NCBI GenBank assembly: GCA_021811185.1
Contig: JAJZPL010000007.1
Span: forward strand, 1-64,000
Direction of reading: 5' to 3'
DNA from: a bacterium
GTDB lineage: Bacteria > Elusimicrobiota > Elusimicrobia > Elusimicrobiales > UBA9959
DNA: 64,000 nucleotides
Numbering within the stretch: position 1 is the first letter of the stretch; each line of letters begins with the position of its first letter. Position numbers and translations under genes: made by a program. Of the stretch, positions 1 through 64,000 are shown piece after piece. The notes under the pieces are model-generated. The model made no database searches and was not told the DNA's origin. It saw nothing but the letters and a program-made list of their open reading frames with translations.

Positions 1-2
1 TG

Positions 3-1169
3 CTGGTGGGACTCATGGCGATGGCGAGCAGCGTCAACGCCGCGGGTTTCCGCCTTTCAGAGCAGGACGCTAAGGCGAACGGCATGGGCAATTCGTTCGT
101 AGCCGTGGCCGATAACGCGTCGGCGGTGTGGTACAACCCCGCCGCCATGACCGACCTGGAGAAGACTAACCTCTCCCTCGGTTCCGTAATGGTAAATCCC
201 GCCATGAAGCACGAGTACACCGGCGGTTCGGATGAAATAAAGAATACCCTGCACGTCCCCCCCTACTTATACGCGACCCACAAACTCAACGAGAAATGGG
301 CGCTCGGCTTTGGTTTCAATGCTCCCTTCGGGTTGTCCACCGAATGGGATAAAACGAGCCATGCCAGCGGTGTAGCCACGCTATCCGATATTAAGGCTTT
401 TAACTACAACCTTAACGGAGCGTACAAACTTAACGATAAACTATCGTTCGGCCTGGGCATAGACTACGTCTCACTTGACGCCAAGCTTTACCAGATGGCT
501 GCGCCCACTATGGAGATGCAGCTCTCAGGCACCGGCAATGGCTGGGGCTACAATGCCGCGGCCTTCTACAAGCTGAACGATAAATGGAGCTTCGGCGCCA
601 ACTACCGCAGCCCGGTAAAGGTTCTTATTGACGGCACCGCCAAGGTAACTAACACGCCTAAAGACAACGACGCGAGCACCAAAATAACCCTGCCCGACAC
701 CTTCCAGGTGGGCGCAGGTTATAAGGCGAGCGACAAATGGCTGGTCAGTGCTACTGCCGACTATACCGACTGGGCCACCTACCACGCCCTAAAAATAAAC
801 TCAGCCACATTTGCCGGTGGAACCACCACCGCCTACAAGGGCTGGAAGAGCGTGTGGGCTTTCCGCCTCGGAACAGAGTACAAGTACTCCGACAAGTGGA
901 ACTTCCGCGCCGGTACCTTCTACGACTATAACCCGGTCAAGGAAAAGTACTTCGAGACCCGCGTGCCGGATTCCGATCGCGTGGCCTTCTCCCTTGGCGC
1001 CGGCTATGCCGTTGCCAAGAACATAACGGTAGACCTTTCTTACACCTACCTCATGTTCACGGAAAGAACCATACACGACAGCGTACAGGATCTAGCCACC
1101 AACACGCTCAACGGGAAGTACAAAGCTTCCGCGCACCTTCCCGCGCTCGGCGTCAGCTACAAGTTCTAA
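3..1169 (+). CDS. FadL/OmpP1-family outer-membrane channel, 5' partial
   Basis: Long-chain hydrocarbon/fatty-acid type outer-membrane channel of the FadL/OmpP1/TodX family. The reading frame is open to the left window edge, so the signal-peptide start is missing; what remains is its hydrophobic end (LVGLMAMASSVNAA) followed by the family's N-terminal hatch region with FRLSEQDAKANGMG and VWYNPAAM. The rest alternates short polar turns with aromatic beta strands and ends in a C-terminal phenylalanine (SYKF), as expected for a Bam-inserted barrel. The 388 visible residues are close to family length. The substrate cannot be read from sequence; import of a hydrophobic compound is inferred from the family. 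A strong terminator follows, so it is probably monocistronic or the last gene of its unit. Confidence 0.88.
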   Translation: MVGLMAMASSVNAAGFRLSEQDAKANGMGNSFVAVADNASAVWYNPAAMTDLEKTNLSLGSVMVNPAMKHEYTGGSDEIKNTLHVPPYLYATHKLNEKWALGFGFNAPFGLSTEWDKTSHASGVATLSDIKAFNYNLNGAYKLNDKLSFGLGIDYVSLDAKLYQMAAPTMEMQLSGTGNGWGYNAAAFYKLNDKWSFGANYRSPVKVLIDGTAKVTNTPKDNDASTKITLPDTFQVGAGYKASDKWLVSATADYTDWATYHALKINSATFAGGTTTAYKGWKSVWAFRLGTEYKYSDKWNFRAGTFYDYNPVKEKYFETRVPDSDRVAFSLGAGYAVAKNITVDLSYTYLMFTERTIHDSVQDLATNTLNGKYKASAHLPALGVSYKF

Positions 1170-1196
1170 GAAAAGAACTTAATTCAGGGGATAAAA

Positions 1197-1230
1197 AACC
1201 CCGCGTCCGGAAGGGCGCGGGGTTTTGCTT
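1197..1230 (+). terminator. Rho-independent terminator after the FadL-family gene
   Basis: A perfect 9-bp stem (AACCCCGCG / CGCGGGGTT, 1197-1205 and 1216-1224) with a 10-nt loop is followed by a short T-rich tail. Confidence 0.85.
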
Positions 1231-1325
1231 TGTACGGCCGCATCCGATTTTACGCGGACTTTACATTCGCCCTTTCGTGAATTTATATAATTGAGTCATA
1301 CCTTTCCAGAACAGGAGCGCAAACA

Positions 1326-2690
1326 ATGTCCGAAGCCCCCAACCATCCCGCAGCGTACCGCCGCCGCCGTTTCATGAACTGGTTCCCGCTGGGCCTCACC
1401 TACGCCACTTTCTACATGGGCCGCTACAACCTGAACGTGGCGTCCAAGACCATGATGGACATGTTCCACCTGAACAAGGCGGAATTCGGCACCATCGCCA
1501 CGGCTGGCTTCTGGACCTACGCGCTGTCGGTAATGTTCAACGGCCCCTTGGCTGACCGCATCGGCGGCAAGAAGGCCATCCTGATAGGCGCGGTCGGCGC
1601 CGCCGTCCTGAACCTGGTGATCGGCCTGCTGTTCCTGGGCGGCTGGCAGACCAAGATAATCGTGGGCATGTCGCTCCTGTACGCGGTGAACCAGTACTTC
1701 CAATCCTTCGGCGCGCTGTCGGTGGTGAAGGTGAACGCCCCCTGGTTCCACGTCAAGGAACGCGGCGTGTTCGGCGGGATCTTCGGCATCATGATCTCCG
1801 GCGGCTACTTCCTGGCCATGACGGTGGGCGGCTGGATCCTTTCCACGATGAACTGGTACATGGTCTTCCTTATCCCTTCGGCCGCGATGCTGCTGATGTT
1901 CCTGGTGGACCTGTTCCTGGTAAAGGACAAGCCCAGCGAGGCCGGCCACAACGACTTCAATACCGGAGACGCTACCGCCCACGAAAAGGACCACGCGACG
2001 CCGCTTAAGTTCGGCGAGCTGATGAGGCGCGTATTCACGAACCCCGTCATAGTAACGCTGGCCGTTTCGGAATTCTGCACCGGCTTCGTGCGCCAGGGCC
2101 TGCTTTTGTGGTTCGTCCCCTTCCTGGCCGAAGTGCATAAAGTCGTGCACGGCGGCCTGGCCATCTTCGGCGGAAAGGTAACGCTGTTCACCATAGCCAC
2201 CTCGGGCATAACCATAGGCGGCATTGTGGGCGGCCTGATCTGCGGTTATATTTCCGACAAGCTGTTCCAGTCCCGCCGCCCGCCGGTGGCCTTTATCTTC
2301 TACCTCGGCCAGATAATCTCGCTGTTCATCCTCGGCCAGACCGCCAGCCCGGTGGTGGCTTCCTTTATGATAGGCGTCTGCTGCATGTGGATCTTCGGCG
2401 TGCACGGCATGCTCACCGGCACGGCTTCCATGGACTTCGGCGGCACGCGCGCCGCCTCCACCGTGGCGGGCCTGCTCGACGGGGTGCAGTACCTGGCCAG
2501 CGGCCTTACCGGCTTCCTGATGGGGCATTTCCTGGACAAATGGGGCTGGGCTTCCTGGACCTACATGATCATGCCTTTCTCGCTGATCGGCGCGCTGCTG
2601 ATGACCCGCCTGTGGAACGTAACGCCCGGCAGGAAAACTTCGGAACCGCTGGCAGAGGAACACCGGCCGCTGGTGGAAGACGAAGCTTAA
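1326..2690 (+). CDS. MFS organophosphate:phosphate antiporter (OPA family, GlpT/UhpT-like)
   Basis: Inner-membrane major facilitator of 454 residues with about 12 hydrophobic segments. The N-terminal RRRRFMNWFPLGLTYATFYMG followed by RYNLNVASK is the OPA-family hallmark; members such as GlpT, UhpT and UhpC exchange a sugar or glycerol phosphate for inorganic phosphate, or sense it. The loop after TM2 (NGPLADRIGGKK) is the MFS motif A. A charged central cytoplasmic loop (about residues 205-225) separates the two six-helix halves. A TATAAT box at 1286-1291 and an AGGAG ribosome site at 1313-1317 support the start. The exact substrate cannot be told. It is flanked by terminators and so probably stands alone. 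Confidence 0.85.
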   Translation: MSEAPNHPAAYRRRRFMNWFPLGLTYATFYMGRYNLNVASKTMMDMFHLNKAEFGTIATAGFWTYALSVMFNGPLADRIGGKKAILIGAVGAAVLNLVIGLLFLGGWQTKIIVGMSLLYAVNQYFQSFGALSVVKVNAPWFHVKERGVFGGIFGIMISGGYFLAMTVGGWILSTMNWYMVFLIPSAAMLLMFLVDLFLVKDKPSEAGHNDFNTGDATAHEKDHATPLKFGELMRRVFTNPVIVTLAVSEFCTGFVRQGLLLWFVPFLAEVHKVVHGGLAIFGGKVTLFTIATSGITIGGIVGGLICGYISDKLFQSRRPPVAFIFYLGQIISLFILGQTASPVVASFMIGVCCMWIFGVHGMLTGTASMDFGGTRAASTVAGLLDGVQYLASGLTGFLMGHFLDKWGWASWTYMIMPFSLIGALLMTRLWNVTPGRKTSEPLAEEHRPLVEDEA

Positions 2691-2713
2691 AGCCCGCCCG
2701 GAGCGTAAAAAGC

Positions 2714-2743
2714 GAAGAACCGCGGGACAGCCCGCGGTTCTTC
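2714..2743. terminator. Bidirectional terminator between convergent genes
   Basis: A perfect 13-bp stem (2714-2726 with 2731-2743) and ACAG tetraloop lie between the converging MFS gene and the arsenic operon. The T-run is better on the minus strand (complement of AAAAA at 2706-2710), so it most clearly ends the arsenic operon. Confidence 0.85.
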
Positions 2744-2760
2744 TATGCCCAGGCGGCCGT

Positions 2761-3672
2761 TTAAGGCATGTAGGGTTCGTTCAGCTGCCGCATCTGCCAC
2801 CCTTCCGGGAGCAGGTCGTACACCGACTTCCCCGCGGCCAGGATAGTTTCCTGCAAGGCCCGGTACGGGGCCTCCGAAACGGGGCTGAAGCCGGTGATAT
2901 CCGCCACGGCGGAGAGGGCCTTCCTGCCCTCGGGCGTGCCGGGCAGGGCGGCCAGCGCGGCCTCTATAGCCTGCCGTTTTTCCGGCAGCAGGCTGCGGCG
3001 CACTACTACGGGTTCGTTGGGCACGGTGCCGGTAACGGCCAGCACGCGCAGCTCCGGGCGGCCTTTGGCGGCGTCGGCGTAGGTGGCGGCGGCGTCCGCG
3101 CTGCCGTCGAGCAGGGCGGCCAGGGCGGCTTTATGGCTGCCGGCAAAGACCGGCGTCACTTTCACGCCGGCTTTTTTGAGGAAGACGGAAGGCAGGAAAT
3201 ACCCGCTTATGGAGTAAGGGTCGGAAAAAGCGAATTTCTTCCCGGCCAGGCCCGCGGCGTCCTTAGGCCCCCCGGCCGCTTTGACGAGGATGACGCCGTC
3301 GTACTTGGTCTCCGCCCCGCGGCGGTTAACCTGCAGGGCGGCCTGCACGCGGTACTGCTCGCGGGCCACCAGGTATTCCTCGGTGGTCATAAAAGCCACG
3401 TCGGCCTTGTCCGAGCCCAGCATATCGATGATGTCCAGCGAGGAGGCGGCCGTCTTCAGCTCCACCGTCATGCCGGTCCGCGCGCTCAGGTAATTCTTTA
3501 AAAATACGAGCGGCTCGCGCGTGCCCGCGGGCGCGTGCTCCGGCGACAAAGCCACCACCAGGGGATTCCCTGGGGTTCCGACCGTAGCCTCTTTCCTGTT
3601 GGCGCAGCCGGCCAGAACCAGCGCGGAAACCACACTAACGGCCGCAATACCGCCTATAAATATTTTTTTCAT
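2761..3672 (-). CDS. PhnD-like substrate-binding lipoprotein of the arsenic operon
   Basis: A 303-residue periplasmic binding protein of the phosphate/phosphite/phosphonate (PhnD) family. The N-terminus is a lipoprotein signal with lipobox ALVLAGC, so it is membrane-tethered. Family motifs visible are DPYSISGYFLPSVFLKKAG and GSHKAALAALLDGSADAAAT. I chose the start at 3672, which has a GGGGAA ribosome site; the longer open frame reaching 4233 runs backwards into acr3. It is the last gene of the arsR-IscA-arsC-acr3 operon and has no permease or ATPase beside it, so it may be a sensor or scavenger rather than part of an importer. The mature chain has no cysteine beyond the lipid anchor, unlike the arsenite sensor AioX, so an oxyanion ligand (arsenate, phosphate, phosphonate) is likelier than thiol-bound arsenite. 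That is inference. Confidence 0.82.
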   Translation of the reverse strand: MKKIFIGGIAAVSVVSALVLAGCANRKEATVGTPGNPLVVALSPEHAPAGTREPLVFLKNYLSARTGMTVELKTAASSLDIIDMLGSDKADVAFMTTEEYLVAREQYRVQAALQVNRRGAETKYDGVILVKAAGGPKDAAGLAGKKFAFSDPYSISGYFLPSVFLKKAGVKVTPVFAGSHKAALAALLDGSADAAATYADAAKGRPELRVLAVTGTVPNEPVVVRRSLLPEKRQAIEAALAALPGTPEGRKALSAVADITGFSPVSEAPYRALQETILAAGKSVYDLLPEGWQMRQLNEPYMP

Positions 3673-3734
3673 AAGTTCCCCTTTAGCTTCGCCCCCTATT
3701 TCACTATATCTTGGCGCTGATTTCAAGCCCGCCT

Positions 3735-4805
3735 TCACGCCCCGGCGGGCGCGGCGCAGAACCAATGGCGCGTGCCGTTGCAGAACTTTACCACGCTGAG
3801 CATTACCGGCACCTCCACCAGCACCCCCACCACGCAGGCCAGGGCTGCCCCGGAATCCGGCCCGAAAATGGCTATGGCGGTGGCCACGGCCAGTTCGAAG
3901 AAGTTGCTGGCGCCTATCAGGGCGCCCGGCGCGGCCACACAATACTCCACCTTGAACTTCCTCATAAGGAAGTAAACCAGGCCCGCGTTGAAATAGACCT
4001 GCAGCGTGATGGGCACGGCTATCAGCAGCACGTGGGTGAAGCGCGAGGTAATGTTCTCCGCCTGGAAGGCGAAAATGAAGACCAGCGTGGCCAGCAGCGC
4101 CAGCACGCTCACCGGGTGGAACTTCGGCAGGAATGAATTCTCGAACCAGTCCCGCCCGTGCGCCTTGACCAGGGCCGAGCGCGTGAAAGCCCCGGCGGAA
4201 AGCGGGATGACTATAAAGATGAACACCGCCCACAGCAGCACGGAGAACGGGATGACCAGCGACGAGGCCCCGCCGACCAGGAATTTAACTATAGGCGCGA
4301 AGGCGGCCAGCATGATCAGGTCGTTCACCGCCACCTGCACCAGCGTGTAGGCCGGGTCGCCTTCGGTAAGGTAGCTCCAGACGAAGACCATGGCCGTGCA
4401 CGGCGCCGCGGCCAGGATGATGACCCCGGCGATATACTGCTCCGCCAGCTCCGGCCCGATCCAGGGTGTGAAAATGTGCTTGAAAAAGACCCAGCCCAGC
4501 AGCGCCATGGAGAAGGGCTTTACCAGCCAGTTCACGAAAAGCGTGATCAGCAGGCCCCTGGGCTTCCTTCCGACGTTGGCCAGCGAGCCGAAGTCGATCT
4601 TCAGCATCATCGGGTAGATCATCAGCCAGAGCAGCACGGCTATAGGGATATTGATGTGGGAAGCGGCGCCGAATTCCATGCCCCGCAGCCAGGTGACCAG
4701 GCCCGGGAAGGTTTTCCCGGCCAGCACGCCTATGCCCATACAGGCCGCCACCCAGACGGTAAGGTAGCGCTCGAAAATATTCATCTTTTTAGACGTATCG
4801 CTCAT
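3735..4805 (-). CDS. acr3: ACR3-family arsenite efflux transporter
   Basis: A 356-residue inner-membrane carrier with about ten hydrophobic helices that exports arsenite (or antimonite). Diagnostic ACR3 segments are visible: LAAAPCTAMVFVWSYLT with the conserved cysteine, the NDLIML helix, and IGASNFFELAVATAIAIFGP near the C-terminus. It overlaps arsC by four bases (ATGA), so the two are translationally coupled: ArsC makes arsenite and Acr3 removes it. The C-terminal tail adds two extra cysteines (FCNGTRHWFC), which are not typical and may be incidental. Confidence 0.95.
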   Translation of the reverse strand: MSDTSKKMNIFERYLTVWVAACMGIGVLAGKTFPGLVTWLRGMEFGAASHINIPIAVLLWLMIYPMMLKIDFGSLANVGRKPRGLLITLFVNWLVKPFSMALLGWVFFKHIFTPWIGPELAEQYIAGVIILAAAPCTAMVFVWSYLTEGDPAYTLVQVAVNDLIMLAAFAPIVKFLVGGASSLVIPFSVLLWAVFIFIVIPLSAGAFTRSALVKAHGRDWFENSFLPKFHPVSVLALLATLVFIFAFQAENITSRFTHVLLIAVPITLQVYFNAGLVYFLMRKFKVEYCVAAPGALIGASNFFELAVATAIAIFGPDSGAALACVVGVLVEVPVMLSVVKFCNGTRHWFCAAPAGA

Positions 4806-5230
4806 AGCCGCTCCAGGATCTCCGGCAGTTCTTTTACAAATCGCTTTATCTCGTCGCGGACCCGGCGATAGTGAGGCATGGCGGTTTCGTCCGGTGCGCC
4901 GGGCCCGGAGAGCGTGCCGGGATCGTCGAAACCGCGGTGCAGTTTACGGCCCGCGCCCCAGTAGACGGGGCAGGTCTCGCGGGCATTATCACAGACCGTC
5001 ACCACAAGGTCGAAAGCCTGGTCTTTATATATTTCAAGGGATTTGGGCTTTTGGCCGGAGATGTCCACGCCCGCCTCGGCCATGGCTTTTACCGCGCGCG
5101 GGTCGACTATATCTCCAGGCCGCGTGCCGGCCGAGAAGGCTTCCGCCTTCCCGGCCAGCAGCGCCCTGGCCCAGCCTTCGGCCATCTGGCTGCGGCAGGA
5201 ATTGCCGGTGCAGAGGAAAAGGACTTTCAT
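4802..5230 (-). CDS. arsC: Arsenate reductase, thioredoxin-coupled LMW-phosphatase type
   Basis: Cytoplasmic 142-residue arsenate reductase that converts arsenate to arsenite. The phosphatase-like loop CTGNSCRS (Cys7 to Arg13, CX5R) and the redox pair Cys80 and Cys87 (VCDNARETC) match the Staphylococcus aureus pI258-type enzyme (Cys10, Cys82, Cys89), which is recycled by thioredoxin. The later DDP motif (FDDPG) is also present. Length is normal for the family. It lies between the IscA-like gene and acr3 in the ArsR-controlled operon. Confidence 0.95.
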   Translation of the reverse strand: MKVLFLCTGNSCRSQMAEGWARALLAGKAEAFSAGTRPGDIVDPRAVKAMAEAGVDISGQKPKSLEIYKDQAFDLVVTVCDNARETCPVYWGAGRKLHRGFDDPGTLSGPGAPDETAMPHYRRVRDEIKRFVKELPEILERL

Positions 5231-5242
5231 ACAGGCCCGGGT

Positions 5243-5578
5243 TTAATGCCCGCAGCCGCAATCGCCGCCGCTGCCGCAGTCGCCGCCGCCGCAGCTGTCG
5301 CCGCAGCCGTGGCTGGGCAGACCTTTCAGGATTATGCCGCCAGCGGCGTCGCAGTCGATAGTGGCTTTCTCGAGCTGGGGCGCAGCGTCCTTGTGCACGT
5401 ACAGTTTGAAATCGTTCTTAACGATCTCGGCGTCGTCCTTGTCCGGCTTGGGCGCCAGGTCCATGGCCAGCGAGGGGCCGCAGCAGCCCTCGGTCGTAAA
5501 AATGCGCAGGCAGGAGCCTTTCCCTTCTTCTTTGATCACTTTCTTAAGCGTCTCTATCGCGGCGTCGGTAATTTCCAT
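5243..5578 (-). CDS. IscA/HesB-like protein with cysteine-rich tail, in the arsenic operon
   Basis: A 111-residue protein whose first ~90 residues match the IscA/HesB iron-sulfur or metal-binding fold (MEITDAAIETLKKVI start, GSCLRIFTTEGCCGPS core, LYVHKDAAPQLEKATID). The C-terminal 20 residues are almost only glycine, cysteine and aspartate (GCGDSCGGGDC ... CGCGH), giving at least six extra thiols. The start at 5578 has a good GGAGGAA ribosome site; the longer open frame starting at 5641 runs into arsR. It lies between arsR and arsC, so its role is presumably linked to arsenic: repair of damaged iron-sulfur centres, or thiol buffering of arsenite by the tail. No in-frame TGA is needed, so it is not a selenoprotein form. 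Confidence 0.75.
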   Translation of the reverse strand: MEITDAAIETLKKVIKEEGKGSCLRIFTTEGCCGPSLAMDLAPKPDKDDAEIVKNDFKLYVHKDAAPQLEKATIDCDAAGGIILKGLPSHGCGDSCGGGDCGSGGDCGCGH

Positions 5579-5634
5579 AGCATGTTCCTCCGGTTTTGTC
5601 GTTTTCAGCAAAGTTTTAGTTCGCGGCCTCCGCG

Positions 5635-6009
5635 CTAGCACTTGCAGCCTATCACGCAGACGCCTTTCTCGCGGCGCGCCAGCCTTTCCTTAAGGCGGGC
5701 CAGATCTTTGGCTATCAGCCCGCAGCACGGCGCCGGCCTGACCAGTTTCATAAGATACGCGTTGAGCGGTCCGCGCTCCGCCAGCGTGTACATGGCCCAA
5801 CGGCCTCTCCTCTCTTTCCTTATGATCCCGGCCGCGCAGAGGGCGCCCAGGTAGCGAGAAACGTTATACTGGCTTTCCCCAAGCGCGTCCACCAGTTCGC
5901 ATACGCACAGTTCGCGCCCCGCCCGCGCCAGCAGCGCGGCCGTCCGCAGGCGGTTGCCGTCCCCCAGCGCCTTCAGCGCCTTAAGGCAGGTTTTAAAATC
6001 ATTCCTCAT
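5635..6009 (-). CDS. arsR: ArsR/SmtB-family metalloid-responsive repressor
   Basis: A 124-residue winged-helix repressor. The metal-site sequence ELCVCELVDAL (Cys35, Cys37) sits at the start of the DNA-recognition helix as in classic ArsR, and extra cysteines follow: a CC pair at 95-96 and CVIGCKC at the C-terminus, suggesting more than one thiol site. The start at 6009 (MRNDF) is chosen because the promoter predicts a transcript beginning near 6031, so the upstream in-frame ATG at 6048 lies inside the promoter. It heads the arsenic operon and is divergent from hgcA; it probably represses its own operon through the inverted repeat over the -10 and may also affect hgcAB. Confidence 0.9.
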   Translation of the reverse strand: MRNDFKTCLKALKALGDGNRLRTAALLARAGRELCVCELVDALGESQYNVSRYLGALCAAGIIRKERRGRWAMYTLAERGPLNAYLMKLVRPAPCCGLIAKDLARLKERLARREKGVCVIGCKC

Positions 6010-6029
6010 AGCAGAAGATATGCCGCTCT

Positions 6030-6051
6030 CATATGCTATTATATGCATATG
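6030..6051. promoter_or_regulatory. Inverted repeat over the arsR -10: candidate ArsR operator
   Basis: CATATGC (6030-6036) and GCATATG (6045-6051) form a perfect 7-bp inverted repeat with an 8-bp centre. It covers the TATAAT of the arsR promoter, the usual place for an ArsR/SmtB repressor to bind. Confidence 0.7.
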
Positions 6052-6067
6052 GCAGGCGGCTTGTCAA
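6038..6067 (-). promoter_or_regulatory. Consensus sigma-70 type promoter of the arsenic operon
   Basis: TTGACA (complement at 6062-6067), an 18-bp spacer and TATAAT (complement at 6038-6043). Transcription should begin near 6031, giving a leader of about 22 nt before arsR. Confidence 0.8.
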
Positions 6068-6100
6068 GATACGGGCGCAGCCGGCCGCCGCAACTTGAGG

Positions 6101-6106
6101 TAGAAT
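6101..6106 (+). promoter_or_regulatory. -10-like TAGAAT box just before hgcA (possible leaderless start)
   Basis: TAGAAT ends 7 nt before the hgcA ATG, the same geometry as other probable leaderless genes in this window. No convincing -35 is seen. A weak GAGG at 6097-6100 could instead act as a ribosome site. Confidence 0.45.
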
Positions 6107-6113
6107 ACCAACT

Positions 6114-7109
6114 ATGCCGCAACACGTCCAGAAAATAATTATACTGCCGGCGAGAAAGAGCGCGCCGGCCGGCGGCCCCGAAAGGGCCAGCGCGGACTAC
6201 ACGGCCGCCGACCGCCTGGCCGCCTGGAAAGCCCGCTGGGGAATCAACAGGATGGCGTACCGGGTAAACCCAGGGCTCTATGCCCTTGGCTCGCCCGGGA
6301 GCGAGTCGCCGGTTTTCGCCACCGCTAACTACAAGCTCAGCTTTGACGCCCTCAGAAGGAACCTTAAAGGCGTAAACGCCTGGCTCCTTGTCCTGGACAC
6401 CAAAGGCATAAACGTCTGGTGCGCGGCGGGCAAAGGCGCCTTCGGCACGCTGGAGCTTACGCGCTCTATCAGGGAAACGGGGCTGGAAGAGCTGGTCAGC
6501 CGCCGGGACATCGTTCTCCCCCAGCTGGGCGCGCCGGGCGTAAGCGCCCACAAGGTAAAAGCTTATACCGGCTTCTCCGTGGTCTACGGGCCGGTACGCG
6601 CCGAGGACCTGCCAGAATACCTGCGGCTGGGCGGCAAAGCTACCCCCGGAATGCGCAGGGTGCGGTTCAATTTTTTAGACAGAATGATCTTAGCGCCGGT
6701 GCAGCTGGTTTATTACGGTAAATACTTCCTCCCGGTCTCCCTTCTGTTGTACTTCTTCGGGTTTAAGACCGACGCGGCTTTAACGGCGGGAGCCCTGCTT
6801 GCGGGAACCGTCCTGGTGCCCGCCCTGCTGCCCTGGCTGCCCGGCAGAAGCTTCGCCGTAAAAAGCGCGGCGGCCGGGCTGCTGGTGGCGGCGCTGGTTT
6901 CCTATGCCGGCGGCCTCGCTCTCTACCAGTTCGGCGCCCGGGCTCTAATCTACGCGGCGGCGGCCTCCTACCTCGGCCTGGACTTCACCGGCGCGTCCAC
7001 CTACACCTCTTTGTCCGGCGTTAAGAAAGAAATGCGCCTGGCTATGCCGGCGCAGGCGCTCGCCGCGCTGGCGGGGCTGCTCATGCTGCTCGTTAAGAGG
7101 TATCTATGA
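6114..7109 (+). CDS. hgcA: HgcA, corrinoid methyltransferase of mercury methylation
   Basis: A 331-residue membrane corrinoid protein that transfers a methyl group to Hg(II), working with HgcB. The diagnostic cap-helix motif NVWCAAGK is at residues 100-107, with Cys103 the lower-axial cobalt ligand of the family. Other HgcA landmarks are LVLDTKGI before it and VLPQLGAPGVSAH after it. The soluble corrinoid domain ends near residue 180; the C-terminal half carries about five hydrophobic helices (roughly 190-330), the membrane domain expected of HgcA. The stop overlaps the hgcB start (ATGA), so the pair is coupled. It is divergent from arsR across about 105 bp. All key residues are intact, so I expect a functional protein. 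Confidence 0.96.
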   Translation: MPQHVQKIIILPARKSAPAGGPERASADYTAADRLAAWKARWGINRMAYRVNPGLYALGSPGSESPVFATANYKLSFDALRRNLKGVNAWLLVLDTKGINVWCAAGKGAFGTLELTRSIRETGLEELVSRRDIVLPQLGAPGVSAHKVKAYTGFSVVYGPVRAEDLPEYLRLGGKATPGMRRVRFNFLDRMILAPVQLVYYGKYFLPVSLLLYFFGFKTDAALTAGALLAGTVLVPALLPWLPGRSFAVKSAAAGLLVAALVSYAGGLALYQFGARALIYAAAASYLGLDFTGASTYTSLSGVKKEMRLAMPAQALAALAGLLMLLVKRYL

Positions 7110-7399
7110 CCATGAAATATCTGCGCGGCGTGGCAACGCTGAAGCTGGACGCCGCCAAGTGCAGAGGCTGCGGCATGTGCCTTAACGTCTGCCCGCACGC
7201 CGTGTTCAGGCTTGAAGGCCGCAAAGCCGCCATCGCCGACGCGGACCTCTGCATGGAATGCGGCGCCTGCGCCGCCAACTGCCCGGCGGAAGCGGTCTCC
7301 GTAAAAAAAGGCGTGGGCTGCGCGCAGGCCGTACGGATGGGGTTCCTTAAAGGCACCGAACCGGACTGCGGCTGCGGCGACGATTCTTCCTGCTGCTGA
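7106..7399 (+). CDS. hgcB: HgcB, 2[4Fe-4S] ferredoxin of mercury methylation
   Basis: A 97-residue ferredoxin that reduces the HgcA corrinoid and is thought to hand over Hg(II). Two CX2CX2CX3CP clusters are intact: CRGCGMCLNVCP (Cys19, 22, 25, 29) and CMECGACAANCP (Cys49, 52, 55, 59). The family's extra conserved cysteine is present as Cys72 (KGVGC), and the chain ends in the HgcB-typical CC pair (Cys96-Cys97), with two more cysteines at 88 and 90. An AGAGG ribosome site precedes the start, which overlaps the hgcA stop. With hgcA this gives a complete methylation gene pair. Confidence 0.96.
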   Translation: MTMKYLRGVATLKLDAAKCRGCGMCLNVCPHAVFRLEGRKAAIADADLCMECGACAANCPAEAVSVKKGVGCAQAVRMGFLKGTEPDCGCGDDSSCC

Positions 7400-7460
7400 C
7401 CTCAGCTGCTTTTAACCTCAGGTCCCGGCAGCGAACCGGCACGGAACACGCTTTACCGTG

Positions 7461-7488
7461 TTGCTTTCCCCCCGCCCTTTTGTAGAAT
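7461..7488 (+). promoter_or_regulatory. Promoter of the P-type ATPase gene
   Basis: TTGCTT (7461-7466), a 16-bp spacer and TAGAAT (7483-7488). Initiation near 7495 would exclude the upstream ATG at 7487 and leave a short leader with the AAAGGGAA ribosome site before 7526. Confidence 0.55.
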
Positions 7489-7525
7489 GAAGAAAACGCA
7501 GCCGCTTTCGGTAAAGGGAACGCAT

Positions 7526-9943
7526 ATGGACGTTAAAATACGCAACACGGCCGAGTACGCTAAAATTTCAATAGAAGAAACCTTCACGCTGCTGGGCAGC
7601 GGCCCGGAGGGCCTCTCCGGCGCCGAAGCCGCCGGCCGCCTGGCCCGGTACGGCTACAACGAGCTCACCGAAAAAAGCGAGAACCTGCTGCTGAAGTTCC
7701 TGGGCCGTTACTGGGGGCCCATGCCCTGGCTGCTGGAACTGGCCATGGCGCTCTCGTTCTTCCTCAAGCACGACCTGGAAGCGTGGCTGATCTTCGCGCT
7801 GCTCACCGTTAACGCGGTGATAGGCCAGGCGCACGAGCGCAGTTCCCGGGCGGCCATAAACCTGCTGAAGAAGAAACTGGCGATAAACGCAAGGCTCCTG
7901 CGCGACGGCGTCTGGACGCTGAAACCGTCCCGGGAAGTGGCGCCAGGCGACGTGCTCTCGGTGAAACTGGGCGACATCGTACCCGCCGACGCAAAACTCC
8001 TTAGCGGCGGCCTCACCGCCGACGTCTCGGCGCTTACCGGCGAATCCCTGCCCTCGGAACTCAAGCCCGGCGATATCGCCTATTCCGGCTCCGTAGTGAA
8101 GGCCGGCGAGGCGCGCTGCGCTGCGGTCAACACCGGGGCCGGCACCTATTTCGGCCGCACGGCGGAACTGGTCAAGACGGCCGCCCCCGCTTCCCACCAG
8201 ACGGAAGTGATGATGGCCGTGGTGCGCTACATGATGTACCTGGGCCTGGCCGCCTCGGCGCTGGTCGCAGGCTACGCCCTGTTCACCCACGCGGCGCTGC
8301 CGGTGATACTCACCTTCGTGGTGATCTTCCTGATGGGCGCGGTGCCGGTGGCCCTGCCCGCCGTGCTCACCATAGTGCAGGCGGTGGGCGCCCTGGAGCT
8401 TTCCCGCCAGGGGGCGCTGGTGACCCGGCTGGATTCCATAGAGGACGCGGCCTCCATAGATCTTATCTGCTTCGACAAGACCGGCACCATAACGCAGAAC
8501 AAGCTGGCCGTGGCGGACAGCGCGCCTTTTAACGGCTACACCAAAGAGCAGGTGGCGGCGCTGGGCGCTATGGCCTGCCGCGAAGAGAACCTGGACGTGA
8601 TAGACCTGGCGGTGCTGGACTACGCCCGCGGCCTGGGCTCCGCCCTGGACGGCTACAAGCAGCTCTCGTTCACGCCTTTTACTACGGCGGCGAAAAGGAC
8701 CGAAGCCGAAGCGCAGGACAAGAACGGGCGTTTCCGCGTGGTAAAGGGCGCGCCGCAGGTGGTGCTGGCCCTGTGCCCCGGCACCGCCCCCGGCGTGGCC
8801 GCGGCCGCCGCCGCGGCGGTGGAGGGCTTCGCCGCCAAGGGCTACCGCACGCTCGCGGTAGCCAGGACCGACGGCGCGGGCGGAGAGCTGCGCCTGGCCG
8901 GCTTCCTGCCGCTGTCGGACCCGCTCAGGCCTGACTCCAAAGCCATGATAGCCGAGGCGCGCCGGCTGGGCATAAGACCCATGATGCTGACCGGCGACAG
9001 CCTGCTGATAGCGCGCGAGATAGCGCGGCAGGCCGGCATCCCGGGCGAGATCAGGCGCCTGCCCGAGTTCGAGGCGCTGCCCGCCGCCGAACAGGCGCGG
9101 CTCGCCGGCGAGCTCGGCGGCTTCGCCGAGATCTACCCGGAGGACAAGTACAAGATAGTAAAACTTTTCCAGGCGCGCGGGCATATGGTGGGTATGACCG
9201 GCGACGGGGTGAACGACGCGCCGGCGCTGAAGCAGGCGGAGCTGGGCATAGCTGTAAGCAGCGCGGCCGACGTGGCCAAGGCGGCCGCCAGCGTGGTACT
9301 GACCGAGCCCGGCCTGGGCGTGATCGTAGACGCGGTTAAGATAAGCCGCCGCACCTACCAGCGCATGCTGAGCTGGGTCATCAACAAGGTCACCAAGGTG
9401 ATAGAATTCGTAGGGCTGCTGACCGTGGCCTTCTTCTGGCTGCACGGCGTGGTGCTTTCGCTGCTGGGCATGGCGCTTTTGGTGTTCGCCAACGACTTCG
9501 TTACCATGTCGCTGGCCACGGACAACGCGGATTACACCGGCAGCCCCAACAAGTGGAACGTAAAGGACATCACGCTGTCCGCGCTGGCGCCGGGGCTGCT
9601 GCTGGTGGTAGAGGGCCTGCTGGTGCTCCTCGCCGGGAAAACCCTGTTCCGGCTGGACTGGGAGCCGCTGCGCGCGCTGGTGCTGCTCAACCTCATCTTC
9701 AATAGCCAGTTCCGGGTGCTGATAGTGCGGGAGCGGCGGCATTTCTGGGCGTCCCTCCCTGGCCGCGACCTGGCCGTGCTGAGCGGCGCCACCATAGCAG
9801 CCTTCGTGCTCCTGGGGATGAGCGGCCTCTTCATGCCGGCCCTGCCGCTCTACCAGGTGCTCGCTGTGCTGGGCTTCTCCCTGGTCTTCACCCTGGCCAT
9901 AGATTTTCCCAAGGTCTGGATGTTCAGGAAGTTCGGGCTTTAA
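7526..9943 (+). CDS. P3A-type plasma-membrane H+-ATPase-like P-type ATPase
   Basis: An 805-residue ion-pumping P-type ATPase. Visible hallmarks: the TGES loop (ALTGESLPSE), PVALP in TM4 (the P3A-type site; heavy-metal P1B pumps have CPC here and N-terminal metal domains, both absent), the phosphorylated aspartate in FDKTGTIT (about residue 317), KGAPQ in the nucleotide domain and GDGVNDAPALKQAELGIAV near 560. The N-terminus resembles the cation ATPase N domain (LSGAEAAGRLARYGYNEL). Length and motifs fit plasma-membrane proton ATPases, so it likely builds or uses a proton gradient. I chose the 7526 start on its AAAGGG ribosome site and the promoter position. A direct link to hgcAB just upstream is unproven. 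Confidence 0.88.
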   Translation: MDVKIRNTAEYAKISIEETFTLLGSGPEGLSGAEAAGRLARYGYNELTEKSENLLLKFLGRYWGPMPWLLELAMALSFFLKHDLEAWLIFALLTVNAVIGQAHERSSRAAINLLKKKLAINARLLRDGVWTLKPSREVAPGDVLSVKLGDIVPADAKLLSGGLTADVSALTGESLPSELKPGDIAYSGSVVKAGEARCAAVNTGAGTYFGRTAELVKTAAPASHQTEVMMAVVRYMMYLGLAASALVAGYALFTHAALPVILTFVVIFLMGAVPVALPAVLTIVQAVGALELSRQGALVTRLDSIEDAASIDLICFDKTGTITQNKLAVADSAPFNGYTKEQVAALGAMACREENLDVIDLAVLDYARGLGSALDGYKQLSFTPFTTAAKRTEAEAQDKNGRFRVVKGAPQVVLALCPGTAPGVAAAAAAAVEGFAAKGYRTLAVARTDGAGGELRLAGFLPLSDPLRPDSKAMIAEARRLGIRPMMLTGDSLLIAREIARQAGIPGEIRRLPEFEALPAAEQARLAGELGGFAEIYPEDKYKIVKLFQARGHMVGMTGDGVNDAPALKQAELGIAVSSAADVAKAAASVVLTEPGLGVIVDAVKISRRTYQRMLSWVINKVTKVIEFVGLLTVAFFWLHGVVLSLLGMALLVFANDFVTMSLATDNADYTGSPNKWNVKDITLSALAPGLLLVVEGLLVLLAGKTLFRLDWEPLRALVLLNLIFNSQFRVLIVRERRHFWASLPGRDLAVLSGATIAAFVLLGMSGLFMPALPLYQVLAVLGFSLVFTLAIDFPKVWMFRKFGL

Positions 9944-9968
9944 AACGTCTAAAACAGGAAGGTGAATT

Positions 9969-10292
9969 ATGAAAAAACTTATTCTTATCCTCGGGCTGGG
10001 TTTTCTGGCGGCAGGCTGCGCCACTATCGGCACCCGGTTCGACTCGGACGTAACACAGAAAATAAAGACCGGCGTCACCACCCAGGCCGACCTGAAAGCC
10101 CTGCTCGGCGAACCTAACCGCGTAGGGGTGGACGACGGGGACGTAACCTGGACCTACCTTTACTATAAACTCGGCCTCTTCAGGAAACAGGATGAAAAAG
10201 ACCTCTACCTGCGCTTTGACGCGGCCAAAACGGTAAAGTCTTTTTCCTTCAACTCCACTTTCCCGGAAGACAAAGCGAAACTGGCGAAATAA
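9969..10292 (+). CDS. Small BamE/SmpA-like lipoprotein
   Basis: A 107-residue lipoprotein with lipobox FLAAGC. The body (KIKTGVTTQADLKALLGEPNR ... VTWTYLYYK) has the helix plus LGxP plus beta pattern of the SmpA/OmlA/BamE fold, which supports outer-membrane protein assembly or binds small partners. It follows the ATPase by 25 nt with a strong AGGAAGG ribosome site and is probably co-transcribed. It is not clearly the main BamE of the organism; stand-alone SmpA-fold lipoproteins are common. No gene is seen in the next 120 nt. Confidence 0.65.
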   Translation: MKKLILILGLGFLAAGCATIGTRFDSDVTQKIKTGVTTQADLKALLGEPNRVGVDDGDVTWTYLYYKLGLFRKQDEKDLYLRFDAAKTVKSFSFNSTFPEDKAKLAK

Positions 10293-10412
10293 AGAAAGCC
10301 TCCCGCCGCCGGAATTACATTTAAACGGATGGTGGCGCAGTTTATCACGTAACGCCAGTGCAGCGGATCGCCTTAACTCCGGGATCCCCTCTTTTACGCC
10401 TTATCTGCGCCG

Positions 10413-11708
10413 CTAAAAGTAGAGACTCGTCTGCACCTTAAAAGAGCCAACTACGATTCCTTCGAGATCGCTATATTTATAGTCCGCGACCAGAGCGATG
10501 AGCTCAGAAGGTTTTATCGTCAGGCCGCCTCCGAGAGAATATAGCGAGGAGGATTCCGAGCTGCAATTTAAAGGATTGGAAGAATCGGTATAGGTCCACT
10601 TGCTGGTTCCGCGCAGATAGGAAAGAATAATACTTACATGACTTAAAACAGGATATTCAAAACCTGCGGCGTAGGTACGATAAAGGCCGGAATCCGTTGA
10701 AGTCCGTGAGTAAGCGAAATCATTTGTCTCTTCGCGAACTTCAAATCCGAGCAGACCTGGCTCCAGCCTCCAAGCCACACCTGCCGCCTTAATGTCGTAA
10801 GAAAATTCCTCCTTATATCCATCACTTGGCAAAGCGACATAATCAAAACTAGCTTTATAGATTCTTTTCGTGGATTCCAATTCTACCCCTAAATTCACGG
10901 GGATACTTTCAAAACGCTTAAAGAGCCTTACCGCGCCTGTTTGATACGCGTCGTTATACTTGTATCTGGCGTAAGAATAAACATTTTCGCTATCCATTTC
11001 ACCGCTGTGCGCTTTCAAACCCAGCGCTCCGCCGTCGAATTTTAAAATTGACTGCAAACCATATTCGGGCCCCTCCCAGTTTGAATCCGAGGCAAAATCG
11101 TATGATTCCCTGTTTTTGTTGACGCCGCCATCAACGCCAACGGTCAGGGCGCTGTTTGAAAATTTAAAAGTAACTCCTCCGCCAAAAAGGGTCCTATCGG
11201 AGGTCGTCCGGTGATTGCTGCCCCAGTCGTTGCTCTCGTAGCCGGTTCCAGTCCATAGCGCGCCAAAAAGCAGATTACTGGTTTTAACTCCGAAGGCCGC
11301 GGAGCCGCTCAAATTTTCCGACTCATCCGGGGGGGAATAGGAAAAGGCGTCCCGTAGTCCTTCCACTTCTATCGCGGCGCTTTTGCTTGAATGCGAAAAA
11401 TACAGACCGCTCAATTCGCGTGAAAAATCCGCTTCCGAACCATACGAACTCTGCCCCCACATGAATTTTACTGTGTTCCCTATATTTTCAATAAGTCCGG
11501 CCGGGTTATCCCCCCAACTGTCAAGTCCGATATAGTTTGTCTCATCCTCCACCGGGAGTGACAACTGCAGGGCGTCCAGACGCAGGCTGGTGTGCTTTAA
11601 CACGCGGCCGTAGGGCAGCGGGCTGGTCGTCCAGTAGATATCAGTAACCTGCGCCGCGGCCGCTCCAGGGAGGGATAAAATCATGAACAATGGAAGCAGT
11701 TGTTTCAA
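10413..11708 (-). CDS. Exported beta-barrel-like protein of unknown function
   Basis: A 431-residue protein with a clear signal peptide (MKQLLPLFMILSLPGAAAAQ). The rest is serine-, tyrosine- and glycine-rich with alternating strands and ends in TSLYF, a terminal aromatic typical of outer-membrane barrels. A segment GDNPAG resembles the hatch of FadL-like barrels, but the overall match is too weak to name a family. Its start overlaps the upstream barrel gene by 4 nt, so they are translationally coupled. Base composition is visibly more AT-rich than in the flanking regions. Confidence 0.6.
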   Translation of the reverse strand: MKQLLPLFMILSLPGAAAAQVTDIYWTTSPLPYGRVLKHTSLRLDALQLSLPVEDETNYIGLDSWGDNPAGLIENIGNTVKFMWGQSSYGSEADFSRELSGLYFSHSSKSAAIEVEGLRDAFSYSPPDESENLSGSAAFGVKTSNLLFGALWTGTGYESNDWGSNHRTTSDRTLFGGGVTFKFSNSALTVGVDGGVNKNRESYDFASDSNWEGPEYGLQSILKFDGGALGLKAHSGEMDSENVYSYARYKYNDAYQTGAVRLFKRFESIPVNLGVELESTKRIYKASFDYVALPSDGYKEEFSYDIKAAGVAWRLEPGLLGFEVREETNDFAYSRTSTDSGLYRTYAAGFEYPVLSHVSIILSYLRGTSKWTYTDSSNPLNCSSESSSLYSLGGGLTIKPSELIALVADYKYSDLEGIVVGSFKVQTSLYF

Positions 11709-13063
11709 GGCCGCCCTCCGAAATAGTATTTAATAAAGGCATTCACTCTCGGGCCGGAGTAATCATATTCGAACAGGCGCTCATTGGCGGCAAGGCCTTG
11801 CGAAACAGGCGCGGTGCCTAGGTACTCCAGCCCGTTTGCCGGGTCTTTTACCATTACAAGGCGGGATTTAACGCCATCCACCGTGCCGCGCAGGTCGCGC
11901 ACCTTTCCGCCGAACAGGTACTTAACGTTCAGGCCAAGAGAGATCTTGGGGCCTATAAAATACTCCCCGCCGGCGGCCGCGTGAATGGCGGAGCCGGAGG
12001 CCAGGAAGGGAGAAAAATTATAGGCATAGCAGGAATAACTCCCGGAAGCGGAGCAGGAAGCAGTTATGTTCGTGGTCGTCCGCAGATAATCTGCTCCCAT
12101 GCCGAAGAAAAATGAATGTTTTTCCCTTTCCGGAGAATATTTAACGTAAATTTCAGCCGGGAATATGCCCGCGATGTTATCGAACTTTCCCTTAAATGAG
12201 ACGCTGCCGGAAAGATCCGATTCGGAAGTCCGATAGTCGTACCAGGAGTGGTCCGCCAAGCCGAGGCCTAAGGAGAACCCCAGTTTCCAATCGTGCTTTA
12301 CGGCTGTCTCGCCGAAAAGATAGGCCGTTCCCGCCGCGCCGGTCTGGGCGGTTTCCCCGCTGAATGACTGCCCTGCCGCGAGGCTGGCCTTTTCCCATGC
12401 GATGTCCCTGGTGAATTCCTTGGTCCTGGACCTGTATGGTCCCGCGTCAAATCCTGCGCCCAAGTGGATCACAAGGCCGTCTTCGTGCGTCGGCGTCTTA
12501 CCTCCGGGAGCCCCGGGAGCGGCCGGAAGCGCGCCTTGCGGTGCCGGGCTCGAGGCTGCGTAGCCGTATTTTTGCATCGCTTCTATTACGGCATTACTGA
12601 CCCCGGCGGTTTTCAGATTGAGCAACTGCCGCGTGTCCAGATTAAAGCCGGTGACGGAGTTCCCGATGGCGGCGATAATTGCGGCGTCGCTCAAACCTGC
12701 CTTGGACAAGGTTATTACGTCCTCGCAGGTAATTGGCTTGAACTCCGCCGCCGCGGGCGCGGTCTGCTGCTCCGCGCGCTTTTTTACAGCGTTTATCACG
12801 GCGTTGCTGACGCCTTCGTCATGAAGGGCCATCAGCGCTTCCAGACTGGAGTCAAAATTGGTTTTTGACTGTTCAATCAGGGATATTATAGTCTCGTCGC
12901 CTGCCCCCGCTTTAACCAGAGCGACTATCTGGCCGTTCGTGAGAGCGTTCCCACCCGTTGCCTGTGGACGCAGTCCTTCCGAGTTCGTGGACAACTGTTT
13001 CTGCTGTTCGGCGGACGCTGGATATGCGAATAGTAGTGCCGCAAGAAAAAGAAATGCTCTCAT
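11705..13063 (-). CDS. Exported protein with two helical repeats and a C-terminal barrel
   Basis: A 452-residue protein with a signal peptide ending PASA. Residues about 41-90 and 110-160 are two copies of a ~50-residue unit reading LTNGQIVALVKAGAGDETII ... EGVSNAVINAV and ITCEDVITLSKAGLSDAAII ... AGVSNAVIEAM, a short helical repeat seen in exported proteins of several environmental phyla. A Pro/Ala linker (about 170-190) leads to a ~260-residue beta-rich domain ending KYYFGGRP, likely an outer-membrane barrel. Function is unknown. It sits between the LPP20/CsgG-like lipoproteins and a second barrel, so it may be the membrane partner of that complex. Confidence 0.6.
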   Translation of the reverse strand: MRAFLFLAALLFAYPASAEQQKQLSTNSEGLRPQATGGNALTNGQIVALVKAGAGDETIISLIEQSKTNFDSSLEALMALHDEGVSNAVINAVKKRAEQQTAPAAAEFKPITCEDVITLSKAGLSDAAIIAAIGNSVTGFNLDTRQLLNLKTAGVSNAVIEAMQKYGYAASSPAPQGALPAAPGAPGGKTPTHEDGLVIHLGAGFDAGPYRSRTKEFTRDIAWEKASLAAGQSFSGETAQTGAAGTAYLFGETAVKHDWKLGFSLGLGLADHSWYDYRTSESDLSGSVSFKGKFDNIAGIFPAEIYVKYSPEREKHSFFFGMGADYLRTTTNITASCSASGSYSCYAYNFSPFLASGSAIHAAAGGEYFIGPKISLGLNVKYLFGGKVRDLRGTVDGVKSRLVMVKDPANGLEYLGTAPVSQGLAANERLFEYDYSGPRVNAFIKYYFGGRP

Positions 13064-13091
13064 ATGTTTTTGCGGTGCAATTGCAGGAGAC

Positions 13092-13607
13092 TTATTTCGA
13101 GATATGGCCGAACTCGGTTACGGCCGCCTGCCTCACGGAATCCTTGAACGTCTCACTCAACGAAGATTTTCCGATATTGTCAACAACCCAATCCAAATCG
13201 AGCACTGCAAGAGAGTAAAGCTCTCCGGTCTCCGGGTTCGTCCAATGGTCCTTGATTAGAACTCCTGACAAAACGGCCTCTGTACCGGCATATATATTTC
13301 TTTCCGCCTGCGTTCCCGCCAAAGATTGCCGCTCGGAATAAATGCCGCGCACAAAAACAGAAAATATTTTTGATATCTCGACTCTCGCCTTTGCATCTGC
13401 GGATTCCATCAGCATTGAGCGGCCATGGATGTCGGAAGCCGTCCCGACTCCATAAAAAGCCCGTTTTCCGGACACCTCAGCTGCCCATCCGCCTCCATGC
13501 ACTACCCACTCCGGAGCGTTTTCCATTCCCATGGTCGGCCTTGGTTTGTGAACACAGCCCATAAAAACCAGATTCAAAGCGGCACAGCAGATTACGGATC
13601 TTCTCAT
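13092..13607 (-). CDS. LPP20-family lipoprotein
   Basis: A 171-residue lipoprotein (lipobox LVFMGC). It has the LPP20 layout: PEWVVHGG, then AFYGVGTASDIHGRSMLMESADAKARVEISK, then a strand-rich end with LYSLAVLDLDWV. LPP20-domain proteins include Helicobacter LPP20 and Vibrio FlgP, which forms outer-membrane rings. It overlaps the upstream LPP20-like gene by 4 nt and follows a CsgG-like gene, the same pairing seen in flagellar outer-membrane collars, though no flagellar gene is present here. Confidence 0.68.
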   Translation of the reverse strand: MRRSVICCAALNLVFMGCVHKPRPTMGMENAPEWVVHGGGWAAEVSGKRAFYGVGTASDIHGRSMLMESADAKARVEISKIFSVFVRGIYSERQSLAGTQAERNIYAGTEAVLSGVLIKDHWTNPETGELYSLAVLDLDWVVDNIGKSSLSETFKDSVRQAAVTEFGHISK

Positions 13608-14692
13608 GGCTCCTCCCCGACCTGTGACCGGACCAATTTTTCAAGAGCACCGGCCAATTCGGTTCCCGCCGCTTCCCCGGCTTCAGCGGAAGCATTGACC
13701 TGCGCAAGAGACGGTTTCCTATTGAAGCCTTTGCCGTGAATAGGAAGCGTCATTACGGTAGCCTGGCTCGACAGCATTGAAGCCCTGACGCTACCTTCCG
13801 CGGAATATGCCAAGTTTCCAAGAATTATGCCGCCGCGCAACAGTTGCAACTCCGCCTTCAATGAAATCGCAGGAGCCTTGGGATCATACGAAAAACCTTT
13901 TTCGGACAACTTTGACAACAGGGCGGAACGGAAAGCCAGAAGCGCTGTTTTAGAGCCGTTCGTTTTTATTTTCAAATCAACCTTTCTCAAGGCTGAATCC
14001 GCCTCCCATATTTTTTCCCCAACCTGGCGACGCAAAGCGCCGCAAGTCCCGGTTTCCGGCATATCTATCGGCGTAGAATCCTGGGCAGTTTCAAGAAGGT
14101 GTAAACTATCCTTATAGAATTGTAACGCCTTTATATACTCATGCCTTTTTTCAGCCTGCCTCGCGCTCCTCCAGTCCTTTATCGCCATCGCAAGGCTGCT
14201 TTTCCTCTCTTGCTCCTGGCGCTCCCTTTCAGATTCAGCTGCTTGCCTGGAATAACTTACAAGCACATAAACATCGTATTTTCGTATGGAAAAAGATTTT
14301 CCAGTTCTTACTGCGGACTCATAATATAGCTGAAGTATCTTGAAGTCAGTGAGAGCCGCCGTGCTTTTAGATTTTATCTGGCGCGATAGTTTTTGCCCCA
14401 GTTCTGTTGAGATTTCGGAGTAATCAGCGCGCACTTCCGAATATACATATTTGGCGATTTTTGAGGCCGCATCTTCGGCGGCCGCCTCCTCGCCAGCCTC
14501 AAGGCTGTCGGCTCCTGTGCAAAAACCTACGAAGAACAGGTTCTTTCCATCTTCAGGCGGCTGCATTATCCAGGAGGGTCGTTCGGAATCGGAGGATTGG
14601 CGGACCACATTCGGCGGCGCCGCGCAAGACAAAAGCAAAACTGCGGCGCCGCCGAGATATATGACCGAAAACGGGACTTTCGTACGGGGCAT
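13604..14692 (-). CDS. LPP20-like lipoprotein, larger paralogue
   Basis: A 362-residue lipoprotein (lipobox LLLSC). Residues about 35-165 carry the LPP20 pattern: RPSWIMQPPEDGKNLFFVGF, an alanine/glutamate-rich helix and DVYVLVSYS. A long helical, probably coiled-coil segment follows (about 165-215, rich in Arg/Glu/Gln), then a C-terminal domain of mixed helix and strand. It sits one codon downstream of the CsgG-like gene and overlaps the shorter LPP20 gene, so the three lipoproteins are made together and may form one outer-membrane ring or sensor complex. This is inference from gene order. Confidence 0.6.
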   Translation of the reverse strand: MPRTKVPFSVIYLGGAAVLLLSCAAPPNVVRQSSDSERPSWIMQPPEDGKNLFFVGFCTGADSLEAGEEAAAEDAASKIAKYVYSEVRADYSEISTELGQKLSRQIKSKSTAALTDFKILQLYYESAVRTGKSFSIRKYDVYVLVSYSRQAAESERERQEQERKSSLAMAIKDWRSARQAEKRHEYIKALQFYKDSLHLLETAQDSTPIDMPETGTCGALRRQVGEKIWEADSALRKVDLKIKTNGSKTALLAFRSALLSKLSEKGFSYDPKAPAISLKAELQLLRGGIILGNLAYSAEGSVRASMLSSQATVMTLPIHGKGFNRKPSLAQVNASAEAGEAAGTELAGALEKLVRSQVGEEP

Positions 14693-14695
14693 TGA

Positions 14696-15685
14696 TTACA
14701 TGCCCTGCTCTTTCAATTTGCCGGCCTCTTTTTGCAACTGCTGCACGCTTGACTGTTCCGCGAGATATTTGGGAGAGGATTTAATCATGTACGCCTTTTT
14801 AAGCGCGGCCAGGGATTGGGAATAGTCCCCGGAATACTCAAGGGCAAGCCCCAGATTCCAGTAGGCTTTGGCAACGCTCGCCGGTTTTACCGCCGGATTT
14901 GTCTCAGCGGATGCGGCCGCGCTCTGGAATATATTGGCGGCTTCCTTAAGATCCCCCATCTGCGCGGTCTTTATACCTTCCTCCAGTATGGGGATGGCTC
15001 CGTCCTTTATGAAGGCGATGGACCTTGTTTCGCTCCATGGTTTTATTGCACGTAAAAATATCGCAACCTCTCCGGCCAGGGCCTTTTGTTCCACGTCGCT
15101 ACGGTCTTCACATGCTGGAATTGCATCCACCGCGCTTGTCTGCAGGGAATATCCACCTTTGAGCCGCCGGCTTTTTATAATCTGACCGCTTTGAACATCA
15201 ACCACATCTATACTGCCGGAGTTGCTGGCCCCGCAGATTCTGGTATATTGCTTGCATGGATATTCTTCGGATTTTTTCTGGCTGATAATCCTGGTGCAGG
15301 TCCTGTCTTCATAGGTTGTTTTATCACTATAGCTGCTCTCTATGTTCTTTCCGGTCAACAACACTGTCGCGCCAAGCAACTTGCCAAGTTTGGCACGGGA
15401 AGAGGCGGAATCCGCAAGATCGCTTTGGGACAGCTTAAGCTCACCCAGTATCTGGTCAAGTTGCGAGCGATCCACAACCTTGAAGGAATTATCGTTCACA
15501 AGATTTTCCTTAAGGGCGTCCGCAAATTCTTGTCCTTTACTTCCAGAGAACTCCCCCATAGCGATCTGCTTATATGGGGTCATGTTTATTTCTGCGGGAT
15601 GCGTTATACTAACCGCAATTTTAGCCGTACTCGCGCATCCGGACAACAAAAAAGTTCCAATAACAAAAGTTCCAATTAATCTCAT
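14696..15685 (-). CDS. CsgG-like lipoprotein with C-terminal TPR
   Basis: A 329-residue lipoprotein (lipobox FLLSGC). The CsgG-type core is visible: IAMGEFSG, then a helix and FKVVDRSQLDQILGELKLSQSDL, the signature of CsgG/LpoB-fold outer-membrane lipoproteins, then LGKLLGATVLLTG and SIDVVDVQSG. Four extra cysteines lie in a loop (TCTRII ... YPCKQYTRIC). The last ~80 residues contain a TPR unit (AYWNLGLALEYSGDYSQSLAAL). CsgG-fold proteins form secretion or collar rings in the outer membrane; the substrate here is not evident and no curli subunit lies nearby. Confidence 0.7.
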   Translation of the reverse strand: MRLIGTFVIGTFLLSGCASTAKIAVSITHPAEINMTPYKQIAMGEFSGSKGQEFADALKENLVNDNSFKVVDRSQLDQILGELKLSQSDLADSASSRAKLGKLLGATVLLTGKNIESSYSDKTTYEDRTCTRIISQKKSEEYPCKQYTRICGASNSGSIDVVDVQSGQIIKSRRLKGGYSLQTSAVDAIPACEDRSDVEQKALAGEVAIFLRAIKPWSETRSIAFIKDGAIPILEEGIKTAQMGDLKEAANIFQSAAASAETNPAVKPASVAKAYWNLGLALEYSGDYSQSLAALKKAYMIKSSPKYLAEQSSVQQLQKEAGKLKEQGM

Positions 15686-15767
15686 AATATTTAACCTCGT
15701 TTTTTCCGTTATGACGCAGGCGAACGCAAACAGTATGAATTTAGGCTCTCAACGCGAATCGCACGGC

Positions 15768-16460
15768 TTATTTCCCGAACTTCCAGTTGAGCCCTGCGGT
15801 CAACAGCAGGCTGGAGCTGCTTTTTATGTCCCAGGCGGCGCCGAGAACGGGGTCGTTCACCGTGTCTTTTGTGCCCAGGTATTTCCAGCGTCCCTCAATA
15901 CCCAGAAGAAGAGTATCGGTCAGGAAATGCTCGAAACCAGCGCCTATGGAAAGAGCCAGGCCGCCTAAGTTCTCATCGAAGTTAGTACGGCTTTCAGTGG
16001 TTCCGGTATCGACCCAAGTCGCCCCGCCTATAGGCTTCGTCTGTGTTTTCTGTTTTAAGTTGCCGTAGCCTATGCCGCCGACCAGATAGGGGCGGGTCTT
16101 CTTGTCCGCTGCAAAAGTGTATTTGGCTATACCCTGCACATCCAGAGCCCCGGCACTCTCTTTAATTTCGGCAAGGCCGCCGAGATCGTGGGTTTTATCT
16201 CCGAAAGCGGAATAAGAAACTTCGCCGCCAAAAGCCCACTCCGGTGTGGTGTGGTAAAGGTAACGGCCACCGAAGTCAACGCCGCTCTTCACCGCGGTCT
16301 CATTTTTCCCGCCCAGGCTGGTAAGGTCGGTTTTAGTCAGCGGAATAGCGCCGCCGACAGTAAATCCAGCCTCCGAAGAGCCGGAAGAGAACTGCGCCAT
16401 AGCCGTACCAGCAACAGCGAAGACCCCGGCAAACCCAATAACAGCAATCACTTTTCTCAT
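15768..16460 (-). CDS. Small outer-membrane beta-barrel protein (OmpA/OmpW-like)
   Basis: A 230-residue exported barrel. The start at 16460 (MRKVIAVIGFAG) has a GGAG ribosome site and gives a clean signal peptide ending AMAQ; the longer frame to 16538 adds a non-signal extension. The mature part begins AGFTVGGAIPL and shows the eight-strand pattern of small porin-like OMPs with GGIGYG, IGAGFEHFL and a final NWKFGK. It is probably the first gene of the minus-strand block of barrels and lipoproteins ending at 10413. Ligand unknown. Confidence 0.72.
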   Translation of the reverse strand: MRKVIAVIGFAGVFAVAGTAMAQFSSGSSEAGFTVGGAIPLTKTDLTSLGGKNETAVKSGVDFGGRYLYHTTPEWAFGGEVSYSAFGDKTHDLGGLAEIKESAGALDVQGIAKYTFAADKKTRPYLVGGIGYGNLKQKTQTKPIGGATWVDTGTTESRTNFDENLGGLALSIGAGFEHFLTDTLLLGIEGRWKYLGTKDTVNDPVLGAAWDIKSSSSLLLTAGLNWKFGK

Positions 16461-16632
16461 TATTTTCTCCTTAAATACCACAAATACCGCCCCGGCCGCC
16501 GCCGGATAACAACACCGCGCGAACGCTTTTAAGCGCATCCGCTAACGTATGACTTCAGGGGAATAGCTGTCTAAAAGGTTGAGTATTACTTGCCCCGCAT
16601 CAAATATTTTATAGCAGATAGCACGACTGTAG

Positions 16633-16650
16633 GTCAACTGCATAGTTGAC
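16633..16650. promoter_or_regulatory. Perfect inverted repeat upstream of the XRE regulator
   Basis: GTCAACT and AGTTGAC form a perfect 7-bp inverted repeat around GCAT. It lies between the divergent barrel gene and the XRE-family regulator and is a good candidate operator for that regulator. I saw no second copy in the window. Confidence 0.6.
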
Positions 16651-16727
16651 TTGTACATTATGTAAGGCGCCGCCGTATGTCTTCTACAATTGATTTCGCG
16701 GGATGGAGAGCGGCAGCGGAGGACTTA

Positions 16728-17102
16728 ATGCGCAGGGACATACATTCTATTGTGGGAGACCGGATACGCGAGGAGCGCAAGCGGGCCGGCCTTACCATGG
16801 AGAAACTCGCAGAACTGGCGGGAATAAGCACAAGCTTCATAGCGTATATAGAAACCAAAGGCAAGAAGGCCAGCCTTGAGACTATAGAGAAAATCGCCGG
16901 CGCGCTAAGAATACCAGTAGCGGACCTGTTCCGGACCGTGCCAGGCCCGCAGAAGGACCACGTCTATGACGCCGCCAGGAATTTTGCGCAGTTGATAAGG
17001 GATAAAAGCCGTGACGAGATCCGTGCCGCTCTGTCTGTAGCCAAAACCACCTTAAGCACCATTTCTGGCACGGTCGGAAAAAGAAAATCTACGAAGAAGT
17101 AG
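16728..17102 (+). CDS. XRE-family helix-turn-helix transcriptional regulator
   Basis: A 124-residue DNA-binding protein with an XRE/Cro domain at about residues 5-65: GDRIREERKRAGLTMEKLAE, then AGISTSFIAYIETKGKKASL and LETIEKIAGALRIPVADLF. The C-terminal ~50 residues are helical and end in a basic tail. I prefer the start at 16728 because GGAGG lies 5 nt before it and a TACAAT box at 16685-16690 would begin the transcript after the alternative ATG at 16677 (which would add 17 residues). It is divergent from the barrel/CsgG-like block and is the obvious candidate to control it. Confidence 0.85.
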   Translation: MRRDIHSIVGDRIREERKRAGLTMEKLAELAGISTSFIAYIETKGKKASLETIEKIAGALRIPVADLFRTVPGPQKDHVYDAARNFAQLIRDKSRDEIRAALSVAKTTLSTISGTVGKRKSTKK

Positions 17103-17227
17103 CCCCCTCAGATTGTCCGTGGCCGGGCGGCCGCGGAAAGGCACCAGCCGGCCAGAAGCGGCCATCGTCAGCCCCCCCCCGCCGGAACTGTCCGTAGTTT
17201 TTTGTTTTATGGTGTTCCAGGGCGGGG

Positions 17228-18133
17228 TCAGCGGTTCTTTATCAGGCCGGTGCCGGCGCAGCTTTCATATTCTATCTGCAGTGTGGCGTGGTCTATCCCG
17301 TAGCGTTCGTGCAGCAGCTCTTCTATTTTTTCTCGCAGCGCGCAGGCCTCGCTCAGGCGCAGGTCGGACGCGGCGTTGACGTGCGCCTCGAAGTGGATAT
17401 CATGCTCGGAAAGGGTCCAGACGTGCGCGTGGTGCAGGTCCTTTACCCCCTCCAGGGCGGTTATTTCCTTTTCTACGCGGCGCAGGTTCAGGCCTTCGGG
17501 GGCGTAGTTCATAAGCACCTTCAGCGCGTCCGCGGCTATGCCATAACCCTCGTAAAGCACGTAGACGCCTATAATTATGGTTAGCAGCGGGTCCACCCAG
17601 AGCAGGCCCAGGAACCGGATACAGAGCGCCCCCAGCACAACGCCCACCGAGGAGAGCGCGTCGGACAACAGGTGCAGATAGGCCGCGCGCATGTTCATGT
17701 TGGCGGCCGCGCCGCTCTTAAGCATAAAGGCGGAGGCCGCGTTGGCGGTCAGGCCCGTAAGCGCCACGGCCAGCATCAGCCCGGTGTTTATAGGCGCCGG
17801 GTGCAGGAAGCGCGCCAGCGCCTCGTTGAAGAGGAAGGCCGAGATCAGGATGAGCGCCAGCGAGTTTATGAAGGCGGCCAGGATCTCGGCGCGCTTGTAG
17901 CCGAAGGTCTTTTCTTCGCTGTTGCTGCGCGCGCCCAGGCGCATGGCGATAAGGCTTATAATAAGCGCCACGGCGTCGGACAGGTTGTGCAGCGCGTCCG
18001 ACAGCAGCGAGAGGCTGCCGGAAAGCAGCCCGCCGGCGGTTTCCACGCCTGTTATCAGGAAGTTGAGCGCTATGGAGATCCAAAGCGCCTTCTGGTCTTT
18101 GCCCGCGCCGTGGTGGTGGTGATGCGGGCCCAT
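17228..18133 (-). CDS. Cation diffusion facilitator (CzcD/ZitB-like zinc/cadmium/cobalt exporter)
   Basis: A 301-residue inner-membrane metal/proton antiporter. Six hydrophobic helices carry the CDF metal-site signatures LLSDALHNLSD in TM2 and HLLSDALSSVG in TM5, and the C-terminal cytoplasmic domain has ALEGVKDLHHAHVWTLSEHDIHFEAHV. The N-terminus begins with a run of five histidines (MGPHHHHHGAG), a native metal-binding feature of some CDFs and not an affinity tag. It is 2 nt downstream of the TauE-like gene and is the last gene of the minus-strand run that starts at the TetR gene at 25635. Confidence 0.92.
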   Translation of the reverse strand: MGPHHHHHGAGKDQKALWISIALNFLITGVETAGGLLSGSLSLLSDALHNLSDAVALIISLIAMRLGARSNSEEKTFGYKRAEILAAFINSLALILISAFLFNEALARFLHPAPINTGLMLAVALTGLTANAASAFMLKSGAAANMNMRAAYLHLLSDALSSVGVVLGALCIRFLGLLWVDPLLTIIIGVYVLYEGYGIAADALKVLMNYAPEGLNLRRVEKEITALEGVKDLHHAHVWTLSEHDIHFEAHVNAASDLRLSEACALREKIEELLHERYGIDHATLQIEYESCAGTGLIKNR

Positions 18134-18135
18134 AT

Positions 18136-18888
18136 TTAAATTACTCCCGTTAATTTAAGCGCGATCTGCGTGGCGAAGAACCACATGATGAAGGCGAAGG
18201 CTATCTTTACGAAGGCCGGGCTGGCTTTTACCGTAACATGGGAGCCAATCGTGGAGCCGATAACGCAAGCTATGGAGGTGGCGATCATCAGCGGCGTGGA
18301 AGCGTGGGCCGAAGCGTAATGCCCCGCCGTGCCCACCAGCGAACTGACAGCCACTATAAAAGAATTAGCGCCGGCCGCTTTCTGCGCCGGGTATTTCATG
18401 TAGAGCACCAGGAACGGGAAGATGATAAGCCCGCCGCCCACGCCGATAAGGCTTGAAAGCACGCCAACGCCGAAAGAGAAAGTTATTACCAGCGCTATGA
18501 GCCCCGGCGTCAGGGACTTCTGCGCCTGGCCGGGCGCCTCCTTTTTGGAAAAGGCCATAAGCGCGCCGGCGCCGTAGAGAAAAACGGAGAAAATGCCCAG
18601 CAGCAGGTTTTTGGGAGCGTGCGCTGAAAGCACGGCCCCCAGCAGCGAGCCGATGATAGTGCCGGGAAGAAAAACATAACAGAACTTAAAATCCACCAGC
18701 TTATTGCGGGCGAAAACGATGGTGGCCACCACGGCGGTGACCAGGTTAAGGAAAAGGGCCGTGGCTATGGCAGCGCCCACCGGCAGGCCCAGCATCACCA
18801 GCACCGGCGTGTACAGCGAACCGCCGCCCTTGCCGAACATGGAGAACACGCCGGAGATGACCAGGATGACTATGAAAGGGATAAACAT
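18136..18888 (-). CDS. TauE/SafE-family membrane permease
   Basis: A 250-residue inner-membrane protein with about eight helices in two repeats; GKGGGSLYTPVL in the first and GVGGGLIIFPFLVLY in the second are the TauE/SafE (DUF81) hallmarks. Family members export sulfite or organosulfonates, or move other small anions. A GGGAGG ribosome site precedes the start. It lies between the FmdE-like gene and the CDF exporter, both on the same strand. The substrate is not readable from the sequence. Confidence 0.88.
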   Translation of the reverse strand: MFIPFIVILVISGVFSMFGKGGGSLYTPVLVMLGLPVGAAIATALFLNLVTAVVATIVFARNKLVDFKFCYVFLPGTIIGSLLGAVLSAHAPKNLLLGIFSVFLYGAGALMAFSKKEAPGQAQKSLTPGLIALVITFSFGVGVLSSLIGVGGGLIIFPFLVLYMKYPAQKAAGANSFIVAVSSLVGTAGHYASAHASTPLMIATSIACVIGSTIGSHVTVKASPAFVKIAFAFIMWFFATQIALKLTGVI

Positions 18889-18943
18889 TTAAACCTCCCC
18901 GCCGGGCCGCCGGCCTTCCGGCGGCGCGGGCGGAGTTGCGGCC

Positions 18944-19540
18944 TTAGTAGCCGGAGCAGGGTATGCAGACGGTCTTGCCGTCCTTGGTGCGGGCGTAACG
19001 TTCGAATACCACTTCGCCGCAGGAAGAGCACAGCGCCTTGTTGAAGGAGCCCTTAACCGGGGTGAACTTGAAGTCCGGCTTGAGTTCGATCTTGAACATG
19101 AACTCGTCCGTCTGGGCGTAAACCCAGTTCAGGACCTCGTCGGCAGCCGCGGCCGGGATCTGCGAGGGCTCCAGCCCCTTCTTGCGGTGCGCGAAGAATT
19201 CGAACTTGCCGAACCCCTCCAGGAATTCCGGCTTCAGGGAATACCTTACCGCCCCTTTCTTCGGATGATAGAAGGTAACGGCCAGCTTGCCGTAGGAGGT
19301 TTTTTCCATCAGCAGCTTGCCGTAAGTGGCGCCGGTGGCGGCCTGTACGCCGTCCACCATGCAGGTCTGCGGGTGGCCCACGCCTATCTCCGGGAACACG
19401 AAGAAGCCGTGGTCCTTCTCCCGCTCCACGCCCAGCTTTTCCATGGCGAGCAGCCCCATCCTGTAGCCTATAGGCATGAACGGGCATTTGTGCCCGTGGA
19501 ACTCGAACGCCCATGCCGGGGGTATATATTTATTTTCCAT
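18944..19540 (-). CDS. FmdE-family protein (formylmethanofuran dehydrogenase subunit E-like)
   Basis: A 198-residue cytoplasmic protein. The N-terminal FmdE domain shows FEFHGHKCPFMPIGYRMG and HPQTCMVDGVQAATGATYGK, the conserved His/Cys set of the family; the C-terminal end is a treble-clef zinc ribbon (ALCSSCGEVVFE ... VCIPCSGY). FmdE-family proteins occur in many bacteria without methanogenesis and are often linked to molybdenum or other metal biology; the precise role is unknown. An AAGGAG ribosome site is present. It sits 29 nt after the RND pump gene. Confidence 0.85.
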   Translation of the reverse strand: MENKYIPPAWAFEFHGHKCPFMPIGYRMGLLAMEKLGVEREKDHGFFVFPEIGVGHPQTCMVDGVQAATGATYGKLLMEKTSYGKLAVTFYHPKKGAVRYSLKPEFLEGFGKFEFFAHRKKGLEPSQIPAAAADEVLNWVYAQTDEFMFKIELKPDFKFTPVKGSFNKALCSSCGEVVFERYARTKDGKTVCIPCSGY

Positions 19541-19569
19541 ACTTTTTCTCCTTATTCACCGCTTTTAGA

Positions 19570-22500
19570 TCAATCCTGTTTCCCGGCGGGCTGCGCGGGA
19601 ACTTCCTTGCCTGAAGCCATCAGGTAGTAGAAGTACGGCACGTAGACCAGCGTGAGGAAGGTGCCGAAGATGAGCCCGCCTATGGACACTATGGCCAGCG
19701 GCGATAGGCGCTCCAGGCCTATGGCCCACTCAAGCGCTATGGGCACCATGCCCACCGCCGTACCGAAGGCCGTCATAAGGATGGGGCGCGTGCGCACGGT
19801 GATGCTGTCGTAGATGGCGGTCTTAAGGTCTTTCCCCTCGCGCTCGTAGGTCTGGATGAAGTCTATGAGCAGGATCGAATTCTTTACGATGATGCTGCCC
19901 AGCAGCACGAAGCCCATGATGGCCGGCAGGCAGGCGTGCTTGTCCGCCAGCAGCAGCGACCAGGCGCCGCCTATGGCGCCCAGCGGGATGGCTATGATGA
20001 TGGCCACAGGCGCCTTCCACGAGCCGAAGAGCGGCACCATCACCAGGTAAAGGATCACTATGCCCATGGCGATGGCCGAAAGCATGCGCAGCATGGCGTT
20101 CATCATGGTGTCTATGTCGCCGGTCTGTTTTAAAGTAACGCCGTCGGGCAGCTTAACTTTCTTCATGGCGGCGTCGAAACTTTCCATGATATGCGTTATG
20201 GGGAAAGTGGAGCGGTAGCCGTACACGTCCAGAGAATACTGCATGCCCTGCCGCGTGATGACGGTGGGCTCGGTGCTGTCCACGAAGTCCCCCATGGCCG
20301 CCAGCGGCACAAAGCCCCTGGGCGTGGCCACCAGGTAACTCCCGAACTTGCTCACGCGGTCGCGCAGGTCGGCCTTCTCTATGACTTTTATCAGCAGGCC
20401 GGTCTCGTTGGGGATGGTCAGCACGGAGGACACCGCGCCGGTGAGCCCCTGGGCCACCTGCCCCGCCACGCCGCCCGGCGTGACGCCGTACATGGCGCAT
20501 TTATTCTTGTCGATGCGGAAGTCCTCTTCCCGGCTGTCCATGTCCCACGAGCGGGAATAGGATTTGAGCCCCTTGGTTTGGGCCATGGCGCCCATAACGT
20601 CCTTGCCGGCGGCGTCCAGGTCCTTTATGGAAGAGCCGAACAGCGTGGCGTCCACGTTGGCCACGATGGACGAGAAAGCGGTGGCGCCGTAGTCGTAGAC
20701 GTCGGCGTATTTCACGCCGGGCAGCCCCCGCGCGAAGTCCCGTATTTTCCCCTCCAGCGTCCAGATACTCCGCTTGCGGTCGAAGCGGTTGACGAAATGC
20801 ACCGTCATCAGCAGCTGGTAGGGCGTGCCGCCCGCCACGGTGAACACGCCGGGCTCCGTGCCTATGGCGGTGGAGACGGACTGGATATCGCCCAGGCTGT
20901 AGATGTATTTTTCCAGCTCGGCGGCGCGCGCGTTCACCTTCCAGATGGAGGTGTTGGAGGCCAGGGTCACTTTCACCTTGGCTATGCCGGTGTCCATGGG
21001 CGGCATCAGGTCGCGCCCTTCCAGCGGCAGGATCACGCGCATGCTCATGGCGAACAGCATGAACAGCGGCAGAATGAAGGCCGGGCGCAGTTTCTTATGT
21101 TCCATCATGAACCGGTTGAGGTTTATGTAGAAGACCTTGAGCGGGGCGAGTATTTTCTCCATCCACTCGTTCAGGCGGCCTTCGAACTTGAACCCTTTTA
21201 TGCCCATGAATTTCTTGGCCACGATGGGGATGAAGGTGATGGACACCACGTAGGAAACCAGCACGGCTATCATCAGCGTGCCGGCCAGCGGCCTGAAGAT
21301 CTTCTCCGGGAAATCGCCGACGAAGAGCAGCGGCAGCATGATGACCGCCGTGGCCAGCGTGCCGCCGAAGACCACCAGCATCACTTCCTCGGTGCCGTCT
21401 ATGGCGGCCCGCTCGGGGCTCTTGCCCAGTTCCTGGTGATGGCGCTTGATATTCTCCAGGATCACGATGGCGTCGTCCACCAGCATGCCCAGCGCCAGTA
21501 TTATGCCGGTGAGGCTCACGATGTTGAAGCCTATGCCCAGGAGCCACATGATGCCGATGGTGGCCAGGTACACGAACGGGATGGACAGCCCGGCGATGAC
21601 GGTAAGCGGCAGGTCCGCCAGGAAGATGAAGATGACCAGCGACGTGAAGAGGATGGCGTCGCGCAGCGCGTCTATCATGTTGGAGTTGCTGAGCTTTACC
21701 AGCTCCTCCTGCGAATCCGTGGTCCGGAGCTCCAGCTGCGGGAAGCGCTTCCTGAGCTCCGGCAGCAGCTTATTGACGGAGTTAATGGTGTCCAGCACCG
21801 CGCCGCCGAAAGGGCGCTGTACGGCCAGGGCTATGCCCTGCTCCCCGTTGCCGCGGTAGAGCGAGGTGGGGTCTTTTATGCCGTAGGAGACCGCCGCCAC
21901 GTCCTTCAGTTTTACCGACGGGGTTATGGCGATATCTCCTATCTGGCCGAGGTCCGCGGCCTCGGTGAGCAGGCGGAACACGTTCTGGTTGGCCTGGTTC
22001 ATCACGATGCCCATCGGCATGTCTTTGTTGCCCAGCTTCAGCGCCGCGGCCACGTCCTGCGCGGTCAGGCGCAGGCCGGCCAGCCTGGCGTTGTCCACGA
22101 AGATATCTATCTCTTTCTGAAAGCCGCCGAACACGTCCACGTTGGAAACATTGCCCGCCTTGAGCAGTTCCGGCTTTATATAGTTCTCCGCCATGTAGCG
22201 CAGGTCGGCCAGGCCCAGTTTGGAGCCGGGCTTAGGCGAGAGCGAAAGCACTATTACCGGCGGAGTGTAAGAGGTGATCTCGTAGACCGACGGCGTCTGG
22301 ATGTCCGCCGGCAGGAGGTTCCCTATCTTGGTAAGCGCGTTGGCCGCGTCGGTCTTGGCCTCGGCTATGGGCTTGGCGTAGTTGAACTCGGCCGTCACTA
22401 TGGAGAAACCGTCGTTGGAGGTGGAATAAACGCGCCGGATGCCGTTTATGGTGTAGAGCTGGCGCTCTATGATGGCGCTGACGTGGTCCGCCACGTAGCG

Positions 22501-22662
22501 GGCCGAAGCGCCCGGCTCCACGGTGACCACCGCCACCTGCGGCCTGTCGGCCGGCGGGAACAGGTCGCGCGGGATCCTGAAAAAACCCACCGCGCCCAGC
22601 GCCGACAGCCCGATGAGGACCGCGAAGACCAGGTGCGGCCTGGAGATGAAATACTTAGTCAT
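19570..22662 (-). CDS. RND-family efflux pump, inner-membrane subunit
   Basis: A 1030-residue resistance-nodulation-division transporter, the proton-driven core of a tripartite pump. It has TM1, a large periplasmic loop (about 30-330), TM2-6, a second loop (about 560-850) and TM8-12. Motifs visible are ISRPHLVFAVLIGLSALGAV at the start, TGIILALGMLVDDAIVILEN in TM4 with the proton-relay aspartate pair, and GFVLLGSIIVKNSILLIDF near TM10. Sequence style fits the HAE (drug/hydrophobe) branch rather than a CusA/CzcA metal pump, but the substrate is uncertain. It overlaps the adaptor gene by 8 nt and is under the TetR promoter upstream. Confidence 0.9.
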   Translation of the reverse strand: MTKYFISRPHLVFAVLIGLSALGAVGFFRIPRDLFPPADRPQVAVVTVEPGASARYVADHVSAIIERQLYTINGIRRVYSTSNDGFSIVTAEFNYAKPIAEAKTDAANALTKIGNLLPADIQTPSVYEITSYTPPVIVLSLSPKPGSKLGLADLRYMAENYIKPELLKAGNVSNVDVFGGFQKEIDIFVDNARLAGLRLTAQDVAAALKLGNKDMPMGIVMNQANQNVFRLLTEAADLGQIGDIAITPSVKLKDVAAVSYGIKDPTSLYRGNGEQGIALAVQRPFGGAVLDTINSVNKLLPELRKRFPQLELRTTDSQEELVKLSNSNMIDALRDAILFTSLVIFIFLADLPLTVIAGLSIPFVYLATIGIMWLLGIGFNIVSLTGIILALGMLVDDAIVILENIKRHHQELGKSPERAAIDGTEEVMLVVFGGTLATAVIMLPLLFVGDFPEKIFRPLAGTLMIAVLVSYVVSITFIPIVAKKFMGIKGFKFEGRLNEWMEKILAPLKVFYINLNRFMMEHKKLRPAFILPLFMLFAMSMRVILPLEGRDLMPPMDTGIAKVKVTLASNTSIWKVNARAAELEKYIYSLGDIQSVSTAIGTEPGVFTVAGGTPYQLLMTVHFVNRFDRKRSIWTLEGKIRDFARGLPGVKYADVYDYGATAFSSIVANVDATLFGSSIKDLDAAGKDVMGAMAQTKGLKSYSRSWDMDSREEDFRIDKNKCAMYGVTPGGVAGQVAQGLTGAVSSVLTIPNETGLLIKVIEKADLRDRVSKFGSYLVATPRGFVPLAAMGDFVDSTEPTVITRQGMQYSLDVYGYRSTFPITHIMESFDAAMKKVKLPDGVTLKQTGDIDTMMNAMLRMLSAIAMGIVILYLVMVPLFGSWKAPVAIIIAIPLGAIGGAWSLLLADKHACLPAIMGFVLLGSIIVKNSILLIDFIQTYEREGKDLKTAIYDSITVRTRPILMTAFGTAVGMVPIALEWAIGLERLSPLAIVSIGGLIFGTFLTLVYVPYFYYLMASGKEVPAQPAGKQD

Positions 22663-23743
22663 AGGTCCCGCTCTCCCGGACCGCTTTCACTTTCTGGCCC
22701 TCGTAGATCTTAAGCAGGTCCTGGGCCGGCGCCGTGCCCAGCCGCGCGGCCGGGTCCAGCCCCTCCACGCAATAGCTCGCGGCGTCGGCGCCCAGCACTT
22801 TCACCGGCGCCCAGTGCACCGTCCCGTCTTTCACCGTCAGCGCGAAATAGCCGTTCATGTTGCGCGACACCGAATTGGCCGGCACGATGAGCCCGCGGCT
22901 GACCGAGGTGTAGAAATGCGTGTCCACGTAGGTGCCGGCGGGAATGCCCAGCTTGTTGCCGGAGAGCGCCAGCTTGACCGTCATAAGGTTGTTGGCGGCG
23001 GCAGGCACCACGGCCTTTACGCGGGCCGTCTGGACGCCGCCGTTAAAGGCTATCTCCTGCCCGGAGCCGGGCTTTATTTTGGCGGCGGTCTCCACCGGCA
23101 GGTCGGCGTAGACCTCGTAGCCGGGTCCGGTGCCGTCGAGCTGCAGCAGCGGCTTGCCCGGCACGGCGGTGTCGCCGGGCTGCAGGTAGCGCTTGCCCAC
23201 CACCGCGTCGAAAGGGGCGTTCATCACGCCGTAGCTAAGCTGGGCGGCGGCGGCCTCGTAGGCGGACACGGCCTGCTGGTAAAGGTTCTGGGAATTTTCC
23301 AGCTGCTCCTGCGAAATGGCCCCGCTGGAGAAGAGGATCTTGTCGCGGTTGTAGACCTTCTCCTGGTTCTGTTTCTTGATATCGAAGGCCTCGGCGCCGG
23401 CGGCCAGGTCCGAGGTGTCCAGCCGCAGCACCACGTCGCCTTGCTTTACGGCGGTGCCCTCGTCGGCTATAAAGACCACGCGGGCGCTCAGCCTGGAACT
23501 CAGGGCCGCCTGGTTCTCCGGCTTGAACAGGCCCAGGAAAGTCTCCTGCGCGCGCAGCACGCCCAGGCGCGGCGAGGCCAGGTCCAGCGCCACCGGGTAG
23601 GTGTCGGGAGCTTTCTCCCGTACTATGGCCATTTTCCGTCTGATGACGGGCACGGCGATAACTATTATTGCCAGGGCTGGCAGCCCGAACTTACGGACCG
23701 CAGGGTTCTTAAAGATATCGGCAAGTTTGCGCATAAAGTTCAT
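22655..23743 (-). CDS. RND efflux periplasmic adaptor (membrane fusion protein)
   Basis: A 362-residue HlyD/AcrA-type adaptor. One N-terminal membrane anchor (FGLPALAIIVIAVPVI) is followed by a lipoyl half (SSRLSARVVFIADEGTAVKQGDVVLRLD), a short alpha-hairpin (about 125-165), the second lipoyl half (GVMNAPFDAVVGKRYLQPGDTAV) and beta-barrel and membrane-proximal domains. The start at 23743 overlaps the TolC gene stop (ATGA) and has a GGGAG ribosome site; the longer frame is an artefact that reads into tolC. It links the TolC-like channel to the RND pump. Confidence 0.88.
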   Translation of the reverse strand: MNFMRKLADIFKNPAVRKFGLPALAIIVIAVPVIRRKMAIVREKAPDTYPVALDLASPRLGVLRAQETFLGLFKPENQAALSSRLSARVVFIADEGTAVKQGDVVLRLDTSDLAAGAEAFDIKKQNQEKVYNRDKILFSSGAISQEQLENSQNLYQQAVSAYEAAAAQLSYGVMNAPFDAVVGKRYLQPGDTAVPGKPLLQLDGTGPGYEVYADLPVETAAKIKPGSGQEIAFNGGVQTARVKAVVPAAANNLMTVKLALSGNKLGIPAGTYVDTHFYTSVSRGLIVPANSVSRNMNGYFALTVKDGTVHWAPVKVLGADAASYCVEGLDPAARLGTAPAQDLLKIYEGQKVKAVRESGTYD

Positions 23744-25020
23744 AGCTTTTCTCCCGCGCTGAGTTCCAGGTATTTGCCCGCCGTGAATACCCCGTAATAC
23801 GCGCCCCGCTCCTGCGAAACCGCGTCGTAATACTGGGCCAGGGAAAGCAGCAGGTCGTACATGCTGCCCGCGTTCTGCTGGTACTTTATATTCTCCACGT
23901 CCCGGGCGTCTTTGGCGTAAGCCAGGGCCTTGGCGGCGGCCTCGTGCAGGGCCTGCTGCGTGCGCAGCCCGCCGTAAGCCTCCACCACCTCGCGGCGCAC
24001 GGCCAGCTGCTGGGCGGTCTCGGCCTCTTTGGCGCTTTTGTATTCCTGCTTCTGGCTGACCATGTCGAAAGCCCTTTTGCCGAAATCGAACACGGACCAC
24101 TGGGCCGCTACGCCGTAGTTCCACAGCGGCACGCTGCCGCCGCCGCCGATGCTCCTGAAATAAGTGTAGTTGGCGGAGATCTCGGGCAGGTAGGCGTATT
24201 TGGATTTGGAATAATTGGCCGCGGCCACCTGTTTTCTCTTCACGCTTACCGCCACTTCCTCGCGGTCCAGCAGGGCGGCTTTCACCAGGGCCTCCAGCGG
24301 CGGGTAGTCCTTCTCTTTAAGCTCGACGGGCTCGAAATCCCACTCGTCCGTCTCCAGGCCCGTAAGCTGGTCCAGCCCGGCCTTAAGGGAGGCTATATTG
24401 TTCTCCAGGCCCTGCCGCTGGGCTTTTACCATTTCATACTGGTAAGCCACCTTCTTAAGGTCTATGGCGGCGTAGCGGCCTATCTTTACGCCCAGCTCCA
24501 CGTTCTTGCGCAGCTCGGCCAGGGCCTTTTCCTGTTCGTCCTTGGCCTGCAACTGTTCTTTGAGCGCCAGGCCTTTGAGGAACAGCGAGTAGACGTTGAA
24601 CTTCACCTGTTTTTCAGTGAGCGAGCTCTGCGCCTTGGCGATTTCGGCCGAAAGGCCTGCGATCGAAATATTCCGGCTGAGCTTGAACCCGGTGAAGAGC
24701 GGCAGGGTGTACGAGCCGCCCACGTTCGTAATGGTGTCGTCGGACAGCGGGAACGGCGGGGCGATCGGCGGCACCATAGGGGTGAGGGTGCGCGGCAGGT
24801 TATAGCGGGTAAGGGTGCCGATAACCGTAACCTCGCCCAGGCGCGAGACGCGCGCGCCGTACTTTCTGTATCGCTGTGAAGCCGCGGCCTCGCGCGCCAT
24901 GTTGACGGCCGGGCTGTTCTTAAGCGCGGCGTCCAGCGCCCCGTCCAGCGTTAAAGCCCGCGCCGCCCCTGCGCCCAGGATGACGCATAAGGCCGCCGCT
25001 GTTATTATCTTTCCCTTCAT
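23740..25020 (-). CDS. TolC-family outer-membrane efflux protein
   Basis: A 426-residue exported channel protein with a signal peptide (MKGKIITAAALCVILGAGAARA) followed by LTLDGALDAALKNSPAV, the usual TolC/OEP start. Two long helical halves with TALTs such as GFKLSRNISIAGL and KRAFDMVSQKQEYKSAKEAETAQQ form the periplasmic tunnel. It overlaps the adaptor gene and lies 12 nt after the TetR gene, completing a tetR-tolC-mfp-rnd operon. Confidence 0.88.
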   Translation of the reverse strand: MKGKIITAAALCVILGAGAARALTLDGALDAALKNSPAVNMAREAAASQRYRKYGARVSRLGEVTVIGTLTRYNLPRTLTPMVPPIAPPFPLSDDTITNVGGSYTLPLFTGFKLSRNISIAGLSAEIAKAQSSLTEKQVKFNVYSLFLKGLALKEQLQAKDEQEKALAELRKNVELGVKIGRYAAIDLKKVAYQYEMVKAQRQGLENNIASLKAGLDQLTGLETDEWDFEPVELKEKDYPPLEALVKAALLDREEVAVSVKRKQVAAANYSKSKYAYLPEISANYTYFRSIGGGGSVPLWNYGVAAQWSVFDFGKRAFDMVSQKQEYKSAKEAETAQQLAVRREVVEAYGGLRTQQALHEAAAKALAYAKDARDVENIKYQQNAGSMYDLLLSLAQYYDAVSQERGAYYGVFTAGKYLELSAGEKL

Positions 25021-25032
25021 ATAACCGTTCTC

Positions 25033-25635
25033 CTACTTTGCCAATATCCCCGAGAACAGGAAGAACATGCGCTTGCAGAAACTCTCCGTGTTGACGCCCT
25101 TGCGGTTGAGCACCAGCTCGATATTCAGGCTTATAGGTATCCCCATATACATCATGGCCGCGTCATCCACTTTTATCAGGTCGCGCCAGAGCCCCTCTTT
25201 TATGCCGTCCCTTATAACCCCTATCAATAGCTTTTTTTGGGAAGAAAGTATACCGTGCAGTTCCGTTTTGAGCACGCTGTCGTTATAATGGGCCGCCTCG
25301 GAGAACAGTAGGATGTTTATCCCCTCGTTCTTCAGGATGTACTTGACCTGCGCGCACATCAGCTCGAACAGGCGCTTGTCGGCGGGCTTATCCTGCTCCG
25401 CCGCAGCGCGCATCCCCCCCACCATATCCGTTTTGACGTCCCGCATTATGCCCAGGATAATATCCTGCTTGGTCCTGAAATGCCGAAAGATGGCGGCCTC
25501 GCTTATTCCCACCCGCCGGGCCAGGTTGCGCGTGGAAAGCCGCCCCAGCCCCTCGGAGGCGATGATTTCCAGCACCGCCCGCTTGATCTGCTCCTGGCGC
25601 ACCCCGGTGGCCTGTCTTTTTCCGGATGATCCCAT
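25033..25635 (-). CDS. TetR-family repressor of the RND pump operon
   Basis: A 200-residue regulator. The N-terminal TetR helix-turn-helix is clear: RQEQIKRAVLEIIASEGLGR, then STRNLARRVGISEAAIFRHF and RTKQDIILGIM. The C-terminal ligand domain is helical and unspecific. An AGAGAGG ribosome site precedes the start. It heads the pump operon and probably represses it from the repeat lying just downstream of the -10 box. Confidence 0.9.
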   Translation of the reverse strand: MGSSGKRQATGVRQEQIKRAVLEIIASEGLGRLSTRNLARRVGISEAAIFRHFRTKQDIILGIMRDVKTDMVGGMRAAAEQDKPADKRLFELMCAQVKYILKNEGINILLFSEAAHYNDSVLKTELHGILSSQKKLLIGVIRDGIKEGLWRDLIKVDDAAMMYMGIPISLNIELVLNRKGVNTESFCKRMFFLFSGILAK

Positions 25636-25648
25636 AATGCCTCTCTTT

Positions 25649-25668
25649 GTTAGTTATCACTCACTTAC
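25649..25668. promoter_or_regulatory. Candidate TetR operator in the pump operon leader
   Basis: GTTAGTTATCACTCACTTAC is an imperfect inverted repeat (GTTAGT / ACTTAC halves) directly downstream of the -10 box, overlapping the expected start of transcription near 25662. Confidence 0.5.
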
Positions 25669-25697
25669 ATTGTAGCAGGAGAACGCGCGGCTGTCAA
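25669..25697 (-). promoter_or_regulatory. Strong promoter of the tetR-tolC-mfp-rnd operon
   Basis: TTGACA (complement at 25692-25697), a 17-bp spacer and TACAAT (complement at 25669-25674). It starts 9 nt after the arsG-like stop codon and no terminator separates the two operons, so read-through from the organoarsenical operon is possible. Confidence 0.78.
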
Positions 25698-25705
25698 GAC
25701 CCGGC

Positions 25706-26398
25706 TCAGATAAGATTGAAGATATCCCTGAGGCCCAAATACACGCCGGCGGCTATGAACACCCACCCGGTGGCGGGCCTGGCGCAACCTTCGAATTTAG
25801 CGGCCAGGCCGGTTATAGCGGAGAGCTTCTTAAGGCCGAAGTCCAGCGCTACGGCAAGGCCGATGACCGGCAGGGCGGTCCCGACGCCGTAAAGCAGCGG
25901 CAGGGCTACCGGCGCGGAGTTCTTGGCGGCCAGCGGGATTATTACGCCGAAGTACAGCGCCGCCGAGATGGGGCAGAAAGCCAGCGCGAAGACCGCCCCC
26001 ATCGCCAAGGAAGAAGCCGCCCCCCCTTTCGCCTTGAATTTAGAAAGGTCGAACACGTTAAACCCCATAAACCCGCGGCCGAACATGTCCAGCATGTACA
26101 TGCCGGCCAGCACCAGGACTGGCGACAGCGCCTGGCTGCCGTATTTCTGCATGAAGAAAGAGAAGGCCGGCGCGGAGAGCAGGCTTTTCACCAGCAGGAA
26201 ACCTATAACTATATAAGCCAGCGCCCTGCCCAGGGCGTAAAGCCCCCCATGCGCCAGAACGGCCAGTTTATGCGAGCCGGAATGTTTTGAGATATAGGTC
26301 AGCGCTGCTATGTTGGTGGCCAGCGGGCAGGGGCTCACCGAAGTGAGAATCCCCGTCCACAGGGCAGTCAGGGCCGCCGCCCAGAGTTCAGCGCTCAC
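25706..26398 (-). CDS. arsG: ArsG-family (CcdA-like) putative organoarsenical efflux permease
   Basis: A 230-residue inner-membrane protein of the CcdA/cytochrome-c-biogenesis transmembrane fold. Paired-cysteine motifs SVSPCPLATNIAALTYISKH and FALAFCPISAALYFG occupy equivalent positions in the two three-helix halves. The gene order ArsE-like, ArsF-like, ArsG-like is that of the arsEFG system described for nitroaromatic arsenicals, in which ArsG is the export permease. The start overlaps arsF by 4 nt. The substrate is inferred from operon context; a thiol-redox role like CcdA remains possible. Confidence 0.78.
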   Translation of the reverse strand: MSAELWAAALTALWTGILTSVSPCPLATNIAALTYISKHSGSHKLAVLAHGGLYALGRALAYIVIGFLLVKSLLSAPAFSFFMQKYGSQALSPVLVLAGMYMLDMFGRGFMGFNVFDLSKFKAKGGAASSLAMGAVFALAFCPISAALYFGVIIPLAAKNSAPVALPLLYGVGTALPVIGLAVALDFGLKKLSAITGLAAKFEGCARPATGWVFIAAGVYLGLRDIFNLI

Positions 26399-26898
26399 TT
26401 TTCATCCAGCAGTTTGCGCGTTCCTGCTGTTACGTAATTCAGGAAAGCGTCTTTATCGCCGAGGAGCTGCCACACTTCTTCGAGTTTTCCCCACTTAAGA
26501 GCCTTATCCCCGGAGAATTTCTGCACCACCACCGACTTTGAATTGAGCCAGTAATCCTGCTTGAAATGCGCGTTCGGCTGCTCGTCCAGGTTCACGCCCT
26601 TGAAGACCACGTCCCAGCCCTTGTAAGGCGCAGAGAAGTTCTTCTCCACCGCTTCCCGGGTATAAGCCTCTATGGTCTTGCAGGAGGAGCACCGCGTATT
26701 GGTATAGAAATAATATACCACGGCGGTTTTCTCCGTTATTTTTTTTACGACCACGGGAGGCGCGGCTGGCTTTACCGCAACTGGCTGAACGGCAGCCGTT
26801 CCCGCGGGCGCGGCCTGGGGCTTCCCCGGAGCGGAGGCCGCCTTATAAATGGCGACGCATAGACTCAGGGCCACAAAACCCATAAGCGCGTACTTCAT
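26395..26898 (-). CDS. arsF: ArsF-family thioredoxin-like exported protein
   Basis: A 167-residue protein with an N-terminal membrane anchor (ALMGFVALSLCVAIY), a Pro/Ala/Val-rich linker (about 24-52) and a thioredoxin-like domain: VVYYFYTNTRCSSCKTIEAYT (Cys70 and Cys73) followed by FKGVNLDEQPNAHFKQDYWL. This layout fits the ArsF family, annotated as part of a nitro-reducing unit acting on aromatic arsenicals with ArsE and ArsG. It overlaps the genes on both sides by 4 nt. The reducing role is from family knowledge, not from the sequence alone. Confidence 0.78.
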   Translation of the reverse strand: MKYALMGFVALSLCVAIYKAASAPGKPQAAPAGTAAVQPVAVKPAAPPVVVKKITEKTAVVYYFYTNTRCSSCKTIEAYTREAVEKNFSAPYKGWDVVFKGVNLDEQPNAHFKQDYWLNSKSVVVQKFSGDKALKWGKLEEVWQLLGDKDAFLNYVTAGTRKLLDEK

Positions 26899-27137
26899 TT
26901 CGCCTCGGAGATGACCTTCTTAAGGTCCTCGTGGCCGGGCACCCTGCCGGCGAACTTAACCTCGCCGTTCACGGCCAGCGCAGGGGTCATCATAACGCCC
27001 AGTTCCGTGATCCGCTCGATATCGGCAATCTTTTCCATCTCGTAGGCAATGCCCAGCTCTTTGGCCGCGGCTTCCGCCGCCTCATAAAGCTTGTTGCACT
27101 TGGCGCAGCCCATGCCCAGGATCTGTATTTTTTTCAT
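26895..27137 (-). CDS. arsE: ArsE/MTH895-type small thioredoxin-like protein
   Basis: An 80-residue glutaredoxin/thioredoxin-fold protein with the redox motif GCAKC (Cys11, Cys14) and the cis-proline segment MMTPALAVNGEV. This is the small archaeal-type redox protein family found in many arsenic and permease operons. It is translationally coupled to arsF and lies 11 nt after the permease. It probably supplies or accepts electrons for the ArsF thiols or handles bound arsenical. Confidence 0.82.
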   Translation of the reverse strand: MKKIQILGMGCAKCNKLYEAAEAAAKELGIAYEMEKIADIERITELGVMMTPALAVNGEVKFAGRVPGHEDLKKVISEAK

Positions 27138-27148
27138 ACCGGGTCTCC

Positions 27149-28111
27149 TTATTTCATCACGTAATTAAAAAGAAAGCCGGTGAACATTATGCCGGCGCCC
27201 ACGATGCCGAAGAAGATGAAGAGCAGCTTCAGCTTCATCACGCGCCTGAGAATGAGGAATTCGGGCAGCGAAAGGCCCGTGACCGCCATCATGAAGGCGA
27301 GCGTGGTGCCCAGCGCCACGCCCTTCTCGGTAAGCGCGCTCACCAGCGGGATCACGCCCGCCGCGTTGGAATAGAGCGGAATGCCCACAAGAGTCGCCAG
27401 CGGAACGGCGTACCATTTGTCCGCCCCGGCCCAGCGGGCCAGGAAATTCTGCGGCACGTAGCCGTGGATCCAGGCTCCCAGGCCGATGCCGATCAGCACG
27501 TAAGGCCAGACCGTCCGAAGTATGTCCGCGGTGTATTCGCGGGCGAAGGCGAAGCGCTCCGGCCAGGCCATCTCTATCCCGAAAGCCACGTTCTTTATCC
27601 TTTTGGAAAGGTCGAAGCCTTCCAGCAGGTGTTCCAGGTTCAGCCTGCCTATGATCAGCCCTGAGACGACGGCGATGACAAAACCGCTGAAAGCGTAAAG
27701 CAGCGCTATCTTGAAGCCGAACATGCCGAACAGCATCACCAGCGCCACCTCGTTTATCATGGGCGAAGCCACCAGGAACGAGAAGGTGACGCCCAGCGGG
27801 ATGCCCGTCTGGACGAAGCCCAGGAACAGCGGGATGGCGCTGCAGGTGCAGAACGGGGTAATGATGCCCAGCGCGGCGGCCCACAGGTGCCCGGAAAAAC
27901 GGCTCTTCTTAAGGATGATCTCCCTGATCTTCGACGGCGGCAGGAAGGTGCGGATAATGGAAACCGCGAAGATGATGCCGGCCAGCAGAAGGAAGATCTT
28001 AATGGTGTCGAAGACGAAGAAGTTCAGCGACGAGCCCGCAAGCGTATCGCGCCCGAGACCGAAAGCGCCGTAGATCAGCCAGTCCGCGAAGAGTTGCACG
28101 GGTTTGAACAT
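27149..28111 (-). CDS. arsP: ArsP/DUF318-type permease
   Basis: A 320-residue inner-membrane permease with about eight helices. The family hallmark GIITPFCTCSAIPLFLGF (Cys88, Cys90) and LVASPMINEVALVML are present, and the second half repeats the pattern (VPLATLVGIPLYSNAAGVIPL). ArsP proteins export trivalent organoarsenicals through cysteine coordination; related DUF318 permeases have no known substrate. It starts 1 nt after the ArsR gene and precedes arsE, so organoarsenical efflux fits well. Having both this and an ArsG-like permease in one operon suggests two exit routes. Confidence 0.8.
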   Translation of the reverse strand: MFKPVQLFADWLIYGAFGLGRDTLAGSSLNFFVFDTIKIFLLLAGIIFAVSIIRTFLPPSKIREIILKKSRFSGHLWAAALGIITPFCTCSAIPLFLGFVQTGIPLGVTFSFLVASPMINEVALVMLFGMFGFKIALLYAFSGFVIAVVSGLIIGRLNLEHLLEGFDLSKRIKNVAFGIEMAWPERFAFAREYTADILRTVWPYVLIGIGLGAWIHGYVPQNFLARWAGADKWYAVPLATLVGIPLYSNAAGVIPLVSALTEKGVALGTTLAFMMAVTGLSLPEFLILRRVMKLKLLFIFFGIVGAGIMFTGFLFNYVMK

Positions 28112-28112
28112 A

Positions 28113-28400
28113 TTATTTCCTAAGCCCCGCTATGCAGTCGGTGAAATCGAGCACACAAGGGCAGGCCAGGCGGTAATGCAGCCAGTTCCCGTCGCGCCGC
28201 ACGGCCACCAGGCCGGCGTTCTTAAGCACCAGCAAATGCTTGGACACGGTGGACAGGTCGTCCCCCACCAGGTCGCGCAGTTCGCAGACGCAGGTTTCCC
28301 TCTTCTTGAGGGAATGCAGGATCAGCAGCCTGGTCGGGTGGCCCATCGCCTTCAGCACCGAGGCCTGCGCCGCGTAATCCGCTTTGGTCTTGATCTTCAT
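28113..28400 (-). CDS. arsR: ArsR-family repressor of the organoarsenical operon
   Basis: A 95-residue winged-helix repressor: MGHPTRLLILHSLKKRETC, then VCELRDLVGDDLSTVSKHLL with Cys37 and Cys39 in the ArsR metal helix, and a C-terminal ACPCVLDFTDC (Cys80, 82, 89). The start at 28400 is preferred: the upstream TTG at 28424 lies within the promoter and operator. No ribosome site is seen and the predicted transcript starts at or near the ATG, so it may be leaderless. It is a different sequence from the ArsR at 5635-6009 and probably senses a different arsenical. Confidence 0.9.
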   Translation of the reverse strand: MKIKTKADYAAQASVLKAMGHPTRLLILHSLKKRETCVCELRDLVGDDLSTVSKHLLVLKNAGLVAVRRDGNWLHYRLACPCVLDFTDCIAGLRK

Positions 28401-28401
28401 A

Positions 28402-28423
28402 TGGCTATTTTGCCAAATAGCCA
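28402..28423. promoter_or_regulatory. Perfect inverted repeat: candidate ArsR operator
   Basis: TGGCTATTT and AAATAGCCA form a perfect 9-bp inverted repeat around TGCC. It spans the -10 box and spacer of the arsR promoter, ending one base before the ATG. Confidence 0.72.
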
Positions 28424-28435
28424 ACTACTTGTCAA
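28407..28435 (-). promoter_or_regulatory. Promoter of the organoarsenical operon
   Basis: TTGACA (complement at 28430-28435), a 17-bp spacer and CAAAAT (complement at 28407-28412), 6 nt before the ATG. The weak -10 but perfect -35 fits a repressed promoter. Confidence 0.6.
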
Positions 28436-28460
28436 GAGAGGGCGCGCAAGAGAGGGCGCG
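28433..28460. repeat. Two tandem copies of a 14-bp unit
   Basis: CAAGAGAGGGCGCG occurs twice head to tail between the divergent arsR and rluB-like genes, the first copy touching the arsR -35 box. Probably a slippage duplication. Confidence 0.7.
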
Positions 28461-28484
28461 CTCTTCCCCCTGTGCATTATGGGC

Positions 28485-28490
28485 TATAAT
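28485..28490 (+). promoter_or_regulatory. TATAAT box 6 nt before the rluB-like start (leaderless)
   Basis: Perfect TATAAT, then 6 nt, then ATG, with no ribosome site between. Position predicts a transcript starting at the ATG. Confidence 0.6.
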
Positions 28491-28496
28491 AATAAG

Positions 28497-29207
28497 ATGG
28501 CTAACGACTTTTCAAAGGTGCCGCTGGAGCGGGCCCTCTCAAAACTGGGCGCGGCCTCCCGCAGCCAGACCCGCGAGTTGGCGATGACCGGCCGCCTCAA
28601 GGTGAACGGCCGCGTCATCCGGGACCCCCTCTTCCAGGTGAACCCCGACACCGACAAATTTTACGTGGATGGCAAACTCGTCGTAAAAGACGCCTGGCAG
28701 GCCATCATGCTGAACAAGCCCAAGGCCGTGGTCACCACCAAATCCGACGAGAAAGGGCGCAGGACGGTCTACGACCTTCTCCCCCCGGAGCTGGCGAGCC
28801 TGCACCCGGTGGGCCGCCTGGACATGGCCTCCACGGGCCTCCTGATCCTCACCAACGATACCCGCCTCTCCGCTTATCTCACCGACCCCGCCAACTCGGT
28901 GCTTCGCACGTACTCGGTGACGGTAACAGGAGAAGTTACCGGCGCGGAACTGGCCAGGGCCTCCGCCGGCATCATGGACGACGGGGAGCTGCTTAAGCCC
29001 TCCAAGCTGACGCTCCGCAAGGCCAGCGGCAAAGAATCGCATTTAATGGTGGAATTAACGGAAGGCAAGAACCGCGAGATCCGCCGGCTGTTCGCCGCCC
29101 TGGGGCACGAAGTAACCCAGCTCAAGCGCATAGCTTTCGGCCCCCTCGCGCTGGGCGACCTGCAGCCCGGCCAGTTCCGCCCCCTCACCCGCGAAGAACT
29201 GAAATAA
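28497..29207 (+). CDS. rRNA pseudouridine synthase, RsuA/RluB/RluE family
   Basis: A 236-residue enzyme that isomerises a uridine in ribosomal RNA. An N-terminal S4 RNA-binding domain (VPLERALSKLGAASRSQTREL ... LKVNGRVIRDP) precedes the catalytic domain with MLNKPKAVVTT and the active motif HPVGRLDMASTGLLILTND (catalytic Asp109), then EGKNREIRRLFAALGHEV. The start is set by the TATAAT box; the open frame extending back to 28104 lies antisense to arsR and is not coding. RluB is the likeliest specific assignment, but RluE or RsuA cannot be excluded. Confidence 0.9.
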   Translation: MANDFSKVPLERALSKLGAASRSQTRELAMTGRLKVNGRVIRDPLFQVNPDTDKFYVDGKLVVKDAWQAIMLNKPKAVVTTKSDEKGRRTVYDLLPPELASLHPVGRLDMASTGLLILTNDTRLSAYLTDPANSVLRTYSVTVTGEVTGAELARASAGIMDDGELLKPSKLTLRKASGKESHLMVELTEGKNREIRRLFAALGHEVTQLKRIAFGPLALGDLQPGQFRPLTREELK

Positions 29208-29258
29208 AGGGGACAGGCTACTTTATTTTTAAAATAAAGTAGCCTGTCCCCTTTATTT
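29202..29258. repeat. 57-nt perfect palindrome between two convergent stop codons
   Basis: Two 28-bp arms (29202-29229 and 29231-29258) pair perfectly around a single T. The arms contain GGGGACAGGCTACTTTATTTT, run through the rluB-like stop codon and reach the stop of the opposing ABC permease gene. It resembles REP/RAYT-type palindromic units and would also work as a bidirectional terminator. Confidence 0.85.
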
Positions 29259-30357
29259 AGTTAAGCGTCTGCCTGAAGCGCTTGAAGGCCAGGGTCACCG
29301 TGCCCGCGGCCATCAGCAGCAGGATGCCGGTATTCTGCCAGAAAACCAGGGGGTCCCCCCCTTTCAGCATTATATTCCTGAAGAGCTTAACCAGGTACAT
29401 CAGGGGATTCAGGTAGGCCGCGGCGATTATCGCGGCCGGCATGTTCTCCACCGGGTACATAACGCCGCTCATCAGGATAGCCGGGAACAGGAACATGAAG
29501 CCGCCGAGCATGGCCTGCTGCTGGTTCCTGGCTATGGTGGAAATAAAAGTGCCGATGCTTACCGTGTTGAGCACGAAAGCCAGCGCGGCCAGGGCCAGCT
29601 GCCACAGCGGCCCGCGCACCGGCACCCCGAAGATCAGGTAGCCGGCCAGCACCACCAGGCCGGCGTCTATCATGCCCAGCAGCACGTAAGGCAGGGTTTT
29701 ACCCAGCAGCACTTCGGTATTGGACAGCGGCGCCGAAACTATGGTCTCGAAAGTCCCTATTTCCCTTTCCCGCGTGATGGACATGGCGGTGAGCAGGATG
29801 GTTATAAGGCAGACCAGCATCCCCATCACGCCCGGCACCAGGAACATGGAGGACTCCATGGCGGGATTGTACAGCACGCGGACGTCGAATTTTACCGGCG
29901 GCCTGGCCTCGCCCGGGTATTCTTTCAGCGCGTCGGCGGCCACGATGCTGCCGGCGTAGGCTTCCACGGCGCGGGCCTTGGTGGCGTTCGAGGCGTCCAC
30001 CAGCAGCTGGATCTTCCCGTCGCCGCGCTGGGCGGAGCGCGCCAGGCCGTCCGCCGGGGTTATCAGCACGGCGTCGGCCCGGCCCGAGGCGATCAGTTCC
30101 ACGGGGTCTTCGCCGGGCTCATAGGCCACGGGCTTGAACCAGCCGGAGGAATAAAAGCGCTCGGCCAGCCGCTCGCTCATGGCGTCGGGCGGGGCCGAGA
30201 AGACCGCCAGCTTGATGTTCCGGATCTCGGTGGAAAGGGCCAGGCCGAAGACCGTCATCTGGATTATGGGCGCGCCCAGCAGCAGCGCGCGCATGCGCCC
30301 GTCGCGCAGCGTCTGCGTGAGTTCCTTTTTGACGAACGCCCTTAGCGTAAGATTCAT
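29257..30357 (-). CDS. ABC-2 type permease (YbhR/YhhJ-like), second permease of the exporter
   Basis: A 366-residue inner-membrane subunit with TM1 near residues 22-45, a ~130-residue periplasmic domain and five or six helices from about 175 on, the ABC-2/YhhJ layout. Conserved stretches are SITREREIGTFETIVSAPLS and NQQQAMLGGFMFLFPAILMSG. It is the last gene of the six-component exporter operon and is paired with the permease upstream. Homologous systems (YbhFSR, YhiI-RbbA-YhhJ) export drugs or unknown envelope substrates. Confidence 0.88.
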   Translation of the reverse strand: MNLTLRAFVKKELTQTLRDGRMRALLLGAPIIQMTVFGLALSTEIRNIKLAVFSAPPDAMSERLAERFYSSGWFKPVAYEPGEDPVELIASGRADAVLITPADGLARSAQRGDGKIQLLVDASNATKARAVEAYAGSIVAADALKEYPGEARPPVKFDVRVLYNPAMESSMFLVPGVMGMLVCLITILLTAMSITREREIGTFETIVSAPLSNTEVLLGKTLPYVLLGMIDAGLVVLAGYLIFGVPVRGPLWQLALAALAFVLNTVSIGTFISTIARNQQQAMLGGFMFLFPAILMSGVMYPVENMPAAIIAAAYLNPLMYLVKLFRNIMLKGGDPLVFWQNTGILLLMAAGTVTLAFKRFRQTLN

Positions 30358-30376
30358 AATTTCCCGCCGCGCTCCC

Positions 30377-31489
30377 TCATTCCAGGTCCGTCTTGAATTT
30401 TATCAGCGCCAGGCCCAGCATGCCGGCGCTTAAAAGCGCCAGCGCCAGGAAAGGCACGGCCAGTTCCTCAAGGCCCGCGCCCCGGAGGATGATCCCGCGC
30501 GACGCGGCCATGAACCAGCGGGGCGGCAGGATCATGGTTAAATACCTGAAAAAAGCGGGCATGCTCTCCACCGGGAAAATAAAGCCGGACAGCAGCATGG
30601 AGGGCAGCAGCCCGGTGATGATGCCGAACTGCATGGACACCTGCTGCTGGCGCGTAAGCACGGAGATCACCAGCCCCTGCGACAGCGCGGCGACGATGAA
30701 GAGCAGGCAGGCCGCCAGGTAAAGCAGGTGGCTGCCGTTGAACGGCACGCCGAACACCAGCCTGGAGACGAGGTAGACGAAGACGATCCCGGCCAGCACC
30801 AGCGCGCCGTAAGGGGCCAGTTTGCCTATCATGATCTCCAGCGGGCGCACCGGCGTGGAGAGCAGCAGCTCCATCGAGCCGTTCTCCCATTCCCTGGCCA
30901 CCGTAAGCGCGGTAAGGAGGATAGCCAGCAGGCCTATGATTATGGCGGAAAGCCCCGGGATGGTGAACCAGCGGCTGTTCAGCTCCGGGTTATAAAGGAA
31001 CCGCGTCCGCAGCGAGAACGGCGGCCTGGGCTGAGGGCCGGCGAGCTTGAGCGCCGCCGAATTCTGTATGCCCGGCAGATAACCCAGTACCGCGGCCGCC
31101 TTGGAATTGTCGCTGCCGTCCAGCACGAACTGGGCGCCCGCGGCCCCCCCGCCCGAAATATCCTTGGAGAAGTCCGGTTCCAGGAACAGCGCGGCGTCGG
31201 CGCGGCCCGAATCCAGCATGGCTATCGGGCCGCCGCTATCCTGCGGCACCAGCCGGAAATAACCCGACGAGGAGAAGATCTGTTCCAGCCGCCGCGCCTG
31301 CGGGCCCTTGTCGCGGTCCGAAACCGCCAGTTTCAGGTCCTTAACCTCGAAGTCGATAGCGTAGCCGAAAAACGTGACCAGCATTACCGGCAGGCCAAGC
31401 GCCAGCGTCAGCGTGAACGGGTCGCGCATGATATGCATGACCTCTTTGCGCGCTATGGAATAAGCCCGGTGGAAATCGAAAGCCGTCAT
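30377..31489 (-). CDS. ABC-2 type permease (YbhS-like), first permease of the exporter
   Basis: A 370-residue membrane subunit with the same plan as its neighbour: TM1 (FTLTLALGLPVMLVTFFGYA), a periplasmic domain, then helices with LTVAREWENGSMELLLSTPVRPLEIMIGK split across about residues 195-225 and VSMQFGIITGLLPSMLLSGFIFP. Its start overlaps the ATPase gene by 4 nt. The two permeases presumably form a heterodimer. Confidence 0.88.
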   Translation of the reverse strand: MTAFDFHRAYSIARKEVMHIMRDPFTLTLALGLPVMLVTFFGYAIDFEVKDLKLAVSDRDKGPQARRLEQIFSSSGYFRLVPQDSGGPIAMLDSGRADAALFLEPDFSKDISGGGAAGAQFVLDGSDNSKAAAVLGYLPGIQNSAALKLAGPQPRPPFSLRTRFLYNPELNSRWFTIPGLSAIIIGLLAILLTALTVAREWENGSMELLLSTPVRPLEIMIGKLAPYGALVLAGIVFVYLVSRLVFGVPFNGSHLLYLAACLLFIVAALSQGLVISVLTRQQQVSMQFGIITGLLPSMLLSGFIFPVESMPAFFRYLTMILPPRWFMAASRGIILRGAGLEELAVPFLALALLSAGMLGLALIKFKTDLE

Positions 31490-32409
31490 CGCTCCACCCC
31501 CTCTACCAGGCGGATGAACACGTCCTCCAGCGACGGCGCGATCCGCGCCGCGGAGGCCCCGGCGGGCAGCCCGGCCAGCGCCGCGTCCCTGGCTGCCTCG
31601 TCGTTGAAAGCGGCGTGCCAGCGCATGCCGTGCGGCGAGAGTTCAAGCAGGCCAGGCGCGCCTTCAAGCTGTTTGATAAACCCGCCTGGACCGGCCTCTT
31701 TGAAATCTATTTCGGTCATCGGCCCCGGGAAAGCCGCGGCCTTAAGCTCGGCCGGCGTGCCGAGGGCTATAAGTTTGCCGGTGCGCATCAGGGCTATGCG
31801 GCCGCACTGTTCGGCCTCGTCCATATAATGCGTGGTCACTATCACGGTTTTCCCCAGCGCGGTGATCTTGCGGATCAGCGACCAGAAGCGGGCCCGCGAG
31901 GCGGGCGCCACGCCCGAGGTGGGCTCGTCCAGGAAGACTATCTCCGGGTCGTGCAGCATGGCCGCGGCAAGGGATAATTCCTGTTTTATGCCGCCGGGGA
32001 GGGAACCGACCATGGTGGAAAGCGGCCTGGCAAAGCCTATCAGGTCGAAGAGCTCCTTGCGGCGCTTCCCGGCGTAGGCCGGTTCCAGCTTGCGCAGCCC
32101 CGCCGCGAAGTCGATGTTCTCCCCCACCGTCAGGTCGTTATAAAGCGTGAACTTCTGGGACATATAGCCCACTATCTTCTTTATCCCCATCCCGCCGTCC
32201 TCGAAGCCCAGGCCGCCGACCGTAGCCGAGCCGGAGGTGGGCACCAGCAGGCCGCAGAGCATGCGGATGGTGGTGGTCTTACCCGCGCCGTTGGCCCCCA
32301 GGAAGCCGAAGATCTCCCCGCGGCTCACGCAGAAGGAGATATCGTCCACGGCGGTAAAGTCGCCGAACTTTATGGAAAGGCCTTTAAGTTCCAGGGCGCA
32401 GGCGCTCAT
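31486..32409 (-). CDS. ABC transporter ATPase (YbhF-like half)
   Basis: A 307-residue nucleotide-binding subunit: Walker A GANGAGKTTT (about 36-45), an atypical signature SLPGGIKQELSLAAAM, Walker B IVFLDEPTSGV and switch histidine TTHYMDEAEQCG. The last ~75 residues are the extra C-terminal domain found in drug-exporter ATPases. With the adjacent ATPase it forms the split equivalent of the two-domain YbhF/RbbA. It overlaps both neighbours by 4 nt. Confidence 0.9.
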   Translation of the reverse strand: MSACALELKGLSIKFGDFTAVDDISFCVSRGEIFGFLGANGAGKTTTIRMLCGLLVPTSGSATVGGLGFEDGGMGIKKIVGYMSQKFTLYNDLTVGENIDFAAGLRKLEPAYAGKRRKELFDLIGFARPLSTMVGSLPGGIKQELSLAAAMLHDPEIVFLDEPTSGVAPASRARFWSLIRKITALGKTVIVTTHYMDEAEQCGRIALMRTGKLIALGTPAELKAAAFPGPMTEIDFKEAGPGGFIKQLEGAPGLLELSPHGMRWHAAFNDEAARDAALAGLPAGASAARIAPSLEDVFIRLVEGVER

Positions 32410-33134
32410 TTAACTCCAACCCCCTTCTTGATGAACAACTCCTCGAAGGTAGCCGCCCCGGCCCCGGCCAGCACGGCGCGCGGCTCGCCCGCGCCAAGCA
32501 GCAGGCCGGAATCCAGCAGGTGCACGCGGGAACAGCGCTCGGCCTCATCCATGTAGGCCGTGGAAACTATGATAAGGATCTTGTCCGCCGCCAGCGCGTA
32601 AAGCATCTCCCAGAATTCCCGGCGGCTGATGGGGTCCACGCCGTTGGTGGGCTCGTCCAGCAGCAGCACCGACGGGGACTGCAGCAGCGCGCACATCAGG
32701 CCCAGCTTCTTGTACATGCCGCCGGAAAGCCGGCCCGCGCGGCGGTCCCGGAACTTGCCCAGGCGGGTTATCTCAAGCAGTTCCTCCGAGCGTTTCGCGT
32801 ATACCTCCGCCGGGAGCCGGTAAAGCGCGCGGAAGAATTCCAGGTGTTCCGTTACGGAAAGGTCGGCGTACAGGCTGGCCTGCTGGGGCATATAGGCCAG
32901 GCTGGGCCGCAGCTCCCGGAACGGCGCCGGGGCGCCGTCCTTAAAATATTTTATTTCGCCCGACGCAGGCCGGAGCAGGCCCGCGAGCATCCGCAGGGTG
33001 GTGGTTTTGCCCGCGCCGTCGGAACCGATAAGGCCGTGCAGCAGCCCGGCGGAAAAATCCAGGGAAACGCCGGCCAGGGCGTTAACCCTGCCGAACGACT
33101 TCTTTAAATTTTCCGTCCGTATAGAAAAATTCAT
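32406..33134 (-). CDS. ABC transporter ATPase, second half
   Basis: A 242-residue nucleotide-binding subunit with Walker A GSDGAGKTTTLRMLAG, signature RLSGGMYKKLGLM, Walker B LLLDEPTNGVDP and the H-loop position occupied by alanine in VSTAYMDEAERC, where a histidine is usual. That substitution makes this site likely to be catalytically weak, as seen in many heteromeric exporters. It lies between the HlyD-type adaptor and the other ATPase. Confidence 0.88.
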   Translation of the reverse strand: MNFSIRTENLKKSFGRVNALAGVSLDFSAGLLHGLIGSDGAGKTTTLRMLAGLLRPASGEIKYFKDGAPAPFRELRPSLAYMPQQASLYADLSVTEHLEFFRALYRLPAEVYAKRSEELLEITRLGKFRDRRAGRLSGGMYKKLGLMCALLQSPSVLLLDEPTNGVDPISRREFWEMLYALAADKILIIVSTAYMDEAERCSRVHLLDSGLLLGAGEPRAVLAGAGAATFEELFIKKGVGVK

Positions 33135-33159
33135 GTTCTTATTCGGCTGATCCTCTCCC

Positions 33160-33882
33160 CTATTCCGGCAGCTGCACCTCCACCGTCATCCCGGGCTTCA
33201 GCAGTTCGTCCGGGTTGTAAAAGCTGACTTTTACGGCGTACACCAGCCTGGTGCGTTCTTTGCGCGTCTGCACGTTCTTGGGCGTGAACTCCGCCTCGGA
33301 ATAGATCACCGAGATCCGCCCGGGGAAGGTCGCCCCCGCTTCGGGCAGGAAGGCCTTTACCTCCATGCCGGGCTTAAGTCTGGCCAGCAGGTCGTGCGGC
33401 ACGTAGATGTAGGCCCACACCTCCGAGAGGTCCGCCACGGTAGCCAGCTTGGTCCCAGGCGCCACCAGCTCGCCGTTCTCGCGGTAGGTGTAAAGCGTGC
33501 GCCCGTTCACGGGGGACTTTATGGAGCACCACTCCACCTTAAGGGCGGAATCGTCCCGCCTGTATTTCAGCCGGTCGTAATTTTCCTTGGAGACCGAGCC
33601 GCCCTTGAACAGTTCCGCGGCGCGCTTAAAATCGTCGGCGGCTATGCCGGCGGCGAGCCTGGCGTCGGAGCAGTCGAGGTCCGCCACCGTCTGCCCCTTC
33701 TTAACCCGGTCGCCCTCGCGCGTGCCGTAGGCGGTTATAGTCCCGGAGATGCGGGCCGAAAGGTCTATCTCGGTGGCCTCCACGGTGCCGCTGTAGCGGA
33801 AGTCCCGCCCCGAGCGGACCTTTAAGAAGATCCCGACGGCCACGGCCAGCAGTATTATTACCGGTATTATTTTTTTCTTCAT
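33160..33882 (-). CDS. HlyD/YbhG-type periplasmic adaptor of the ABC exporter
   Basis: A 240-residue membrane-fusion protein with one N-terminal anchor (KIIPVIILLAVAVGIFL), the biotinyl-lipoyl region FRYSGTVEATEIDLSARISG ... GDRVKKGQTVADLDC, a short helical hairpin and the CSIKSPVNGRTL second half, ending in a beta-barrel. It is shorter than RND adaptors, as usual for ABC-type MacA/YbhG relatives. Its start overlaps the TolC-like gene by 4 nt. Confidence 0.86.
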   Translation of the reverse strand: MKKKIIPVIILLAVAVGIFLKVRSGRDFRYSGTVEATEIDLSARISGTITAYGTREGDRVKKGQTVADLDCSDARLAAGIAADDFKRAAELFKGGSVSKENYDRLKYRRDDSALKVEWCSIKSPVNGRTLYTYRENGELVAPGTKLATVADLSEVWAYIYVPHDLLARLKPGMEVKAFLPEAGATFPGRISVIYSEAEFTPKNVQTRKERTRLVYAVKVSFYNPDELLKPGMTVEVQLPE

Positions 33883-35225
33883 AGCTTCTCCTCCGAAAGA
33901 CTTTCCAGCTGGGCGAGTTTTATCAGGATCTCGGCGTTGGCGGCGGCCGCGGTGGTCTTGGCCTGCAGCTCCTTGAGATTCGCGCTCTCCACTTCCAGCC
34001 AGGTGGCGCCGCCGGCTTTGTACGCTTCGTAGGCCAGCTTGGCGGCCTCGGCGGCGTCGTCCAGAGCGTCGATATTGATGACCTGTTCCTCCATAAGCGC
34101 CCGGTAAGAATCCAGCGCCTTGTTATAATCAAGCCCGGCGGCTTTTATCGCCTCGTCGCGTTTCGCGGCGGCCGCGGCGGCGTTCAGCAGGCTCTCCTTG
34201 CGCCTGTCGGCCAGCCGGCCGTCTTCGAATAAGGGCAGGCTGAGGGCCAGCCCGGCGGAGTTCTGCAGGAAGGAATACAGGTTGGGACCGTTGGGGTAAT
34301 CTATGGAACTGCGCGCGCTTAAGGTCAGGCGCGGCAGCCGTTCCGCCTTGTAGCCGTCGGCCGCGGCGCGGTAAGCGCCCGCCGACTCCGCAAGCGCGGT
34401 AACCGAGGGCAGCGAGCCGCTCAGCCCGCTTTCCGCGGCCGGCATCAGGCGGTGGAGGCTCTTCTCGTAGGGTTCGGCCTTGACCAGCAGGCCGGGAGCT
34501 CCGACGTAATCCCGGCCGGCGAGGCGGGCGTCCAGCGGCAAGCCCTCTGCCTCGGGGACGGCCACGCCGGTAATATACCCGAAATCGCGCAACGCTCCCG
34601 AGAGGTCGGAACGGGCCTGCAGCAGGTCGCGGCGGCGCGCCAGGGTTTCCTGCCTGGCCCGTATGGCGTCCAGGCGGCTGCGGGTGCCGGCTTTTTCCGA
34701 GAGTTCGATATCTTTGTACTGCGCCAGGGAAAGCTGCAGGTTCTCGCCTATAAGGTAAACTTTTTCCAGCGCCAATTGCAGCCCGAAATAGGCCACCCTG
34801 GCCTTGAGCAAAGTCTGCCGCCGCGCGTTCTCGGCCTCGGCGGAGCGGGCCGAGGCGTTAAGGCGCGCGGCCTCGCGGCCCGCGCGCAGGGTTCCCCCGT
34901 CCAGCGTCCAGGAGGCGGCGGGCCCAATGGAATAATTCCAGTTGTCTCCGAGTTTTTTGACGCCTCCCATGGCCGGGGGCAGGGCTATGGCCGGAACAAC
35001 TTTGGCGTACCTCAGGCTGCCCTCCAGGCTGAGCCTGGGGCTTAACAGCGTGGCCGAAGCGTCCGCCGCGGCGCGCGCGGCCTCGGCGGTGAATTTAACG
35101 CTTTTGTACTGGTTATTAGTGGACAGCGCGCTCTGCTCGGCGTCTTTCAGCGTTACGCTGAATTCGGCGGCCCCCGCCGCCAGGGGCGCGGCCGCGAGCG
35201 CCGCCATGAAGATAATTTTTTTCAT
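33879..35225 (-). CDS. TolC-family outer-membrane channel of the ABC exporter
   Basis: A 448-residue exported protein with a signal peptide MKKIIFMAALAAAPLAAGAAE, then SVTLKDAEQSALSTNNQYK and two long helical repeats typical of TolC/OEP (LSLEGSLRYAKVVP; GLALSLPLFEDGRLADRRK). The start at 35225 overlaps the TetR stop (ATGA); the open frame beyond it lies within the TetR gene. It provides the outer-membrane exit for the HlyD-ABC system. Confidence 0.86.
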   Translation of the reverse strand: MKKIIFMAALAAAPLAAGAAEFSVTLKDAEQSALSTNNQYKSVKFTAEAARAAADASATLLSPRLSLEGSLRYAKVVPAIALPPAMGGVKKLGDNWNYSIGPAASWTLDGGTLRAGREAARLNASARSAEAENARRQTLLKARVAYFGLQLALEKVYLIGENLQLSLAQYKDIELSEKAGTRSRLDAIRARQETLARRRDLLQARSDLSGALRDFGYITGVAVPEAEGLPLDARLAGRDYVGAPGLLVKAEPYEKSLHRLMPAAESGLSGSLPSVTALAESAGAYRAAADGYKAERLPRLTLSARSSIDYPNGPNLYSFLQNSAGLALSLPLFEDGRLADRRKESLLNAAAAAAKRDEAIKAAGLDYNKALDSYRALMEEQVINIDALDDAAEAAKLAYEAYKAGGATWLEVESANLKELQAKTTAAAANAEILIKLAQLESLSEEKL

Positions 35226-35851
35226 AAACCTACTCCCCGCAGGGCTATCTCCGCCCTGCCGTTTATTCCCTCGTCGGAAAAGAATTCCTGCAATAGATCC
35301 TCCAGTTTTATCCCCCCGACGCTTTTGACCCTGTTGCGCTCCAGCACCCCGCTCATCAGGACAGGCATTACCATCACCGGGAGCAGCGTTCCTACCAGAT
35401 AAGGAAGAGAACGCTCCTTGACCGCGCTGCGCGGCCGGCACTGCCGCGCCAGGTCCGACAGGTGACCGATATGCTCGGTGAAATTCCCGCTTAAAAAAAG
35501 GAACGCCTCCCGCTTGCCGTAAGCCAGGTCCGCCAGCAGCAGGGGTAAAGCCTTTCTCATCTCGCGCGCGAACTTGCCCAATTCCACCAGCGCTCCCTTT
35601 AATTTTTCCCTGGGCTCCCCCGCCACCGCGGTCTCTGAGCGCAATTTAAGCATAAATTCGGCGTATACTTCTTTGAGTATTAACTTGGTGAATTCTTCTT
35701 TGGAGCCGAAATAGTAGGCGAACATGCCGGTGTTCACCCCGGCCAGGCGGCAGGCCCCGCGCACTGTGAGGCCGGCCAGGCCCTTTTCCTGCAGGAGCTT
35801 GCGGCCCGCGGCTTTGATCTTTATATCCGTACCTGATGCCGGTCTTGACAT
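35222..35851 (-). CDS. TetR-family repressor of the ABC exporter operon
   Basis: A 209-residue regulator with the TetR DNA-binding domain DIKIKAAGRKLLQEKGLAGL, TVRGACRLAGVNTGMFAYYF and GSKEEFTKLIL; the C-terminal part fits the CerR/YbiH-like ligand domain loosely. The GGAGGTGG ribosome site and a perfect upstream promoter fix the start. It heads the seven-gene operon ending at 29257. Confidence 0.9.
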   Translation of the reverse strand: MSRPASGTDIKIKAAGRKLLQEKGLAGLTVRGACRLAGVNTGMFAYYFGSKEEFTKLILKEVYAEFMLKLRSETAVAGEPREKLKGALVELGKFAREMRKALPLLLADLAYGKREAFLFLSGNFTEHIGHLSDLARQCRPRSAVKERSLPYLVGTLLPVMVMPVLMSGVLERNRVKSVGGIKLEDLLQEFFSDEGINGRAEIALRGVGL

Positions 35852-35866
35852 ACCACCTCCGCTGTT

Positions 35867-35889
35867 TATTATACGGCTGCATAATTATA
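35867..35889. promoter_or_regulatory. AT-rich repeat at the second tetR promoter: candidate operator
   Basis: ATTAT and ATAAT halves face each other around ACGGCTGC, and GTATAAT occurs twice as a direct repeat on the minus strand. The element covers the -10 and the predicted start site. Confidence 0.45.
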
Positions 35890-35912
35890 CACGCGGATAA
35901 GTATTTTGTCAA
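35884..35912 (-). promoter_or_regulatory. Perfect-consensus promoter of the ABC exporter operon
   Basis: TTGACA (complement at 35907-35912), 17-bp spacer, TATAAT (complement at 35884-35889): an exact match at both hexamers. Confidence 0.82.
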
Positions 35913-35922
35913 GCGGGCAAAT

Positions 35923-35958
35923 AAAAAACCGCCGCCCTTTTCAGGACGGCGGTTCTAA
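35923..35958 (-). terminator. Rho-independent terminator of the RRM gene
   Basis: AACCGCCG / CGGCGGTT stem with one internal mismatch, followed on the minus strand by a run of six T (complement of A at 35923-35928). It lies between the RRM gene and the exporter promoter. Confidence 0.82.
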
Positions 35959-35977
35959 AACCGTTAAAGGATTTTAG

Positions 35978-36328
35978 TTACCACTTGTCGCCGTAGCCGC
36001 CGCCCTGGCCGCGGCCACCGCGATCGCCACCGCGACCGCCGCGATCACCACCACCGAAACCGCCAGTGCGGGGGCGGGATTCCATGGGGCGAGCTTCGTT
36101 CACGGTCAGCTTGCGGCCGCCGAAATCGGCGCCGTTCAGCTTTTCCATGGCGGCAACGGCTTCCTCGTCGTTCGGCATCTCAACGAAGCCGAAACCGCGG
36201 GACTGGCCGGAGTACTTGTCGGTGATCAGCTTAGCGCTGGAAACCTGACCGTAGGTACCGAAAAGGCCGTTAAGCTCTTCCTCGGTGGTTTTGAAGGGCA
36301 GACCGCCCACGTATATTCTCTTGCTCAT
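35978..36328 (-). CDS. Glycine-rich RRM RNA-binding protein
   Basis: A 116-residue protein with one RNA-recognition motif: RNP2 is RIYVGGLPF (residues 4-12) and RNP1 is RGFGFVEM (about 44-51). The last ~30 residues are an Arg-Gly-Gly-rich tail (GGGDRGGRGGDRGGRGQGGG). Such small bacterial and cyanobacterial RRM proteins bind single-stranded RNA and are often cold-induced. The AGGAGGA ribosome site is strong, and the transcript appears to carry a leader of about 110 nt, which would fit cold or stress control. Confidence 0.92.
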   Translation of the reverse strand: MSKRIYVGGLPFKTTEEELNGLFGTYGQVSSAKLITDKYSGQSRGFGFVEMPNDEEAVAAMEKLNGADFGGRKLTVNEARPMESRPRTGGFGGGDRGGRGGDRGGRGQGGGYGDKW

Positions 36329-36444
36329 TGTACTATCCTCCTAGCTATCTTTACCTGATCTCAACTCTCTCTGCGCTTTCCTTACTCTACTGCTAGCAGG
36401 ATAGGCTTCGAAAAATCTTGAGCTCTCGGTTTGACTACCCTTTA

Positions 36445-36473
36445 AGTATGACATTATTCCGGCAAAAGGTCAA
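36445..36473 (-). promoter_or_regulatory. Promoter of the RRM gene with a long leader
   Basis: TTGACC (complement at 36468-36473), 17-bp spacer and CATACT (complement at 36445-36450). Initiation near 36438 leaves about 110 nt of untranslated leader before 36328. Confidence 0.55.
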
Positions 36474-36504
36474 GCGAAAAGTACTATACTGCGCCCTGTT
36501 CCCC

Positions 36505-36954
36505 CTATTCGCCGATATCTTCGTTCCAGAGTTCAGGCCTGGCCTCTATAAAATCGGCCATCAGCCGCTTGCATTCCGGCAGGTCCAGGTTCACCAGCTT
36601 CACGAATTTACGGGAGTAGCTCTCTGGCCCCTTGAAGGTCTTGTTCTCCCCTATCACCACGGTGGGGATCTTGTAGAGCAGGATGGCCCCGGTGCACATG
36701 GAGCAGGGCGAAAGGGTGGAATAGATCACGCATTCCTTATAGACGGAGGCCTTCAGCCGTCCGGCGCTCTCCAGACAGTCCATTTCCGCGTGCAGGATGG
36801 CGGACTTCTTCTGCACCCGGCGGTTATGCCCGCGGCCTATGATCTTACCCTTCCTTACGAGGACGGCGCCAATGGGGATGCCCCCCTCTTTGAGGCCCTT
36901 GCGGGCTTCGGCCAGGGCGGCCTTCATGAATTTGTGGTGTACGGACTGGCGCAT
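36505..36954 (-). CDS. Yeast-type (FCY1-like) cytosine/nucleoside deaminase
   Basis: A 149-residue zinc deaminase. The zinc site is HAEMDCLES (His-Ala-Glu with catalytic Glu) and SPCSMCTGAILLY (PCxxC). The stretch after it (IPTVVIGENKTFKGPESY) and the C-terminal FIEARPELWNEDIGE closely follow yeast cytosine deaminase rather than TadA or bacterial CodA, so pyrimidine salvage (cytosine to uracil) is the best guess; other small bases remain possible. It is 8 nt downstream of the next gene's stop on the same strand. Confidence 0.82.
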   Translation of the reverse strand: MRQSVHHKFMKAALAEARKGLKEGGIPIGAVLVRKGKIIGRGHNRRVQKKSAILHAEMDCLESAGRLKASVYKECVIYSTLSPCSMCTGAILLYKIPTVVIGENKTFKGPESYSRKFVKLVNLDLPECKRLMADFIEARPELWNEDIGE

Positions 36955-36962
36955 GCGGCCTC

Positions 36963-37490
36963 CTAAGGCTTAAAGACCCTCATCTTGGCGGCGGCGGGCG
37001 GCACCCGCACCTTGCCCTTGCCCTCGGCGTTCTCCCGCGCGGAGCGGTAAAGGATGCCGTGGATATTACCCGCCAGCCCCATAAAAGAGAACTCGGCGCG
37101 CTTGAATTTATTGGAGAAGACCAGCATGCCGCGCCCCATGGCCGAAGTGATCTTAAGCGACTCGGGGCCGGCCGGGCAGGCGACCGCGTCGAAATTCAAC
37201 TGCGGTTTGACGAAGACATGGACCTTCACGGCATAACAGGCAAGTTCCCCGGAAGAAACGGTAAATTCCCCGTTAAAACCGCTGCCGCTCTTGCCGGGCC
37301 CGGAGGCGCTGTAGGAGCCGCGGGAGTTCCCCGCTTCATTTTTAACCTCTACCGCCACGTCGTACTTGATGTCGCCGCCGTAAACGCGCCCTTCCCAACT
37401 GCCGGACGCTTTTCCGATCATGACCGGCTGGGCGGCGTTGAGGCCGCCGGGCAACAGGAACAACAGGGCGATCAATAAACTCTTGAACAT
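36963..37490 (-). CDS. Exported protein of unknown function
   Basis: A 175-residue protein with a signal peptide (MFKSLLIALLFLLPGGLNAA). The mature part looks like a small beta sandwich (ASGSWEGRVYGGDIKYDVAVE ... GFNGEFTVSSGELACY) and ends in a basic segment. Two cysteines (about 84 and 104) could form a disulfide. No family recognised. Its start lies inside the 3' end of the RlmI-like gene (19-nt overlap), so it is translated with it. Confidence 0.55.
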   Translation of the reverse strand: MFKSLLIALLFLLPGGLNAAQPVMIGKASGSWEGRVYGGDIKYDVAVEVKNEAGNSRGSYSASGPGKSGSGFNGEFTVSSGELACYAVKVHVFVKPQLNFDAVACPAGPESLKITSAMGRGMLVFSNKFKRAEFSFMGLAGNIHGILYRSARENAEGKGKVRVPPAAAKMRVFKP

Positions 37491-38659
37491 ATCACCTTAA
37501 GGTATTCGCCTTCCGGGTAGTCGGCCGCCACGGGATGGTCGGGGCCGGCGCCGGATTTCCTGAGGATCTGCACGCGCCGCCCGGAGTTGGAAGCCGCGCC
37601 GCGCACGATGAACGAGAATTCGTCCATGGAGACCATGCCGCTGCACGAGCAGGTCACGAAGAAGCCCCCCTCCTCCACCAGCGAGAGCGCCAGGCGGTTG
37701 AAGTCGCGGTACTTGAAAATGCCCTTGTCCCGCTCTTCGCGGTTGGCCACCAGCTTATAGGGGTCCAGCACCACCATGCCGTAGCGGCGCTTCAGGCTGA
37801 GCATCTGGCGCATGTAGGTAAAAGCGTCGGCGCAGACAGGGTCCATCTTAACCTTGTTGATATTGGCGTTGCGCTTGGAGAGCTCGCTGGCTTCCGGGTC
37901 CAGCTCTACGCAGGTCACGCCCTGCGCGCCGCCGAGCTTGCCGGCGTAGATGCCGAAGCCGCCGGTATAGGCGCAGATGTCCAGCACGCTCTTGCCGCCG
38001 GCGAAGGAGGAGGCGAACAGGCGGTTCTCGCGCTGGTCGCAGAAAAAGCCGGTCTTGCGCCCGGACTGCATGTCGACCTCGAACTGCACCCCGTTCTCGG
38101 TGATGCGCGTCTTGCGGGCGGGGCCGGTCCCGGGCTTTATCGTGAAGCCTTCCATGTCCTGGGTATAGGAGCTGGCGCGGTGGTGGAACACGGCGTTGGG
38201 GAAATGCTTGCGGAAGGCGGCCTCGATGTTGGGCCACAGCCGGTACATGCCGAGCGAGTAGAATTCCAGCGAGATATCGTCGTTGTACTTGTCCACGGTG
38301 ATGCCGGGCAGGCCGTCGCCGTAGTCGTGGATCAGGCGGTAGGCGTTGGTGGTGGCCGGCAGCTTCAGCATGTCGTGGCGCAGCGCTATCGCGCGCCCGA
38401 CGCGCTCTTCCAGGAAGTCGTCGATGCTGAAGGTGTCGGGGTTATTGCGCGAGAAGATGCGCAGCGTGATCTGGCTGCGCGGGTTGTACAGCGCCACGCC
38501 GTAGGGGTTGTTGTTCTTGTCGTAGACGGCCACCATCGCGCCCGGCTCGGCGCGGTCGCAGGTGTCGATCATGCGCTTGAAGGCGTTGGGCCCGGCGGGC
38601 GCGTGCGAAAGCTTGACCCTGGGCAGACCGCCGGCGATAGAGAATATTTTTTCAGCCAT
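37472..38659 (-). CDS. RlmI-like class I rRNA cytosine methyltransferase
   Basis: A 395-residue SAM-dependent methylase of the RlmI/RlmK COG1092 family. It has an N-terminal PUA-like domain (GAMVAVYDKNNNPYGVALYNP), a middle EEHEA-type domain (LIHDYGDGLPGITVDKYND) and a Rossmann methylase: TGFFCDQRENR, VLDICAYTGGFGIYAG, VTCVELDPEA, MVVLDPYKL and FVTCSCSG. The family methylates C5 of a 23S rRNA cytosine. The start at 38659 follows a TATAAT box by 6 nt with no ribosome site (leaderless); the longer frame is excluded. Confidence 0.88.
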   Translation of the reverse strand: MAEKIFSIAGGLPRVKLSHAPAGPNAFKRMIDTCDRAEPGAMVAVYDKNNNPYGVALYNPRSQITLRIFSRNNPDTFSIDDFLEERVGRAIALRHDMLKLPATTNAYRLIHDYGDGLPGITVDKYNDDISLEFYSLGMYRLWPNIEAAFRKHFPNAVFHHRASSYTQDMEGFTIKPGTGPARKTRITENGVQFEVDMQSGRKTGFFCDQRENRLFASSFAGGKSVLDICAYTGGFGIYAGKLGGAQGVTCVELDPEASELSKRNANINKVKMDPVCADAFTYMRQMLSLKRRYGMVVLDPYKLVANREERDKGIFKYRDFNRLALSLVEEGGFFVTCSCSGMVSMDEFSFIVRGAASNSGRRVQILRKSGAGPDHPVAADYPEGEYLKVICSRVY

Positions 38660-38665
38660 AAGTGT

Positions 38666-38671
38666 ATTATA
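38666..38671 (-). promoter_or_regulatory. TATAAT box 6 nt before the rlmI-like start (leaderless)
   Basis: Complement of ATTATA at 38666-38671 gives a perfect TATAAT, then 6 nt, then ATG; no Shine-Dalgarno lies between. Confidence 0.6.
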
Positions 38672-38688
38672 CCTTTTGAAAATGCCGC

Positions 38689-40056
38689 CTAATCCTTCAG
38701 GATATCTATCTTCCGCCACAGTCCCGAGCGGAACCGCAGCGTGAAGAAGACCGCGAGCAGGAAAACGTAGAAGCCGCCCCAGGCCCAGGCGTGGATCAGC
38801 TCGCCGCCGGCGCGGTGCGTGATGTACCACACGCCCGGCACGAACAGCAGCCAGGCCGCGGCGCTGGCGCCCAGCATCTGGAAGCGCGTGTCCCCCGCCC
38901 CGCGCAGGGCGTCCGCGAAGATCATGCCGATGGCGTCGAAAAAGATGAAGACGGCCAGCACGTTCATCACGGGCCTGGTCTTGGCGAGGATCTCCGCGTA
39001 TTCCGCGGAATTCCCTGCCCCGAAAATATTCACGAACAGCCCCGGCACGGCCACGAACAGGGCGCCCAGGAACAGCGCGTAAAGGCCCGCCATTTTCGCC
39101 GCGTTATAAGAGACCCGCATGGAAACGTCTGGCTTCCGCATGCCTATATATTTCCCCACCAGCGTCAGCCCGGCCAGCCCCAGGCCTATTACCGGCATGA
39201 AGGCGATCATGTTTATGGAGGCTATGATGTTGTTGGCGGCCAGCGACACTTCGTCCATGCCGCCGATGATGAAGATGAAAGCGCCGAAGGAGGCTATGTC
39301 CAGGAAGAAACCCACGCCGTTGGGCGCGCCGAACTTTACAAGCCTCGCGAACATGGGGCGGTGCACGGTCACCAGCCGGAAGGTGCGGTACCGGCGGCGG
39401 TTGTAGGCGGAGAAGATCATGCGCAGGTACAGCGCGGTCATCACCACCTGGCCCGCCACGGCAGCGTAGCCGGCGCCGCTTATCCCCAGGGCGGGCAGCG
39501 GCCCCCGGCCGAAGATCAGCAGCCAGGAGGCCAGCACGCACACGGCGTTGCCGGCCACGTTCACGGCCATCGGCGCCATGGTCTTGCCGCGCCCTACGAA
39601 GAAAGCCGCCAGCGCGGTGTTCAGGATGGGGAAGAGGGCGAAGGAGTTGAGGATGGCGAAGTAGGGCCTCTCCAGCGCCCGCACCGACGGGGCGTGGCCC
39701 GAGTGGTTTATGACGTAAAAACCCAGCGGGGTCAGCAGCAGGATGATAAACCCGGAGGCCAGCGCCAGCCAGACGCCCTGCCACACGGCCACGGACACGC
39801 TGGCCGCCTTGCCCCGGCCGTAATACTGCGCCACGAAGGCGTTGGTATAGGTGGCCGTGCCCATGAAGAAGCAGAGGAAGGTAAAGCTGAGGATGCCGGC
39901 GGGCACGCAGGCGGCCAGCGCGTCCGGGCTGTAATGCGCCAGAAACACGCGGTTGATGAACTGCATCACGGTGCCGGAGGCGGTGGAAAGGATAAGGGGG
40001 TAAGCCACGGCCAGCAGCTCGCCGGCGCCGCCTTCACCCCTGGTGAATAGTCTCAT
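38689..40056 (-). CDS. MATE-family multidrug efflux protein
   Basis: A 455-residue, roughly 12-helix MATE exporter, coupling Na+ or H+ entry to drug export. Conserved pieces: YPLILSTASGTVMQFINRVFLAHYS in two parts near the N-terminus, GTATYTNAFVAQYYGRGKA, AGNAVCVLASWLLIFGRG and FFDAIGMIFADALRGAGDT. No ribosome site is visible before the ATG. Substrate unknown; a second MATE gene (46685-48085) belongs to a different subgroup. Confidence 0.9.
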   Translation of the reverse strand: MRLFTRGEGGAGELLAVAYPLILSTASGTVMQFINRVFLAHYSPDALAACVPAGILSFTFLCFFMGTATYTNAFVAQYYGRGKAASVSVAVWQGVWLALASGFIILLLTPLGFYVINHSGHAPSVRALERPYFAILNSFALFPILNTALAAFFVGRGKTMAPMAVNVAGNAVCVLASWLLIFGRGPLPALGISGAGYAAVAGQVVMTALYLRMIFSAYNRRRYRTFRLVTVHRPMFARLVKFGAPNGVGFFLDIASFGAFIFIIGGMDEVSLAANNIIASINMIAFMPVIGLGLAGLTLVGKYIGMRKPDVSMRVSYNAAKMAGLYALFLGALFVAVPGLFVNIFGAGNSAEYAEILAKTRPVMNVLAVFIFFDAIGMIFADALRGAGDTRFQMLGASAAAWLLFVPGVWYITHRAGGELIHAWAWGGFYVFLLAVFFTLRFRSGLWRKIDILKD

Positions 40057-40120
40057 AAAATCCGGTTTTGGAGGTCCGCGTAAGCCCCGGCCGCCTTCGT
40101 CGGGGAGGCGGCGGCCGTGA

Positions 40121-40405
40121 TCAGAACTTTTCCATAACGTACGGGGCCGCCATGAGGGCGAGCCCGACGATAACGATATAGACGGTATTCACCACGAAAT
40201 ACGGGTAGACCATCAGGGCCACGCCGCATGCTATCTTGGGCACGTTCCCCTCGGCGCGGCCGCGGTTAAGGTAAAAATAGCCCACGCCGGAAAAAACAAG
40301 GCCGACGAAGATGCCCCACATGCTCATCCCCGCAAGAAGGCTGGCCACCCCGGCTTTGCCGCCGGACTGGCCAGTCGTCATGCCTAACAGCGAATCCTCG
40401 TTCAT
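40121..40405 (-). CDS. Small two-helix membrane protein of unknown function
   Basis: A 94-residue protein with a polar N-terminus and hydrophobic segments at about 27-47 and 65-90. FVGLVFSGVGYFYLNRGRAEGNVPKI resembles small membrane proteins with a short cytoplasmic loop, but no family is recognised. It begins 3 nt after the bipA stop codon on the same strand, so it is probably in the bipA transcript. Confidence 0.6.
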   Translation of the reverse strand: MNEDSLLGMTTGQSGGKAGVASLLAGMSMWGIFVGLVFSGVGYFYLNRGRAEGNVPKIACGVALMVYPYFVVNTVYIVIVGLALMAAPYVMEKF

Positions 40406-40408
40406 TAA

Positions 40409-42247
40409 TTAGTCTTCGACTTTCTCGCCGCGCTTGCGCTGGCTGTGGTCGAGGATCTTCTTGCGCAGCCGCAGGCTCTTGGGCGTGACTTCCACGAACT
40501 CGTCCTCTTCCACGTACTCGATGGCCTGCTCCAGGCTCATCCTGCGGGGAGGCGTCAGCGCCACGGACATGTCCGAGGTGGAGGAGCGCATATTGGTCTG
40601 CTTCTTTTCCTTGCACGGGTTGGTGACCAGGTCGTTGGAGCGGCAATGCTCGCCCACGATCTGTCCGGCGTAAACGTCCTCGCCGGTGCCTATGAACATG
40701 ATGCCGTGGTCCTGCAGGCCGTTAAGGGCGTAGCTGGCGGACGTACCCGATTCCTTGGCTATAAAAACCCCGTTGCGGCTGGGGCGGTTGAAGCCGCCCT
40801 CCGGCAGGAAGCCGTGGAAGGAGTGGTGCATCAGGCCCGAGCCTTTGGTGAAAGTCAGGAACTCGGATTTGAAGCCGATCAGGGCGCGGGAAGAAATGAC
40901 ATATTCGAAGCGGACTCGGCCGTCCTCGCCTATCGACATATTTTTGAGCTGCGCGCCGCGCGCGCCCAGGCCGTTCATCACGGCGCCCTGGAACTCGGCC
41001 GGCGAGTCCAGCATCAGCATTTCCACGGGTTCCACGGTAACACCGTTCTCTTCGTGCGTTATCACCACCATCTTGGAGACGCAGAGCTCGAAGCCCTCGC
41101 GGCGCATGGTTTCGATCAGGATGGCCAGGTGCAGTTCGCCGCGGCCGGCTACTTTGAAGCCGCCCATGCCGGGGATGTCCTCGACCTTCAAACCTACGTT
41201 GATCTGCTGCTCGCGGTACAGGCGGTCGCGCAGCTGCGTGGCGGTCACGAACTTGCCCTCGCGGCCGGAGAACGGGCCGTCGTTGGCGTAGAATTCCATC
41301 GAGACGGTGGGCTGCTCGATCTCCAGGCCGGGCAGCACGCCGGGGTTCTCGGTGTCGGACACGGTGTCGCCGACTTCGATGCCTTCGAGGCCGGCCACGG
41401 CGACGATGGCGCCGGAGCGGGCTTCCTTTATGATGACCCTCTCCATGCCCTGGTAGCCCATCAGCTGCATGACTTTGCGGGTTTTAAGTTCGGTGCCGGG
41501 GGAGCCCATGGAGATCTGCTGGCCCGAGGTGATCTTGCCCTGCACTATGCGGCCCACGCCGATGCGGCCGGTGTAGGAGCTGTAGTCGAGCATCGTCACC
41601 AGCATGCGCAGCGGCTGGTCGTCCAGGTCCAGGGGGCCGGGGACGTGCTTTACGATGGTCTCGAAGAGGGGCTTGAGGTCGTTGGTCTTCACCTTGTAGT
41701 CCATAGTGGCCCAGCCGTCGCGGCCGACGGCGTAGACTACGGGGAAGTCGAGCTGCGCGTCGCTGGCGCCGAGTTCCATGAACAGGGCGAAGACCTTGTC
41801 CAGAGTGGCGTGCGGGTCGCAGTTGAGGCGGTCGATCTTGTTGACGACCACGATGGGGCGCAGGCCGAGGGCGAGCGACTTCTTGAGCACGAAGCGGGTC
41901 TGGGGCATGGGCCCGTCGAGGGCGTCCACGAGCAGCAGCACTCCGTCCACCATGCGGAGCACGCGTTCCACTTCGCTGCCGAAGTCGGCGTGGCCCGGGG
42001 TGTCCACGATATGGATGGTGGTGTTGCCGTAGCGGACGGAGGTGTTCTTGGAAAGGATGGTGATGCCGCGCTCTCTTTCGAGGTCGTTGGAGTCCATGAT
42101 GCAGATGGCTTCTTCGCCGCTCTTGTCGTGGAAGGCGCCGGTCTGCTTGAGCATGGCGTCCAGCATGGTGGTTTTGCCGTGGTCGACGTGGGCGATGATG
42201 GCTATGTTGCGCAGGTCGGGCCGGCGCTTTGCGTTGTCTTGTTGCAT
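40409..42247 (-). CDS. typA: Ribosome-associated GTPase BipA/TypA
   Basis: A 612-residue translational GTPase that binds ribosomes and aids assembly, stress and cold adaptation. G-domain motifs: [10 protein letters not shown] (residues 19-28), [16 protein letters not shown], and [10 protein letters not shown]. The elongation-factor-like domains follow ([43 protein letters not shown]) and the BipA-specific C-terminus ends [20 protein letters not shown]. The start at 42247 has AAGGAGAA about 10 nt upstream; the extra ~80 codons upstream are the structured intergenic region. Confidence 0.95.
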
Positions 42248-42310
42248 GTGTGGTGTTCTCCTTAAAAATCCGTTATGTCCAAAAAATTCATTTCCGCTGG
42301 TTGTCTGGTC

Positions 42311-42440
42311 GGGGTGGCAAGGGTATGGGCCCGTCGGGCACGCTATCGGCCACACCGTGGCCGCGCTCCCGCTCGGCCTCGTCGCTTGCGCAAGCCTCGG
42401 CCTGCGCGAGGGCCCGCCAACCCCATACCCTTGCCGCCCC
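42311..42440. repeat. 130-nt region bounded by long inverted repeats, between bipA and the ABC-F gene
   Basis: Arms 42311-42329 and 42422-42440 pair at 18 of 19 positions plus one G-T pair. Inside are a perfect hairpin GGCCAC-ACC-GTGGCC (348-362 of this 42-kb block), the palindrome CTTGCGCAAG at 42385-42394 and a direct repeat CTCGGCCT. The 259-nt gap holds no credible gene. It could be a structured leader of bipA, a small RNA or a repeat element. Confidence 0.6.
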
Positions 42441-42506
42441 TCCGGTTTCGCTAACCCGGCCCCAGCGTCCAACGCCGGTCCCACGTAAGTCAAATCGGCT
42501 CTTACT

Positions 42507-44324
42507 TTACTGGCCGCTGAGGGCGGCGGCGTCTTCGAGCGCCTTGAGTTCCTCGGTGAAGGCGGCTATCTTGGCTTCGAGGGCGGACATTTTGTCTCCG
42601 AGTTCTTTTACCTGCTTGTAATCGGAGTGGATCTCGGGGGCGGACATTTTGGCGGCCAGGCTTTCTACCGTTTTGCGGGAGTAGGCTATTTCTTTCTTTA
42701 AAGTTTCGGCGCGGCGCGTTTTTTTACGGGCCTCGGCTTCCTGGCGCTTCTTCTCTTCCCAGTCGCCCGAGGGGGCGGGCGCGGCCTGCACGGGGGCGGC
42801 CTTGCGCTGGGCGGCGGTTCTTTCGGCGTGCAGCTGGTCCTGGCGGTAGCGGAAGTAGTCGTAGTTGCCGGGGTACACGGTGGTCTTGCCCTGCTCGATG
42901 TGCACTACGGAGTCGGCGAGGGCGTTGATGAAGTAGATGTCGTGGCTGATGAAGCAGAGGGTGCCTTCGAATTCCTTGAGGGCGGCGATCAGCGCGTCGA
43001 CGCTGGCCATGTCGAGGTGGGTGGTGGGCTCGTCCATCAGGATCACGTTGGGCGGGTCCATCAGCAGCTTCACCAGCATCAGGCGGCTCTTTTCGCCGCC
43101 GGAGAGCACTTCGGTCTTCTTGTGCACGTTGTCGCCGGGGAACAGGAACGTGCCGAGCACGGTGCGCACGGTGAGTTCCGGGTTCATCCGGTCGTTGTCC
43201 ATGGCTTCCTGCAGCACGGTCTTCCTGGGGTCCAGGATGCCTTCGCGGTGCTGGGAGAAATAGCCGGTCTTGACGTTCAGGCCGAGCACGCGTTCGCCGG
43301 AGTCGGGCTCGATCACGCCAGCCAGCATCTTGAGCAGCGTGGACTTGCCGGCGCCGTTGTGGCCGACGAAGGCCATCTTCTGCCCGCGCTGCAGCTGGAA
43401 ATCGAAGCCCTCGTAGACCTTGATCGGGTCGTGGTCGGGGACGTTGTAGACCTTGCTGATGTTCCTGAGTTCCAGCACGTTGGTGCCGGTGCGGTTGGGC
43501 TGCGGGAAGCGGATCTTGACGGTCTTCACTTCCTGCACCAGCTCGATGCGCTCCAGCTTGTCGAGGCGCTTGATCATGCTCTGCACGCGCGCGGCGGTGG
43601 AGACGCGGGCCCGGTTGCGGGCTATGAAGTCCTCCATCTGCGCTATCTCTTCCTGCTGCAGGCGCCAGGCGGAGTAGGTCTTCTCTTTTTCGGCCTGGCG
43701 CTGGGCCACGAAATTCTCGTAGTCGCCGTGGTAGACGCGCAGGGTGCGGTCCTGCAGGGAGACGATGGCGCTGCAGATCTTGTTGATGAAGTCGCGGTCG
43801 TGGGAGATCAGGAAGATGGCGCCCTGGTAGTCGTGCAGGTACTCTTCCAGCCACAGCAGGGAGTCCAGGTCCAGGTGGTTGGTGGGCTCGTCCAGCAGCA
43901 GCAGGTCGGGCTTCTTCAGCAGCAGCTTGCCCATAGCCACGCGCATGGCCCAGCCGCCGGAGAGGGTGTTGACCCGGCGGGTGAAATCGGTAACCTTGAA
44001 GCCCAGGCCCATCAGGATGGCCTTGCCCTCGGCCTCGATGCGGCCGTCGTAATCCTCAACCCCGTCCAGGGTCTCCTCGATGACGGTGCGGTCGGAGACA
44101 GGCGGGTTCTCCTGCGGCAGGTAGCCAACTACCACGCCCTTTTTGAACTGGATCTCGCCGTCGTCGGCCTCTTCGGCCTTGAGCATCATCTTGAAAAGGG
44201 TGGACTTGCCGGCCCCGTTGGGCCCGACCAGGGCGAACCGGTCGCCCTCGTTCACCTGCAGCGAGGCGTCCTCGAAGAGGACCTGGGAGGAGAAGGATTT
44301 TGAGACGTTTCTAAGTGTTATCAT
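42507..44324 (-). CDS. ABC-F family ATPase (ribosome-associated, YdiF/Uup-like)
   Basis: A 605-residue protein with two ATPase domains and no membrane segment. Domain 1: GPNGAGKST (about 36-44), LSGGWAMRVAMGKLL, LLLLDEPTNHLDLDS. Domain 2: GHNGAGKST, LSGGEKSRLMLVKLL, LMDEPTTHLDMAS. The inter-domain linker (about 235-265) is the basic helical P-site tRNA interaction motif, and the C-terminal ~85 residues form a coiled coil (DWEEKKRQEAEARKKTRRAE) as in Uup. Members act on stalled or initiating ribosomes. Neighbouring bipA is another ribosome factor. Confidence 0.92.
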   Translation of the reverse strand: MITLRNVSKSFSSQVLFEDASLQVNEGDRFALVGPNGAGKSTLFKMMLKAEEADDGEIQFKKGVVVGYLPQENPPVSDRTVIEETLDGVEDYDGRIEAEGKAILMGLGFKVTDFTRRVNTLSGGWAMRVAMGKLLLKKPDLLLLDEPTNHLDLDSLLWLEEYLHDYQGAIFLISHDRDFINKICSAIVSLQDRTLRVYHGDYENFVAQRQAEKEKTYSAWRLQQEEIAQMEDFIARNRARVSTAARVQSMIKRLDKLERIELVQEVKTVKIRFPQPNRTGTNVLELRNISKVYNVPDHDPIKVYEGFDFQLQRGQKMAFVGHNGAGKSTLLKMLAGVIEPDSGERVLGLNVKTGYFSQHREGILDPRKTVLQEAMDNDRMNPELTVRTVLGTFLFPGDNVHKKTEVLSGGEKSRLMLVKLLMDPPNVILMDEPTTHLDMASVDALIAALKEFEGTLCFISHDIYFINALADSVVHIEQGKTTVYPGNYDYFRYRQDQLHAERTAAQRKAAPVQAAPAPSGDWEEKKRQEAEARKKTRRAETLKKEIAYSRKTVESLAAKMSAPEIHSDYKQVKELGDKMSALEAKIAAFTEELKALEDAAALSGQ

Positions 44325-44413
44325 GGTAGCGGGTCCCGCGGTGCGGGGAATATGCTTTAGCAGTAAAATTTGCCGGGAACTGAGGACTAACTGAATCAGG
44401 CCAACCGGATCTG

Positions 44414-44439
44414 CCGAAAATATATTTTAGCATTTTCGG
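44414..44439. repeat. AT-rich hairpin in the divergent gap between ABC-F and DUF350 genes
   Basis: CCGAAAAT and ATTTTCGG pair perfectly around a 10-nt loop. The 245-nt gap (44325-44569) otherwise holds only a TATAGT box at 44550-44555 before the DUF350 gene. Role unknown. Confidence 0.45.
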
Positions 44440-44569
44440 ACCTGTTAAAGATTCCTTAATAAGGCTTCCGGCAATATTTGAGTTATATTTGCGGGCTTCG
44501 CGCGAGCAAGGCGGATGACTTTACGGCGCAAAAAATATAGACTTTCGGGTATAGTTAACAGGAGGCATA

Positions 44570-44839
44570 ATGGGCGCTACGATAATTAATATGGGCCTGG
44601 CGGTGGTTTTCGCGCTTACCGGCGCGGCGGCGGGCGCGGCCCTGCTTATCTGGTTCTCCGCGCGGATCCCGGCCATCTTCGACAAACTGACCCCGAACAT
44701 AGACGAGGGCAAGGAAATAGTGCGCGGCAACCGCGCCGTGGGCGACTACTACGGCCGGATAGTCTCGGCTGCTATCCTGGGCGTCAGCATTATCATAGCG
44801 GCCTCGGTCCTTGGCGGCCTGATAGCGGCCCTCCACTGA
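44570..44839 (+). CDS. DUF350-family small membrane protein
   Basis: An 89-residue inner-membrane protein with helices at about 5-28 and 63-86. The core TPNIDEGKEIVRGNRAVGDYYGRIVSAAIL matches the DUF350 pattern (TPxxEx...GNxAVAxxxG). GGAGG stands 4 nt before the start. DUF350 proteins are of unknown function and are often paired with envelope genes; here the partner is the Tim44-like protein 2 nt downstream. Confidence 0.75.
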   Translation: MGATIINMGLAVVFALTGAAAGAALLIWFSARIPAIFDKLTPNIDEGKEIVRGNRAVGDYYGRIVSAAILGVSIIIAASVLGGLIAALH

Positions 44840-44841
44840 AA

Positions 44842-46320
44842 ATGAAATATCTGCTGCTCGCCCTGCTCCTCGGCGCGTCCGCGGCCCCGGCCTTCGCCCG
44901 GGCCGGCGGAAGCGGCGGCGGCTTTTCGGGAGGCGGCGGCTATTCCGGCGGGGGCGGCTACTCCGGCGGCGGTTATTACGGCAGCAGCAGCTACGACAGC
45001 GGCTACAGCGGCGGCTATTATTACAGAAGCCGCTACGGCCGGCGCACCACCATTTTTGATTATCTCATTCTCGCCATAGGCGCGACGATGGTCCTGGTCA
45101 GATACCTTTTTAACCGCACCATCTCGGGCGGCATGGCCGCCCTGACGCCCAGCGCCAAGAGCAGCGTGTTCCCGCTTGACGCTTACTCCGGGCGCGCGGC
45201 CAAAACCCGCGCCATCATGCAAAGCCTCGCCCGCGGCGACCCGGACTTCGATCCGGACAAGCTCGAGAGTTTCGTGCGCACGGTCTTCACCAGGGTGGAA
45301 GCGGCCTGGCAGGCCCGCGACTACGACGGGCTGGGCGACATCATGATGCCGGCCCTCGTCGCCGGGCACTCCGCCAAGGTACAGGCCATGAGGGACCGCC
45401 GCGAGATCAACGTGATGGAAAGCCTCAGTCTCCTGCGCGTGGATTTCGCGCACGTGCGCTGCCCGCGCGAGAAGGAGGGCCGGACTTTCACGGCGCTGAT
45501 CACCGCCTCGGCCTGCGACTACGTCGTGGACGAAAGTTCGTATACCCCCGGCACCAGCGGCCGCGAGCCGGAAACTTTCCAGGAATTCTGGACATTCTAC
45601 CAGCTTTGCGGGAACTGGGCCCTGGCCCGCATAGACCAGACCTCCGAAATGGATTTTCTGAACGCCCCCAACCTTCCCGAAACTCCCGAAGGGGCGGCCG
45701 CGTTCCCGGAGCAGCCGTTCGCCGCGGCCGCGGCTCCCGCTTTCGGAGCTGCCGCGCCCGCGTTCGGAACCCCGGAGGTCCCGTTCGCCGCTGCCGCCGC
45801 GTCTTACGCGCCCCCCGCCCCGGAGGCGCCGGCCTCGCCCTGGGACCGCCAGAAAATGGAAATAGCCGCCACGCTGGCTTTTGAAAGCGTTTACGAGGCC
45901 TGGGGAAGGAACGACGTCGCGCTGCTAAAGGCCGAGTTCGTCTCTGGCGAAGCGATGGCCAAACTGAGGAAGGTCCTTGAGGCGCGCAAAGCCGAAGGCC
46001 TGACTTTTGAATTTAAGGACCTGTTCACGCGCAGGGCCGAAGTGGTGCTTACCAGCCCGGCAGAAAAGAACCCGCTGCGCCTCGACGAATTCACGGCCCG
46101 GATAACGGCCACTTCGGTGCGCGCCATGTTCCGCAACGGCAAGCCGCTGCACCGCGACGAGGCGCCGCAGCCTTTCACGGAGTACTGGGTTTTCGGGAGG
46201 CAGAACGAGGACTGGAAGCTGCGCGACATCCTGCCGCGCATGGACCAGGAAAGCGCGGACACGACGCAGGACGGCGCGCCGAGCCCGGTGCAGATAGAAT
46301 GGTATTGGGGAAACAGCTAG
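44842..46320 (+). CDS. Exported glycine-rich protein with two Tim44-like domains
   Basis: A 492-residue protein: signal peptide (MKYLLLALLLGASAAPAFA), a Gly/Ser/Tyr-rich low-complexity segment (about 22-65), one membrane helix (TIFDYLILAIGATMVLVRYL), then two domains of the Tim44/MRP-L45 type at about 120-270 and 335-485. Both copies share FVRTVFTRVEAAWQARDYDGL / AFESVYEAWGRNDVALLK and end in EFWTFYQLCGNWALARI / EYWVFGRQNEDWKLRDI. An Ala/Pro-rich linker joins them. Tim44-like proteins in bacteria are little studied. It is co-transcribed with the DUF350 gene and its stop overlaps that of yciH on the other strand. Confidence 0.75.
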   Translation: MKYLLLALLLGASAAPAFARAGGSGGGFSGGGGYSGGGGYSGGGYYGSSSYDSGYSGGYYYRSRYGRRTTIFDYLILAIGATMVLVRYLFNRTISGGMAALTPSAKSSVFPLDAYSGRAAKTRAIMQSLARGDPDFDPDKLESFVRTVFTRVEAAWQARDYDGLGDIMMPALVAGHSAKVQAMRDRREINVMESLSLLRVDFAHVRCPREKEGRTFTALITASACDYVVDESSYTPGTSGREPETFQEFWTFYQLCGNWALARIDQTSEMDFLNAPNLPETPEGAAAFPEQPFAAAAAPAFGAAAPAFGTPEVPFAAAAASYAPPAPEAPASPWDRQKMEIAATLAFESVYEAWGRNDVALLKAEFVSGEAMAKLRKVLEARKAEGLTFEFKDLFTRRAEVVLTSPAEKNPLRLDEFTARITATSVRAMFRNGKPLHRDEAPQPFTEYWVFGRQNEDWKLRDILPRMDQESADTTQDGAPSPVQIEWYWGNS

Positions 46321-46676
46321 CCGATCAGCCTTACTTTGTAGCCGGCGGCCTCCAGCTCGGCCTTGACGAAAGCCCTGCGGTCGCCCTGGATCTCCAGCAC
46401 GCCCTGCTTTACCGCCCCGCCGGCGCCCAGCCGCTTCTTGAACTTCGACAGCAGTTCTTCCTTGCCCGCGGGATGCATGGGCAGTTTCTCCACCAGCGTC
46501 AGCCCGCTGCCCTTGCCGGTCCTGCGGAACGAGATCCGCACCGGCTCGGTCTGCGTCCGCTTGCGCACTTCCCCCGCCAACCCCTCCGGGCACTCGCAAG
46601 GGGTCTTGCCGCAGTTGGGGCAGTTCACTTTGCCGTCGGGCCCCGTTGAATAGACCAGCCTGTCGTTATCGCTCAT
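46317..46676 (-). CDS. yciH: YciH/SUI1 (eIF1-like) translation factor
   Basis: A 119-residue SUI1-domain protein. The N-terminal part has CPNCGKTPCEC, a possible small zinc site, and the SUI1 core reads VRISFRRTGKGSGLTLVEKL ... LLSKFKKRLGAGGAVKQGVLEIQGDRR. Bacterial YciH can act like eIF1 in checking start-site choice. The start at 46676 has a GGGGGAG ribosome site. A factor involved in start selection is of interest given the many leaderless genes nearby, but that link is only suggestive. Confidence 0.9.
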   Translation of the reverse strand: MSDNDRLVYSTGPDGKVNCPNCGKTPCECPEGLAGEVRKRTQTEPVRISFRRTGKGSGLTLVEKLPMHPAGKEELLSKFKKRLGAGGAVKQGVLEIQGDRRAFVKAELEAAGYKVRLIG

Positions 46677-46684
46677 GGCTCCCC

Positions 46685-48085
46685 CTAAAATGCAGAAACG
46701 TTCCACTCCGCTTCTTCTTCCTCCGGCGGCGCCGCAGGCGCGGGCACCGGCGCGGGTTTAACCGCGCCCAGGCGCTTCCAGCGGCCGGTGCTGTAATATG
46801 CGCCGGAAAGCGCCAGCCCCGCCAGCCAGGCCACCGGCATGCCCCACCAGATCCCGTCGGTGCCGATGCGCGCGGAAAGGAAGACCGAAACGGGGATCCT
46901 GATCCCCCACAGGGCCAGGATGGTGACGATCATCGGGATGAAAGTATCCCCCGCCCCGCGCAGCGCGCCGTTAACCACGAACATGCTGGAGAACACTATG
47001 TAGAAGCCGCCTACGATCAGCAGGTAACGGCTGCCTATGGCCACCACGGCCGGGTCCGAATTGAACATGGACACCAGGTGCCAGCCGAACACCACCACGA
47101 CCAGCGTGGTAAGCAGCGACGTAACGCCGGAGATGTACAGGGCGGTCTTCAGGCCTTTCCTGACGCGCTCCATTTTCCCCGCGCCGATGTTCTGCCCGAC
47201 GAAGGTGGAGATGGCCATCGAAAGGCTCATGGCCGGCATCACCGCGAAGGTATCCACGCGCCCGGCCGCCGTAAAGGCCGCTATGGCGTTAGTGCCGAAA
47301 CCGTTCACCAGCCGCGTCAGCGCCATCATGCCGCCGGCCACCAGCATGTTCTGCACGCCGGAAGGCAGGCCGATGGCCAGGCTTTTTTTCAGGACGGCGC
47401 GGTCGAACTCGAAGCCTTTCAGCCTGAACTTCAGCACTTTGTGCGTCTTGTTCAGGTAGACCACCGCTAGCAGGAACGAAACGGCCTGCGCCAGCACGGT
47501 GGCCCAGGCGGAGCCGGCTATGCCCCAGTGCAGGACCGTCACGAAGAACAGCACCAGCGCGGCGTTCAGAATAGTGGAGAAGACCAGGAAGTAGAGCGGC
47601 GTCTTGGAATCCCCCAGCCCGCGAAGGATCGCGCTTACGGAATTATAGCCGAACAGGAAGACCAGGCCGCCGAAAGTGATGCGCAGATAGGTCAGCGCCT
47701 GCGGCAGGATCTCCGGCGGGGTATTAAGCAGCTGCAGGACGCGCTCCGAGAAGAGCAGGCCCAGGCCCGTCGCCAGCAGCGAGGCGAAGAAGAGGAAGAT
47801 GTAAGAGGTGTCGATGGCCCGGCGCACCCTGGCCATGTCCTTGGCGCCGAAGAACTGGGAGATAAGGATGGAGAACCCCATCGTAGCGCCGATGATGAGC
47901 GAGACCAGCAGGAAGATGATCGGGAAGCTGGCCCCGACGGCGGCCAGCGCGGATTTGCCTATAGCCCGCCCCACTACGATGCTGTCCACCAGGTTATAGG
48001 ACTGCTGGAACACGTTGCCGATCAGCATCGGCACCGTGAAGTTCCAGATCAGCCGTCCCTCGTGCCCTTCGGTAAGGTCCTTCAC
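46685..48085 (-). CDS. MATE-family efflux protein (NorM/DinF-like)
   Basis: A 466-residue transporter with about 12 helices. Family segments: TVPMLIGNVFQQSYNLVDSIVVGRAIG at the N-terminus (in two runs), IIGATMGFSILISQFFGAKD, ILRGLGDSKTPLYFLVFSTILN split over about 155-185, and GALRGAGDTFIPMIVT. The C-terminal ~30 residues are a Pro/Ala/Glu-rich tail. It overlaps the PAP2 phosphatase gene by 4 nt. Substrate unknown. Confidence 0.9.
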   Translation of the reverse strand: MKDLTEGHEGRLIWNFTVPMLIGNVFQQSYNLVDSIVVGRAIGKSALAAVGASFPIIFLLVSLIIGATMGFSILISQFFGAKDMARVRRAIDTSYIFLFFASLLATGLGLLFSERVLQLLNTPPEILPQALTYLRITFGGLVFLFGYNSVSAILRGLGDSKTPLYFLVFSTILNAALVLFFVTVLHWGIAGSAWATVLAQAVSFLLAVVYLNKTHKVLKFRLKGFEFDRAVLKKSLAIGLPSGVQNMLVAGGMMALTRLVNGFGTNAIAAFTAAGRVDTFAVMPAMSLSMAISTFVGQNIGAGKMERVRKGLKTALYISGVTSLLTTLVVVVFGWHLVSMFNSDPAVVAIGSRYLLIVGGFYIVFSSMFVVNGALRGAGDTFIPMIVTILALWGIRIPVSVFLSARIGTDGIWWGMPVAWLAGLALSGAYYSTGRWKRLGAVKPAPVPAPAAPPEEEEAEWNVSAF

Positions 48086-48789
48086 CTGGCGGCCCCTTCC
48101 TTAACCAGCAGCGCGCGCAGGGTTTCCATGTCCGCTTTGAATACCGGGCTCTTGCGGTAAACCTTGTAAAGCCTGTCGGCCAGCTTCTTCCCTGCCTCTA
48201 TGTCGGAAGGATGATGCACCCCGCCGATCACGCGGTCGAGCGCGGCCTGGTCGGCGCGGGCGAAGAATTCCTTCTTCCTGGACGGCGCCAGGTCCGCCAG
48301 CATCAGCGCGAACAGGCGCGAGATGGTGGCGTGCCCGCTGGGATAGGAAAGCCCGCCCAGCCGGCCAAGGCAGGGCTCGAGCGATGCGTCGCGCAGGAAA
48401 GGGCGCGGCCTTTTGAACATCTCCTTGATGTCGGCGGCCGCGCCGTCGGTCTCGGTCTTAACGCGCCGGAAAATTACCGCCGCGGCCTCCGGCAGGGGCT
48501 CCGGGAAAGGGCTGATATCGCCGAAGAATTCCTCGTAACCGGCATGGGCGGCGGCGTTGGCTTTGGCGCATTGCTCCGGAGTGCGCTTCCGCTGCCAGCT
48601 CTTCAGGACGGCCAGGTCAAGCAGATCGGCCCTGGAGCCCGCGGCAGGCGGGGCCGGGAAATCCGGGAACTTCTGCTGGTCGGAGGTTATGTAATAGGTA
48701 GTGCGCGGGATCACCCAGTCTTCCGCGAAGAGGGAGAAGGGGACAAAGAGGGCGAGGGCCAGGGCAAGGAGCAGTTTTCTGTTGCGCAT
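48082..48789 (-). CDS. Class A-like acid phosphatase (PAP2 family), exported
   Basis: A 235-residue periplasmic phosphatase with signal peptide ([22 protein letters not shown]). The PAP2 active-site triad is present: [25 protein letters not shown] and [15 protein letters not shown], matching PhoN-type class A non-specific acid phosphatases, which vanadate-sensitive haloperoxidases also resemble. A TACAAT box 6 nt upstream of the ATG indicates a leaderless transcript and rules out the TTG at 48804. It is coupled to the MATE gene downstream. Confidence 0.88.
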
Positions 48790-48795
48790 GCGTAA

Positions 48796-48801
48796 ATTGT
48801 A
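48796..48801 (-). promoter_or_regulatory. TACAAT box 6 nt before the PAP2 gene (leaderless)
   Basis: Complement of ATTGTA at 48796-48801. No ribosome site before the ATG at 48789. It lies back to back with the promoter of the adenosylhomocysteinase gene. Confidence 0.55.
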
Positions 48802-48874
48802 CAAAACCGGCGGCCGCTATTCCCCCCTGCCATTGGAAAAAGTTATACTTAACGGAGAATTTACAGGAGGGACT

Positions 48875-50308
48875 ATGCCCGCAACGACCAAGGAGAAAAC
48901 TAAGACCATGAAGAAAGACTTTAAAGTTAAGGATATGAGCCTTGCCCCCCTGGGCCGCCGCGAGATAGAGATCGCGGAAAAAGAGATGCCCGGCCTGATG
49001 TCCCTCCGCGAGAAGTTCGGCGCCAAGAAGCCCCTCAAGGGCGCGCGCGTGATGGGCTCCCTGCACATGACCAACCAGACCGCCGTCCTTATAGAGACGC
49101 TGGCCGCGCTCGGCGCCGAAGTGCGCTGGTGCTCCTGCAATATTTACTCCACCAGCGACCCCGCCGCCGCGGCCGTCGCCGCCGCCGGCATCCCGGTGTT
49201 CGCCTGGAAGGGCGAGACGCTGGCTGAATACTGGTGGTGCACCGAGAAGGCGCTGGACTTCGGCAACGGCAAAGGCCCCAACCTTATAGTGGACGACGGC
49301 GGCGACGCCACCATGATGATGCACCGCGGCTTCGCGGCCGAGGACAACCCCAGGATCCTGGACGCCAAGGCCGGCACCGAGGACGAAGTGGAGCTCAACC
49401 TCTCCCTCAAATCTATCCTTAAGAAAACCCCCCGCCGCTGGCACACCGCGGTGAAGGAATGGAAGGGCGTCTCCGAGGAGACCACCACCGGCGTGCACCG
49501 CCTGTACCAGATGCACGAGGCCGGCACCCTGATGGTGCCCGCCATCAACGTGAACGATTCCGTGACCAAGTCCAAGTTCGACAACCTGTACGGCTGCCGC
49601 GAGTCCCTGGCGGACGGCATCAAGCGCGCCACCGACGTGATGATAGCCGGCAAAGTGGTAGTGGTCTGCGGCTACGGCGACGTGGGCAAAGGCTGCGCCA
49701 AATCCATGCACGGCTTCGGCGCCCGCGTGATCGTGACCGAGATCGACCCTATCTGCGCGCTGCAGGCCGCCATGGAGGGCTTCGAGGTGAAGACCGTGGA
49801 AGACACGCTGGGCGAAGGCGACATCTACGTCACCACCACCGGCAACAAGGACATTATCCGCCTCGAGCACATGCTCAAGATGAAGGACCAGGCCATAGTC
49901 TGCAACATCGGCCATTTCGACGACGAGATCCAGATGGCCGCGCTGAACAAGGCCAAGGGCGTGAAGCAGGTCAACATAAAGCCGCAGGTCGACCGCTACG
50001 ACCTTCCCTCCGGCCGCGCCATCTACGTGCTGGCGCAGGGCCGCCTGGTGAACCTGGGCTGCGCCAAGGGCCACCCCTCGTTCGTGATGAGCAACTCCTT
50101 CACCAACCAGACCCTGGCCCAGCTGGAGCTGTGGACCAAGGAAATGCCCGTGGGCGTGTACCGCCTGCCCAAGCACCTGGACGAAGAAGTGGCCCGCCTG
50201 CACCTGGCCAAGATCGGCGTGAAGCTGACCAAGCTCTCCAAAGAGCAGGCCGAGTACATCGGCGTAAAAGTGGAAGGCCCGTACAAAGCCGACCATTACC
50301 GCTACTAA
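48875..50308 (+). CDS. ahcY: S-adenosylhomocysteine hydrolase
   Basis: A 477-residue NAD-dependent cytosolic enzyme that splits S-adenosylhomocysteine into adenosine and homocysteine, clearing the product inhibitor of methylases. Visible motifs: [49 protein letters not shown], the NAD loop [13 protein letters not shown], and the C-terminal KADHYRY with the conserved Lys and Tyr. The start at 48875 follows AGGAGG by 4 nt and a TATACT box at 48844-48849; the longer open frame is antisense to the phosphatase gene. The leader is too short to hold an SAH riboswitch. Confidence 0.97.
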
Positions 50309-50322
50309 ACCAGCAATAAGCG

Positions 50323-50356
50323 GAGGCTCAACCTCGGGGAATTGAGGTTGAGCCTC
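50323..50356. repeat. Inverted repeat downstream of ahcY
   Basis: GAGGCTCAACCTC and GAGGTTGAGCCTC pair perfectly over 13 bp around an 8-nt loop; a further ATAAG/CTTAT pair extends the stem past a small bulge. It has no T-run, so it is not a standard terminator; it may protect the 3' end or be a REP-like unit. Confidence 0.7.
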
Positions 50357-50373
50357 ACTTATAAAGAAAAAGG

Positions 50374-50405
50374 AAACCCGGGGCGAAATCCCCGGGTTTT
50401 CTTTT
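50374..50405 (+). terminator. Rho-independent terminator of ahcY
   Basis: Perfect 10-bp stem AAACCCGGGG / CCCCGGGTTT with a 6-nt loop and the tail TTTTCTTTT. Its tail directly abuts the -10 box of the next gene. Confidence 0.9.
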
Positions 50406-50406
50406 G

Positions 50407-50412
50407 TATCAT
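50407..50412 (+). promoter_or_regulatory. TATCAT box 6 nt before the EEP gene (leaderless)
   Basis: TATCAT, then AACCGC, then ATG at 50419. The upstream terminator stem fills the place of a -35. Confidence 0.5.
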
Positions 50413-50418
50413 AACCGC

Positions 50419-51186
50419 ATGCAGCTCAGCTTCCTTACCATCAACGCCCACAAGGGGTTCTCCACGCTGAACAAGCGCTTCGCGCTGCCGGAACTGCGCG
50501 ACTGCGTGCACGCCGCCGGGGCGGACATAGTTTTCCTGCAGGAAGTGGTAGGGCAGAACATCCGCCAGGCCCGCAAATACTTCCACTGGCCGGTGAAGCC
50601 GCAGCACGAATACCTGGCCGAAAAATCCGGCTTCAGCCACGCCTACGGCAAGAACGCGGTGTACACCGCCGGCCACCATGGCAACGCCATCCTTTCGCGC
50701 TTTCCCATCCTGCATTCCGAAAAAGCCGACATCTCCACCAACCGCGTGGAGCACCGCGGCCTGCTGTACGCCAAGGTTAAGCTGCCGGAGGGCAAACTGC
50801 CGCTCCACTGCGTCTGCGTGCACCTGGGGCTGCTTTGCGCTTCGCGCAAAAAACAGTTCTCCAGGATAGCGGAATACGTCCAGCGCGTGGTGCCGGACAC
50901 GGAGCCGGTCATCGTGGCCGGGGACTTCAACGAGTGGCGCAAGAACAAAAAGGACGAGTTGGAAACGCGCCTGCTGATGAAGGACGCGGGGCTGGAACTT
51001 TACGGCCGCAAGCTCCGCACTTTCCCCGCCCTCATGCCTGTTTTCCCGCTGGACCGGATCTACCTGCGCGGCTTTAAAGTGCTTAAAGCGCAGGTGCTCA
51101 ACAAAGGCCCGTGGAAGGACATCTCCGACCACGCCGCTTTCTTCGCCGAAGCGAAATACGACTGGCCGCCCGCAGCCCCCCGCTAA
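50419..51186 (+). CDS. Endonuclease/exonuclease/phosphatase (EEP) family protein
   Basis: A 255-residue metal-dependent phosphodiesterase-fold enzyme with the full EEP set: FLTINAHKGF, DIVFLQEV (catalytic Glu), HHGNAILSRFPI, CVHLGLLCASRKKQ, AGDFNEWR (Asp and Asn), LDRIYLRGF and the final SDHAAF. The family covers AP endonucleases, sphingomyelinases and phosphatases; this one has no signal peptide and resembles the cardiolipin-synthase-linked YbhP group. The start at 50419 is set by the TATCAT box. Confidence 0.88.
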   Translation: MQLSFLTINAHKGFSTLNKRFALPELRDCVHAAGADIVFLQEVVGQNIRQARKYFHWPVKPQHEYLAEKSGFSHAYGKNAVYTAGHHGNAILSRFPILHSEKADISTNRVEHRGLLYAKVKLPEGKLPLHCVCVHLGLLCASRKKQFSRIAEYVQRVVPDTEPVIVAGDFNEWRKNKKDELETRLLMKDAGLELYGRKLRTFPALMPVFPLDRIYLRGFKVLKAQVLNKGPWKDISDHAAFFAEAKYDWPPAAPR

Positions 51187-51190
51187 TTTA

Positions 51191-51196
51191 TAGAAT
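51191..51196 (+). promoter_or_regulatory. TAGAAT box 6 nt before the hrpB GTG start (leaderless)
   Basis: TAGAAT then ATCAGG then GTG at 51203. Same spacing as other probable leaderless genes here. Confidence 0.5.
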
Positions 51197-51202
51197 ATCA
51201 GG

Positions 51203-53692
51203 GTGACAGAACGGCTTCCGATACTTCAGAGCGCGGAGCTCATCCTTAAAGCCGCGGCCAAAAGCCGCAGGCTTATTATTTCATCTCCTCCCGGTTCGGG
51301 CAAATCCACCAAGGTCCCGCAGCTGCTGCTGGACTCCGGCGCGCTGAAAGGCCGGATAGCGGTGCTGGAACCGCGGCGCCTGGCCGCGCGCATGCTGGCC
51401 GACCGCGTGGCCAAAGAGCGCGGCGGTACCGCCGGCGGCGAGGTGGGCTACCGCGTCCGCTTCGAGGACCGCACCGGCCCCAAGAGCCGGATAATCTTCG
51501 AGACCGAGGGCATCCTGCTGCGCGAACTGGTCTCGGACCCGCTGCTCACCAGATATTCCGCCATCATCCTGGACGAGTTCCACGAGCGCCACATCCACGG
51601 CGACATCACCCTGGCCGCGTGCCTCGCGCTGCAGCAGGGCCCCCGGCCCGACCTCCTTATAGTAGTGATGTCCGCCACGCTGGACGAGAAAGCCCTGGCC
51701 GCTTACCTGGCGCCTTGCGAAACGGTGCTGGCGCAGGGGACCGTGTACCCTGTCAAAGTCGTCTATTGCGGCACCGATCTGGCGAAGCTGCCGGTCTGGG
51801 AAGCCGCCGCCAAAACCTGCGCGCAGGTGATGCCGGCTGTCAAAGAAGGCCACGCGCTGGTCTTCATGCCCGGCGCTTACGAGATAAGCCGCACCGCCGC
51901 CGCCATAGCCGCCACTCCCGCCCTTTCCGGCTTCGCCGTAATGCCGCTGCACGGCGACATGCCCCCCTCCGCCCAGGACGCGGCGGTAGCCCCGTCCGCC
52001 CGGCGGAAGATCATAATAGCCACGAACATAGCGGAAACCTCGCTTACCATAGAAGGCGTAACGGCCGTGGTGGACAGCGGCCTGGCCCGGATAGCCCGCT
52101 ACGACGGGGCGCGCGGCATAAACACCCTTTTTACCGAGAACATAGCCGCCCCCTCCGCGGCGCAGAGAGCAGGCCGCGCCGGCCGCACCGCGCCCGGCAT
52201 CTGCGCCCGCCTCTGGACCGAGCGCGACAACGCCGCCCGCCCGGCCGCGCTGGAACCGGAAATACTCCGCCTGGACGTAAGCGAGGCCCTGCTCACGCTG
52301 AAGGCATGCGGCTATAAGGATTTCTCCGCGCTGCGCTGGCTCGACCCGCCGTCGGCGGAAGACGCCGCGCGGGCCGAGCGGCTGCTGCACGACCTGGGGG
52401 CGACCGATAAAGAGGAGAGCCTTACCAAAGAAGGAAAGGCCATGGCGGCCTACCCGCTGCACCCGCGCTATTCCCGCATGATGGCTGAGGGCGCGCGGCT
52501 GGGCTGCGCTTACGAATGCGCGCTTATAGCCGCGGCGGCGCAGGGGCGCGCGCTATGGCTGGACGAAGCCGGCCCCGAAACCCGCGCCGGCGGCGGGCTG
52601 CGCTCCGACCTGGCCGCGGTGATAAAGGCGCTGGAAGCCTGCGAAGCGGCCAACTTCGACGCCTACGCCTGCCAGCGCACGGGCCTTAAAGCTTCCGCGG
52701 CGCGCGACGCCTGGCGTCTGGCCAAAAGGCTGGCCGGCGGGGCGGAGCCCGGCGGGCCGCGGGAAATGGAGCTGGCCTCCCAATGTTTTCTCCGCGCTTT
52801 CCCGGACCGCGTGGGCGCGCTGTTCTCCGCCGAGCGCGGCCGCTACCAGCTGCCCGGCGGCAGGCGGGCGCGGCTGAGCCCTAAAAGCGCGGCGGCAGGC
52901 GCCCCGCTGATCTGCGCCGGCGAGGCCATGGAAAGCCAACAGCGTACCGGCGCTGATATTACGCTCTCCCTGGCGGCCGAAATAAAAGAGGAGTGGCTGC
53001 GAGAAGCTTTTCCCGGAGAGATAACCACCCTCTCCCGCCCCGCGCTCGACGAGGCAATGCTGACCCCGGTCACCGAGAACCTCACCCTCTACCGCGACGT
53101 GGTGATCCGCAGAGAAATAACCTCGGCCCGCCCCAGCAAACCATCCTCGGAACTTATCGCCGAAGAATTCATCAGCGGCAGGCAGAAGCTGCAGAAGTGG
53201 GACGAGGACGTGGAGGACTGGCTGGCCAGGGTGGAATTCCTGGCCAAAGCATGTCCGGATTTCGGCATCGCCCCGCTTTCCGGTGAAGACCTTAAACTGG
53301 TGATCGCGGAGATCTGCTCCGGCGCGCGCAGCGTGGCCGAGGCTAAGGGCCGGCCGGTGCTGCCGGTACTGCAGGACTGGTTCGGCTGGGACAAGAACCG
53401 CCTGATCGACAGGCACGCCCCGGCGAGGCTCGAGATGCCCGGCGGGCGCAGGGCCAAGATCCGCTACCCGAAGAACGGCGAGCCCTTCCTGGAAGCCAAG
53501 ATCCAGGACCTCTTCGCCCTCACCGAAACGCCCCGCATAGCCGCCGGCAGGGTGCCGCTGGTGGTGCATATCCTGGCGCCCTCGATGCGCCCCGTTCAGG
53601 TGACGAAGGATCTCAAAAGTTTCTGGGCGGAAAGTTACCCCAGGCTAAAACCGGCGCTGGCCCGGCGTTACCCGAGGCATAAATGGCTTTAG
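51203..53692 (+). CDS. hrpB: ATP-dependent DEAH-type helicase HrpB
   Basis: An 829-residue RNA helicase of the HrpB family. Motifs in order: SSPPGSGKSTKVPQLL (Walker A near 31-36), LEPRRLAARMLADRVA, DEFHERH (box II, Asp124), VVMSATLD, HGDMPPSAQ, ATNIAETSLTIEGV and QRAGRAGRTAPG. The C-terminal ~320 residues are the HrpB-specific domain, including WFGWDKN and AKIRYPKNGEPFLEAKIQDLF split across two lines, ending SYPRLKPALARRYPRHKWL. The cellular role is unsettled. GTG start, no ribosome site. Confidence 0.95.
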   Translation: MTERLPILQSAELILKAAAKSRRLIISSPPGSGKSTKVPQLLLDSGALKGRIAVLEPRRLAARMLADRVAKERGGTAGGEVGYRVRFEDRTGPKSRIIFETEGILLRELVSDPLLTRYSAIILDEFHERHIHGDITLAACLALQQGPRPDLLIVVMSATLDEKALAAYLAPCETVLAQGTVYPVKVVYCGTDLAKLPVWEAAAKTCAQVMPAVKEGHALVFMPGAYEISRTAAAIAATPALSGFAVMPLHGDMPPSAQDAAVAPSARRKIIIATNIAETSLTIEGVTAVVDSGLARIARYDGARGINTLFTENIAAPSAAQRAGRAGRTAPGICARLWTERDNAARPAALEPEILRLDVSEALLTLKACGYKDFSALRWLDPPSAEDAARAERLLHDLGATDKEESLTKEGKAMAAYPLHPRYSRMMAEGARLGCAYECALIAAAAQGRALWLDEAGPETRAGGGLRSDLAAVIKALEACEAANFDAYACQRTGLKASAARDAWRLAKRLAGGAEPGGPREMELASQCFLRAFPDRVGALFSAERGRYQLPGGRRARLSPKSAAAGAPLICAGEAMESQQRTGADITLSLAAEIKEEWLREAFPGEITTLSRPALDEAMLTPVTENLTLYRDVVIRREITSARPSKPSSELIAEEFISGRQKLQKWDEDVEDWLARVEFLAKACPDFGIAPLSGEDLKLVIAEICSGARSVAEAKGRPVLPVLQDWFGWDKNRLIDRHAPARLEMPGGRRAKIRYPKNGEPFLEAKIQDLFALTETPRIAAGRVPLVVHILAPSMRPVQVTKDLKSFWAESYPRLKPALARRYPRHKWL

Positions 53693-53724
53693 TATTTTTG
53701 AAAGTAAGGCCCAAGGAGGAGATC

Positions 53725-54144
53725 ATGAGAAGCATATACAGATTAACGGCCGGGATACTTATACTGGCGGGAACCGCCGGTCTGTACGCCTGCAAAAAAA
53801 AGCCGGCCCCGGAAAAACCCTCCGCCCCGCCAGCCGAACTTACGGAGGTAAGGTCCGCTATCCAGGCCTACTACGGCGACAACGAGGGGAAATACCCGGC
53901 CAGCCTGGCTGAACTGGCAGGAGAAGGCAAATATCTGAAGGAATTGCCTGCCGTAAAGTTCCAGGGCTGCGCGGCCTCGAACGCGGTTAAATACATACAG
54001 GCTAAAGAACTCTCGCCCGGGAACCTGGACGACGCCGGCGGCTACGCTTATTATAATTCCGAAAAATACCCGGACACTATGGGCGCGCTGGTGCTGAACT
54101 GCAGGCACAAGGACGACAAGGGGATCCCGGGATACAGTTACTGA
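53725..54144 (+). CDS. Lipoprotein with a type IV pilin/GspG-like domain
   Basis: A 139-residue lipoprotein (lipobox GLYAC, then a Lys/Pro-rich spacer KKKPAPEKPSAPP). The mature part begins LTEVRSAIQAYYGDNEGKYPASLAELA and continues KYLKELPAVKF, the pattern of the globular domain of major pseudopilins (GspG/PilE) where the N-terminal pilin helix ends. Here that helix is replaced by a lipid anchor. Three cysteines in the domain may form a disulfide. The start at 53725 has AAGGAGGAG upstream; the frame opening at 53683 is an artefact. It follows hrpB by 32 nt. Confidence 0.68.
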   Translation: MRSIYRLTAGILILAGTAGLYACKKKPAPEKPSAPPAELTEVRSAIQAYYGDNEGKYPASLAELAGEGKYLKELPAVKFQGCAASNAVKYIQAKELSPGNLDDAGGYAYYNSEKYPDTMGALVLNCRHKDDKGIPGYSY

Positions 54145-54225
54145 CCGCGACGTGCAAAACCCCAGCAGTTTATGCTAGGATAAGTCCGGTAGAGCCGTAA
54201 AATTACGAGGAGATCAAAAACCAAA

Positions 54226-54675
54226 ATGAAAACCATATTCGCATTAGCCTTAACAGCCTGCCTTGGCACGATAGTGAACGCCCAGAATAACCCCGCTCCG
54301 GCCCCCGCCGCCCAGCCCGCCGTGACCGCGCCCGCGACCCCCGCCCCCGCCGTGCAGCCCGCCGTTGCGGCCCCGGCGCCCGTAGCCGCCGTGGCGCCCG
54401 CCGCCGCCCCGGCGCCCGCTATGACCATGGCCGAACTGCGCAAAAAGCACATCGACGCCGTTGCCGCCCTCAAAAAGAGCAACATCGACGCGATAAACGC
54501 CCTGCGCGCCGGCATGAAAGGCAAACCCCGCGCCGAGATCATGAAGGCCGTGGAAGCCAAGAAAGCCGAGCAGAAAGCCATCCTCAAGGACCTCGAGAAA
54601 GCCAACAAGGCCGAGATCGAGCAGTTCAAGAAGGACCACCCCAAGATGGCCAAGCCGGTAATGCCCAAGAAATAA
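54226..54675 (+). CDS. Exported Ala/Pro-rich protein with a C-terminal coiled coil
   Basis: A 149-residue protein with signal peptide MKTIFALALTACLGTIVNAQ, a low-complexity Ala/Pro/Val segment (about 22-66) and a highly charged helical region (MAELRKKHIDAVAALKKSNI ... EAKKAEQKAILKDLEKANKA) likely to form a coiled coil. It is lysine-rich at the C-terminus. No catalytic motif; a structural or peptidoglycan-associated envelope role is possible. GGAG lies unusually far (about 15 nt) from the ATG. A strong terminator follows. Confidence 0.7.
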   Translation: MKTIFALALTACLGTIVNAQNNPAPAPAAQPAVTAPATPAPAVQPAVAAPAPVAAVAPAAAPAPAMTMAELRKKHIDAVAALKKSNIDAINALRAGMKGKPRAEIMKAVEAKKAEQKAILKDLEKANKAEIEQFKKDHPKMAKPVMPKK

Positions 54676-54693
54676 CAGGGTAACCGCAAAATT

Positions 54694-54728
54694 AAAACCC
54701 CGGCCGCGTAAAGCAGCCGGGGTTTTTT
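54694..54728 (+). terminator. Rho-independent terminator
   Basis: Perfect 11-bp stem AAAACCCCGGC / GCCGGGGTTTT with an 11-nt loop and a TTTTTT tail; the A-run on the left lets it work for the converging gene too. Confidence 0.9.
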
Positions 54729-54746
54729 GTTTTATCGGGCGAAGTT

Positions 54747-55274
54747 CTACCGCCAGAGGAGCTGCCCGAGCAGGGCCAGCTGCACTACCCCGGCCAGGGA
54801 GCAGGCTGCTACCAGCAGCCGGCGCTTCCTCGAGACCAGCCTGGCGTTTATCACTATCTGCCCCACGATATCCTCATAATAAGGCGTGGCGGTTACCCCC
54901 CCGCCCAGGTATTTATCCAGCCGGTTGACCAGTTCCGCCTGAGGGTGCCTGGAGATATCCGAGGACTCGAGCAGGGACTCGATGGCGGCCAGCTTGTCGG
55001 GGCGCGGCTCCAGCAAAGGCGTGCGGATGGGCATCTCTATCAAAGGGGAAAGGGCGAGAATGCCTACGGGCAGGATGGCGGCCAGCAGCACCAGCGCGGG
55101 ATGGTTCACCGGGCCGTCGGGAGAGACGAATTTGATCAGCGCCATCTGGAGCGCGGCAAAGCCCGTAAGCGCCCCCAGTTTAAGATCGGTCCATTCTACG
55201 GTACGGCGCAGATTTTCGTGGATGATCCAGAGCCGCCGTTCCGGCTCCGGGTTAAGGTGCGAAGAAACGCTCAT
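54747..55274 (-). CDS. Membrane protein resembling Pycsar effectors (DUF5706/PycTM-like)
   Basis: A 175-residue protein with two N-terminal helices (about 34-52 and 60-80), a ~70-residue cytosolic stretch and one C-terminal helix (about 153-173). The segment HENLRRTVEWTDLKLGALTGFAAL before TM1 and YYEDIVGQIVINARLVSRKRRL before TM3 fit the pattern of PycTM-type (DUF5706) proteins, which act as membrane effectors in Pycsar anti-phage systems. No pyrimidine cyclase lies nearby, so it would be an orphan. TATAAT (complement at 55301-55306) and AAGGAGG precede the start. The family assignment is from pattern only. Confidence 0.55.
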   Translation of the reverse strand: MSVSSHLNPEPERRLWIIHENLRRTVEWTDLKLGALTGFAALQMALIKFVSPDGPVNHPALVLLAAILPVGILALSPLIEMPIRTPLLEPRPDKLAAIESLLESSDISRHPQAELVNRLDKYLGGGVTATPYYEDIVGQIVINARLVSRKRRLLVAACSLAGVVQLALLGQLLWR

Positions 55275-55323
55275 TACCGCCTCCTTGCCGCTGTCTAACT
55301 ATTATATTTTAAATCCGCCAAAG

Positions 55324-55350
55324 AAAACCCCGGGACCTGGGCCCCGGGGA
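55324..55350 (-). terminator. Rho-independent terminator of the phospholipase/nuclease-like gene
   Basis: CCCCGGG / CCCGGGG stem (55328-55334 with 55343-55349) followed on the minus strand by TTTTCTTT. Confidence 0.75.
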
Positions 55351-55374
55351 TCTTCCCGCCTGTAAAGAAAGTCT

Positions 55375-56652
55375 TCAATTCAGATTGAACGCGACCTTCG
55401 TACGGCCCGGATAAGCGGGATCTGCGCTCAGGGCTTCAGGGGAGATGTTCCCGTCGGTATCCTTAAGGCGGACCTCCAGGGTGTAGGCGCCGGGAGGCAG
55501 GCGCTGGCCGTTGATAGAGCCGGTCCAGGCGGTGGAAACGTCCTCTTTGCGCATGATGCCGGTCTCGTCCCTGACCTCCAGGGGGAACTCGCCGGTGGCG
55601 CCGACGCCCAGCTTCTCTTCGCCGCGGTAAATGGTCACCATGTATTTAAGGCTGGCCGAGCGGTTATCGAAGGCGGTGAACCGTATCATGGCGGCGGTCT
55701 GTCCCGCGTCCACGGTCAGGGAAGTCACGGACAAGTCCTTGATGATGGGCGGCAGCCTCTTCGAGGCGGCCTGGATAACGCGCACGGTGGCCTCGCCGGC
55801 GGCGGTCAGCTGCTGCAGCCGGATCTCCGGGTGGGCGCTGGTCCAGGTATTGTCGTTGTTGCCGTCCGAATTATTGAAATTATTGGCCGGCGGCACCGCG
55901 TACACGTCCCGGTTCCTCTTGCCGCCGTAATGCCCGCGCGGCCCGAAAGTGGCGTCCTGGCCGAGGGGAGGGGCGTCCGGCGCGGCCACCCAGTAAGGCA
56001 GATTGGTGGCGGGGTCGGTCCAGCCGGGCAGCTTCGAGCGGGTCTCGTCCTGCAGCAGCTGGTAATAAGCGTACGGTTCGAGGTCTTCGGCGAAGCGGAT
56101 GGAAGGGATCCTGACGGTATTATCGTAGAAGCCTTCGAAACTGTCGCTGATACCGTGCTTGATATTGGCCACATGGGTGGGCACGGACTGGTCCTGCGTG
56201 AGGTGGATGATGGCCCCAATCCTTTCGTAAGCCTCGTGGAACTTGAAGAGCTGGTAGTTCTGCAGCACGCCGCCCTTGGTCCAGCCGGCAGCGCCTTCCC
56301 ACAGGCCCCGCACATCGCCGCCGTTCATGGTATCGTTGGGGTGGCCGGTCTCGTCGTTGGCGCCGCACTTCAGGTCGTCTTTGGCCGCGGCCATGTCCGG
56401 GTAAAGGCCGCCGTCTATCAGTTTGAGCGAGGCCTTGATGATGGCGCGGTGGGCGGAGCCGAAAAAGTTCACGCTCCACCACTTATTGGAACTCTGGCCG
56501 GCCACGGCCTGCGCGATGGTCGGCTCGGGGACGGCTTCCGCTTTAACTTTTCCCTGCGCGCTTTTAACGTCTTTCTCGAAAGAGCCCGCTTGCAAAGCGC
56601 CGGCGATAAGTGAAACGGAAATCAAGAGCAAAAGGCTTTTTACTTTATTCAT
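55375..56652 (-). CDS. Exported zinc-dependent phospholipase C/P1 nuclease-like protein
   Basis: A 425-residue secreted protein with signal peptide (MNKVKSLLLLISVSLIAGALQA). The N-terminal helical domain has spaced histidines and aspartates of the S1/P1 nuclease-phospholipase C fold: WWSVNFFGSAHRAIIKAS, FKFHEAYERIGAIIHLTQDQ and SVPTHVANIKHG. The last ~120 residues form a beta-sandwich (AAMIRFTAFDNRSASLKYMV ... YTLEVRLKDTDGN), an FlgD/Ig-like domain. Phosphodiester cleavage outside the cell is the family expectation; the full zinc ligand set cannot be confirmed by eye. No ribosome site is visible. Confidence 0.65.
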   Translation of the reverse strand: MNKVKSLLLLISVSLIAGALQAGSFEKDVKSAQGKVKAEAVPEPTIAQAVAGQSSNKWWSVNFFGSAHRAIIKASLKLIDGGLYPDMAAAKDDLKCGANDETGHPNDTMNGGDVRGLWEGAAGWTKGGVLQNYQLFKFHEAYERIGAIIHLTQDQSVPTHVANIKHGISDSFEGFYDNTVRIPSIRFAEDLEPYAYYQLLQDETRSKLPGWTDPATNLPYWVAAPDAPPLGQDATFGPRGHYGGKRNRDVYAVPPANNFNNSDGNNDNTWTSAHPEIRLQQLTAAGEATVRVIQAASKRLPPIIKDLSVTSLTVDAGQTAAMIRFTAFDNRSASLKYMVTIYRGEEKLGVGATGEFPLEVRDETGIMRKEDVSTAWTGSINGQRLPPGAYTLEVRLKDTDGNISPEALSADPAYPGRTKVAFNLN

Positions 56653-56705
56653 TTGATGTCACGCTCGGTTGGGGCCTTGTCCCCGCACATATAAGTTACA
56701 GATAA

Positions 56706-56734
56706 GTTATACACTGCAAACGGAGAAATTTCAA
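56706..56734 (-). promoter_or_regulatory. Promoter of the phospholipase/nuclease-like gene
   Basis: TTGAAA (complement at 56729-56734), 17-bp spacer, TATAAC (complement at 56706-56711). Two direct copies of ATAAGTTA lie at the predicted start (56691-56709). The rest of the 207-nt divergent gap shows nothing clear except GATAAT at 56847-56852, 7 nt before the protease gene. Confidence 0.6.
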
Positions 56735-56859
56735 GGCCCTAACGGGCTTATCTGTGAGAAACAAGGACCTACGCCCGGCCAGGCCTTATGACCCAGCCCG
56801 GCCAAAGCAGGGCGGTCAGCTTGATTTAGCGGCCTTATAATGGCACGATAATAACTCGA

Positions 56860-57798
56860 ATGAGAAGAAAACTGGACTGGCTGCTCCTGCTCCTCGCCCT
56901 GGGCGCGGCGGCTTATGAAGCTTATACGCACAGGGCGGAGCTGCGCCGCCTGACGCACCTTATCAGGGTGAAGGCTGCGCCCTGCTCCGTCCCTATCACC
57001 TATTCGCTGGGCTCCGTAGACGAACGTTTCGGCATTTCCACCGAGACTCTTTCGGGTGAGCTTAAAGAAGCCGAAACTATCTGGAACGAACCCGCGCGCA
57101 GGACGCTTTTCGAATATGTCCAAAGCAGCGGCGACGTGACCATAAATCTGGTCTATGACAGACGCCAGGCCGCGGCCGACACGCTGAAGGCGGCGGGCAT
57201 CCGGACGAACCAGAACCGTGGATCCTACGGCGATCTAAAAACGCGGTACGACGCGCTCTCGGCGCGGGTGGAGTCGGAACAAGCGGCGCACGATACCCGC
57301 GTGGCCTTCTACACGAACAACAAGTCGGCCTACGAGTCCCAAGTGAAGCACTGGAACGAAGTCGGAGGGGCGCCTGCGGCGGTATACCGGCGGATACGGG
57401 CCCAGAAGGCGGCGCTCGCCCGGGAATTCGCGGCCGTAAAGTCTTTCGAGAACGCCCTGAACTCGGATATAGACACTTTGAACGCGCTGGCCACCACGCT
57501 GAACCAGCTCATAGTGGAGCTTAACCTGAACGTAGCGCAGTACAACCGCACCGGCGCGGCCATGGGCGTGTTCGAGCAGGGCCTGTACAGGCGGGTGAAC
57601 GGCGTGCAGACCATAGACATCTACGAATATTCGGACCACAGGCAGCTGGTGCGCGTGCTGGCCCACGAACTCGGCCACGCGCTCGGCCTCGGCCACGTTT
57701 CGGAAGCCGGGGCCATTATGTACAAGATGAACACGGGAAACAGCCTGGCAGCCATGGACGCGGATGTAGCGGAACTCAACAAGGCGTGCCGGCGGTAA
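56860..57798 (+). CDS. Membrane-anchored matrixin-type zinc metalloprotease
   Basis: A 312-residue metzincin. The catalytic motif HELGHALGLGH begins at His269 and is followed by the Met-turn AGAIMYKMN, the signature of matrixins. The N-terminus (LDWLLLLLALGAAAYEAY) is an uncleaved-looking membrane anchor, so the enzyme faces the periplasm. Residues about 120-215 are a long helical, coiled-coil-like insert between the N-terminal part of the protease fold and the zinc site. Substrate unknown. A GATAAT box 7 nt before the ATG suggests another leaderless start. Confidence 0.85.
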   Translation: MRRKLDWLLLLLALGAAAYEAYTHRAELRRLTHLIRVKAAPCSVPITYSLGSVDERFGISTETLSGELKEAETIWNEPARRTLFEYVQSSGDVTINLVYDRRQAAADTLKAAGIRTNQNRGSYGDLKTRYDALSARVESEQAAHDTRVAFYTNNKSAYESQVKHWNEVGGAPAAVYRRIRAQKAALAREFAAVKSFENALNSDIDTLNALATTLNQLIVELNLNVAQYNRTGAAMGVFEQGLYRRVNGVQTIDIYEYSDHRQLVRVLAHELGHALGLGHVSEAGAIMYKMNTGNSLAAMDADVAELNKACRR

Positions 57799-57820
57799 AA
57801 TGGAACAACCCGGAGAAATT

Positions 57821-57846
57821 AAAAAGCCCCGCTAAAGGGGCTTTTT
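57821..57846. terminator. Bidirectional rho-independent terminator
   Basis: Perfect 10-bp stem AAAAAGCCCC / GGGGCTTTTT with a 6-nt loop between the converging protease and O-antigen ligase genes. Confidence 0.92.
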
Positions 57847-57864
57847 CGATTGACCACTCCGATC

Positions 57865-59349
57865 TCACCTGTCCTGGCGGGCGCCCAGCCGCGCGCGGAT
57901 CCTGGCGTTGCCGGGGTCCAGCAGGGCCGCGCGCCTGAACTGCGCGGCCGTATGCGCCTTGCCGTAGAGGGCCATAGCGGCCACCTGCCCGGCGCTGCGC
58001 AGGACCGCCGCAATACCCACAAGGGCCACCGCCGCCTTAAGCCTACGCAGGCCGCGCGGCGAAAGCGCCAGCGTCCGCAGCGCGGGCGCGGGCGCCGCCA
58101 GCGAGCCGAAGAGCGCCCAGGCGAGGAACGAAGAAGCCGGGAGCAGCAGCACTACGTCGAAGCAGGCGATTACCGCCGTTACCGCCAGCGCGGCCGCGAG
58201 CGTGAGCCCCTCCATATAGTCGTCTACGCCGGCGGCCTGGCCGGCCTTGCGCCACGCGCCCGCCAGCAGCCCGGAAAGCGCCAGCAGGATAGCGGCCAGC
58301 GCCGGGAAGCCGCGCTCGGAAACGATGGCGACCCAGTCGCTGCTCGGCCAGGGGTTTATGGTCACGCCGCGAAAGTAGTCTATAGAGGGATCGAAGTACT
58401 CGGCCAGCTTCGGATAAACGATCTCCCAATTGCCCGGCCCCACGCCCAGCACCGGGTGCGCGGCCGCCAGGCGCAGCGTTCGCGTATACTGGATTACGCG
58501 CCCGTGCCCGCTGCCCTTCTGGTAGTTCACCAGCCCGGTAACCGTGTCGAGATACGGGGAGTCGCTCTTCCACTCCAGCGCGTTCGGCAGCAGCAGCGCG
58601 GCGAGGATGCCGAAGACGGCGGCGAGCGCCATAGCCTTCATCCGCCGCGCCAGTTGCGGATCGTTCCAGCGGCCGTGCGCGCGCCAGTACCCGAACGCCA
58701 GCAGCCCCGCGCCTGCGGCCAGGCCCAGGTAGGCGGCGCGCGAACGCGAAAGCACCAGCGCGTCGGCTATGACCGCCAGCCCCAGGGCGCCGGCGGCCGC
58801 GGCCCAGGAACGGCGCGCTTTAACGGCCGCAAGCACGAGCGCCGGCGCGCAGATGGCGGCGAGGTGCGCCATGAAGTTGCGGTTGCCCAGGGTCCCCCCC
58901 GGGATGCGGTTAAGGCTGAAGAATTCGCTGGTAAAGCCGTACGCCTGCGCCAGCGAGACCGCCGCGCCGAGCACCCCCGCCGCGGCGACCGCCGCAACTA
59001 TCAGCCGGCGCTCGCCGGCCCGCGCGGCGGCGCGCGCGGCCCAGAACACCCCCGCGCCCGAGAGCGTGATCGCCAGCGCGCGCGCGGAAAGCCAGCGGTC
59101 GCCCGCGAACAGCGCGCTTACGAAACTGAGCGCAAGGTATAAAGCGAGCGCAAGGTCGGTCCCGCTGAATTCGAGCGCCTTCACCCGGCGCAGGCCCAGC
59201 AGCACCAGCCCGAGCGTGGACGCGTGCAGCGCCAGTTCCTTGGGCGCCAGGAAACGGTCGAGATCGAAAATTTTATAAGGCGCCGCCGCCAGCACCACGA
59301 GGATGGCGCCCAGGAGGAACAGCGTGCGGGAAGCGGTGCGGTCGTTCAT
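57865..59349 (-). CDS. O-antigen ligase/polymerase (Wzy/WaaL-like) family membrane protein
   Basis: A 494-residue inner-membrane protein with about 12 helices. The family's large periplasmic loop is visible around residues 255-325, with VIQYTRTLRLAAAHPVLGVG and PGNWEIVYPKLAEYFDPS, and the conserved IPGGTLGNRNFMAHLAAICAP segment near 150. Such proteins join or polymerise glycan repeats on lipid carriers, or glycosylate proteins. The last ~40 residues (AAQFRRAALLDPGNARIRAR) look like a TPR helix pair. No other glycan gene lies nearby, so a protein O-oligosaccharyltransferase role is possible. Confidence 0.8.
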   Translation of the reverse strand: MNDRTASRTLFLLGAILVVLAAAPYKIFDLDRFLAPKELALHASTLGLVLLGLRRVKALEFSGTDLALALYLALSFVSALFAGDRWLSARALAITLSGAGVFWAARAAARAGERRLIVAAVAAAGVLGAAVSLAQAYGFTSEFFSLNRIPGGTLGNRNFMAHLAAICAPALVLAAVKARRSWAAAAGALGLAVIADALVLSRSRAAYLGLAAGAGLLAFGYWRAHGRWNDPQLARRMKAMALAAVFGILAALLLPNALEWKSDSPYLDTVTGLVNYQKGSGHGRVIQYTRTLRLAAAHPVLGVGPGNWEIVYPKLAEYFDPSIDYFRGVTINPWPSSDWVAIVSERGFPALAAILLALSGLLAGAWRKAGQAAGVDDYMEGLTLAAALAVTAVIACFDVVLLLPASSFLAWALFGSLAAPAPALRTLALSPRGLRRLKAAVALVGIAAVLRSAGQVAAMALYGKAHTAAQFRRAALLDPGNARIRARLGARQDR

Positions 59350-59376
59350 TAAGAGATAATTATATTTCCGATGCTG

Positions 59377-60048
59377 TCACTTTTGCCTGGATGAACAACC
59401 GCAGCCGCAGCCGCCGCAAAAGTCTTCCCTCCCCGCGGCGCGGATAGTCTCGACGCCTTCCTGCCCTATCATAAAAGCGATCGCCAGGGCCGCGGCCGAG
59501 TCCACCCACCAGAAGAGCGGGCTTAAGCTGTACAACGCGCTGCCCGCCAGCAGGACGAACGACAGTTTGATGCAGGCCAGCGAACAGTCGGCGTCTTTAG
59601 CCACCGTCGCGCTGTCGAGCGCGCGGGCCACCTTCTTCTTGGCCGACCAGAGATAGAACATGAAGCTCAGGCTGAGGAGCGAAATGATCACGCCGGGGAT
59701 GGTCGTGTCGGGGCTGCCGTGCTGGAACAGTTTTAAGGCCGAGCCCGCTATCGTGCCGGCGGCAAGCAGCACGAACAGCCAGCCTATGATCCTGGTCGCC
59801 GTCCGCTCGTTAGCCAAGGCCAGCGGGGTTGAAAACCCGGCTTCGCCTTTGAACCGCCACAGCACTACTATCGCGGACGCTACCTCTATAAAACTGTCCG
59901 CGCCGAACCCCGCCAAAGCTATGGAATCCTTTTCCAGGCCAAAATAGACAGAGACCAGGCCCTCTATGATGTTGTAGCAGATGGTGAACCAGGAAAGCTG
60001 GATGGCCCGTTTCTTCAAGGCCGCGCTGCCGATCGCTATTTTCATCAT
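59377..60048 (-). CDS. CDF-like cation transporter with a cysteine-rich tail
   Basis: A 223-residue membrane protein with about six helices. FGADSFIEVASAIVVLWRF and VAKDADCSLACIKLSFVLL correspond to TM2 and TM5 metal-site regions of cation diffusion facilitators, but the large C-terminal cytoplasmic domain is missing; instead it ends GGCGCGCSSRQK, a thiol-rich tail that could bind soft metals. AAGGAA precedes the start. It is not similar to the CDF at 17228-18133 beyond fold. The metal is unknown. Confidence 0.75.
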   Translation of the reverse strand: MMKIAIGSAALKKRAIQLSWFTICYNIIEGLVSVYFGLEKDSIALAGFGADSFIEVASAIVVLWRFKGEAGFSTPLALANERTATRIIGWLFVLLAAGTIAGSALKLFQHGSPDTTIPGVIISLLSLSFMFYLWSAKKKVARALDSATVAKDADCSLACIKLSFVLLAGSALYSLSPLFWWVDSAAALAIAFMIGQEGVETIRAAGREDFCGGCGCGCSSRQK

Positions 60049-60090
60049 GAATAATTCCTTAAATCCTAATTAAACTATACCAAACAAAAC

Positions 60091-60114
60091 GACCCCGGCA
60101 AAACCGCCGGGGTC
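60091..60114. terminator. GC-rich hairpin in a divergent promoter gap
   Basis: GACCCCGGC / GCCGGGGTC (9 bp, 6-nt loop) lies between divergent genes, directly upstream of the TATTAT box of the trmJ-like gene. T-rich sequence follows on both strands. It may insulate the two promoters. Confidence 0.6.
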
Positions 60115-60124
60115 CGAGTTTTAG

Positions 60125-60130
60125 TATTAT
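60125..60130 (+). promoter_or_regulatory. TATTAT box 6 nt before the trmJ-like gene (leaderless)
   Basis: TATTAT, then AGCGGT, then ATG at 60137; no ribosome site. Confidence 0.5.
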
Positions 60131-60136
60131 AGCGGT

Positions 60137-60847
60137 ATGGATACGCCGCTTAAGTTCATACTTCTGAAGCCCCGCAACCCGGACAATATCGGCGCCTGCG
60201 CCAGGGCCATGGCCAACTTCGGCCTGGGCGAGCTGGCCCTGGTCAGCCCGTTCGGCTCCGACTGGGAAGAGGTAAAGCACCGCTGGAAGGAAGAGGCTTC
60301 GGTCTCGGCCATAAATTCCATGGACGTGATCGACTCGGCGCGGATCTACGGCAGCGTCCCCGAGGCCGCCGAGGACTGCGAGCTGCTGCTGGGCACTTCC
60401 TCGCTGCACCAGATAAAGCCGGAAAGGGACGTGATACTCCTCAAAGACGCCGCGGACTATATCGCCGGGCGCGGCGTAAAAAAGGCCGGCATCCTTTTAG
60501 GCCCGGAAAAGACCGGCCTTACCAAGGAAGACCTGGCGCTCTGCCACGCCGTCATCAATATCCCCACGCTGCCCAAGCAGCCGTCCATGAACCTGGGGCA
60601 GGCCGCGGCCCTGATCGCCTACGAACTTACCGCGCGCCGCACGGCCGCCACGGCTTTCCCCCGCGCCAAAGCGCCGCAGGCCTCGCCCTACGAGATAGAC
60701 CGCCTTACCGGTGAGATCCGCGCGAAGCTGGAGAAACTGGGCTGCAAGACCGGCACTTACCAGGCCATGGCCATCAGCCGCGGCCTGCTCGACGCCCGCC
60801 TCACCAAGCCCGCCATGCACATGCTCAAGCTCCTGCTCAAGAACTGA
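60137..60847 (+). CDS. TrmJ-like SPOUT RNA 2'-O-methyltransferase
   Basis: A 236-residue SpoU/TrmD-fold methylase. Motif 1 is LLKPRNPDNIGACARAMANFG, motif 2 ILLGPEKTGLTKEDLALC and motif 3 INIPTLPKQPSMNLGQAAAL, the knot-forming SAM site of the TrmH/TrmJ group. Length and the C-terminal helical extension fit TrmJ, which methylates the 2'-OH of tRNA position 32. It is divergent from the CDF-like gene and begins at a leaderless-type promoter. Confidence 0.9.
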   Translation: MDTPLKFILLKPRNPDNIGACARAMANFGLGELALVSPFGSDWEEVKHRWKEEASVSAINSMDVIDSARIYGSVPEAAEDCELLLGTSSLHQIKPERDVILLKDAADYIAGRGVKKAGILLGPEKTGLTKEDLALCHAVINIPTLPKQPSMNLGQAAALIAYELTARRTAATAFPRAKAPQASPYEIDRLTGEIRAKLEKLGCKTGTYQAMAISRGLLDARLTKPAMHMLKLLLKN

Positions 60848-60851
60848 CCCT

Positions 60852-61076
60852 ATGAAAACATATTGCGTAAAGTGCTATACCACACATGACGACAGCGTGC
60901 CGTGCTTTGACGCTACCGCCCAAGCCGCAAAAGACATGGGCGTAAACACCGATGAAAAACCGCCTTCTCCGGAACAGGCGCGCCGCGACGACGCCGCCCT
61001 CTCCAAGGCTTCGCTCCTTGTGGTCTTGGCAGTATTCCTGCTCGTGCTCGGCGGCGCTTTTCTCTTTTCCAGATAG
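60852..61076 (+). CDS. Small CxxC membrane protein of unknown function
   Basis: A 74-residue protein starting 4 nt after the trmJ-like stop. The N-terminus MKTYCVKCYTTHDDSVPCF has a CxxC and a third cysteine, resembling a truncated zinc ribbon; a polar middle with a Pro/Glu-rich stretch leads to a single C-terminal membrane helix (LLVVLAVFLLVLGGAFLF). It is probably a tail-anchored protein co-transcribed with the methylase. No family recognised. Confidence 0.65.
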   Translation: MKTYCVKCYTTHDDSVPCFDATAQAAKDMGVNTDEKPPSPEQARRDDAALSKASLLVVLAVFLLVLGGAFLFSR

Positions 61077-61096
61077 CTTCACAGCCCGTTCTTTAT

Positions 61097-61125
61097 AAAA
61101 AAAAGGCCTCTCAAATGAGAGGCCT
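61097..61125 (-). terminator. Rho-independent terminator of tRNA-Gln
   Basis: AGGCCTCTC / GAGAGGCCT stem with AAAT loop; on the minus strand it is followed by eight T (complement of the A-run at 61097-61104). Confidence 0.9.
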
Positions 61126-61130
61126 AAATT

Positions 61131-61204
61131 TGGCTCCGGGACTAGGATTCGAACCTAGAAAAACGGATTCAGAGTCCGCTGTGATACCATTTCACCATCC
61201 CGGA
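61131..61204 (-). tRNA. tRNA-Gln (anticodon CTG)
   Basis: 74-nt cloverleaf. Acceptor stem TCCGGGA / TCCCGGA with U1-A72, discriminator G and encoded CCA (complement of TGG at 61131). The anticodon loop CTCTGAA gives CTG, and the T arm CTAGG-TTCGAAT-CCTAG is perfect. Confidence 0.95.
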
Positions 61205-61214
61205 ATACCTTTCT

Positions 61215-61242
61215 ATTATATATTTTTTAGTACTTTTAACAA
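61215..61242 (-). promoter_or_regulatory. Promoter of tRNA-Gln
   Basis: TTGTTA (complement at 61237-61242), 16-bp spacer, TATAAT (complement at 61215-61220), about 10 nt before the tRNA. Confidence 0.65.
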
Positions 61243-61314
61243 AGGGGGTCAGGGCTTCCCGCCTTAAACAGGTGCAATTTTGTAGAATATAGCCACGTTA
61301 GTATCCCAATAGAG

Positions 61315-61386
61315 CGGGGCATAGTGAAATGGTTCTCACGCGTGCTTTGGGAGCATGAGTTCCGGGTCCGATTCCCGGTGCCCCGA
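61315..61386 (+). tRNA. tRNA-Pro (anticodon TGG)
   Basis: Acceptor stem CGGGGCA / TGCCCCG with the bacterial tRNA-Pro C1-G72 pair; anticodon stem CGTGC / GCATG with loop TTTGGGA (TGG). The T arm is CCGGG-TCCGATT-CCCGG, so position 55 is C instead of the near-universal T. No CCA is encoded, unlike the tRNA-Gln beside it. A TAGAAT box at 61283-61288 may be its -10. Confidence 0.92.
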
Positions 61387-61397
61387 TAAATTTCCAG

Positions 61398-62543
61398 CTA
61401 CGATCCAGGCTCCGCCTTAGGCAGCGAGACCGAGAAGGTCATGCCGCCGCCGGCAGGGTTCTTCTGCGCCGTAACTCCGCCGCCGTGCGCTTCCATGATC
61501 TGCTTCACGGTGGCCAGGCCGAGCCCGATGCCCCCCACCTCGCGCGTAAGATAATCGGCGGCCTGGAAAAAGCTGTCGAAGAGATGCGGCATATCCTCTT
61601 CCTTCACCTCCATGCCGCTGTTCGAGAAAGAGATAACAACCCGGTCCGCGCCGAAGTGCGCGCGCACCAGCACGCCGCCGCCCTTCTTATTGAACTTGAC
61701 CGCGTTCACCAGCAGCTGCCGGAAAGCCTCGCCGATAAGGTCCGGGGCCGCGGGCACCAGGTAGGCCTCGCCCTCGGACTGGATCTCCACCGTTATTTCC
61801 ATGTCGTCGTAAAGGAACTTAAGCCCGCGCGAAGTCTCCCCCAGCAGCGCCAAAAGGTCCGCCGGCTTTTTATCCAGCTTCATGCTGCCTTTCAGCAGGT
61901 CGCTGAACAGCAGCAGTTCGCCGATGGCCAGCTGCAGGTTGCGCAGGGCCCTGTCGCTGCAGCGCCACAATTCCAGTTCCTTCTCGTCCTTCAGCTGCTG
62001 CCCCAGCAGCTCCGACGAGGCCAGCGCTATGGACATGGGCGTGCGCAGCTCGTGGTTAACGCGCGACAGGAAAGCGTCCTTAACTTTTTCCGAGGATTTA
62101 AGCTGCGAGTAGGCCGACTCCAGCTCCTGCTTCATCGCCTTCTCGCGCTCCAGCTCCGAGGTGAGCTTGCCCTTCTCGAAGACGTTCCGCACCACGCTCG
62201 AAAGATAATCTATGGAGAAAGGCTTTATGATGTATTCCATCACGCCCGACTTCATGCCGCCGATGGCCGTCTCCAGCGTGGGATCGGCCGTCATCATGAT
62301 GATCTTGGTGTCGGGCGAGATGTTCTTGATCTCCTGCGCCAGCGCCACGCCGTCCCCCCCCGCGTCCAGATGTATGTCCGTGAGCACCAGGTCAAAAGTT
62401 TTTTTATGAAAAGCCGCGCGCGCCTCGGAGCTGGAGCCCGCCGTCTCCACTTCCGTAAGCACGGAGCCCAGGATGTTGGAACTGAGCATGAGCATATCTT
62501 CCTCGTCGTCTATGACGAGGGCGGAAGCCTTGATCTTTTCCAT
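61398..62543 (-). CDS. Soluble hybrid: response-regulator receiver plus histidine kinase
   Basis: A 381-residue signalling protein with no membrane segment. Receiver domain at residues 5-125 (acidic pair Asp12/Asp13, phosphoacceptor Asp56 in LTDIHLD, Thr and Lys in MMTADP and IIKPFS), a short coiled coil (about 125-155), HisKA with NHELRTPMS (His164) and a HATPase domain with QLLVNAVKFN (N box) and GGIGLGLATVKQIMEAHGG (G box). Such REC-HK proteins relay a signal from another kinase. It lies 8 nt upstream of nothing related; the amidase gene before it on the same strand ends 8 nt away and may share the transcript. Confidence 0.92.
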   Translation of the reverse strand: MEKIKASALVIDDEEDMLMLSSNILGSVLTEVETAGSSSEARAAFHKKTFDLVLTDIHLDAGGDGVALAQEIKNISPDTKIIMMTADPTLETAIGGMKSGVMEYIIKPFSIDYLSSVVRNVFEKGKLTSELEREKAMKQELESAYSQLKSSEKVKDAFLSRVNHELRTPMSIALASSELLGQQLKDEKELELWRCSDRALRNLQLAIGELLLFSDLLKGSMKLDKKPADLLALLGETSRGLKFLYDDMEITVEIQSEGEAYLVPAAPDLIGEAFRQLLVNAVKFNKKGGGVLVRAHFGADRVVISFSNSGMEVKEEDMPHLFDSFFQAADYLTREVGGIGLGLATVKQIMEAHGGGVTAQKNPAGGGMTFSVSLPKAEPGS

Positions 62544-62551
62544 AGTCCCCC

Positions 62552-63265
62552 TTACAAACTCCGCAGGAACCTTTCGAGACCGCGTTTTATGGCCGCGCCC
62601 ACGGCCTGCCTGGAGCCCTCGTCCAGCAGGAAGGCGCGGCTCTTCTCGATGTCCCCTATCTCGAGCAGCACCCGGTAGGGCGCCTTGTTAACGTTCTCGT
62701 CGATACTGTAAAAAGCCAGGCGGCCCGTGGAGGCGCAGCGGTAATCGTTGCGGCCGGTGGAGCTGTCCAGGTGCGTGCCGCGGTTCTCCAGGTCGGTGGC
62801 GCGGGCTATCTCCTCTATAAGGATATCGGCGAGCCTGCGGTTCTCCGCCATCATGGAGTCCCCGTCGTGAATGTAGCCCCACAGGGCGTGCCGCCCCGTG
62901 CCGGAATTATTGTGAACCCCGATGAACACCAGCGGCGAAAGCGCGTTGGCCTGCTTAAGTTCCCAGGCGTAGCCCGACAGCCTGCCGTCCTCCAGCGCTG
63001 AGGTGTGGGCGATAAGGGTGTTGGTGCCGGTGTCCGCGTGGTGCAGGCCGGGCTGGAAGTAGCTCCACACCTTGTGCTCGTCGTAATGCGGCGCCGCCTG
63101 CATGGCGTACTGCACCATGGCGTCGGCCGTGCGGGCCTCGTTATAATTTTCCCCGGTGTCGCTCTGGTGCGAAGGCTGGAACACCACCACGGCGGCCGTG
63201 GAAACTTCGGAGCAGAACCCGGGCTGAGCCAGCGCCAGGAGCAAATTCAGCAGTATCATGAACAT
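62552..63265 (-). CDS. N-acetylmuramoyl-L-alanine amidase (Amidase_3), exported
   Basis: A 237-residue periplasmic zinc amidase that cuts the peptide from muramic acid in peptidoglycan. Signal peptide MFMILLNLLLALAQPGFCS. Zinc-site segments are FQPSHQSDTGENYNEA (first His and a Glu), FIGVHNNSGTGRHALWG (second His) and the catalytic-Glu strand LLEIGDIEKSRAFLLDE. AmiA/AmiC-like length without an AMIN or LysM domain. It is 8 nt upstream of the REC-histidine kinase gene. Confidence 0.82.
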   Translation of the reverse strand: MFMILLNLLLALAQPGFCSEVSTAAVVVFQPSHQSDTGENYNEARTADAMVQYAMQAAPHYDEHKVWSYFQPGLHHADTGTNTLIAHTSALEDGRLSGYAWELKQANALSPLVFIGVHNNSGTGRHALWGYIHDGDSMMAENRRLADILIEEIARATDLENRGTHLDSSTGRNDYRCASTGRLAFYSIDENVNKAPYRVLLEIGDIEKSRAFLLDEGSRQAVGAAIKRGLERFLRSL

Positions 63266-63319
63266 TTCACCTTCCCCTGCCTACACATATAGGATTTTTA
63301 AGATAAGAATTCAAGGGCG

Positions 63320-63880
63320 TTACAGGCCAAGCAGCCCGGCTTTAAGAGCTTTGTCCGAAGGCTTGGGGCCGAGCCACACCCGGAAAAGGGCGTCCGCGAA
63401 ATCCTTGCCGGCTATGCCGCCAAGCGCTTTACCGTCCGACAGCACTTCCAGCCCCTGGCCGGGCCGGTACAGGAAAACCAGCCTGTCCCCTTTTTTCACG
63501 TCGGGAATGAGCGCGCCGAACTTTCCGATGCGCTCCTTCAGCGCGGGCAGCGCGGCCCCGGCGTTGTTCTCGAAACCGTCCGCTATGGCCTTGGCCACGT
63601 CCTCGCCGGACACCGAGCGGAGGAAAACCAGTTCCATGCGCTTGACCTGCTCCGAGGAGGCTATCTCCATGCCGTCCCTGGAAGTCTTTTCCAGGTAAAG
63701 CCCGGCCACGTAAACCTTAAAGACCACCTTGGTGCGCAGCCCCAGGCCGTTGAGCTCGAGCGTCTTGCCCTCGGCCTGCATGGCGAGCGGCATGGTAACG
63801 CCTTTAAGCGTCTTCCCGCCTTCGGCGGCGGAAAGGGCGCAGGGCAGGGCTAAAAGAAGGAACAGCGCGGTAGTTTTCAT
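63320..63880 (-). CDS. Exported chalcone isomerase-like protein
   Basis: A 186-residue protein with signal peptide (MKTTALFLLLALPCALSAA) and the chalcone isomerase-like fold: LELNGLGLRTKVVFKVYVAGLYLE, then MELVFLRSVSGEDVAKAIADGF and DRLVFLYRPGQGLEVLSDGKALG, ending FADALFRVWLGPKPSD. Bacterial members are periplasmic, do not make flavonoids and have unknown or fatty-acid-related roles. AAGGAGAG precedes the start, 12 nt after the stop of the gene upstream. Confidence 0.85.
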   Translation of the reverse strand: MKTTALFLLLALPCALSAAEGGKTLKGVTMPLAMQAEGKTLELNGLGLRTKVVFKVYVAGLYLEKTSRDGMEIASSEQVKRMELVFLRSVSGEDVAKAIADGFENNAGAALPALKERIGKFGALIPDVKKGDRLVFLYRPGQGLEVLSDGKALGGIAGKDFADALFRVWLGPKPSDKALKAGLLGL

Positions 63881-63892
63881 ATCTCTCCTTGG

Positions 63893-64000
63893 TTATCTGC
63901 GTCCCTCGTAAAATACGCCCAGGCGGGAGGGATCTTTTGCCGAACCTAAAGGCCGCAGCAGGAACAGGAAAGCCTGCGTCAGCAGTTCCCGGGAACTGTA
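63893..64000 (-). CDS. C-terminal end of an upstream gene, partial
   Basis: An open frame enters from the right window edge and ends at a TAA at 63893-63895. The 35 visible residues (beginning YSSRELLTQAFLFLLRPLG and ending VFYEGRR) are not enough to name a family. Its spacing of 12 nt to the chalcone isomerase-like gene suggests an operon. Confidence 0.5.
   Translation of the reverse strand, partial: YSSRELLTQAFLFLLRPLGSAKDPSRLGVFYEGRR

Follow-up and report, generated by a model that had tools for sequence, protein, structure and literature searches.

A divergent hgcAB/ars locus in a family of Elusimicrobiota, with a predicted shared promoter inside a putative ArsR operator

Introduction

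Arsenic genes have been described before as neighbors of the mercury-methylation genes hgcAB. In several lineages, acr3, arsC, arsR, and arsM flank hgcAB (McDaniel et al. 2020, PMC7438021, seen in part). According to the portions of PMC10349881 available to us, arsR occurs within three ORFs upstream of hgcA in 14 of 31 confirmed methylators, hgcAB of P. mercurii ND132 are under ArsR/arsenic control (Gionfriddo 2023, as described there), and none of that study's own 35 contigs carries arsR. The accessible text of PMC12953829 likewise reports that arsR genes were not near hgcAB in its MAGs.

The locus described here resembles those of Desulfovibrio and Pseudodesulfovibrio, including ND132 (Goni-Urriza 2020 and Gionfriddo 2023, via partial texts of PMC7438021 and PMC10349881), in having an ArsR-family regulator next to hgcAB and a proposed arsenic-linked control. 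In those organisms, as far as these texts describe them, arsR lies upstream on the same strand and is co-transcribed, whereas here arsR is divergent and heads a complete ars operon, and the operator holds overlapping predicted -10 elements for both directions. Like the loci of McDaniel et al., it has arsenic genes immediately beside hgcAB; the text that we saw of that paper describes no divergent Elusimicrobiota operon, operator, or promoter. Bidirectional promoters such as that of acrA/acrR (PMC12825309 and PMC10268837, both seen in part) provide a second precedent, with overlapping -10 elements, reciprocal -11A/-7T, divergent starts whose spacing (7 to 25 bp in the class) is comparable to the ∼18 bp predicted here, and a repressor gene diverging from its target, but the present case involves the ArsR family and methylation genes, and its starts are predicted rather than mapped. 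The HTH_5 domain, the CVC motif, and a palindrome over the arsR -10 element are all as in ArsR/SmtB repressors of acr3-arsC operons; the difference is that the site is here also the predicted hgcA promoter. The literature searched (subscription papers lay mostly outside it, and several sources were seen in part) yielded no description of arsR diverging from hgcA around a shared promoter embedded in an operator. The proximity of ars genes to hgcAB and the ArsR control in ND132 are prior knowledge; the shared-promoter form may be new.

Results

The window (the whole stretch of 64,000 nucleotides that was analyzed) contains the following genes on its plus strand.

6114-7109, plus strand: hgcA, mercury-methylation corrinoid protein (NVWCAAGK with Cys103; NCBIfam model and alignment)
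7106-7399, plus strand: hgcB, ferredoxin (NF040864, 121.1 bits, cut-off 99)

The sequence-only reading had called both proteins complete, and its coordinates proved right. The 331-residue HgcA scored 411.6 bits with the NCBIfam HgcA model NF040863 (cut-off 275), the match covering positions 4-323 of the 325 in the profile and thus reaching its C-terminal part, and Cys103 was invariant in an alignment of 14 HgcA proteins from the phylum. The sequence NVWCAAGK fits what we take to be the HgcA cap-helix motif, N(V/I)WCA(A/G)GK. The HgcAB-like fusion model gave 203.5 bits, less than its cut-off of 285; the profile scores rule out both a fusion identity and a CdhD-like one, including the placement in the non-methylating CdhD-like clade that the sequence-only reading had named as a refuting case. 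HgcB (97 residues) possesses two 4Fe-4S CxxCxxCxxxC motifs, Cys72, and a C-terminal CC by hand count, and its gene overlaps hgcA by 4 bp. The pair is a complete predicted mercury-methylation pair as judged from its sequence, and a profile search found a single HgcA match in the genome. To our knowledge, no mercury methylator has been cultured from the phylum Elusimicrobiota. A plasma-membrane-type H+ P-type ATPase (TIGR01647) is encoded 3' of hgcB at 7487-9943 on the plus strand, its start likely lying at 7527 because a TAGAAT overlaps the earlier ATG at 7487; no P-type ATPase match was present beside hgcAB in the other loci of the family.

Divergent from hgcA, the minus strand encodes arsR, a HesB/IscA-like protein, an ArsC-like LMWPc protein, Acr3, and a PhnD-like binding protein, in that order.

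5635-6009, minus strand: arsR, type I (PF01022 HTH_5; NF033788, 68.8 bits, cut-off 55)
5243-5578 (start inferred), minus strand: small HesB/IscA-like protein, tail rich in Cys and Gly, encoded second in the ars operon (PF01521)
4802-5230, minus strand: ArsC-like LMWPc protein (PF01451)
3735-4805, minus strand: acr3, arsenite efflux permease (TIGR00832, 371.6 bits, cut-off 282.8)
2761-3672 (start inferred), minus strand: PhnD-like substrate-binding protein, after acr3 (PF12974, TIGR01098)

The most likely arsR start is at 6009 (MRNDFK...), which we prefer over an ATG at 6048 that lies inside the palindrome described below and upstream of the predicted transcript start; with the start at 6009, the control region of ∼105 bp between hgcA and arsR that had been proposed earlier is confirmed. 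PDB matches of the ArsR included 1u2w (E 5.6e-8), 1r1t SmtB (4e-6), and 6j0e ArsR (1.2e-4) but gave no lead on the arsenic site. As a candidate As(III)-responsive thiol site, the protein has a CVC motif, which is present in 19 of 19 type-I ArsR proteins, and C-terminal cysteines; the E. coli motif has a third Cys that is missing here. The second gene of the operon has a similar counterpart in all ten of the other type-I arsR-linked hgcA loci and was also seen near arsR in the hgcA-less loci L093, L096, and L098; its product is possibly an accessory part of this ars operon. The third gene product scored below the equivalog cut-off for a thioredoxin-type ArsC (TIGR02691, 118.6 bits, cut-off 174.3), and it is named only as an ArsC-like LMWPc protein. 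A gene similar to that of the PhnD-like protein is found 3' of acr3 in several relatives. Together with a PgtP/UhpC-like MFS transporter gene on the plus strand, it adjoins the ars operon at 1326-3672, and the two occur together in L035, L039, L042, and L047. Acr3 itself is swapped between loci of the family, with identities to that of the window of 77 to 86% in L033, L035, and L042 and of ∼35% in the remaining family loci with an acr3 gene.

Three elements were identified between the two transcription units.

6030-6051, no strand: putative ArsR operator CATATGC-TATTATAT-GCATATG (inverted repeat CATATGC-N8-GCATATG)
6038-6067, minus strand: predicted arsR promoter TTGACA-18-TATAAT, sigma-70-type (12 of 12 consensus matches)
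6034-6042, plus strand: predicted hgcA-ward extended -10 element TGC-TATTAT, overlapping the arsR -10 element and identical at all 12 hgcA loci of type I

A promoter scan returned one TTGACA-18-TATAAT site, compared to a mean of 0.4 in shuffled sequences, and no consensus promoter on the plus strand; a good -35 partner is lacking for the hgcA-ward -10 element. The arsR-ward TATAAT and the hgcA-ward TATTAT, the latter preceded by the TGn of an extended -10 element, are predicted to overlap by five base pairs within the palindrome, as TATTATA/TATAATA with reciprocal -11A/-7T in a 20-mer conserved at 12 loci. We propose that hgcAB and the ars genes form one divergent regulon with a shared, nearly symmetrical promoter that ArsR would repress, and arsenite would free, in both directions, a reading to which we assign a probability of about 0.7. 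ArsR would bind the palindrome, CATAT(AT)GC...GC(AT)ATATG, and when bound would hide both -10 elements and shut polymerase out in both directions; arsenite bound to the ArsR cysteines would release the protein and open both directions. The hgcA transcript initiated from TATTAT would have a leader of ∼65 nt, the distance from the end of this element to the hgcA ATG being 71 nt in the window. By eye, L033 and L046 have a small ORF that begins at the operator-edge ATG and is joined to hgcA by an ATGA overlap of stop and start, and a similar small ORF from 6049 in the window runs out of frame into hgcA.

The sequence-only reading had placed the operator beside the hgcA start, and this does not apply to the window, in which the palindrome covers the arsR -10 element and lies 62 bp upstream of the hgcA ATG; the operator edge does coincide with the hgcA ATG in four type-I relatives (L034, L036, L038, and L042). 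The position of the operator on the arsR promoter, along with the lack of a consensus plus-strand promoter in the scan, would also suit two units that are neighbors only, with the operator serving arsR alone and with the two influencing each other at most through supercoiling or polymerase interference. In such an arrangement, hgcA would use the -10-like TAGAAT at 6101-6106, which lies outside the operator, 7 nt before the hgcA ATG, and could be an independent hgcA promoter. None of the other 11 type-I leaders carries this hexamer in its final 22 nt, although a weaker CAGAAT is present in L043, and, given this and the comparisons below, we consider neighborhood without shared control unlikely.

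A shared promoter could also act in the opposite sense, such that the induced, strong arsR promoter would win polymerase at the shared -10 region and hgcAB expression would fall as arsenic rises. The arsR side has consensus -35 and -10 elements, and the hgcA side has only an extended -10; competition at bidirectional promoters under activation has been described (PMC12825309, seen in part). An arsenic-induced change in hgcAB was reported for ND132, but arsR is co-transcribed upstream there (PMC10349881, seen in part). We regard a fall of hgcAB with arsenic as quite unlikely.

To place the locus among its relatives, as the sequence-only reading had suggested, we surveyed the neighbors of hgcA in 340 genomes of the phylum, counting HgcA over the curated cut-off; 59 of these genomes belong to the family of the window. 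HgcA was found in 23 of the 340 genomes (24 genes), and the stretches surrounding the 23 other hgcA genes were compared, the window itself serving for its own. Fifteen genomes of the family carry 16 hgcA genes. A putative ArsR operator is located upstream of all 16, and arsR is divergent from hgcA at 15 (11 of type I and four of type II), a frequency that rules out chance neighbors; arsC and acr3 follow at 14 of the 16 loci, with two acr3 genes cut by contig ends. The other ten type-I ArsR proteins are 62 to 79% identical to that of the window. The sixteenth locus, L043, is one of two hgcA copies in genome G140 and has no adjacent arsR. Outside the family, none of the eight phylum hgcA loci has the divergent arrangement: ars genes are upstream on the same strand in four (arsR-arsC-acr3-hgcAB in L045, acr3 in L044 and L053, and arsC-acr3 with a gap in L032), and tblastn found none at the other four. 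Within the genus, a type-I ArsR occurs in nine of 12 genomes with hgcA versus two of 20 without it (p 3.3e-4, ancestry ignored). In L041, a MarR-type regulator lookalike, identified by eye, precedes hgcA on the same strand.

The hgcA ATG follows the -10 element by 6 to 8 nt at eight of the 16 family loci, so that the mRNA may be leaderless there, and by 47 to 71 nt at the other eight. In 177 ORFs examined for such starts, -10-like hexamers were slightly enriched 6 to 7 nt before the ATG (10 cases), and some of these may be the hgcA loci; leaderless starts were not clearly common as a general habit of these genomes.

The type-I operator is closely tied to hgcA. The sequence ATATGCTATTATAYGCATAT lies upstream of hgcA in all 12 type-I loci, including the orphan site of L043, and its 20-mer core, which has one variable base (Y), occurs once per genome at these 12 loci and has no other exact copy in the 340 genomes. 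With W allowed at the variable base and one mismatch, 19 sites were found in 17 of the 340 genomes (none in a reversed control). With up to two mismatches, the 59 family genomes gave 20 sites in 18 genomes (one in the reversed control), of which the 12 exact ones are the 12 type-I hgcA loci; one of the inexact sites, in G147, has no ArsR beside it.

Close homologues of the type-I ArsR in the family (E up to 1e-12) number 19, of which 11 are linked to hgcA and eight are not, and their operators differ at a single informative base. In the reading direction of arsR, A follows the -10 element at all 11 linked loci and T does so at seven of eight unlinked ones, the eighth (G157) having a different operator core whose hgcA-ward reading also starts with A. 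Read toward hgcA, the linked loci have TGC-TATTAT, six unlinked loci have AATTAT, and G133 has AATCAT, such that the first base of the hexamer is T at all 11 linked loci and the orphan but A at all eight unlinked arsR-I loci (Fisher p 1.3e-5 for 11 linked versus eight unlinked, ancestry ignored). Because the unlinked sites begin with A, the base that completes the hgcA-ward -10 element is confined to hgcA sites, which argues against an operator that serves only arsR. The arsR -10 element forces the hgcA-ward -11A and -7T, and therefore only the -12 base separates linked from unlinked loci; since the -11A/-7T pairing follows from the arsR -10, the unlinked sites may also fire weakly in both directions. 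The -12 difference is backed by few independent events.

The unlinked arsR-I loci probably have no divergent gene: an ORF of at least 230 residues points toward arsR within 400 nt in six of the eight, only shorter ones (110 and 113 residues) do so in L097 and L099, and ORFs of 60 to 92 residues pointing away from arsR with a start within 100 nt are present in three of the eight (L095, L096, and L097). In L098 (G133), a second type-I-like operator with an AATTTT core lies ∼950 bp from the arsR one and precedes another ORF, hinting at a small regulon.

Two further comparisons bear on whether the operator belongs to hgcA. At L043, the type-I operator is retained before hgcA with no adjacent arsR, and no type-I ArsR was detected in G140 at E 1e-12 (this genome is 79% complete), which counts against the shared-regulon reading; the second hgcA copy of G140, L051, is paired with a type-II ArsR. 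Conservation through arsR alone is insufficient to explain the pattern, given the orphan operator and the base difference. The four type-II loci (L037, L049, L051, and L052) encode an ArsR that is ∼40% identical to that of the window where aligned (only 27 residues, at a contig end, for L052) and share a different operator, TTCGTYATTTCGCCACATARCGAATTATA, followed by S-TATAAT, 6 to 7 nt before the hgcA ATG. Searched with up to three mismatches, the TTCGTYATTTCGCCACATARCGAATTATA pattern was found in four of the 59 family genomes, in each case at hgcA (control, 0). A different repressor and a different site at the same spot suggest that what has been kept is ArsR control of hgcA and not one sequence. 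Like the orphan site, the second operator type speaks against two units that are neighbors only. The earlier proposal that the shared region provides a physical basis for metalloid control thus gains from comparison (the operator at 16 of 16 loci, the hgcA-specific base, the orphan, and the two operator types), and the control itself is still something that we infer.

Trees of ArsR and HgcA were built to allow for the shared ancestry of these genomes. The hgcA-linked proteins do not form one clade in the best ArsR tree of 19 rows, which needs four label changes; in a 16-row tree from which the long rows G108, G109, and G155 were dropped, the starred branches force two changes. AU tests did not reject a single clade of hgcA-linked ArsRs at 5% (p 0.066 and 0.059). 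Within the HgcA tree, the type-II loci occupy separate places, with starred branches forcing three or two changes in two trees, and the AU test for type-II HgcA as one clade gave p 0.058, again not rejected at 5%. For a pair test with the operator base as the trait matched to hgcA linkage, which counts independent pairs only, significance was out of reach. Repeated recruitment of ArsR to hgcA is the better reading of these results, although not a proven one.

These data also bear on whether an arsenic island was inherited or transferred whole, in which case the layout would reflect common descent and not selection for control of hgcAB. The family HgcA proteins form one clade (100/100), several loci show synteny of the MFS, substrate-binding protein, and ars genes, and the AU tests leave room for a single origin. 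Operator position and divergence, on the other hand, persist while ArsR type, Acr3 subfamily, and leader length vary, and the leaders are unlike in length and, for the most part, in sequence, whereas the 20-mer varies at one base only. Common descent as the whole explanation is, in our judgment, very improbable.

A wider scan for HgcA returned at least 587 matches, of which the best 80 were examined; six of these were titled Elusimicrobia or Elusimicrobiales and 74 were not, some of the latter being titled only "bacterium". The nearest named HgcA records among the matches listed included Elusimicrobiales Ess09-09, HGW-Elusimicrobia-3, and GWC2_61_19. Among the 74, 24 have an ArsR match on the hgcA strand no more than 400 nt upstream (a weak one in L154; for L122, L169, and L177, less than 400 nt upstream was in the stretch examined), any ArsR, Acr3, or ArsC match occurs in the stretch in 39, and a divergent ArsR is present in two, L119 from a Phycisphaerae and L147 from a Syntrophorhabdus with acr3. 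Divergence is common in the Elusimicrobiota family of the window and rare among these best 80 of at least 587 matches. The sequence-only reading had found an entire ars operon back to back with hgcAB less familiar; ars genes flanking hgcAB were already published (PMC7438021, seen in part), and what holds is that their divergence is unusual (15 of 16 family loci versus two of 74 elsewhere among the best 80).

Discussion

The comparisons are consistent with hgcAB and the ars operon sharing an ArsR-repressed promoter, and arsenic may control the methylmercury genes in this family of Elusimicrobiota, with a possible effect on methylmercury itself. A bolder proposal, which we consider possible but doubtful, is that hgcAB are full members of the arsenic regulon, served by at least two ArsR/operator types, with selection having fused the hgcA core promoter into the operator. 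Arsenite, and not mercury, would then be the natural signal, and the native task of HgcAB would lie in arsenic or thiol-metal stress.

For the mercury cycle, it matters why bacteria retain hgcAB and what switches these genes on. The element described here, of ∼26 bp, would allow control of methylmercury genes by an arsenic sensor to be tested directly. If the shared-promoter reading is true, arsenic in sediment and groundwater could help to predict when these hgcAB genes are on.
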